Positions 1 through 35,174 of a stretch of DNA of 35,174 bases are shown in pieces (position 1 is the stretch's first letter; every line of letters begins with the position of its first letter). The notes under the pieces are model-generated. The model had not been told where the DNA came from. It did no database searches and worked only from the letters and a program-made list of their open reading frames with translations. Location: assembly GCA_012517255.1 (NCBI GenBank), contig JAAYVH010000265.1:1-35174 (forward strand). The letters run 5' to 3'. The position numbers were made by a program, and so were the translations under genes. The DNA comes from Chthonomonadales bacterium (GTDB lineage Bacteria > Armatimonadota > Chthonomonadetes > Chthonomonadales > CAJBBX01).

Positions 1-119
1 ACCGGGCACATGGCACCAAAGGGGTAACGGTATCACTGCAACGGCGCGCGCTATGATCCGTCATACCTTACTCAACCCCGCTTTCTTACACACCCACCGC
101 GGCCACGCCGCGTCCGAAC

Positions 120-231
120 TCGCGATGACGTGTGGGCGTGGACTGCTCGGGATCGCGTCGCTTCGCTCGCGATGACGTGTGGGCGTGGGCTGCTCGGGAT
201 CGCTTCGCTGCGATCGCGATGACGTGACGGT
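120..231. repeat. Tandem repeat, about 47-bp period, about 2.4 copies (core TCGCGATGACGTGTGGGCGTGG; minus strand reads CGTCATCGCGAGCGAAGCG...)
   Basis: TCGCGATGACGTG recurs at 120, 167 and 214 (47-bp spacing). The minus strand resembles the widespread GTCATTGCGAGCGAAGCGAAGCAATC-type dispersed bacterial repeat. Confidence 0.8.
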
Positions 232-460
232 CCGTCGTTCGCCATGGTGCCCGCGATCCAGCAGCCCGTAGGGGCGAATCAACCGCCGAACGGAACCACC
301 GCAGAGAGGAACGCAGCAGCCCGCGGTTGGTTCGCCCATATCACGCGTGACGCTGGCCGTCCGCCTGTCACGCCCCTATCGTATGCGCACAGGCCGCCGG
401 ATCATTCCTGATGGGCGGCTGAACCGCCTCGCAGTGTCACCCTTCTTCGCTGTTTGAACA

Positions 461-1870
<1,410 letters not shown>

Positions 1871-1998
1871 TCAGGTTCTGCCCATGCACTGGGATTCCGG
1901 GGCCTGAGCCCCTGTCGATCGGTACAGTACCCTCAATCGGCAACATGGCAAACGCGCGGTTCGAGAAGGCGAGCGGGAGCCTCCGCGACCAATGCACT

Positions 1999-2028
1999 TT
2001 GTGAAAGATTAGTCAAGCTAAGTAATAT
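1999..2028 (+). promoter_or_regulatory. Candidate sigma70-type promoter for the arsR-tusA-hdr operon (TTGTGA-18 bp-TAATAT)
   Basis: TTGTGA at 1999-2004 and TAATAT at 2023-2028 with an 18-bp spacer. AT-rich island immediately upstream of the ATG at 2082. Confidence 0.5.
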
Positions 2029-2030
2029 AT

Positions 2031-2057
2031 GATATTCACAATATCGCAATGTTGTGA
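2031..2057. promoter_or_regulatory. Candidate ArsR-family operator: nested AT-rich inverted repeats GATATT-CAC-AATATC (2031-2045) and TCACAA-N10-TTGTGA (2036-2057)
   Basis: Perfect 6-bp arms in both inverted repeats, located in the divergent intergenic region and overlapping the expected +1 of the candidate promoter. Confidence 0.6.
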
Positions 2058-2081
2058 TATACTGACGTTCGGAGGAAGCGC

Positions 2082-2432
2082 ATGAATGATCTATCCCCGA
2101 AGCTCATCGACATGGAGGTGCTCGAGAGAGTCGCTCCGGTGATCCGCGTGGCGGCGCATCCTTTGCGCCTGCGCATCCTGGACTACCTCGCAGTCTCAAA
2201 CGAGCCTAAGATCGTGAGTGACATCACAGAGTGTTGCGGAGCGGCTCCTTCCTTTGTGAGCCAACAGCTCCGCATCCTGAAGGATCAGGGCATCCTCCGG
2301 TGCCAGCGACGGGGCACGAACGTGTACTACACCATCGCCGACCGATCGTTGCTGCACCTGCTGGCGTGCATTCGCCACAGTCAGGGCGGGGAACAGGCGG
2401 TCGGCGCCACCATCCATCGAGGAGAGGAATGA
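2082..2432 (+). CDS. ArsR/SmtB-family winged-helix transcriptional regulator (candidate thiol/persulfide sensor)
   Basis: AAHPLRLRILDYL...SFVSQQLRILKDQGILRCQRRGTNVYYTIAD is the ArsR wHTH signature. RBS GGAGGA at 2071. Cys51/Cys52 and Cys96 present. Confidence 0.88.
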   Translation: MNDLSPKLIDMEVLERVAPVIRVAAHPLRLRILDYLAVSNEPKIVSDITECCGAAPSFVSQQLRILKDQGILRCQRRGTNVYYTIADRSLLHLLACIRHSQGGEQAVGATIHRGEE

Positions 2433-2436
2433 ACCC

Positions 2437-2685
2437 ATGTCAGATCTGAGCAACATCCAACCGGCCAAGACCGTTGATGCCCGTGCGATGGCATGCCCGG
2501 GGCCCCTGCTGGAAGCGAAGAAGGGCATCGGCGGCGTATCCGTCGGCCAGGTGCTCGAGATTCTCTCGGGCGACAAGGGAAGCCGCGAAGACATCCCGGC
2601 GTGGTGCAAGAAGACCGGCCACGAGTATCTCGGCGTCGTCGAAAAGGACGGCTACGACGCTCTCTACGTCGTTCGCAAGAAGTAG
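2437..2685 (+). CDS. TusA-family sulfur carrier (sulfurtransferase) protein
   Basis: 82 aa. CPGP motif in VDARAMACPGPLLEAKKGI; C-terminal AWCKKTGHEYLGVVEKDGYDALYVVRK fold typical of TusA/SirA/YeeD. Confidence 0.88.
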   Translation: MSDLSNIQPAKTVDARAMACPGPLLEAKKGIGGVSVGQVLEILSGDKGSREDIPAWCKKTGHEYLGVVEKDGYDALYVVRKK

Positions 2686-2695
2686 CGCAACCGCC

Positions 2696-3103
2696 ATGCG
2701 GTCCGAAGACGACCTCAAGATCCTGATCATCACTACGTTGATCAGCTCCTATCCGGGAGCCAACACCGTCGGGCAGGCCCGGCTGCAGTACTCGCCGGGC
2801 ACCTACATCATTCGGGTGCCGGATCCGGTGATGTTCCCCGACGACTTCTACATTCAGAGCCTGAAGAAGGGCATAGACGGCATCATCGTCATGAGCTCGG
2901 GCTCCGACTGCCCCTACGAAGGCGCCTACGCCCGTCTCTCCGCGCGTATCTCGCGCGTGTACGGCCGCATGAAGGAGCTCGGCATCCCGACCAACCGGCT
3001 GAAGCTGACGACGGTCTGCACGGTCTGCAAAGCAGCCTTTCTCAAGGAGATACGCGAGATGCAGCAGGCCGTGCTCAGCGACGCCGCGGCGGCTGCCGCG
3101 TGA
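2696..3103 (+). CDS. MvhD/FlpD-like (hydrogenase iron-sulfur subunit delta domain) protein with most canonical cysteines replaced
   Basis: ATG at 2696 (MRSEDDLKILIITTLISSYPGANTVGQARLQYSPGTYIIRVPDPVMFPDDFYIQSLKKGIDGIIVMSSGSDCPYEGAYARLSARI...) resembles the MvhD pattern (CNWCSYAGAD..RLQYPPNIRIIRVMCSGR...GADGV..GCHPGDCHY). The longer ORF from 2474 overlaps tusA out of frame and is not the likely start. Confidence 0.65.
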   Translation: MRSEDDLKILIITTLISSYPGANTVGQARLQYSPGTYIIRVPDPVMFPDDFYIQSLKKGIDGIIVMSSGSDCPYEGAYARLSARISRVYGRMKELGIPTNRLKLTTVCTVCKAAFLKEIREMQQAVLSDAAAAAA

Positions 3104-3117
3104 TGGGAGGGGTAACC

Positions 3118-4449
3118 ATGGATCCTGAGAACGGGCGTCTTCAAGCCGACGTTCTTGTCGTTGGAGCCGGAATCGCCGGGCTTCAGGCCTCGCTGGATCT
3201 GGCCGATCAGGGCTATTCGGTTGCCCTGGTCGAGCGGCAACCCAGCATCGGCGGCACCATGATCAACCTGAGCAAGGTGTTCCCGACTCTGGACTGCGCA
3301 AGCTGCATCACCACGCCGCGCATGGCCTCGGCGGCCCATCACCCGAACATTGACCTCTTCACGATGACCGAGGTTCAGGCCATTTCGCGAACCGACGACG
3401 GCTTCGAGGCGAGTCTGGTCAAGAAGCCGCGGTTCATCGAGGAGGACCAGTGCATTGGGTGCCGACGATGCGAGGAAGCATGCAGCGTGTTCGTGCCGGA
3501 CGAGTACGATCACGGCCTCGGCGCGCGCAAGGCGATCTCGATACCATTTACCAACGCCATTCCTCAGTATCCGGTTCTCGACGAGGAGGCGTGCATGCTG
3601 TGCGGCGCCTGCGCCAAGGCGTGTCCCACCCAGTGCATCAACTTCGTTCAGGAGCCCAGGAGCATCGCGGTTGAGGCCAAGGCGGTGATCGTGACGACCT
3701 GCTTCGACCTGACGCCCATGGACGCCAAGAAGGAGTATGGCGGCGGGATCTATCCCAATGTGCTGTCGCCACTCCAGATGGAGCGGCTGCTGGCGCCTCA
3801 CGGTCCCTACGGCGCCGTTCTGCGCCCGTCCGACGGCAAGACGCCCGACTCCATCGCCTACGTGCAATGCGCAGGATCGCGCGACCTCAGCCTGGGCGTT
3901 CCCTATTGTTCTCGCGTCTGCTGCATGTATGCGATCAAGCAGGCCATGCTGCTGTCTGGTTCACTGCCCATCGCCGACATCACCATCTACTACATGGACA
4001 TCCGGGCGTTCGGCAAGGGCTACGAGCAGTTCTACCAGAACGCCAGGGCCATGGGCATCAACTTCGTCAAGGCCAAGGTGGCCCGCATTCGCGAGGACGA
4101 GGATCACAACCTGTTGCTGCGCATCGAGCGACAGGACACGGGCGAAGGACCGGAAGAGGTCCAGCACGATCTAGTCGTCCTTTCGCTCGGCATGGTTCCC
4201 GCATGGAAGCCCACCCCCGACGGCATGATCCCGCTGCAGGCTGACGGCGACGGATTCCTGAGGCTACCTCAGTCGCCGCTCTGGCCTAACCTCACCACGA
4301 TGGACGGGGTCTTCGCTGCGGGCGTCGCAACGGGTCCGAAGGACATCGTGGATGCCATCACCGACGCGGGCGCCGCAGCCATGGCGGCCGCCAACTACGT
4401 CGAGCGCGCACGGCGGAGCGCGCCGGCGCTCGCAGGAGCCACGCGATGA
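3118..4449 (+). CDS. HdrA/QmoA-like FAD and Fe-S oxidoreductase
   Basis: VLVVGAGIAGLQASLDLADQGYSVALVERQPSIGGTMINLSKVFPTLDCASCITTPRM, plus CIGCRRCEEAC and CMLCGACAKACPTQCINF. ATG at 3118 preceded by GGGAGGGG; the upstream in-frame GTG at 3100 is also possible. Confidence 0.85.
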   Translation: MDPENGRLQADVLVVGAGIAGLQASLDLADQGYSVALVERQPSIGGTMINLSKVFPTLDCASCITTPRMASAAHHPNIDLFTMTEVQAISRTDDGFEASLVKKPRFIEEDQCIGCRRCEEACSVFVPDEYDHGLGARKAISIPFTNAIPQYPVLDEEACMLCGACAKACPTQCINFVQEPRSIAVEAKAVIVTTCFDLTPMDAKKEYGGGIYPNVLSPLQMERLLAPHGPYGAVLRPSDGKTPDSIAYVQCAGSRDLSLGVPYCSRVCCMYAIKQAMLLSGSLPIADITIYYMDIRAFGKGYEQFYQNARAMGINFVKAKVARIREDEDHNLLLRIERQDTGEGPEEVQHDLVVLSLGMVPAWKPTPDGMIPLQADGDGFLRLPQSPLWPNLTTMDGVFAAGVATGPKDIVDAITDAGAAAMAAANYVERARRSAPALAGATR

Positions 4450-6335
4450 GCGATATCAACGCAGTGCCTCGCACGGACAAAGCAGCGGCAGACGACGTTC
4501 GTGTCGGCGTGTATGTCTGCCATTGCGGCGGCAATATCTCGGACGTCGTGGATACGGCCGCCGTTGCCGACGCGCTGTCGCACCATCCTGATGTGGCCAT
4601 CGCGCGCGACTATGTGTTCATGTGCTCGGATCCCGGCCAGAGCCTCATCGTGGACGACATCAAAGCCGGCAAGATCAACAGGGTAGTGGTCGCCGCCTGT
4701 TCGCCATCGCTCCACGAGCTGACCTTCCGAAAGGCTCTCGAGCGGGCGGGGCTCAACCCTTACCTCTATGAGCATGTGAACATCCGGGAGCAGACGAGCT
4801 GGGTGCATAAGGGCGACCATGAACGGGCCACGCGGAAAGCCATTCGCCTCACGGCGGCAGGCGTGGAGAAGGTCGCCCGGCAGGATCCCCTCGAGTCCAT
4901 CGCCGTTGATGTCGTCCCCCATGTCGTCGTCATCGGCGGGGGCATTGCAGGGATGAGCGCCGCGGTCGCCCTCGCCGAGCGCGGCATCGGAGTGACGCTC
5001 ATCGAGGCATCCGACCGCCTCGGCGGACGCGTTGCGGAGCTTCCCAGCGTCTACCCAACCGAGCAGACCGGCGAGGACCTGATTCGCGAGCTGCGTGACC
5101 ATCTGTTCGTCGAGCCGCTCATCGAAGTCCGTCTCCGGTCACGTGTCACCGCCATGGAAGGACATGTCGGCAAGTTCCGGCTGCTCGTGACAGACGCCGA
5201 CGGCGCGAGCGCCGAAGTGCGAGCTGGAGCCATCATCCTCGCGACAGGCTTCGATCACTATCGGCCGGCAGACGGTGAACTCGGCTACGGGACGTCGCCG
5301 TCTGTCATGACGCTGCCCGAGTTCCTTGGCGTCCTGCGGGATGGCAGCTTGGCGAACGGCGAGCTGCGGATCGGACAGAAGACCGTCAAGAGCATCGCGT
5401 TCATCCATTGCGTCGGGTCCCGGCAGATAGAGGGCGTCCATGCGCCGCAGGCTGACGGCAAAGTGAACGACTACTGCTCGCGCGTGTGCTGCACGGCCAC
5501 GCTCCACGCCATTCGGGAGGTGCAGAGGCGCTGCCCCGACATAGCCATCTACGACCTGCACAAGGACATTCGGACCTACGGCCGTGGGCACGAGGACCTC
5601 TACCTTCAGGCCTCCCGCGACGGCGCGCTCTTCTTCCGATACCCCGACGAGGAGCCGCCGGTCGTGGCCGATCGCAGCGGCGCTGCCGTCGTGACGACGA
5701 AGGACGTCCTGACCTGGGGCGAAGAGCTGGAGATACCGGCCGACCTCGTCGTACTGGCGACGGGCATGCAGCCGCGGGACATCTCGGACCTCATTGCCAT
5801 GCGCAAGTTGCCCGTAGGGGCGGACCGCTTCCTCCAGGAAGTGCATCCCAAGCTCAGACCCGTCGAGATGGCCGTCAACGGCGTGGTGCTGGCTGGCGCG
5901 TGTCAGGGGCCGGTGGACATCGGCGAGGCCTGCGCTGCGGCTCAGACTGCCGCCGCGAAGGCCGCGATCCTCCTGTCCAAGCCGGTCATAGAGCTGGATC
6001 CCTTCGTGGCGCACGTTCAGGAAGACCTCTGTGATGGCTGCGAGCTGTGCCTGGCGGAGTGCGAGTACCAGGGCGCGCTGACCATGGTCGAGGTTCAGAA
6101 CGACGGCGGCTCCGTGCGGCGGGCGAGGGTGAATCCTGCGCTCTGCGCAGGCTGCGGCGCATGTGCCGCGGTATGCCCCCCGCGAGCGATCAACGTGGCG
6201 GGATGGACCCTCGACCAGTTCGATGCCATGGTGGACGCCATCGTAGCCGAGGATGTCGAGAGCCTCGCGCGATCGGAGCGACGCGCTCGGTCTTTCGCTC
6301 CGCTGGCCGTCACCATTGGAGAGGCAAGCAGATGA
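4446..6335 (+). CDS. HdrA/QmoB-like FAD and Fe-S oxidoreductase with HdrA N-terminal domain and C-terminal 2[4Fe-4S] ferredoxin domain
   Basis: VGVYVCHCGGNISDVVD, YVFMCSDPGQSLI, VVVAACSPSLHELTF, VVVIGGGIAGMSAAVALAERG, CDGCELCLAECEYQ and CAGCGACAAVCPPRAI. 4-bp ATGA overlap with the upstream gene. Confidence 0.88.
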   Translation: MSDINAVPRTDKAAADDVRVGVYVCHCGGNISDVVDTAAVADALSHHPDVAIARDYVFMCSDPGQSLIVDDIKAGKINRVVVAACSPSLHELTFRKALERAGLNPYLYEHVNIREQTSWVHKGDHERATRKAIRLTAAGVEKVARQDPLESIAVDVVPHVVVIGGGIAGMSAAVALAERGIGVTLIEASDRLGGRVAELPSVYPTEQTGEDLIRELRDHLFVEPLIEVRLRSRVTAMEGHVGKFRLLVTDADGASAEVRAGAIILATGFDHYRPADGELGYGTSPSVMTLPEFLGVLRDGSLANGELRIGQKTVKSIAFIHCVGSRQIEGVHAPQADGKVNDYCSRVCCTATLHAIREVQRRCPDIAIYDLHKDIRTYGRGHEDLYLQASRDGALFFRYPDEEPPVVADRSGAAVVTTKDVLTWGEELEIPADLVVLATGMQPRDISDLIAMRKLPVGADRFLQEVHPKLRPVEMAVNGVVLAGACQGPVDIGEACAAAQTAAAKAAILLSKPVIELDPFVAHVQEDLCDGCELCLAECEYQGALTMVEVQNDGGSVRRARVNPALCAGCGACAAVCPPRAINVAGWTLDQFDAMVDAIVAEDVESLARSERRARSFAPLAVTIGEASR

Positions 6336-6628
6336 GTGAAGACACCGCTGCCCGGAAGGGCAACTACGCGGCCGAGCAGATCAAGGCCGCACGCGCCCGC
6401 CGCGGACCAGCCGATCCGGTGCGAGCCGAAGCGTACAAGCGCGATAGGGAGAAGCAGAACGCGATCCTGAAGGCCATCGCCGATGAAGCCCGGACCGTCC
6501 CCGAGATCGCTGAGGCCACCGGGCTGACCACGACCGAGGTCATGTGGTGGGTCACAGCGCTGCGCAAGTACGGCAAGGTCCAGGATGACGGCAAGCGCGA
6601 CGACTACGTCGCCTACCGGCGGAAGTGA
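6332..6628 (+). CDS. Small winged-helix / HTH-like protein embedded in the hdr/qmo operon
   Basis: MSEDTAARKGNYAAEQ...ILKAIADEARTVPEIAEATGLTTTEVMWWVTALRKYGKVQDDGKRDDYVAYRRK. ATGA overlap with the upstream gene. Confidence 0.7.
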   Translation: MSEDTAARKGNYAAEQIKAARARRGPADPVRAEAYKRDREKQNAILKAIADEARTVPEIAEATGLTTTEVMWWVTALRKYGKVQDDGKRDDYVAYRRK

Positions 6629-6639
6629 GGAATCGAGCG

Positions 6640-7755
6640 ATGGCCATAACAGTCGACGCGCGGCTGCTCAAAGACATCAAGCGGCATGGCGCATTTGACG
6701 TCTCCGCCTGCTTCCATTGCGGCAACTGCACCGCGGTATGCCCGCTCTCCGATGAGCACGGCAACTTTCCCCGCAGGATCATCCGCCTCGGACAGATCGG
6801 CGACCGCGAGAGGCTGCTGGACAGTCCGGAAGCATGGCTCTGCTACTACTGCGGCGAGTGCTCCGACACCTGTCCTCGCGAGGCCGAACCCGGCGAGTAC
6901 ATGGCAGCGGTACGCCGGTACGCCATCGCCTCTGCCGAGCCCACGGGGCTGGCGCGCTGGGCCTACGGCAGTACCCTGGGTCTGCTGGCGATCACCGCGC
7001 TGTTCGGGGCGATCCTCGGAGCGTTTCTGGTTGGTGTTCGCCCCCCCAGCGAGGTGCAGCACGTGCTCTTCCGCATGGTCTCCTACGGCGCCGTGCACTC
7101 CGTAGGCATTGCGGTGATGGTCCTCACGGTCCTCAGCATGGCTGTGAGCGTCACCAGGGTCCTCAGGCGGTTTCTGAAGGGCGCAGGGCCGCAACCCATT
7201 GCTGCATATGCGCGCGCCGCACGGGCAACCCTCGTCGAACTCGCCACCATGAAGCGGCATCGGGATGAGACGCCTACGCCGAACGAACCGTGGTACCGAA
7301 ATGCCGCATCGGTCCACCTGGCGATTCTCTGGGGATTCCTCGGCCTGCTGGCAGCGACGATACTCGACTACATCTTCATCGCGCTTCTGCCTCTGGGCAT
7401 CACCACCTTCTGGCCAGCGCGGATTATCGGCACGATCAGCGGCGTTGTCATGATGGCCGGCGTGACGGCCGCCATCGTCCGGCGTCTGGCGAAGGTTGAG
7501 AAGAACGTCGCGCGAACCGATCCCATGGACTGGTGGCTGCTCTGGGTGCTCTGGATACTGGGGATCACCGGATTCTGGCTGGAAGTCGCCGTTACGCTCA
7601 GAGCCTCCAATGCGCTCAGTGTTATCGTCCTGCTGGTCCACGCGGCCCTCGCCATGGAGCTGATCCTCCTGACCACCTTCACCAAGTTCGCCCATGTGAT
7701 ATACAGGCCTCTGGCGTTGTTCGCCTACTTCGTACGCCGGGGAACGGCCAGTTGA
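6640..7755 (+). CDS. QmoC-like protein: HdrC-type 2[4Fe-4S] domain fused to a multi-TM cytochrome b (HdrE/NarI-like) domain
   Basis: CFHCGNCTAVCPL and CYYCGECSDTCPREAEPGEYM, followed by about six hydrophobic segments with His residues (VHSVGIAVMVL, SVHLAILWGF, VLLVHAALAMELI, KFAHVIYRPL). ATG at 6640 after GTGAGG; GTG at 6625 is an alternative start. Confidence 0.85.
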   Translation: MAITVDARLLKDIKRHGAFDVSACFHCGNCTAVCPLSDEHGNFPRRIIRLGQIGDRERLLDSPEAWLCYYCGECSDTCPREAEPGEYMAAVRRYAIASAEPTGLARWAYGSTLGLLAITALFGAILGAFLVGVRPPSEVQHVLFRMVSYGAVHSVGIAVMVLTVLSMAVSVTRVLRRFLKGAGPQPIAAYARAARATLVELATMKRHRDETPTPNEPWYRNAASVHLAILWGFLGLLAATILDYIFIALLPLGITTFWPARIIGTISGVVMMAGVTAAIVRRLAKVEKNVARTDPMDWWLLWVLWILGITGFWLEVAVTLRASNALSVIVLLVHAALAMELILLTTFTKFAHVIYRPLALFAYFVRRGTAS

Positions 7756-7831
7756 GGAGCCTCGGGCAGCGGTTGACCGATAGATCGAACCGCCCAGCCG
7801 GGAACGCCCACTCACTAACAAGGACACGATT

Positions 7832-8407
7832 ATGACCAGTGACACGCAAACCACAACCGTAGACCAGCTAGCTCAACGGGTCGCCGAACTCCAGAGCCAG
7901 CTCGACGAGCTGCGCGAATCCTCGCTGCCCCAGGACAAGCTGTCCATGGTGGTCTTCAGCGGCGACCTCGACCGGCAGCTCGCCGCCTTCATCATCGCCA
8001 CAGGCGCTGCCGCCATGTTCGAAGAGGTCGTCATGTTCTTCACCTTCTGGGCGACGCCGGCGCTCAGAGACCCCGCCAAGAGGCCAGGCCCGAAGGACAT
8101 GATGGCGAAGATGTTCGGGTGGATGCTCCCGAAAGGCGCCGGAAGCCTGAAGCTCTCCAAGATGCACATGGCCGGTATGGGCACCGGCATGATGAAGGGC
8201 CTCATGAAGAAGAAGGGGGTGATGTCCCTCGAGCAGCTCATGCGGCAGGCCGCCGAATCCGGCGTCAAGATCTACGTTTGCCAGATGAGCATGGAGCTCA
8301 TGGGCTTCAGCACCGACGAGCTCATAGACTACCCTGACCTCAAAGTCGCGGGCGTCGCGAAGTTCCTGGCCGAAGCCGGAACGAGCAAGACCACGCTGTT
8401 CATCTAG
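7832..8407 (+). CDS. DsrE/DsrF-like family protein (DsrE2-like, peroxiredoxin-annotated family)
   Basis: KLSMVVFSGDLDRQLAAFIIATGAAAMFEEVVMFFTFWATPALRD...VKIYVCQMSMELMGFSTDELIDYPDLKVAGVAKFLAEA. DsrE2 hallmark pattern with a single conserved Cys. Confidence 0.85.
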   Translation: MTSDTQTTTVDQLAQRVAELQSQLDELRESSLPQDKLSMVVFSGDLDRQLAAFIIATGAAAMFEEVVMFFTFWATPALRDPAKRPGPKDMMAKMFGWMLPKGAGSLKLSKMHMAGMGTGMMKGLMKKKGVMSLEQLMRQAAESGVKIYVCQMSMELMGFSTDELIDYPDLKVAGVAKFLAEAGTSKTTLFI

Positions 8408-8524
8408 CAGCCGCACTCCTGCCTCTGTCAGACGTCGGTGACGCGCGTCTGAAGGGCAGCTCGTACGCGAAGGGGGCGCCGGCACAGCGCCCGATCACTC
8501 AGTCCAAGGAGGACACCAACCAGA

Positions 8525-9829
8525 ATGAACCGCATCCATGCGGTCGGTACAGGTCTCATCGCGATCATCGCCATCGCTCTTGCCGGCGCACGTGCCGAAG
8601 CGACCGACGGGTACTTCAGCCATGGCTACGGCACGCGTGTCAAGGGCATGGGAGGCGCCGGAGTCGCCCTGCCCCAGGACTCGACGTCTGCCATCATCAA
8701 CCCCGCCCTGATGGTTCGCATCGGGAACCGCTACGATCTCAGCCTGGCCCTGTTCCATCCGGAGCGCGGCTACAGTGTTGACGGCAATCCCAGCGGAGCT
8801 CCGGGCACCTTCGGTCTGCAGCCCGGCTCGTTTCAGAGCGACAACACGAACTTCGGCGTGCCGGGACTGTCCATCAACAAGATGATCGGGCCACGATCGG
8901 CTCTTGCCTTCACGATCACGGGCAACGGCGGCATGAACACCACCTATCGGACGGAGCCGGGATACCCTGGACCGTTCGGCGCCGGCGAAGCTGGCGTGAA
9001 TCTCTCGCAGCTATTCATAGGCCCGACCTACGCCGCAGAGGTCGCTCCGGGCACATCCATCGGAGTGTCGGCGATCTTCGCCTACCAGTCCTTCGAGGCT
9101 CGCGGGGTCGGGAGCCTGGGCTCGATGGTGGCGGACGGGAATCCCGATGCCCTCTCGGATAATGGGGCATCGTCCTCCACCGGTTTCGGATGGCGATTCG
9201 GCGCGCTGCACGACGTGAATGAGCGGCTGAGCCTTGGGGCTGCGTTCGAGACCCAAGCACACATGTCCCGATTCAAGGGCTACTCGGACCTGTTTGCCGA
9301 GGGCGGCAAGTTCGACATCCCTGCGTCAACGACGCTCGGCCTGGCCTATCGCCCAACCGAGAAAGCGGTCATCGCTCTCGACTACCAGCATATCTGGTAC
9401 CGCTGGATCCACTCGGTGGGCAATCCGTTCTCCAACATCTATCAGGGCATGCAGGGCGATCCGAGCTCGCTGCTCGGCGGCGACAACGGTCCCGGCTTCG
9501 GATGGCGCAACATGACCGTTTGGAAGCTCGGGGCGCAATGGGATGCGGGACGGGGATGGACCGTGCGCACGGGACTGAACTACGGAAGGCAGCCTGTGCC
9601 GGGCTCCGAGGTGCTGTTCAACATCCTCGCGCCGGGCGTACAGGAGTGGCATTTCACGGGCGGATTTACCAAGGACCTCGGCCGGTCCGGGGAGCTGAGT
9701 CTGGCGCTCATGTATTCGCCGGACCACACCGTCCGCGGCTACAACCCCATGGAAGCGCCCGGCCAGCAGCTCATCAGCCTGCACATGCACCAGTTCGAAG
9801 TCGAGATGAGCTGGGGAAAGAAGTTCTAG
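8525..9829 (+). CDS. Outer-membrane transport protein, FadL/OMPP1/TodX-like family
   Basis: Signal peptide MNRIHAVGTGLIAIIAIALAGARAEA, then TDGYFSHGYGTRVKGMGGAGVALPQDSTSAIINPA, and C-terminal FEVEMSWGKKF, typical of an outer-membrane beta-barrel. Confidence 0.85.
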   Translation: MNRIHAVGTGLIAIIAIALAGARAEATDGYFSHGYGTRVKGMGGAGVALPQDSTSAIINPALMVRIGNRYDLSLALFHPERGYSVDGNPSGAPGTFGLQPGSFQSDNTNFGVPGLSINKMIGPRSALAFTITGNGGMNTTYRTEPGYPGPFGAGEAGVNLSQLFIGPTYAAEVAPGTSIGVSAIFAYQSFEARGVGSLGSMVADGNPDALSDNGASSSTGFGWRFGALHDVNERLSLGAAFETQAHMSRFKGYSDLFAEGGKFDIPASTTLGLAYRPTEKAVIALDYQHIWYRWIHSVGNPFSNIYQGMQGDPSSLLGGDNGPGFGWRNMTVWKLGAQWDAGRGWTVRTGLNYGRQPVPGSEVLFNILAPGVQEWHFTGGFTKDLGRSGELSLALMYSPDHTVRGYNPMEAPGQQLISLHMHQFEVEMSWGKKF

Positions 9830-9830
9830 G

Positions 9831-9865
9831 AGGCGCGCGCCCCGTCCGGACGATGGACGGGGCGC
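9831..9865. repeat. Hairpin direct repeat copy 1 (AGGCGCGCGCCCCGTCCGGACGATGGACGGGGCGC); possible terminator
   Basis: 11-bp perfect stem GCGCCCCGTCC/GGACGGGGCGC (9837-9847/9855-9865). 34/35 identical to 11787-11821. Confidence 0.85.
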
Positions 9866-9899
9866 AGCCGCAACTGACGTTCGTGGGCGCACGAGTTCA

Positions 9900-9929
9900 T
9901 TGACGCTGGCACGATGACGGGGCTACACT
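9900..9929 (+). promoter_or_regulatory. Candidate promoter for the ATPase gene (TTGACG-18 bp-TACACT)
   Basis: TTGACG at 9900-9905 and TACACT at 9924-9929, upstream of the ATG at 9996. Confidence 0.45.
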
Positions 9930-9995
9930 ACCGTATGGCCTAGCGGTCGCGGCGACACAGCGCGGCAGAGCTTGCACCGACGAGGGAAGGACCGT

Positions 9996-11759
9996 ATGCT
10001 GACGCGTCTGCACGTGCGAAACTTCAAGCGCCTGGTACACGCTGACATCGAGCTCGGCGATGCCGTTGTGTTCATCGGTCCCAACAACTCCGGCAAGACA
10101 TCAGCGTTGCAGGCGCTTAGTCTCTGGAACATCGGAGTGAAGCGTTGGAATGAGAAGCGCAGCGCTCAGGGCTCGCCGGAGAAGCGGCCAGGGGTCGCCA
10201 TCAACCGGCGTGATCTGATCGCCATTCCAGTCCCCGATGCCAACCTGCTCTGGCGCGACCTGCACGTTCGCGAGATCCGCCGATCCAGCGGCAGGCAGGA
10301 CACACGCAACGTCCGTGTCGACATTACTGTCGAGGGGATCACCAACGGACGCGCATGGCGATGCGGTATGGAGTTCGACTATGCCAACGAGGAGTCCATC
10401 TACTGCAGGCCACTGCGCCAATCTGATGACCGGCCCACGGACAGGATGCCGGTCCCTCCCGAAGCTGCGGCGATTACGGTCGCCTATCTCCCCCCCATGT
10501 CGGGCCTTGCCTCCAACGAGACTCGGCTGGATACAGGCGCGGTGAATGTGCGAATCGGCGAAGGCCGCACCGCCGAGGTTCTGCGCAATCTGTGCATGCG
10601 CATCTCTGAGAGTGATCCGGATTGCTGGACGGAGCTTGTGCGGCAGGTGAAGGCCATGTTCGGCGCCACACTTCAGCCCCCGCGCTACATCGTCGAGCGT
10701 GGCGAGATCGCTATGACATTCGAGGAGCGAGGGATCCCCTTTGATCTGTCGTCATCGGGCCGTGGCCTTCAGCAGACGCTCTTGCTCCTGTCGTTCATGT
10801 ACGCCAATCCGGGTGCTGCGCTGCTTCTCGATGAACCGGATGCCCATCTGGAGATTCTCCGCCAGAGGCAGGTCTATCAAGTACTGACCGAAGCTGCCAG
10901 AGCGACCGGCAGCCAGGTCATTGCTGCGAGCCATTCCGAGGTGGTGCTTAGCGAAGCCGCCGAACGGGATGTGGTGATCGCGTTCGTGGGCAAACCCCAC
11001 AGGATTAACGATCGAGGCAGTCAGGTTCAGAAGGCTCTGCGCGAGATTGGCTTTGAGGATTACTATCAGGCCGAACAGACCAACTGGGTGCTGTATCTCG
11101 AAGGTTCGACCGATCTTGCGATCTTGCAAGCGCTCGCACGACGAACGAACCACGAGGCCGCACGGCGGGCTCTCGAGCGACCCTTCGTCAAGTACGTGGG
11201 GTCCGATGTCCAGCGTGTCGCCCATCACTTCCATGGTCTGCGTGAGGCTGTACCGACGCTGCGGGGCCTGGCGCTGTTCGACCGGATCGAGAAGGGGCTA
11301 CCGGAGCATCTTGGCGTTCAGGCGATGATGTGGCGACGCCGTGAGATCGAATCGTATCTCACAACCCGGGAGAGCCTGATGGCGTATGCACGTGCCTCGG
11401 CCCGCGCTGCATCCGAAGGGCCGCTGTTCGCGCTGCCGGAGGCCGAGCGCCGCATGGGGGCGATGGATGAGGCCATCCAGGAGGTTGAACGTGCACTGGC
11501 GACCCTCGGCAAGGGCTCGCCGTGGGGACCGGACATGAAGGTCAGTGATGACTTCCTTCCGTCCGTGTTCGCGACGTTCTATGCCAAGCTCGAGTTGCCC
11601 AACGTGATGCTGAAGTCCAACTTTCACGTGCTTGCAGATCACGTGCCCAGAGACCAGCTCGACGACGAGGTGTTGGCCAAGCTCGACGCCATTGCAGAGG
11701 TGGCAGGCGAGACGCCTTCGCAACGATCGCAAGGCCTCTCAGCGGACCCATCGCCCTAG
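9996..11759 (+). CDS. OLD-family-like AAA/ABC-type ATPase with C-terminal TOPRIM-like domain
   Basis: Walker A GPNNSGKTS, signature-like SSSGRGLQQ, Walker B ALLLDEPDAHL, ASHSEVV, then WVLYLEGSTDLAILQAL and RRREIESYL (TOPRIM-type region). RBS GAGGGAAGG before the ATG at 9996. Confidence 0.82.
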   Translation: MLTRLHVRNFKRLVHADIELGDAVVFIGPNNSGKTSALQALSLWNIGVKRWNEKRSAQGSPEKRPGVAINRRDLIAIPVPDANLLWRDLHVREIRRSSGRQDTRNVRVDITVEGITNGRAWRCGMEFDYANEESIYCRPLRQSDDRPTDRMPVPPEAAAITVAYLPPMSGLASNETRLDTGAVNVRIGEGRTAEVLRNLCMRISESDPDCWTELVRQVKAMFGATLQPPRYIVERGEIAMTFEERGIPFDLSSSGRGLQQTLLLLSFMYANPGAALLLDEPDAHLEILRQRQVYQVLTEAARATGSQVIAASHSEVVLSEAAERDVVIAFVGKPHRINDRGSQVQKALREIGFEDYYQAEQTNWVLYLEGSTDLAILQALARRTNHEAARRALERPFVKYVGSDVQRVAHHFHGLREAVPTLRGLALFDRIEKGLPEHLGVQAMMWRRREIESYLTTRESLMAYARASARAASEGPLFALPEAERRMGAMDEAIQEVERALATLGKGSPWGPDMKVSDDFLPSVFATFYAKLELPNVMLKSNFHVLADHVPRDQLDDEVLAKLDAIAEVAGETPSQRSQGLSADPSP

Positions 11760-11786
11760 GCCCAACCATCTGTCACGCTCGCCGAT

Positions 11787-11821
11787 AGGCGCGCGCCCCG
11801 TCCGCACGATGGACGGGGCGC
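11787..11821. repeat. Hairpin direct repeat copy 2 (AGGCGCGCGCCCCGTCCGCACGATGGACGGGGCGC); possible bidirectional terminator
   Basis: 34/35 identical to 9831-9865, same 11-bp stem. Lies between convergent stops (11759 and 11838). Confidence 0.85.
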
Positions 11822-11837
11822 GTCCTGGTCGAAAGGC

Positions 11838-12845
11838 TTACTTCTTCTCGAAGGCCGCGTCGAACGCGACTTCCGACGGCTTGAAGTCGAGCTTTCGCAC
11901 AAAAGCGCAGGCCTCCGCGGCGCCATGCTCGCGGTCCATACCGCTGTCTTCCCATTCGACGGAGAGCGGGCCCTGGTAGTTGATGTGGTTCAGAGCTCGA
12001 ATGATCTCTTCGAAGTTGATGGAGCCTCGGCCCAGCGAGCGGAAGTCCCAGAACCGCTCGGGATCGCCGAAGTTCACGTGGCCGCCGAACACGCCGATCC
12101 GCTTGGGGGTGGGCGACCAGTAGACATCCTTCATGTGGCAATGCACGATGCGGTCGGCGAACTCGTAGAGGAACTTCACGTAGTCCACGCCCTGATAGCC
12201 GAGGTGGCTGGGATCGTAGTTGAACCCGAAGGCCGGATGGTTATCGAGCGCTTCGAGGGTCCTCTTCGCGCTGACGATATCGAACGCGATCTCGGTCGGG
12301 TGCACTTCGAGCGCGAACTTGACCCCGCACTCGGCGAACACGTCGAGGATCGGCGTCCAGCGCTCTTTGAGCAGCGCATAGCCGTCGTCAATCTGGCTTG
12401 GCAGGTTCGGCGGGAACGAGTAGAGCAGATGCCAGATAGACGAGCCGGTGAAACCGTTGACGATCTTCACGCCGAGGTTCTTGGCCGCCTTGGCCGTCTG
12501 CTTCATCTCCTCGATGGCGCGCTTGTTGACGCCCTCGGGATCGCCGTCTCCGTAGATCCGCGGCGGCAGGATGGCCGCATGGCGCGGATCGATGCGGTCG
12601 AGGACGCATTGCCCCACGAGGTGCGCGGCGATAGCCCAGGTCTTGAGCCCGCTCTTGGCCAGGATCTCGTGGCGCGACCGGCAGTAGGCGGCTCCGTCGG
12701 GCCCGGCCGCCTCAGCGACGTCGAAGTGATCGCCCCAGCATGCGAGCTCGAGGCCGTCATAGCCGAATGAGGCCGCCTTGGGCGCGAGCTCGGTCAGCGG
12801 CAGATCGGCCCACTGACCGGTGACGAGAGTGACAGGTCTTGGCAT
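11838..12845 (-). CDS. Sugar phosphate isomerase/epimerase (xylose isomerase-like TIM barrel)
   Basis: [81 protein letters not shown] upstream. Confidence 0.88.
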
Positions 12846-12897
12846 GGGTACTACCTCCTGTGCATACGGTTTGGTATGAGACGTTCGACAGGGTGCG

Positions 12898-13956
12898 TCA
12901 TGCGAGCGAAACCGACTGGCCCGTCTCGGCCGATCGGTAGATGCCGTCGAGGATCTTCATCACATCGAGCGCCTGGTCGGCCGTGGCGATGGGCGGCTTA
13001 TTCTCGACGATGCACTCGATGAAGTGAGCGATCTCGGCCTCGTGGCCGCCTATGTTCGGATACGCCGGCGTGATGTCGGCCGGGCGGCCATGGGCCTCGG
13101 TGTACACGCGCAAGGGCTCGAGCGTCGCTCCGCCCTTGTCGCCGTATACCTCGCTGTAGAGCCGCTCGCCGGCACAATGCTGGGCCCACGAAGCCTCCAA
13201 CACCAACGATGCGCCGTTCTGGAAACGGATCTGGGCGCAAGCCAGATCCTCCACATCGAATGCCCCTCCTTTGACCGGAGCGCCCCACTGGCCCTGCCCG
13301 CGACCGTAGGGCCCGAACTTGGCGTAGGTTGCGCCGAAGACGCTGGTCGGTTTGGGATTGCCCATGAGGTATAGCGTCACATCCAGCGCGTGCACGCCGA
13401 TGTCAATGAGCGGTCCGCCGCCGGACATCTCCTTCCGCGTGAACCAACTGCCGAAGCCTGGGATGCCGTTGCGACGGATCCAACCACACCGAGCGTAGTA
13501 GATTTCGCCCAGTTCGCCATCCTCGATGTACTTCTTCAACACCTGAGTGTCGCCCCGAAAGCGGTTGTTCATGCCGATCATGAACTTGCCGGCCGATTTG
13601 CGGGCGGCCTCGACGATCTTGCCGCCCTCCTCCGCGTTGACGGAGAGGGGCTTCTCGCACAGCACATGACAGCCGGCGTTCAGCGCTGCTATGGCCACGG
13701 GCGCGTGCAGAGCGTTGGGGGTGCAGACGGACACGGCATCAAGCTTCGCTTCTGCCAGCATCGCCTCATAGTCGGTATAGATGCTTCGGACGCCATAGCG
13801 AGCCGCCAGCGCTTCCGCGCGCGCGGCGTCTATGTCGCAGATAGCCGCGATTTCGACGTTGGGCAGCTTGCTGTACCCGTGAGCATGGACGCTGCCGACA
13901 CCGGCGCCCACGATCCCCGCACGCACACGCTCCGACTTTTTCGGTCTCTTCGCCAT
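12898..13956 (-). CDS. Gfo/Idh/MocA-family oxidoreductase
   Basis: [72 protein letters not shown] at 13956 with AAGGAGGC RBS; the ORF extension to 14229 is unlikely to be coding. Confidence 0.9.
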
Positions 13957-14398
13957 GTTTGCCTCCTTGAGCAACTTCGATAGCTGAGACGCGCGACGTA
14001 TCCGCCCGGCGTCAGCGTTCGACCTCATCGTAGATGACCGCAGGGGCGGGCTCGCCCTCATGCGTCCGTGCCTCGACTTCCGGGCGCGGAACCCGTCTCC
14101 CGCCACCGAGCAGATCCGCGGACACTGTCGGGGCGAACCGACGCACTCGATCGAGACCCGGACATCGAGACCCTTGCGCCGCGCATGGTTCAGCGGACTC
14201 GCGGCCATACTCTCGCCGCAGAGGATCATGGGATAGGGGGCGCAGACGCCGCTCGTTCCGGCTCACAGATGTATTGTACTGCGGCAGCCGTTCTGAAGCA
14301 AGCGGATCGGCTCGCGAAAGCGAAGGCGCGTTGGCGCGCGCCGTTGTACAACGACCGCTCGCGTTCGTGCGCCGCGTGGACGAGCGAAAGGGGGTTAT

Positions 14399-14423
14399 GG
14401 CGGCGTGCAGACCGCACGCCGCC
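14399..14423 (-). terminator. Candidate terminator hairpin at the 3' end of the ribosomal super-operon
   Basis: GGCGGCGTGC-AGACC-GCACGCCGCC, 10-bp perfect stem about 20 bp beyond the rpsI stop. Only a weak pyrimidine tract follows. Confidence 0.5.
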
Positions 14424-14443
14424 GAGGACAGAACGGGACCGGT

Positions 14444-14839
14444 CTAGCGCTTGCTGAACTGGAAGCCGCGTCGAGCGCGCTTGCGGCCGTACTTCTTGCG
14501 CTCTTTGACGCGTGGGTCGCGCGTGAGATAACCCAGCCGCCGGAGGGTGGTACGCAGCTCCGGATCAGCCTCGATGAGAGCTTTGCTGATGCCGTGGCGG
14601 ACGGCTCCGGCCTGACCGCTGATTCCGCCGCCCGAACACGTGGCGATCACATCGAACTTACCGGCGGTCTCGGTGATCTCAAAGGGCTGGTTGATCAGCC
14701 GCATGAGAACGAGCCGACCGAAGTACTTGTCGCCGGGTCGGTCATTGACCTTGATCTCGCCGGTGCCGGGCACGAGCCAAACCCGCGCGACGGCATCCTT
14801 GCGCTTGCCTGTTCCGTAGTATGAGACGCCTGTTGGCAC
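14444..14839 (-). CDS. rpsI: 30S ribosomal protein S9
   Basis: [36 protein letters not shown]...[32 protein letters not shown]. Confidence 0.97.
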
Positions 14840-14842
14840 GCT

Positions 14843-15295
14843 TTACTCTCCTGCCTTCCGCTCAGGCCCGGTCCAGACGACCGGTTGCTGGGCCGCGTGG
14901 GGATGATCGGGCCCTGCATACACCTTGAGCTTATTGATCATCGAATCGCCAAGCTTGTTGTGCGGCAACATGCCTCGCACAACGCGGCGAACTGCGTTCT
15001 CGGGGCGCGCCTCGAGCTCCTCGGCGCGCGTCACGCTCTTCAGTCCGCCCGGCCAACCGCTATGGCGGTAGAGCCGCTCGTCATCCTTATGACCGGTGAG
15101 CAGCACCTTGGCCGCATTCACCACAATCACGAAATCACCGGTATCGACATTCGGCGTGAACGTCGGCTTGTGTTTTCCTCGCAACAGCCGCGCCGCGTCT
15201 GCAGCAAGGCGTCCCATGGGACGCCCAGCGGCATCCAGCACCCACCACGTTCGCTCGATTGTCTCCGGATTGGCCGAATACGTTTTCATTCTCAT
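14843..15295 (-). CDS. rplM: 50S ribosomal protein L13
   Basis: [58 protein letters not shown]. Confidence 0.97.
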
Positions 15296-15298
15296 CCC

Positions 15299-16033
15299 TC
15301 AGTATCTGACGCGTACGAGGCACAGCCCACATGCCGGTGCCGTCGGTCCCGCCTGACTCCTATCGCGCGACGCTGTGATCCGCTCGATGTCTGCAGGCTC
15401 ACGCTTTCCGTGGCCCACCTGAATCAGCGTACCCGCGATGTTCCTAACCATGCCGTGCAGGAAGCCGGTCGCTTCAACTGCCAACAGTATCAGATGTCCC
15501 CGCCGTCGGACCGAGCACTGCAGCACTCGCCGAACGGTCGTCTGCACGTCTCCCAGGGCGTTCGCCCAGGCCGCAAAGTCCATCTCGCCTATGAGCCGGC
15601 GTGCGCCCTCTTCCATCGCGCCCACATCCAACCGCTGACGCACGTGACAGGCAAATCGGCGCCAGACTGCTGACGGCTCCTGCCGGTTCAGTATCACGTA
15701 CACATAGGCGCGCGACTTCGCGCTGAAGCGTGCGTGGAATGCTTCATCCGTCTCGCACGCCTCCACAGCCCGTACATCCTCCGGCAACACGCTGTTCATC
15801 GCCGTTGCCAGACGCTCGGTCGGTATCCGGGTAGAAGCCCGGAAACTCACAACCTGCCCCAGCGCATGGACCCCCGCATCCGTCCTGCCGGCGCCGCTCA
15901 CGCGCACATCCTGCTCTGTCAAGCGTCGCAACGCCGTTTCGAGCTCGCCCTGGACGGTCCGCAGATCGCGCTGCCACTGGAAGCCGGCAAAGTCGGTGCC
16001 GTCATACTCAATGGTGGCGCGATAGCACCGCAA
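15299..16033 (-). CDS. truA: tRNA pseudouridine(38-40) synthase TruA
   Basis: IEYDGTDFAGFQWQRDLRTVQGELETAL, SGAGRTDAGVHALGQVVSF, GFLHGMVRNIAGTLIQVGHGK. Confidence 0.96.
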   Translation of the reverse strand: MRCYRATIEYDGTDFAGFQWQRDLRTVQGELETALRRLTEQDVRVSGAGRTDAGVHALGQVVSFRASTRIPTERLATAMNSVLPEDVRAVEACETDEAFHARFSAKSRAYVYVILNRQEPSAVWRRFACHVRQRLDVGAMEEGARRLIGEMDFAAWANALGDVQTTVRRVLQCSVRRRGHLILLAVEATGFLHGMVRNIAGTLIQVGHGKREPADIERITASRDRSQAGPTAPACGLCLVRVRY

Positions 16034-16059
16034 GCCGGTAGGATCCGATGCGGCGCCTC

Positions 16060-16551
16060 CTACTTCCTCCGTGCGAAGAGCCCTCGCCGCTTCGTCGTCG
16101 TCGCCGGCGTCTCCTCGGCATCAGGTCCCGCTTGCACGGTTCCGCCTTCGACGAGCTCCAGCACCACCATCGGCGCGCCGTCGCCTCGCCGGGCTCCGAT
16201 GCGCGTAATGCGGCAGTAACCACCGGGCCGATCCTTGAACCGGACCGCGATATCGTCAAACAGCCGGGGTACGACGTAGTACGGATTGCGGGCGACCTTG
16301 CCCGTCTCCGCATTCACGCCGAACTCGGCGATGTTGGAATCGATGTAGCGTCGGACCATACGCCGTGCGTGGATGTCGCCGCGCTTGGCCATGGTGATCA
16401 GCCGCTCGGCGATCACCCGAACATCCTTCGCTCGTGTTTCCGTCGTCGTTATCTTGTCGTTCAGGAACAGCGCCCTCACGAGACCCTTCAACAAGGCCTT
16501 GCGCTGGTCGCTCGGGAGGCCGAACTTACGGCCGCTCATCCGATGACGCAT
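16060..16551 (-). CDS. rplQ: 50S ribosomal protein L17
   Basis: MRHRMSGRKFGLPSDQRKALLKGLVRALFLNDKITTTETRAKDVR; C-terminal low-complexity extension. Confidence 0.96.
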   Translation of the reverse strand: MRHRMSGRKFGLPSDQRKALLKGLVRALFLNDKITTTETRAKDVRVIAERLITMAKRGDIHARRMVRRYIDSNIAEFGVNAETGKVARNPYYVVPRLFDDIAVRFKDRPGGYCRITRIGARRGDGAPMVVLELVEGGTVQAGPDAEETPATTTKRRGLFARRK

Positions 16552-16636
16552 GCTTCTATCCTTTCAAACGGGCCGTCCGGCATCCGCATGCCGCCGCCCG
16601 TCATTCCCAGCCAGTCCATTTCGTGCAGGACCGATC

Positions 16637-17665
16637 TCATTCGTCCTCGATGTCTTCCTCGTCGGCGTCGCTGTCCTTCGAGGGCGACGACGTGCCGCTG
16701 CCCCGCAGCGCCAGACCGCGCATCTCGAGCTTCGCCTTCACCTCATCCAGGGACTTCTTGCCGAAGTTCTTCAGGTGCATCAGGTCGGCTTCGGTGGCCT
16801 GGATCAGCTCGCCGAGCGTCAGGATGTTGGCCTTCTTCAGGCAGTTGGACGTTCGCACCGAGAAGTCCATCTCCTCAATGCGCTCGTCGCCGGCCTGGCG
16901 CGTCAACGGCCCTTCCGGCAGCAGCAGATCGTCCGTTTCGGCGAACTCCTCTGCGCCCGCCAACTCCATGAAGTGGCGGAAATACCGGTCGAGGATCATG
17001 GCGGCACGGCTGATCGCGAGGCTCGGCTTCAGACTGCCGTTCGTCGTGATCTGCAGCACAAGGCGCTCGAAGTCGGTCTTGAACCCGACGCGTCGGGGCT
17101 CGACCGTGTAGTTCACCTTCCTGACCGGCGTGAACGCCGATCCCACCGGGATCACGCCGATCGGCTGGCCCGGCCGCTGTTCCTGTTTGTCGGGAAGGAC
17201 ATAGCCCTTGCCGACCTCGACCACCATCTCCATGGAAAGCGTGGCGTTCTCGTCATCAATCGTCGCGATGTAGCACTCCTGATTGATGACGCTGACCCCC
17301 GGCGGGCATTCGACATCCGCGCCGGTCACGCGGCCGGCGCCTGTCCGCTCGATGCGGATGGTTTGCGGCTCGGGCTGGCCGCCGCCGACTGCTTCCATCT
17401 TCACGTTCAGGTTCTTCAGATTGAGCAGCAGCTCCGTCGTGTCTTCTTTAAGTCCCGGGATCTCCGAGAACTCATGCAGCACGCCTTCGATCTTCACCGA
17501 GGTGATGGCGGCCCCCTCGATAGACGACAGCATGACGCGGCGCAGGGAGTTCCCCAGCGTCACGCCATAGCCGCGTTCGAGAGGCTCGACGACAAACGTG
17601 CCGTAACTCTCCGTCTCCTCCAGCTTCTCTATGCGTGGCAATGCGATTTCCATCGGCAACCTCAA
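16637..17665 (-). CDS. rpoA: DNA-directed RNA polymerase subunit alpha
   Basis: FVVEPLERGYGVTLGNSLRRVMLSSIEGAAITSVKIEGVLHEFS; alpha-CTD NCLKKANILTLGELIQATEADLMHLKNFGKKSLDEV. Start may be the ATG at 17653. Confidence 0.98.
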   Translation of the reverse strand: MRLPMEIALPRIEKLEETESYGTFVVEPLERGYGVTLGNSLRRVMLSSIEGAAITSVKIEGVLHEFSEIPGLKEDTTELLLNLKNLNVKMEAVGGGQPEPQTIRIERTGAGRVTGADVECPPGVSVINQECYIATIDDENATLSMEMVVEVGKGYVLPDKQEQRPGQPIGVIPVGSAFTPVRKVNYTVEPRRVGFKTDFERLVLQITTNGSLKPSLAISRAAMILDRYFRHFMELAGAEEFAETDDLLLPEGPLTRQAGDERIEEMDFSVRTSNCLKKANILTLGELIQATEADLMHLKNFGKKSLDEVKAKLEMRGLALRGSGTSSPSKDSDADEEDIEDE

Positions 17666-17750
17666 CTTCCGCGATCACATGGCGCGGGCAGGTTGGCTGA
17701 GCCGCATGGCTCCGATTCCATCGGAACCGGCGCCATGCCCAGCCTGCGTG

Positions 17751-18386
17751 CTAGCGCGAGTAGAACTCGACAATCAGCTGCTCTTGCACTTCGGTGTCTA
17801 TCATGCGGCGCTCGGGCTCCTGCAGAATCCGACCCGTCATCTCGTTGTGATTGAACTCGAGCCACTCCGGCAATCCGCGCGTGTGCAGCTTCTCACGCAC
17901 GGCTTTGATGATGGCGGTGCCGTTCTTCGACTCATGCACGCCCACCACGTCGCCGGGGCGCACCTGATACGACGGGATGTTCACCCTGCGGCCGTTCACC
18001 GTGAAGAACCGATGGCTCACAAGCTGACGCGCCTGGGAGCGCGAGACGGCCAGTCCGAGGCGGTAGACCACGTTGTCAAGGCGCATCTCGAGCTGCTGCA
18101 GGAGGTTCTCGCCAGTGACGCCGCGACGGCGCATGGCTTCATCCATGTAGCGCCTGAACTGCCCCTCGATGATCCCGTAGATCCTCCGCAGCTTCTGCTT
18201 CTCGCGCAACTGGGTGCCGTATTCCGTAACCTTGCGGCGCATCACCGAGTCGCCGTGCATTCCCGGCGGCTTGGCCCGCTTCTCGTTGTTCATGGGGCAC
18301 TTCTGCGTGCAGCGGTCGCCCTTCAGGAACAGCTTCTGTCCCTCACGCCGGCACAACCGACACCGGGGGTACGAGGATGTTGCCAT
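17751..18386 (-). CDS. rpsD: 30S ribosomal protein S4 (zinc-motif type)
   Basis: CRLCRREGQKLFLKGDRCTQKCPMN; RRIYGIIEGQFRRYMDEAMRRRGVTGENLLQQLEMRLDNVVYRLG. Confidence 0.97.
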   Translation of the reverse strand: MATSSYPRCRLCRREGQKLFLKGDRCTQKCPMNNEKRAKPPGMHGDSVMRRKVTEYGTQLREKQKLRRIYGIIEGQFRRYMDEAMRRRGVTGENLLQQLEMRLDNVVYRLGLAVSRSQARQLVSHRFFTVNGRRVNIPSYQVRPGDVVGVHESKNGTAIIKAVREKLHTRGLPEWLEFNHNEMTGRILQEPERRMIDTEVQEQLIVEFYSR

Positions 18387-18415
18387 GCTCTGATTGATTC
18401 TCCTTCTGGTCTTTG

Positions 18416-18483
18416 CCAGTCAGCGATCCATACGGACTGGGAGTTTACGTCCCGATCGCTCGGGATTTCATCCTCCCGCGATC
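18416..18483 (-). promoter_or_regulatory. Candidate structured rpsD leader with mutually exclusive stems
   Basis: Minus-strand RNA GATCGCGGGAGGATGAAATCCCGAGCGATCGGGA: stem A is GATCGCGGGA pairing with TCCC(GA)GCGATC; stem B is TCCCGA-GCGA-TCGGGA (GNRA loop). A further CCAGTC/GACTGG hairpin lies closer to the rpsD start. Confidence 0.5.
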
Positions 18484-18502
18484 AGTCTCGCGCGTCCCAG
18501 AC

Positions 18503-18907
18503 CTAGACGCGCCTACGCTTGGGCGGTCGGCATCCGTTGTGCGGGATCGGAGTCACGTCCCGGATCAGCATCACCTCAAGGCCGATGGCCTGCAGCGATC
18601 GGATGGCCGTCTCGCGGCCCGACCCCGGCCCCTTCACATACACCTCCACACGTCGCAGACCGTGTTCCATGGCCTTGCGAGCCGCGCTCTCCGCAGCCAT
18701 CTGGGCAGCGAAGGGCGTGCTCTTCTTGGCGCCCTTGAACCCGATTCCGCCGGCGCTGGCCCAGGATATGGCATCGCCCCGCATGTCGGTGATGGTGATG
18801 AGCGTGTTGTTGAACGTGGACTTGATGTGCACCACGCCCTGCACGATGTTCTTCTTCTCTTTGGGCTTCTGCCTCGTCGAGGCGCCGCCCGTCTTCTTGT
18901 TCGCCAT
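18503..18907 (-). CDS. rpsK: 30S ribosomal protein S11
   Basis: [49 protein letters not shown]-terminus [18 protein letters not shown]. Confidence 0.98.
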
Positions 18908-18955
18908 GCAAACTCCCTCAGCGCAGCGCCATGCTGCGCGTGCCCCGTTGACTGC

Positions 18956-19333
18956 CTACTTCTTGGCGCGCTTCTTGCCGGCGATCGTCCGCTTGGGTCC
19001 CTTGCGAACTCGCGCGTTCGTCTTCGTGCGCTGGCCGCGGACGGGCAGACTGCGGCGGTGCCTCAGGCCCCGGTAGCAGCCGATCTCGACCAGTCGGCGG
19101 ATGTTGAGCGAGATCTCGCGGCGCAGGTCGCCCTCGACACGATAGTCGCGCTCGATCAGTTCGCGCAGCTTGCTGCTTTCCGACTCGGTCAGATCGCGCA
19201 CGCGCGTCGCAGGATCAATGCCCGCAGCCGCCACGATCTTCCTGGCGCTGGACAGCCCGATCCCGTAAATGTACGGCAAGGCGTACTCTATGCGCTTGTC
19301 ACGCGGCAGATCAACGCCCGCTATTCTAGCCAA
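18956..19333 (-). CDS. rpsM: 30S ribosomal protein S13
   Basis: [33 protein letters not shown]...[32 protein letters not shown]. Confidence 0.98.
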
Positions 19334-19414
19334 TACCGTCCTCCATCGAGTGTGCCATGGGCCGGGTCTCCGGCCGCGATGCTCGTCCCATCCGCGCAGC
19401 GGCGGCGCAGGCGG

Positions 19415-19528
19415 TCATCCCTGCCGCTGCTTGTGCTTCGGGTTCTTGCAGATGACCCGCACGACTCCCTCGAGCTTGATCACCTTGCACTTGTCGCATA
19501 TCTTCTTTACAGATGCCCTGACTTTCAT
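19415..19528 (-). CDS. rpmJ: 50S ribosomal protein L36 (zinc-binding type)
   Basis: Translated by hand: [37 protein letters not shown]. Not listed in the supplied ORF track because of its small size. Confidence 0.95.
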
Positions 19529-19587
19529 GATGCCCCCATGAGCGCGCCTCAGACGGGCGGTTCCCGAACCGTCCCGGCCGCTCGATT

Positions 19588-19920
19588 CTACTTGTACCGA
19601 TAGGTGATCCGGCCCCGCATCAGATCATACGGCGACAGCTCCACAAGAACGCGATCGCCGGGCAGAATGCGGATGAAGTGCATCCGGATCTTGCCGGAGA
19701 CGTGGGCGGTCACCTCGTGTCCGTTCTGAAGCTGGACCCTGAACGTGGCGTTCGGCAGGTTCTCCAGAACGACGCCCTCCGTCTCGATCCCCTGTTCCTT
19801 CCCGTCCTCTGAGGTGTCCTGAGCCCGAGGGGTCCTCGCCTCCTGAGCCGGGCGCGCCGCTCGATTGGCCCCGCGTCGGCGACCCGAACCCCCCGTCTTG
19901 TATGTGCGTTTTGGTGGCAT
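19588..19920 (-). CDS. infA: Translation initiation factor IF-1 with a basic N-terminal extension of roughly 40 aa
   Basis: [66 protein letters not shown] is canonical IF1. Preceded by [44 protein letters not shown], with GGAGG 5 nt before the ATG. Confidence 0.95.
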
Positions 19921-20709
19921 TCAGTCCTCCTGCGTCAAGATCAGCGCACCGTTCCGCGTCACCGCAACTGTGTGCTCGAAGTGCGCCGACATTGAGCGAT
20001 CGCGCGTCACGATCGTCCACGAGTCCTTCAGCACCTCTATCTGCCTGCTGCCCATATTCACCATCGGCTCGATGGCGAGGGTTGTCCCCTCGATCAGCAA
20101 CGGCCCCGTGCCCCGCTTTCCGTGGTTCGGCACCTGCGGGGCCTCATGCAGATACCGTCCCACTCCGTGCCCGACCATCTCGCGCACCACGCTAAACCCG
20201 TGCTTGCGCACGTGCCGCTCGATGGCAGCGCCGATATCACCAACACGGTTGCCGGCCCTTGCCTGGGCGATGCCCTCGAAGAGAGCCTCCTCAGTTACGG
20301 CCAGCAGTTTCTCGGTCTCGGGCGCTATGCGCCCTACCGGGAAGGTCCGAGCGCTGTCGGCGTAGTACCCGTCCAGCCTGACCCCCACGTCGCACCCAAC
20401 GACATCGCCCTCATACAGCACGCGCTTTCCCGGGATACCGTGGATCACTTCCTCGTTCACCGAGATGCACGTCCACGCAGGGTAGGGCGGATGTCCGTCC
20501 GGAGCGTAGCCCACAAACGCCGATGTCGCCCCATTCGAGGTAATGGCTTGCTCAGCCGCACGCTCCAGATCCATCGTCGTGGTGACGCCGGGGACGATCG
20601 CGTCGCGCATGGCGGCCAGCGTGTAGGCAACCACGCGGCCTGCTGCCCGCATCTTTTCGATCTCCTCCGGTGTCTTCGGCAGTATCCTTCCCTCGGGATA
20701 TGCACCCAC
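19921..20709 (-). CDS. map: Methionine aminopeptidase, type I
   Basis: IEKMRAAGRVVAYTLAAMRDAIVPGVTTTMDLE, GDVVGCDVGVRLDGYYADSARTFPVG, GHGVGRYLHEAPQVPN, TLAIEPMVNMG. Confidence 0.96.
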   Translation of the reverse strand: MGAYPEGRILPKTPEEIEKMRAAGRVVAYTLAAMRDAIVPGVTTTMDLERAAEQAITSNGATSAFVGYAPDGHPPYPAWTCISVNEEVIHGIPGKRVLYEGDVVGCDVGVRLDGYYADSARTFPVGRIAPETEKLLAVTEEALFEGIAQARAGNRVGDIGAAIERHVRKHGFSVVREMVGHGVGRYLHEAPQVPNHGKRGTGPLLIEGTTLAIEPMVNMGSRQIEVLKDSWTIVTRDRSMSAHFEHTVAVTRNGALILTQED

Positions 20710-20730
20710 GACGACGTCCGATACCCCCTG

Positions 20731-21393
20731 CTATCCGACCGTTGCCGGTCCGAGGATCGCCTCGACCCTCGCGTAGATCTCGTCCGGCGTCGCGTTGGCG
20801 TTGATCTCGCGGAGCAGGCCTCGCTCGCGGTAGAAGGCCAGTACCGGCGAGGTCTTCGCCTGGTATTCGCGCAGTCGGGTTCTGATGGCTTCGGGCATGT
20901 CGTCGGCCCTCTGCTCAAGCTCGCTCCCGCACTGATCGCATATGCCGGCCTTGCGCGGCGGCACTGCTTCGATATGGTAGGTTGCGCCGCACTTCCCGCA
21001 CGTTCGGCGTCCCGAAAGGCGGCGAATGAGCTCCTCCTCGTCCACCTCGAAGTCAAGCACGCCGTCTATGCGCACGCCCGCCTCGTTGAGCATCACTTCC
21101 AGTATCTCGGCCTGGTTGATGGTGCGCGGGAATCCATCGAGCAGGAACCCTCCCGCACAGTCCGGTTCGCTGATCCGGTCCTTGACGAGCTGCACCACGA
21201 TCTCATCTGGAACGAGCTGTCCCCTGGACATGTAGTCTTTGGCCACAAGTCCTAGAGGCGTACCGGCAGCCACGTTGTCACGGAAGATAGCGCCCGTGGA
21301 GATCGTGGGCACGCCGTATTGCGCAGCAATCCGAGCGCCCTGCGTTCCCTTGCCGGCTCCCGGCGGACCGAACAGAACATAAACCATTCGCAC
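20731..21393 (-). CDS. adk: Adenylate kinase (zinc-lid type)
   Basis: MVYVLFGPPGAGKGTQGARIAAQYGVPTISTG, LLDGFPRTINQAE, lid CGKCGATYH...CDQCG. Confidence 0.97.
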   Translation of the reverse strand: MRMVYVLFGPPGAGKGTQGARIAAQYGVPTISTGAIFRDNVAAGTPLGLVAKDYMSRGQLVPDEIVVQLVKDRISEPDCAGGFLLDGFPRTINQAEILEVMLNEAGVRIDGVLDFEVDEEELIRRLSGRRTCGKCGATYHIEAVPPRKAGICDQCGSELEQRADDMPEAIRTRLREYQAKTSPVLAFYRERGLLREINANATPDEIYARVEAILGPATVG

Positions 21394-21492
21394 ATGTCTC
21401 CTTATAATGAGGCACGGAGTGAAGTTGCGGCACGAACCTTCGTTCGCGTCTCGCCCTTCAGACTTCGCCCTTGAACCGTCGTCATTTCCACG

Positions 21493-22782
21493 TCAGGCCG
21501 ACACGCCGCTCTGCTTGATGAAGCCTTCGTAGTTGCGCATCAGGAGCTGAGCCTCGATGGCCTGCATGGTCTCGATCGCGACGCCGACCACGATCAGCAG
21601 CGACGTGCCGCCGATGAGCGTGAACGAGCTCACCCCTGTCAGCGCAGGCGCCACGTACTGAATGGTGGCAACGGCTGCGAGGAACACTGCGCCGGCTAGC
21701 GTGATGCGCGACACGACGCGATCAAGATAGTCGAACGTCGGCTTGCCCGGCCTGATGCCGGGGATGTAGTTGCCGTACTTCTTGAGATTGTCGGCCATGT
21801 CCTGAACGTTCATCACGACGGCAGTGTAGAAGTAGGTGAACACGATGATCAGGATCACGTACAGCACCATGGCCCACCAACTGGCGCCCGGGCTGAACGA
21901 GTTGGCGATCGCCTTGAGGCGCATGACCCACTCGGCCTTCGATGGTATCGAGTTGAGTATCTGCGCCGGAAACAGCACCATCGAGATGGCGAAGATGATC
22001 GGGATGACTCCCGCAGTATTCACCTTGATCGGCAGGAACGACGCCTGCGCGGGCGCCACTCGCATGCCCACCACACGCTTGACATGCTGGATCGGAATGC
22101 GCCGCGCCCCCTGAGTGATCAGCACGATGCCGTAGATCGTGCCGACGAACAGCGCGAGCAGCATGATCACGTTGAGCGGGGTTACCAGGCCGCTCTCGAC
22201 GGACCGGATCACCAGGCTGCTCTGGTAGGGCAGGCTGGTCATGATACCGGCAAAGATCACCAGCGACACGCCGTTGCCGATGCCCTTCTCGGTCACTTGC
22301 TCGCCGATCCAGAGAAGGAAGGCAGTGCCCGCCGTCATGATGAGGGCCATCTGGAACAGGCCGATGGATGTCGTGGCAGCATCCCGGAAGGAGACGCTGA
22401 AGCCGATCGATTGCAGGAACGCCAGCACGATGGTCAGATACCGTGTGATCTTCGCGATCTGCTTGCGGCCAGATTCGCCTTCTTTGCTCATCGCCTCGAG
22501 TTGCGGGATGGCCAGGGTCAGCATCTGCATGATAATGGAGGCGTTGATGTAGGGGGTAATGCCCATCGCGAAGATGGTCATCTTGCGAAGAGCGCCTCCC
22601 GAGAATACGTCCACCAGGCCCATGAAGCCGCCGGCTCCGAACAGAGCCTCCAGCTTGTCATGGTCAATGCCCGGCACCGGTATGTGCGCCCCGAGAACGA
22701 AGATGGCGAACATCATCAGGTTGAAGTAGATGCGCTTCTTCAGTTCCGGGATTCGGAACGCCTGCATCAACGACTCTAACAA
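21493..22782 (-). CDS. secY: Preprotein translocase subunit SecY
   Basis: RIYFNLMMFAIFVLGAHIPVPGID, FAMGITPYINASIIMQMLTLAIPQLEAMSKEGESGRKQI, multi-TM. Start is TTG at 22782 or ATG at 22767. Confidence 0.97.
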   Translation of the reverse strand: MLESLMQAFRIPELKKRIYFNLMMFAIFVLGAHIPVPGIDHDKLEALFGAGGFMGLVDVFSGGALRKMTIFAMGITPYINASIIMQMLTLAIPQLEAMSKEGESGRKQIAKITRYLTIVLAFLQSIGFSVSFRDAATTSIGLFQMALIMTAGTAFLLWIGEQVTEKGIGNGVSLVIFAGIMTSLPYQSSLVIRSVESGLVTPLNVIMLLALFVGTIYGIVLITQGARRIPIQHVKRVVGMRVAPAQASFLPIKVNTAGVIPIIFAISMVLFPAQILNSIPSKAEWVMRLKAIANSFSPGASWWAMVLYVILIIVFTYFYTAVVMNVQDMADNLKKYGNYIPGIRPGKPTFDYLDRVVSRITLAGAVFLAAVATIQYVAPALTGVSSFTLIGGTSLLIVVGVAIETMQAIEAQLLMRNYEGFIKQSGVSA

Positions 22783-22784
22783 TG

Positions 22785-23222
22785 TCAGAGCTCCTCCGCC
22801 GTGCCGCCGGCCGCCTGTATCTTCGCGATCGCGGCCTGGCTGAACTTGTGAGCCCGAACTGTCAGGCTCTTCGTCAGTTCGCCGTCGCCCAGTACCTTGA
22901 CCGGCTCATTCTCGTGCCGCATGAAGCCGAGGGCGAACATCGTCTGGGGCGTGACCTCGGTCCCGGCTTCGAGAGCTTCGAGCTTCCCGACGTTGATGAC
23001 CGCATACTCGATGCGATTCACCGGCTTGAAGCCGCGCAACTGGGGTAGTCTCCGATGGAGCGGCGTTTGGCCGCCTTCGAAGCCCAGATGCGGACGACCG
23101 CGCGCCAGGTGGCCCTTGTGGCCGCGACCGCATGTCTTGCCCTTGCCTGAGCCGATCCCTCGACCGACTTTCTTGGAACGCTGACGCGCTCCCCTGGCGG
23201 GACCCAAATCGCCTATCTGCAT
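22785..23222 (-). CDS. rplO: 50S ribosomal protein L15
   Basis: QIGDLGPARGARQRSKKVGRGIGSGKGKTCGRGHKGHLARGRPHLGFEGGQTPLHRRLPQ. Confidence 0.97.
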   Translation of the reverse strand: MQIGDLGPARGARQRSKKVGRGIGSGKGKTCGRGHKGHLARGRPHLGFEGGQTPLHRRLPQLRGFKPVNRIEYAVINVGKLEALEAGTEVTPQTMFALGFMRHENEPVKVLGDGELTKSLTVRAHKFSQAAIAKIQAAGGTAEEL

Positions 23223-23226
23223 TGCT

Positions 23227-23448
23227 CTATCCCCTGCGCCTGCGCCGCCCGGCGCCGGTGCAATCCGTTCCCAGTTCCTCGACCTTCAGCAGGTGCCGTA
23301 CGGCCTCGACCATCCCGCGAATCTGCGGGTTGTCGGGGCGTTCCACCGTCATGTGCATGCGAGTCAACCCCAGCGCACGCACCGTCGCCTTCTGCGACTC
23401 CTCGTAGCCGATGGGGCTGCGGGTGAGTGTGATCTTAAGACACGGCAT
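23227..23448 (-). CDS. rpmD: 50S ribosomal protein L30
   Basis: [55 protein letters not shown]. Confidence 0.95.
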
Positions 23449-23986
23449 CGGCAGCCTCCGCTATGGGCGAAGCTTCCTCGGCGTACCATGGGATCAGCTC
23501 GCGAACGGTCTTGCCGCGCATCTTCGCCACGTCTTCGGGCCTCTTGAGGGACGCCAGAGCGCGCATGGTCGCCCACGCGATGTTGATGGCGTTCGAAGAG
23601 CCCAGCGACTTGCCCAGCACATCGCTGATGCCGGCCAGCTCCAGAATGGTGCGCACTGAGCTGCCGGCCACGATGCCCGTACCCTCAGATGCGGGCTTCA
23701 GCAGCACCTCGGCGGCGCCGTGTCGCGCGATGATCTCATGCGGGATCGTGGTGCCCGCGATGGGGACCTCGATCATGTTCTTCTTGGCGTCTTCCACGCC
23801 CTTGCGTATCGCATCGGGTATGGCGCGCGCCTTGCCCAGACCGGCGCCGACATTGCCCTTCCGGTCGCCCACGACGACGAGCACGTTCCAGCTCATGGTT
23901 CTGCCGCCCTTATGGGTCTTCTGAACCTTGTTCGTCCGGACCACGCGCTCCTCGAGGTTGAGCGTATCCGCCGCTATCCTCGCCAT
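23435..23986 (-). CDS. rpsE: 30S ribosomal protein S5
   Basis: [62 protein letters not shown]. Likely ATG at 23986 (MARIAAD). Confidence 0.97.
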
Positions 23987-23987
23987 G

Positions 23988-24341
23988 CTAGAACTCCAAT
24001 CCCCCCTCGCGGGCGGCATCCGCCAGCGATTTCACTCTGCCGTGGTACTTGAAGCCGCCACGATCGAACACGACCGCCTTGATGCCCTTTTCCTGGGCCT
24101 TGGAGGCGATCAGCGCACCAACGGCCTTGGCGCCGGCGATGTTGCCGCCCGACTGCCCGCGCAAGGGCGCTTCGACGCTGGAGGCGGCCGTCAGCGTCAC
24201 GCCCGCATCGTCGTCAATCAGTTGCGCATAGATGTGCTTGGTGCTGCGGTAGACGCACAGCCTGGGGCGCTCCGCCGTGCCCCTGACCTTCGCTCGCACG
24301 CGACGATGGCGCTTGAGCCTGAGAGCGAACTTCTTTTCCAT
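23988..24341 (-). CDS. rplR: 50S ribosomal protein L18
   Basis: [44 protein letters not shown]...[28 protein letters not shown]. Confidence 0.97.
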
Positions 24342-24450
24342 GCTGTATCTATCCTCATCGGGCAGATTGCCGACCTGCCCGCACTCGTCCCCGCCGGACG
24401 CGAAAGTGCAGTATACCCTGTCTTCGCGCTCCGGCTCGCCTCTGTCGGCT

Positions 24451-25011
24451 TTACTTACCCTTTGCGCCGGCCTTGCCGGCCTTGCGCCGAACCTGCTCGC
24501 CCCGGTAGCGAATGCCTTTGCCCTTGTAGGGCTCGGGCTTCCGCAGCTTCCGTATCTGAGCCGCCGTCTGCCCCACCAGCTCCTTGTCCACGCCCTTCAC
24601 AACGACGAACGGCAGACGAGTCTGCTGCTCAGCGCCTGCCTCGAACTCGATCCCTTCGGGCGGCGCTATTTCGATGCCGTGCGAGAAACCGACGGACAGC
24701 GTCAGGTTCCGGTCAGAAAGCCCGGATCGGTAGCCAACGCCATGGACTTCGAGCACGCGGGTGTATCCGTTGGTCACTCCCTCGACCATGTTGGCGAGCA
24801 GCGTGCGCGTCAGTCCGTGGAGCGACCGGTGCAGCTTCGAATCGGTGGGTCTGCGAACCGTCAGGAGACCATCTTCGACGTCTACGATCATCTGCGGGGA
24901 GATGGGCTTGGTGATGCTCCCCTTGGGTCCCTTAACGGTGATCTCACCGGCTCCCTTGATTATCTCCACGCCCGCAGGCAATGGTATGGGGCGCTTTCCT
25001 ATGCGAGACAT
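24451..25011 (-). CDS. rplF: 50S ribosomal protein L6
   Basis: [17 protein letters not shown]...[19 protein letters not shown]...[24 protein letters not shown]. Confidence 0.97.
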
Positions 25012-25040
25012 GTCTTTCTCCTATATCTGCGCGCCATGCG

Positions 25041-25442
25041 CTACCAGACGTAGCACAGGACTTCGCCGCCGATGCCTTTGGCGCGAGCTTCCTTGTCCGT
25101 CATGACGCCATGCGACGTCGTGAGAATGGCCAGTCCGAGGCCGCGCAGAACTCTCGGCAGTTCGGTCTTGTCGGCATAGACGCGCAGACCAGGCTTGCTG
25201 ATGCGCTTAAGGTCCGTGAGCACGCGCTCGCGCTTCGGGCCGTAGCGCAAGAACACCTTGATCCGGTCCTGCTTCGGGTCTTTGATGATCTCGAAGCCCT
25301 TGATGAATCCCTCGCGCTGGAGGATCTTCACTATCTCCAGCTTGAGCTTGCTGCCGGATACCTCGGTGCTTTCGTGATACGCTCGGTTGGCGTTGCGAAT
25401 GCGCGTCAGGAGGTCGGCTACGGGATCGGTTGTGTATGCCAC
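25041..25442 (-). CDS. rpsH: 30S ribosomal protein S8
   Basis: [42 protein letters not shown]...[28 protein letters not shown]. Confidence 0.97.
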
Positions 25443-25452
25443 GGCGTCCCTC

Positions 25453-25638
25453 CTACCAGCTCGACTTGGTCACGCCGGGCAGTAGCCCGCGCAACGCCAT
25501 CTCGCGGATGCATATCCGGCACAGGCCGAACTTCCGATGTACGCCCCGCGCGCGTCCGCAGACGCTGCAGCGCGTGTAGGCGCGCACCGAGAACTTCGGC
25601 TTCGCTGCGGCCTTGTTGATCAAGCACTTCTTAGCCAC
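25453..25638 (-). CDS. rpsN: 30S ribosomal protein S14, zinc type (S14Z)
   Basis: [61 protein letters not shown]. Confidence 0.97.
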
Positions 25639-25737
25639 TCTTCACTCCTCCCGTCGGGACCGCGGTCGGTCCTCTTCGGCCCCACCACCCATGGTCGGGC
25701 CGGCAGTCCGGCGCGGCCGGTAACGTTGCGGCAACGA

Positions 25738-27810
25738 CTACTGCTCCTTGCTCTTCTGATACTCAGCGATGATGTTCTGCGCGATGTGCGCCGGCACTTC
25801 CTCGTAGTGGGATGGCTCGATGGAGAACACTCCACGGCCCCGGGTGATCGAGCGCAGGTCGATGGCATAGCGCAGCATCTCGGCCTGCGGAACCGACGCT
25901 TTCACGCAGGTCCGTCCGCCGGGAAGCGACTCGGTGCCGATGATGCGCCCGCGCTTGCCGGACAGGTCGCTCATCACGTCGCCCATCATGCTCTCCGGCA
26001 CGGTCACGGTCACGTTCACGATCGGTTCGAGAATGACGGGATTGGCCTTCGGCGCGACATTGTTGAACGCTATGATCCCTGCCATCTTGAACGCCTGTTC
26101 GGAGGAGTCCACGTCGTGATAGGAGCCGTCGTAGCAGGTGCACCGAACATCCACCACAGGATTCCCCGAGAGGATTCCGGTGGACATGGCTTCGACGACG
26201 CCCTTCTCGACCGCCGGGATGTACTGGCGGGGGATGGCGCCTCCGACGATGGCATCCACGAACTCAAACCCGCCGCCGCGGGGCAGGGGCTCTAACCGGA
26301 TGTGACAGTCGCCGTATTGTCCGCGACCGCCCGTCTGCTTCTTGTGGCGCCCCTGACCTTCGGCTTTCGACAGGATCGTCTCTTTGTAGGGCACCTTGAC
26401 GGGGATCGTCTCGACGTTGGCTCCGAACTTCTTGAGCTTCTCGACGACAATGTTGAGATGGGTCTCGCCCATGCCGCTCATCACCGTCTGACCGGTCGTG
26501 GGATCACGCCGATACGTGAAGCTCGGATCCTCGGCGGCTACGCGCTGGAGAGCGGGGCCGAGCTTATCTTCGTCCACCTTGGTCTTCGGCGTGATCGCGA
26601 TTTCGAATATCGGCTTCGAGAACTCGACGGGCGGCAGCACGACGGGCTTGGCCGCATCGCAGAGCGTGTCGCCCGTGTGCGTGGCAGACAGCTTGGCGAC
26701 GGCGCCCATATCGCCGGCTCCCAGCTCGGGCACGGCCTCCTGATTCTTGCCGCGCACGACGTAGAGCTGACCGATCCGCTCGTCCTTCGAGCTCGTTGCG
26801 TTGAGAACGTGTGTGTCTGATCGGACGGTGCCCGAGAAGACCCGGAAGTAGGTGAGCTGGCCGACGAACGGGTCCGCCAGCGTCTTGAAGACCAGCGCGC
26901 TGAACGGGTCGGTGTCAGACGCCTGGCGCTCGACATCCTTGCCGTCGGGCGTCTTGGCGGCAATCGGACCGAGATCCGCCGGGCTCGGGAACGTCTCGAC
27001 GATCAGGTTCATGAGCGCGGCTGCGCCCTGATTCTTCGTCGGCGCCCCGCACGCGACCGGCACGACTTTGCCCGACCGGATGCCCTCGCGCAGACCCCGC
27101 ACGACCTCCTCATTGGTCAGGTCCTCGGTCTCGAAGTACTTCTCGAGGAGCTCATCGTCGCCCTCGGCAGCGCTCTCGACGAGCATGCCGCGGTAGCGGG
27201 CCACGGTCTCGGCCAGATCGTCAGGAATGGGCACCTCAATGAACTCGCTGCCCACGCCTTCCCACGCCTTCATCTGGACCAGGTCTACGATGCCGCGGTA
27301 CTTCTCGGCCTGCCCGATCGGAACCTGCGTCGGTGCGATGGCATTGCCGTGCACCGCGCGGAGCTGCTCGACCACGCCGAAGAAGTCGGCATTCTCGCGA
27401 TCCATGCGCGACACGAAGACGGCACGCGGGCGCTTCTCTTTGGCGGCGTGGCCCCAGGCGATCTCGAACCCGACCTCAACATCGCCCTGAGCGGGCGTGA
27501 CCAGTACGGCGGCGTCCACGACGCGCATGGCGATCTGAACTTCGCCCTCGAAATCGAGGTAGCCCGGCACGTCAATAATGTTCAGCTTGTGATCGCGCCA
27601 CTCACACGGCGCCATGCCGAGGTTGATGCTGATGTTGCGCTTGATCTCCTCGGGATCGAAGTCCGTCGTGGCGGTACCGTCGTTGGTACTGCCCATTCGG
27701 TCTATCGCCCCGGCGGATACCAGCATGGCCTCGGCGAGCGACGTCTTACCGCTCCCCTGGTGGCCAAACAGGCCCACGTTACGGATCATATTGGTCGGGT
27801 ATTTCCTCAT
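25738..27810 (-). CDS. Elongation factor G-like GTPase (EF-G2/EF-G-like paralog) inserted between rplE and rpsN
   Basis: 690 aa. [15 protein letters not shown] (G1), [14 protein letters not shown] (G3), SRMD (G4 position); domain [21 protein letters not shown] and [20 protein letters not shown]-terminal [19 protein letters not shown]. Confidence 0.93.
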
Positions 27811-27850
27811 GTGCGATCTGCCCCTTCAGTCGTCAGCCCACGCCCTGCGA

Positions 27851-28501
27851 TCAGCGCTCCCGGAAGGGCACGCCCAGGCCCTTCAGCAGCGATCGTGCCT
27901 CTTCATCGGTGCGAGCGGATGTGCAGATGATGATGTCCATGCCCCGCACCTTGTCAATCTTGTCGTACTCGATCTCCGGGAAGATGAGCTGTTCGCGCAC
28001 GCCGGTGGCGAAGTTGCCGCGCCCGTCGAAGCTGTTCGGGCTGATTCCCTGAAAGTCACGCACGCGGGGCAGCGCCGTGCTCACGAAGCGATCGAGGAAC
28101 TCGTACATCCGATCGCCCCGCAGCGTCACCTTGCAGCCGATGCGAGCGCCGGCGCGGATCTTGAAGTTCGAGATGGACTTCTTGGCGCGCGTCACGTGAG
28201 GCTTCTGCCCGGCGATGATGGTCATATCGCGCATGGCGTTGTCGAGCAGCTTCGGGTCGCCGCCCGTCTGGCCGGCCTGGCCCACTCCCATGTTCAGCAC
28301 GATCTTCTGAAGCCTGGGCACCTGCATCACGTTGCTGTAGCCGAACTCACGGGTCAGCGCGGGCATCACCTGTTCGCGGTAGACGTCCTTGAGTCGCGGC
28401 TTGGGCGCCGGCCCCTGAGGCTCCGGCTCTTCGCCCTTAGCCTGAGCGGCGGCGGCCTGCGGCGCTTCCTTCTGCTTGGCCTTCTCTTTTTTCGGAGGCA
28501 T
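27851..28501 (-). CDS. rplE: 50S ribosomal protein L5 with N-terminal K/A/P/E-rich extension
   Basis: [40 protein letters not shown]...[42 protein letters not shown], preceded by about 35 aa [36 protein letters not shown]. Confidence 0.97.
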
Positions 28502-28583
28502 TGATCTTCGTCCTTATCACACGGCGTCCGCATCAAGCGGCCGACCGACCGCACGGTCGTCGGGCTTGATGCGGTGGGCCTCG

Positions 28584-28985
28584 TCAGTCAACCTGTTTGC
28601 CGCAATCCGGGTGCTTGCACACGCGGTATTTGCGTGAGGCGAGCTTGCCCTCGCCTTCATGGTAGGCATAGCCGACCCTAGTCGGCCTCTTGCATTGCTG
28701 GCAGACCAGCATCACCTTGGATACGAATAGCGGCGCCGGCTTCTGGATCCGACCGCCCTCTTGCACCTGCTGGACGCCTGATCGCCCCGTGCGTCCGGTC
28801 TGCCGGGGCTTCTGGTGCCGGACGATTATGTTGAGCCCTTCGACCAGCACCTTGTTCACTTTGGGGTAGGCGTGGAGCACTCGCCCCCGCTGGCCCTTAT
28901 CCTTCCCGGCGATCACTTCGACCTCGTCGCCGCGCTTGATGCGCAGCTTGGCCGGATACTCGCCTGGCTTCGGTTTGCCTGCCAT
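28584..28985 (-). CDS. rplX: 50S ribosomal protein L24 with C-terminal zinc-ribbon-like motif
   Basis: LRIKRGDEVEVIAGKDKGQRGRVLHAYPKVNKVLVEGLNIIVRHQKP...CQQCKRPTRVGYAYHEGEGKLASRKYRVCKHPDCGK. Confidence 0.96.
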   Translation of the reverse strand: MAGKPKPGEYPAKLRIKRGDEVEVIAGKDKGQRGRVLHAYPKVNKVLVEGLNIIVRHQKPRQTGRTGRSGVQQVQEGGRIQKPAPLFVSKVMLVCQQCKRPTRVGYAYHEGEGKLASRKYRVCKHPDCGKQVD

Positions 28986-29353
28986 CACAGCACCTCCGGC
29001 GCTAGCGATATGATGCGCATGTAGTTGCGCTCGCGCAGCTCCCGCGCTACCGGTCCGAACACCCGCGTGCCACGCGGCTCGCCTGCGTTGTCGAGCACGA
29101 CGCAGGCGTTGTCATCAAAACGGAGCACCGAGCCGTCTGGCCGCCGAATCGGCTGTCGTGTGCGAACGACGACGGCTTTCACCACATCGCTTTTCTTCAC
29201 TTGTTGGCCGGGCGTCGCCGATTTGACCACGCCGACGATGGTATCGCCGACGCGGGCGTCCATGGACGACGACCCCTTGAGAACGCGCACGCACATGATC
29301 TCGCGTGCGCCGCTATTGTCGGCGGCTCGAAGCCGCGTATATGGCCGTATCAT
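28985..29353 (-). CDS. rplN: 50S ribosomal protein L14
   Basis: [48 protein letters not shown]...[28 protein letters not shown]. Start ATG at 29353. Confidence 0.97.
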
Positions 29354-29369
29354 TCCGCTGCCTCTCCGC

Positions 29370-29651
29370 CTATTTGGCCTTTTCCAGTATCCGAACGACG
29401 CGCCACCGCTTCTCCTTGGAGATGGGCCGCGTCTCCATGATCTCGACGCGGTCGCCGATGCCGCACTCGTTGGTGGGATCGTGAGCCTTGAACTTGGTTG
29501 TCCGTCGCATGATCTTGCCGTAGAGCGCATGGCGCACGCGGGTCTCGATCGCAACAACCACCGTGTTCATCATCTTGTCGCTGATCACTCGACCTTCGCG
29601 GACCTTGCGCCGGCCGCGCGCGGGGGCGGCGCCTGTCGTCTCTTCGTTCAT
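29370..29651 (-). CDS. rpsQ: 30S ribosomal protein S17
   Basis: [73 protein letters not shown]. Confidence 0.97.
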
Positions 29652-29654
29652 CTC

Positions 29655-29879
29655 TTATGCTCCTCCCCCGGTGAGGGCGCGTTCGCGCATCAGCGTCAGG
29701 ATGCGCGCGATCTCCTTCTTGGTCTCAGGAATCGCGGCAGTGTTCTCGAGCTGTCGCGTCACGTTTTCTCGCCGCAACGAAAACAGGCGCTCGCGCTGCT
29801 TGCGCAACTCATCCGCCAGCTCCCGATCGCTGAGATCCCTAAGCCTCTCCATCTTCGCTCGGCGTTTCTCTTCCGCCAT
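29655..29879 (-). CDS. rpmC: 50S ribosomal protein L29
   Basis: [59 protein letters not shown]. Internal ATG at 29852 is an alternative start. Confidence 0.94.
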
Positions 29880-30315
29880 CGGGCGCCTCCTTCACTTCCT
29901 CTGCTTCCATCTCTCGCTTCACGAACTTCACGTCTATCGGCAGCTTGTGGCTCGCGAGCCGCATGGCCTCGCGCGCCGTCTCTTCGGGCACGCCCCGCAT
30001 CTCGAACAGGATGCGGCCCGGCTTCACCACGGCCACCCAGCCTTCGGGCGCTCCTTTGCCGGAACCCATGCGCGTCTCGGCGGGCTTCTTGGTGTAGGGC
30101 TTGTCGGGGAACACGCGAATCCAGACCTGCCCCTGACGACGCACATAGCGCGTCATGGCGATACGGGCGGCTTCGATCTGGTTTGCGGTCATCCAGCACG
30201 ACTCAAGAGCCTGGAGCCCGTAGTCGCCGAAATGGACGGTGTTGCCCGAGTGAGCCTGACCGCGGCGATTGCCTCGGTGCTGCTTCCGGTACTTGACCCT
30301 CTTTGGCATTAACAT
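29839..30315 (-). CDS. rplP: 50S ribosomal protein L16
   Basis: [106 protein letters not shown]. Confidence 0.97.
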
Positions 30316-31109
30316 CAGGACGTACCTCCAGACGAGTCCTCGGTGCGGGCGCGGCTTCCACGTCCTCGTCCGCCGGTGCGGCCGCCGCGTCCGCCACGGT
30401 CGCCGCGGTCGCCGCGTGAGCCGCGCTCGGCTCGCAACGCTTCACGACGCGGCACGATCTCGGCTTCGGTGAGCCTGGCTGCGCCAGGAAGCACGTCGCC
30501 TTTGTAGATCCACACCTTGATACCGATGTTGCCGTAGGTGGTGGCGCCTTCTGCGAAGCCGTAGTCAATGTCGGCGCGCAGGGTATGCAGCGGTATCTTG
30601 CCCTCACGCATATGCTCGCGGCGCGCCATTTCGGAGCCGCCCAGCCGACCGGAGCAGGATACGCGGATGCCGCGCACGCCGAGCTTGATGGCGCGCATGA
30701 CAGCCTGACGCATGGCGCGCTTGTAGGCGATGCGCTTGTTGAGCTGCTGGGCTATGGAGTCCGCCACCAACTGGGCGTCAATGTCCGGGTGCTTGATCTC
30801 CTGAATGTTGACATGCACCTTCGCCTTGGTCAGCTTCTCCAGCGCCACGCGGATGTCATCAATCCCCTTGCCGCCTTTGCCGATGAGGATGCCAGGCTTG
30901 GCGGTATAGATGGTGACGCGCAGCGTGCCGCCCGGGCGCTCGATCTCGACGCGCGATATGGCCGCATTGGCGTGGTTCTTCCGTATCCACTGGCGCACTT
31001 CGTGATCCTGCTTGATGCCGGCGGCATACCCCTTATCGGCATACCACTTGCTCTCCCAATCACGGATAACGCCGATGCGGAACCCGATAGGATGTACCTT
31101 CTGACCCAA
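30315..31109 (-). CDS. rpsC: 30S ribosomal protein S3 with RG/RGG-rich C-terminal tail
   Basis: [35 protein letters not shown]...[21 protein letters not shown]; tail [36 protein letters not shown]. Confidence 0.97.
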
Positions 31110-31120
31110 TGGTGTCTCCT

Positions 31121-31726
31121 TTACTCGGTCTCGGCCTCAGGGGCTGGCGCATTGGCGGCAGCGCCAGTCTCCGGCGCGGTGACCTCGGGCTCGGTCTCAG
31201 GCGGCTCAGGCGGGGTTGTCTGAGGCTTTGCCCGGCCAGTCGTCGGCGCGGCGGCCGCTGCGCCTGTCCGGCCTGCTGCGCGGGCGCGTCGGCTTGCCGC
31301 CTGCCTGCGCTCGCGGCGCGGCTTCGGCTCAGCTTCTTCGACGATGACCGAGATATGGCACATGCGCTTGAGGATTCGGTAGGCTCGGCCCTGGGCGCGC
31401 GGCTGCACGCGCTTCAGACGGGGACCTTCGTCCACGCGGCCGCTCACCAGCTTCAGGTTCTCGGCGACGAGTGCGGGCAAGGGTCGGCCGTTGGCATCGA
31501 AGGGCCGGCCGTTCTCCGCGTTGGCGACGGCCGATCCGATCACCTTCTCGATGGCGCGGGCTGCGAAGTTCGGTACGAACTTCAGCGTCGCCAGCGCATC
31601 GGGCACGTACTTTCCGCGGACGGCGTCCATCACGAGGCGCGCCTTCCTCGGCGGCACGCGGATGAACTTGGCGGTCGCTGTCGCCTGGTTCGGCTTCAGC
31701 CGGGATTCGGTCTTAGCTTTGCCCAT
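31121..31726 (-). CDS. rplV: 50S ribosomal protein L22 with long A/P/E/T-rich C-terminal extension
   Basis: ATAKFIRVPPRKARLVMDAVRGKYVPDALATLKFVPNFAARAIEKVIGSAVANAEN...RVDEGPRLKRVQPRAQGRAYRILKRMCHISVIVEE, then about 65 aa low complexity. Confidence 0.96.
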   Translation of the reverse strand: MGKAKTESRLKPNQATATAKFIRVPPRKARLVMDAVRGKYVPDALATLKFVPNFAARAIEKVIGSAVANAENGRPFDANGRPLPALVAENLKLVSGRVDEGPRLKRVQPRAQGRAYRILKRMCHISVIVEEAEPKPRRERRQAASRRARAAGRTGAAAAAPTTGRAKPQTTPPEPPETEPEVTAPETGAAANAPAPEAETE

Positions 31727-31782
31727 GGAATGATCGCTCCTGATGGGACCACTGCAACGAACGGGTCATTGATCTCTTCTCA

Positions 31783-32070
31783 CTAACGTATCTGCGTCCG
31801 GCGCTCGACCTGCTGGCCGGCATGTCCCCGGAACAGCCGGGTGATCGCGAACTCGCCCAGCTTGTGCCCGACCATATTCTCGGTGACGAACACGGGCACG
31901 TGCTTGCGGCCGTCGTGCACCATGAACGTGTGCCCGATGAACTCGGGGAAGATGGTGGAACGCCGCGACCAGGTCTTGATCGCCTTCTTCTCTCCGGTCT
32001 TGTTCATCTGCTCGACTTTGGCGAGCAGCTTGGGGTCGGCGTACGGCCCCTTCTTCAGTGAACGGCCCAT
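31783..32070 (-). CDS. rpsS: 30S ribosomal protein S19
   Basis: [74 protein letters not shown]. Confidence 0.98.
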
Positions 32071-32086
32071 GCGTTATGCTCCTGAC

Positions 32087-32920
32087 CTACTTCGCGCCGC
32101 GGCGGCGCACGATGAACTTCGTCGTCGCTTTGTTGCGCCGGGTCTTGTATCCGAGCGCCGGTTTGCCGCTCGGGGTCGCAGGACCCTTCTTGCGTCCGAC
32201 TGGCGACTTGCCCTCGCCGCCTCCGTGCGGGTGATCCCTCGGGGTCATGGCCACGCCGCGGATATGGGGACGCTTGCCGGCCCACCGGGTCTTGCCGGCC
32301 TTGCCGGCCGATTCGTTCTCATGCTCGACGTTGCCCACCTGGCCGATCGTGGCCACGCACTCGATGAGCACCCGGCGCACTTCGCTGGAGGGCAGGCGGA
32401 CCTGCGCATACTTGCCTTCTTTGGCCATGAGCTGGGCGCCTGCGCCCGCGCTGCGCACCATCTGGCCTCCCTTGCCCGGCGAGAGTTCCACGTTGTGGAT
32501 AACGGTGCCCACAGGGATATTGCGCAGTTTCAGGCAGTTGCCCGGCTTGATGTCGGCTTCCGCGCCCGAGACGACGGTGTCGCCCACCTTCAGCCCGACA
32601 GGCGCAAGGATGTAGCGCTTCTCGCCGTCGGCGTAGACGATGAGCGCAATCCGGCTCGAACGATTCGGATCGTATTCGATCGTCGCCACTTTGCCGGGAA
32701 CGCCGATCTTGTCCCGCTTGAAGTCAATCCGCCGGTACAGGCGCTTCGTCCCGCCGCCTCGGAACCGGGCCGTGGTCTTGCCCTGATTGTTGCGGCCGCC
32801 GGAGCGCTTGATGGGCTCGGTAAGGGACCGTTCGGGCGACGTGGCCGTGATCTCTTCGAACGTCGAGACCGAACGAAATCGGCGGCTCGGCGTTGTTGGC
32901 TTATAGGGTCGCAGTGGCAT
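32087..32920 (-). CDS. rplB: 50S ribosomal protein L2
   Basis: [18 protein letters not shown]...[29 protein letters not shown]...[41 protein letters not shown]. Confidence 0.98.
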
Positions 32921-32921
32921 C

Positions 32922-33212
32922 TCACAGTCCCTCGAACATCGTAATCGTGTGGCCCGGCTTCAGCGTCACAATGGCCTTCTTCCAGTCGCTCGTGCGTCCC
33001 TCGGGGAATCGCCCCACGCGACGCTTCTTGCCGCGGACCCGCAGGGTGTTGACTTTCAGGACCTCGACCTTGAAAATCCGCTGCACGGCATCGGCAATCT
33101 CGATCTTGTTGGCGTCGAGGGCGACCCTGAACGTGTACTTGCCCACATGGCTCTGGTCCATGCTCTTCTCGGTGAGCAGGGGCCGCTCGATGATCTGGTA
33201 GGGATCTCTCAT
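32922..33212 (-). CDS. rplW: 50S ribosomal protein L23
   Basis: [65 protein letters not shown]. Confidence 0.97.
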
Positions 33213-33925
33213 CGCGCCAATACCTCCTCGATCTTGCCGACAGCGTCTTTGGCCAGCACAACGCGCCCGGCGGACACCACGTCGCGCACGGAGAAGTTCG
33301 GCGCATAGCGCAAGGTCAGATAGGGAATGTTGCGGCAGGACTTCAGCAACACCGGATCGTAGTCCGGCACCACCAGCAGAATGCGGTGAGGCACGCGCTT
33401 GGTGCTGCGCACCACCTCATAGTAGGATTGGCCGTCTTCGTCCTGACGCTTCTCGTAGTGCTTCGTGTTGACTTCGCGCTCGAGCGGTAGGGCGCTGAGC
33501 ATGGACGCTATCGCGCGGGTCTGAATGCGCTCGAGCGCCACGCCCTCGAGCCCGATCACTTCGCCGTCGGCGATCTTCTCTGATAGAGCTGCTCTGAGGG
33601 CGCCCCGGCGCATCTTCTTCGGCAGAGCCAACGAATAGTTGCGCGGATGCGGCCCGAACACGACGCCGCCGTGTCGCCAGTGCGGAGCTCGTGTGGAGCC
33701 CTGGCGCGCACGGCCGGTGCCTTTCTGCCGCCATGGCTTGCGCCCGCCGCCGCGGACCTCGCCGCGGGTCTTCGTGTCTGCGGTGCCCTGGCGTTGATTG
33801 GCCTCTTCCGCGACCAGCGCCTGATGCACCAGCGGGCGGTTGGACGAAACGCCGAACACGGACTCGGGGAGCGACAGCGTGCCCACGTTCTCGCCGGACA
33901 TGTTATAGAGCGGTATCTCTGGCAT
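33209..33925 (-). CDS. rplD: 50S ribosomal protein L4
   Basis: [25 protein letters not shown]...[64 protein letters not shown]. Confidence 0.98.
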
Positions 33926-33935
33926 GGTCGTCTCC

Positions 33936-34577
33936 CTATATCCTGCTGATCGTCAAGAGGCCGCCGTTTGCGCCTGGAACGGCCCCTCGAATGAGCAGCA
34001 GATTGCGCTCCGGATCAATGCGCACCACCCGCAGGCCGCGAACAGTGCTCGTCTTGCTGCCCATATGGCCGGGCTTGCGCGTGCCTTTGAAGGTGCGCGC
34101 GGCATCCGTCGCGCCCGAGGATTGGGGCTTGCGGTGGATCATGGAGCCGTGGGTCGCGTCGCCGCCGTGGAAGTGGAAGCGCTTCACCACGCCGGCGAAG
34201 CCCTTGCCCTTCGAGACCCCCGTGACCTTGACGACGTCGCCGACTTCCAGCACGTCGCCCACCGTAATGGCCTGACCGACCGAGTAGTCGGACACATCTT
34301 CGGTCCGAACCTCGCGCAGTGTCCGGCAGAGCGGCACATGGGGATGCCTAGGGTTGTGCAGGCCGCCCCGGAAGTGCCCCTTGAGCGGCTTGTTGACGAG
34401 CTTTTCTCTTATTGCCCCGAAACCTACCTGGACGGCCGTGTAACCGTCGGTTTCAACACTCTTGAGCTGCGTGACAATGCAGGGGCCTGCCTCTATCACG
34501 GAGACCGGCGTCACGGACCCATCTTCTTCGAAGATCTGGGTCATGCCGATCTTCTTGCCCAGTATTGTGTCTATCAC
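33936..34577 (-). CDS. rplC: 50S ribosomal protein L3
   Basis: [53 protein letters not shown]...[57 protein letters not shown]. Confidence 0.98.
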
Positions 34578-34662
34578 GGAAGTATCTCCCTCGCGGCGCG
34601 ATCCCGCCCCTCAGCCGCGGCTAGCCGCGGTCTCAGGGACGAGACCCGCCCGTGTTCGCCTC

Positions 34663-34980
34663 CTAGAGCTTGATCTCGATATCAACCCCGCTGGGGAGGT
34701 CCAGGCGCATGAGCGCGTCAATGGTCTTAGCGCCAGGCTCCTGTATGTCAATCAACCTCTTGTGGGTCCGCATCTCGAAGTGCTCCATCGACTCCTTGTC
34801 AATGGTGGTGCCCCTGTTGACGCAGACGATGTTCTTCTCTGTTGGAAGGAGCACAGGCCCGCTGATGCGCGCGCCCGTGCGCCGTGCGGTGTCCACGATC
34901 TTCTCAACCGATTGATCGAGGATCCGATGGTCGAACGCCCTCAGGCGAATGCGCACCTTGGTCCTACGTGCTACTGCCAT
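34663..34980 (-). CDS. rpsJ: 30S ribosomal protein S10
   Basis: [73 protein letters not shown]. Confidence 0.98.
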
Positions 34981-35014
34981 GCCTCTCTCCTGCGGGCAAC
35001 CTGTACGGTCGCCC

Positions 35015-35174
35015 CTACTCGATGATCTTGGTTACGACGCCGGCGCCCACCGTGTGGCCGCCTTCGCGTACCGCAAAGCGAAGACCTTCCTGCATCGCGA
35101 TCGGCTGAATCAGCTCCGCCGTGATCGTGATGTTGTCGCCAGGCATCACCATCTCGACGCCCTCGGGAAGATGC
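35015..35174 (-). CDS. tuf: Elongation factor Tu, C-terminal fragment (gene continues beyond the window)
   Basis: Reverse translation [51 protein letters not shown]. Confidence 0.97.

What the first reader, a model, noticed from the sequence alone, without database searches (positions are those of the whole stretch)
18416..18483. Candidate riboregulatory leader upstream of rpsD with mutually exclusive hairpins
Seen on the minus-strand RNA: 5'-GAUCGCGGGAGGAUGAAAUCCCGAGCGAUCGGGA. UCCCGA can pair with downstream UCGGGA (GCGA GNRA tetraloop) or UCCC(GA)GCGAUC can pair with upstream GAUCGCGGGA. A further CCAGUC/GACUGG stem lies nearer the rpsD start. This 116-nt gap is the largest in the alpha-operon part. 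Established: S4 autoregulates by binding structured mRNA leaders in several bacteria. Inference: an S4-binding or antitermination switch not matching a leader I recognise.
Basis: partly seen in the sequence, partly recalled or inferred. Interest (0 to 1): 0.6.

Follow-up and report, generated by a model that had tools for sequence, protein, structure and literature searches.

The report
rpsD leader copying a rRNA helix
The stretch of messenger RNA just before the gene for ribosomal protein S4 in this Armatimonadota bacterium folds into a conserved structure that copies the piece of ribosomal RNA which S4 normally grips, so surplus S4 probably binds its own message and shuts off its own production; it is a new version of a known kind of feedback control.

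Summary
The 116-nt rpsK-rpsD gap carries a real, conserved structured RNA (window 18396-18484, minus strand). In 26 of the 30 genomes of the order (Chthonomonadales, Armatimonadota) where rpsD was found, the same element lies directly upstream of rpsD: P1 (GGGAG/CUCCC), an internal loop GANGAA/GUAAA, hairpin P2, hairpin P3, and P4, whose 3' strand holds the Shine-Dalgarno AAG. P1, P2 and P4 covary strongly. A covariance model built only from leaders finds each leader and, as its next-best hits across the phylum, mostly 16S rRNA helix 16, in the 5' domain that nucleates S4 binding. The internal-loop strands are close to verbatim copies (16S GGAGGACGAAG...GUAAACUCC). No Rfam family matches, including the known S4 leaders. 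Best reading: an S4-binding translational operator that mimics helix 16. The proposed alternating switch is not: the alternative helix folds about as well in this species but is absent in relatives. The CCAGUC/GACUGG stem is inconclusive at best and energetically poor. In two other Armatimonadota families, rpsD is preceded by the same loop with its strands in swapped order (a circular permutation), running over the Shine-Dalgarno. S4 binding and repression are untested.

The parts
18396..18484 (-). Conserved leader element (whole covariance-model match)
   Evidence: R1 62.4 bits; the only window match; next best in own genome 17.4 bits
18473..18477 (-). P1 5' strand GGGAG, pairs with 18439-18443
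   Evidence: 97% of cells paired in 20 leaders; U-A to A-U flip in 8, G-C to A-U in 1
18467..18472 (-). Internal loop 5' strand GAUGAA (GANGAA/GANGAC in relatives), copy of 16S helix 16
   Evidence: alignment A1; same letters in 16S of family members
18450..18465 (-). P2 hairpin UCCCGA-GCGA-UCGGGA
   Evidence: 4 of 5 pairs with changes on both sides across relatives; loop sequence and length vary
18444..18448 (-). Internal loop 3' strand GUAAA, copy of 16S helix 16 (E. coli nt 428-432)
   Evidence: invariant in 20 leaders; E. coli numbering
18439..18443 (-). P1 3' strand CUCCC
18427..18436 (-). P3 hairpin UCC-GUAU-GGA (short here; variable in relatives)
   Evidence: position conserved, length and sequence variable; no separate covariation count made
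18416..18423 (-). P4 5' strand CUGACUGG (CUUNCYGG in most family relatives, CUUNGUGG or CUUNGCGG in the sister family)
   Evidence: 89% of cells paired; CG/GC and UA/CG exchanges; found by RNAalifold unaided
18403..18409 (-). P4 3' strand CCAGAAG, includes the first bases of the Shine-Dalgarno
18400..18405 (-). Shine-Dalgarno AAGGAG of rpsD, partly paired in P4
   Evidence: sequence; GGAG invariant in 20 leaders
18481..18483 (-). P0 5' strand GAU (AAUGC/GGUGC in relatives), would close the junction
   Evidence: 80% of cells paired, two pairs with double changes; weak in this species
18396..18398 (-). P0 3' strand AUC (GCAUU/GCAUC in relatives)
17751..18386 (-). rpsD, ribosomal protein S4, the gene directly downstream and presumed target
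   Evidence: ORF; 275 of 291 Armatimonadota genomes have a match
18503..18907 (-). rpsK, upstream neighbour in the operon
   Evidence: ORF

Best explanation
The element is an S4 (uS4) autoregulatory leader, inside the alpha operon immediately before rpsD. P1, the GANGAA/GUAAA internal loop and P2 reproduce 16S rRNA helix 16 of the S4 binding region. When S4 exceeds free 16S rRNA it binds the mimic, holds the P1/P2-P3-P4 junction together and keeps the Shine-Dalgarno of rpsD in or beside P4, lowering translation of rpsD (perhaps also of rpoA and rplQ by coupling). Shown here: conservation, covariation, exact placement, rRNA mimicry, partial pairing of the Shine-Dalgarno. Inferred: S4 as ligand, repression, and the translational rather than transcriptional step.
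For: Leader upstream of rpsD in 26 of 30 order members with rpsD located. Covariation: 87.7% of cells paired against 77.1 in shuffles, 54 doubly changed cells against 21.9, score 0.338 against 0.167 (0/500), slid controls 0.05-0.09. RNAalifold finds P1, P2 and P4 unaided. The loop signature is in 26/26 leaders and 11/10400 shuffles. Leader-only model R1 has 16S rRNA as its main second class of hits: 16 of 20 fetched weaker-hit regions are 16S by BLAST, at helix 16 where mapped. Family 16S reads GGAGGACGAAG..GUAAACUCC; GUAAAC aligns to E. coli nt 428. S4 nucleates on the 5'-domain five-way junction (PMC10931766, PMC5591316); that helix 16 belongs to this junction and touches S4 is established knowledge, not tested here. 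GUAA mimicry is known in Firmicutes S4 leaders (PMC7247131). Two further Armatimonadota families carry the same two strands before rpsD in permuted order.
Against: No binding or expression data. P4 pairs only AAG of AAGGAG, GGAG stays largely free in the model, and P4 is imperfect in a few members (L004; the window itself has CUG instead of CUU). The closing helix P0 is weak in this species. Two order members (G015, G018) have short spacers and no leader, and the f2 family has a different spacer. In this species the free RNA may spend about half its time in the non-conserved fold (P1 probability 0.54).
Confidence: 0.85

Rival explanations
1. A two-state switch: GAUCGCGGGA/UCCC..GCGAUC (or CCAGUC/GACUGG) is the ligand-free, ON conformation that competes with P1/P2.
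For: In the window the alternative fold is as stable as the conserved one (-40.1 against -39.5 kcal/mol). CCAGUC/GACUGG shows some excess pairing over the whole set (75.8% against 70.0%).
Against: The first alternative is at chance level in relatives. The second is driven largely by invariant CC/GG that P1 and P4 already explain, by differences between the two families and by partners unpaired in 6-9 of 20 rows; it is not above shuffles within the family and costs about 2-19 kcal/mol. Conserved P1 dominates the ensemble in most relatives.
Confidence: 0.07
2. The element regulates by transcription attenuation or antitermination rather than by hiding the ribosome binding site.
For: S4 is reported as a transcription factor with NusA-like properties in rRNA antitermination (reference listed in PMC10931766).
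Against: No terminator-like site on the minus strand of 17500-20000; the conserved element runs straight into the Shine-Dalgarno, whose first bases are part of P4.
Confidence: 0.08
3. The ligand is another ribosomal protein (S11, S13) or a small molecule, and the helix-16 likeness is incidental.
For: Other ribosomal proteins are encoded in the same operon.
Against: The element sits directly before rpsD and the leader-only model retrieves 16S helix 16 from whole genomes.
Confidence: 0.05
4. A degenerate or non-functional copy of a 16S fragment, or spacer conservation without regulation.
For: Strong sequence likeness to 16S.
Against: The sister family changes P1 to GGGUG/CACCC by compensatory change while a 16S from that family keeps GGAG/CUCC (L142), so the stem evolves independently and only the loop is held; P4 around the Shine-Dalgarno has no clear helix-16 counterpart and also covaries.
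Confidence: 0.02

Closest known systems
Firmicutes S4 leader (Bacillus subtilis rpsD)
   Same: cis element before rpsD, S4 ligand, a conserved GUAA reported to imitate 16S rRNA (PMC7247131)
   Different: No sequence of it was available here to align. Here the element lies inside the alpha operon, and both strands of the loop plus the flanking stem match helix 16
Fusobacteriales S4 leader (Eckert and Weinberg 2020)
   Same: GUAA mimicry, alpha operon genes, S4 as likely ligand (PMC7247131)
   Different: its listed genes begin with rpsM, so it lies at the head of the operon rather than before rpsD; no Rfam match at E up to 10
S4-Clostridia RF03140, S4 Bacteroidia and Flavobacteria leaders
   Same: predicted S4 leaders of the same operon
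   Different: reported without clear rRNA mimicry (PMC7247131); no Rfam match here
E. coli alpha operon leader
   Same: S4 autoregulation of the alpha operon at the level of translation
   Different: pseudoknot at rpsM that does not mimic rRNA (PMC7247131, PMC10931766)
16S rRNA helix 16
   Same: P1, GANGAA/GUAAA loop, P2; retrieved by the leader-only model
   Different: P3 and P4 with the Shine-Dalgarno have no clear counterpart; P1 pairs differ in the sister family

Membership tests
Ribosomal-protein leader (r-leader) in general | Structured RNA with covariation in the region upstream of ribosomal protein genes | tested here: met
Ribosomal-protein leader (r-leader) in general | Consistent position before the same ribosomal protein gene across genomes | tested here: met
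   26 of 26 strong hits directly before rpsD
Ribosomal-protein leader (r-leader) in general | Product of a downstream gene binds it and represses | not testable with these tools
   needs binding and reporter assays
rRNA-mimicking S4 leader | Resemblance to the S4 binding region of 16S rRNA | tested here: met
   helix 16 retrieved by leader-only model; loop identical
Rfam S4 leader families (e.g. RF03140 S4-Clostridia) and Alpha_RBS | Covariance-model score at or above gathering threshold | tested here: not met
   no match at gathering for the window, and no S4 leader among matches up to E 10 for the window stretch and 16 relatives
Firmicutes rpsD leader | Same secondary structure as the B. subtilis leader | not tested
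   no B. subtilis leader sequence at hand
Transcription attenuator | Intrinsic terminator overlapping the leader | tested here: not met
   no minus-strand terminator-like site

The most novel reading that the evidence does not exclude
Within one phylum, S4 operators built from the same rRNA helix exist in two strand orders: the helix-16 order in Chthonomonadales, with the Shine-Dalgarno in a separate helix, and a circularly permuted order (GUAAAC-hairpin-GANGAAGA) in at least two other families, where the GANGAAG strand itself overlaps the Shine-Dalgarno or the start codon. This would mean rRNA mimicry by S4 leaders arose or was rewired more than once around a minimal recognition loop.
Probability: 0.6. 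Interest if true: 0.7.

Novelty: new variant of a known kind. Interest (0 to 1): 0.55.

Why it matters
It adds an S4 feedback leader from a poorly studied phylum (none for Armatimonadota turned up in Rfam or in the papers searched) and gives an unusually clear case of messenger RNA copying ribosomal RNA: both strands of the helix-16 loop, found blindly by a model trained on leaders only. Together with the permuted versions it narrows what S4 may recognise in helix 16 to a small loop that can be tested directly, and it offers a natural experiment on how rRNA mimics evolve.

Tried and rejected
Rfam at gathering and at E up to 10: only chance matches. CCAGUC/GACUGG: inconclusive over all, unsupported within the family. 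Terminator and promoter scan: nothing on the minus strand. 16S of the window's own genome: not found in the assembly, so 16S of family members was used. Model R2 of the permuted form is too weak for genome-wide use: 3 hits in 291 genomes, all training members. Literature searches found no Armatimonadota S4 leader, but only open-licence papers are held.

Full report
Observation. On the minus strand rpsK ends at 18503 and rpsD begins with ATG at 18386, with 116 nt between; this is the largest gap from infA to rplQ. Alone, the spacer is only modestly more stable than shuffled sequence (z -1.9). Rfam gives no match at gathering for the window, and only chance matches at E up to 10 for the window stretch and sixteen relatives. 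Rfam holds the recently described S4 leaders (PMC7779021 reports adding the new r-leaders and names S4-Clostridia RF03140).

Relatives. Names of records that match a leader pattern place the genome in Armatimonadota, order Chthonomonadales. rpsD was located in 30 of 31 order members. Reading the spacers showed a common element in families f1 (the window's) and f3, although spacer length varies from 104 to 225 nt. Twenty leaders aligned well with MAFFT (A1). The structure is P1 GGGAG/CUCCC, an internal loop GANGAA facing GUAAA, a P2 hairpin of variable length, a variable P3 hairpin, P4 (CUUNCYGG/CCRGAAG in f1, mostly CUUNGUGG/CCACAAG in f3) and a closing P0 (AAUGC/GCAUU, GGUGC/GCAUC). The 3' strand of P4 runs into the Shine-Dalgarno AAGGAG.

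Covariation. For 22 pairs, 87.7% of cells are paired against 77.1% in shuffles, doubly changed cells are 54 against 21.9, and the covariation score is 0.338 against 0.167, with 0 of 500 shuffles reaching it. Partners slid by 1-3 columns give 0.05-0.09. RNAalifold, given no structure, returns P1, P2 and P4. The shuffle control does not remove relatedness, but the slid control keeps it, and exchanges between the two families occur in both P1 and P4.

The proposed switch. GAUCGCGGGA/UCCC..GCGAUC is paired in 39.7% of cells against 36.6% in shuffles, within the range of slid controls. CCAGUC/GACUGG reaches 75.8% against 70.0% over both families, but two of its six pairs are nearly invariant C-G pairs already required by P1 and P4. 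Within f1 it does not exceed shuffles, and it costs about 2-19 kcal/mol relative to P1+P4. In the window itself the first alternative is as stable as the conserved fold (-40.1 against -39.5), and P1 probability is only 0.54, but P1 dominates in most relatives. I read this as a peculiarity of one species.

What it copies. The 16S rRNA of family members reads GGAGGACGAAG-UCCUUCGGGAU-GUAAACUCC at helix 16; GUAAAC aligns to E. coli nt 428. The leader reads GGAGGACGAAG-P2-GUAAACUCC in several f1 genomes. The signature GGANGA...GUAAAC is present in 26 of 26 leaders and in 11 of 10,400 dinucleotide shuffles; the leaders were collected by that signature, but every spacer with a leader was then found again by the model. 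Independently, the covariance model R1, trained on leaders only, gives one strong hit in each of 26 order members, always before rpsD (49-80 bits; the window scores 62.4, next in its genome 17.4). Outside the order its best hits are weak (up to 32 bits). I fetched 20 regions of weaker hits, from inside and outside the order: 16 are 16S rRNA by BLAST, and the printed alignments put helix 16 on P1, loop and P2. In the f3 family the leader uses GGGUG/CACCC while an f3 16S (L142) uses GGAG/CUCC, so the stem has drifted and the loop has been kept, as expected of a protein-binding mimic. S4 recognises the five-way junction of the 16S 5' domain (PMC5591316, PMC10931766); that helix 16 is one of its arms and contacts S4 is established knowledge I did not test. 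Firmicutes and Fusobacteriales S4 leaders share a GUAA reported as rRNA mimicry (PMC7247131).

A permuted relative. In the f15 and f5 families of the same phylum, 12 of 12 examined rpsD genes are preceded by GUAAAC-[hairpin]-GANGAAGA (one member, L150, deviates slightly in the pairing next to the loop), ending 4-7 nt before the start codon or overlapping it. The two strands of the helix-16 loop appear in reverse order, closed on the P1 side. The short outer helix covaries (CUC/GAG, UUC/GAA, AUC/GAU): 96.7% of cells paired against 84.0%, score 0.497 against 0.231, 0 of 500 shuffles; one slid control reaches 0.314. These families were noticed because they contain GUAAAC, so the 12 of 12 is not an unbiased rate, and the alignment was trimmed by hand to the motif. 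A different S4 operator built on the same loop is the simplest reading; I give it 0.6.

Mechanism. Shown: conservation, covariation, placement, mimicry, partial pairing of the Shine-Dalgarno. Inferred: S4 binds, stabilises the junction and lowers rpsD translation. Transcription attenuation is less likely because no terminator-like site lies on this strand. Two order members lack the leader (28-30 nt spacers) and the f2 family has another conserved spacer, so the element is lineage-restricted, as is usual for such leaders.

Verdict. The S4 interpretation is well supported as a prediction; the switch is not. It is a new architecture of a known kind of regulator. Limits: E-values from R1 are rough, draft metagenome assemblies dominate the set, and the literature library holds only open-licence papers.

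Noticed in passing
L059, L143, L061, L144-L150 (family f15) and L060, L062 (family f5), directly upstream of rpsD: Circularly permuted helix-16 mimic GUAAAC-hairpin-GANGAAG(A) just before or overlapping the rpsD start codon, with covarying outer helix.
   Followed up: partly
L089, 2536-2627 minus (CANPVY010000172.1): Exact match to the leader pattern, with a longer P1, lies between tRNA-Gly and tRNA-Pro genes of an unrelated bacterium, without rpsD nearby; about 0.1 such matches would be expected by chance by my estimate.
   Followed up: partly
L011 and L049 (family f2, same order): 174-176 nt rpsK-rpsD spacers conserved with each other but unlike the leader described here; possibly another S4 leader.
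   Followed up: no
L021 (G015) and L029 (G018): Two members of family f3 have only 28-30 nt between rpsK and rpsD and no leader; apparent loss.
   Followed up: no
L057 and L065: Upstream of rpsD in two other families, long spacers contain repeated copies of a CCCCUGAYC-type unit.
   Followed up: no
window genome G000: No 16S rRNA found in the assembly although it is rated 100% complete, as is common in metagenome bins.
   Followed up: no
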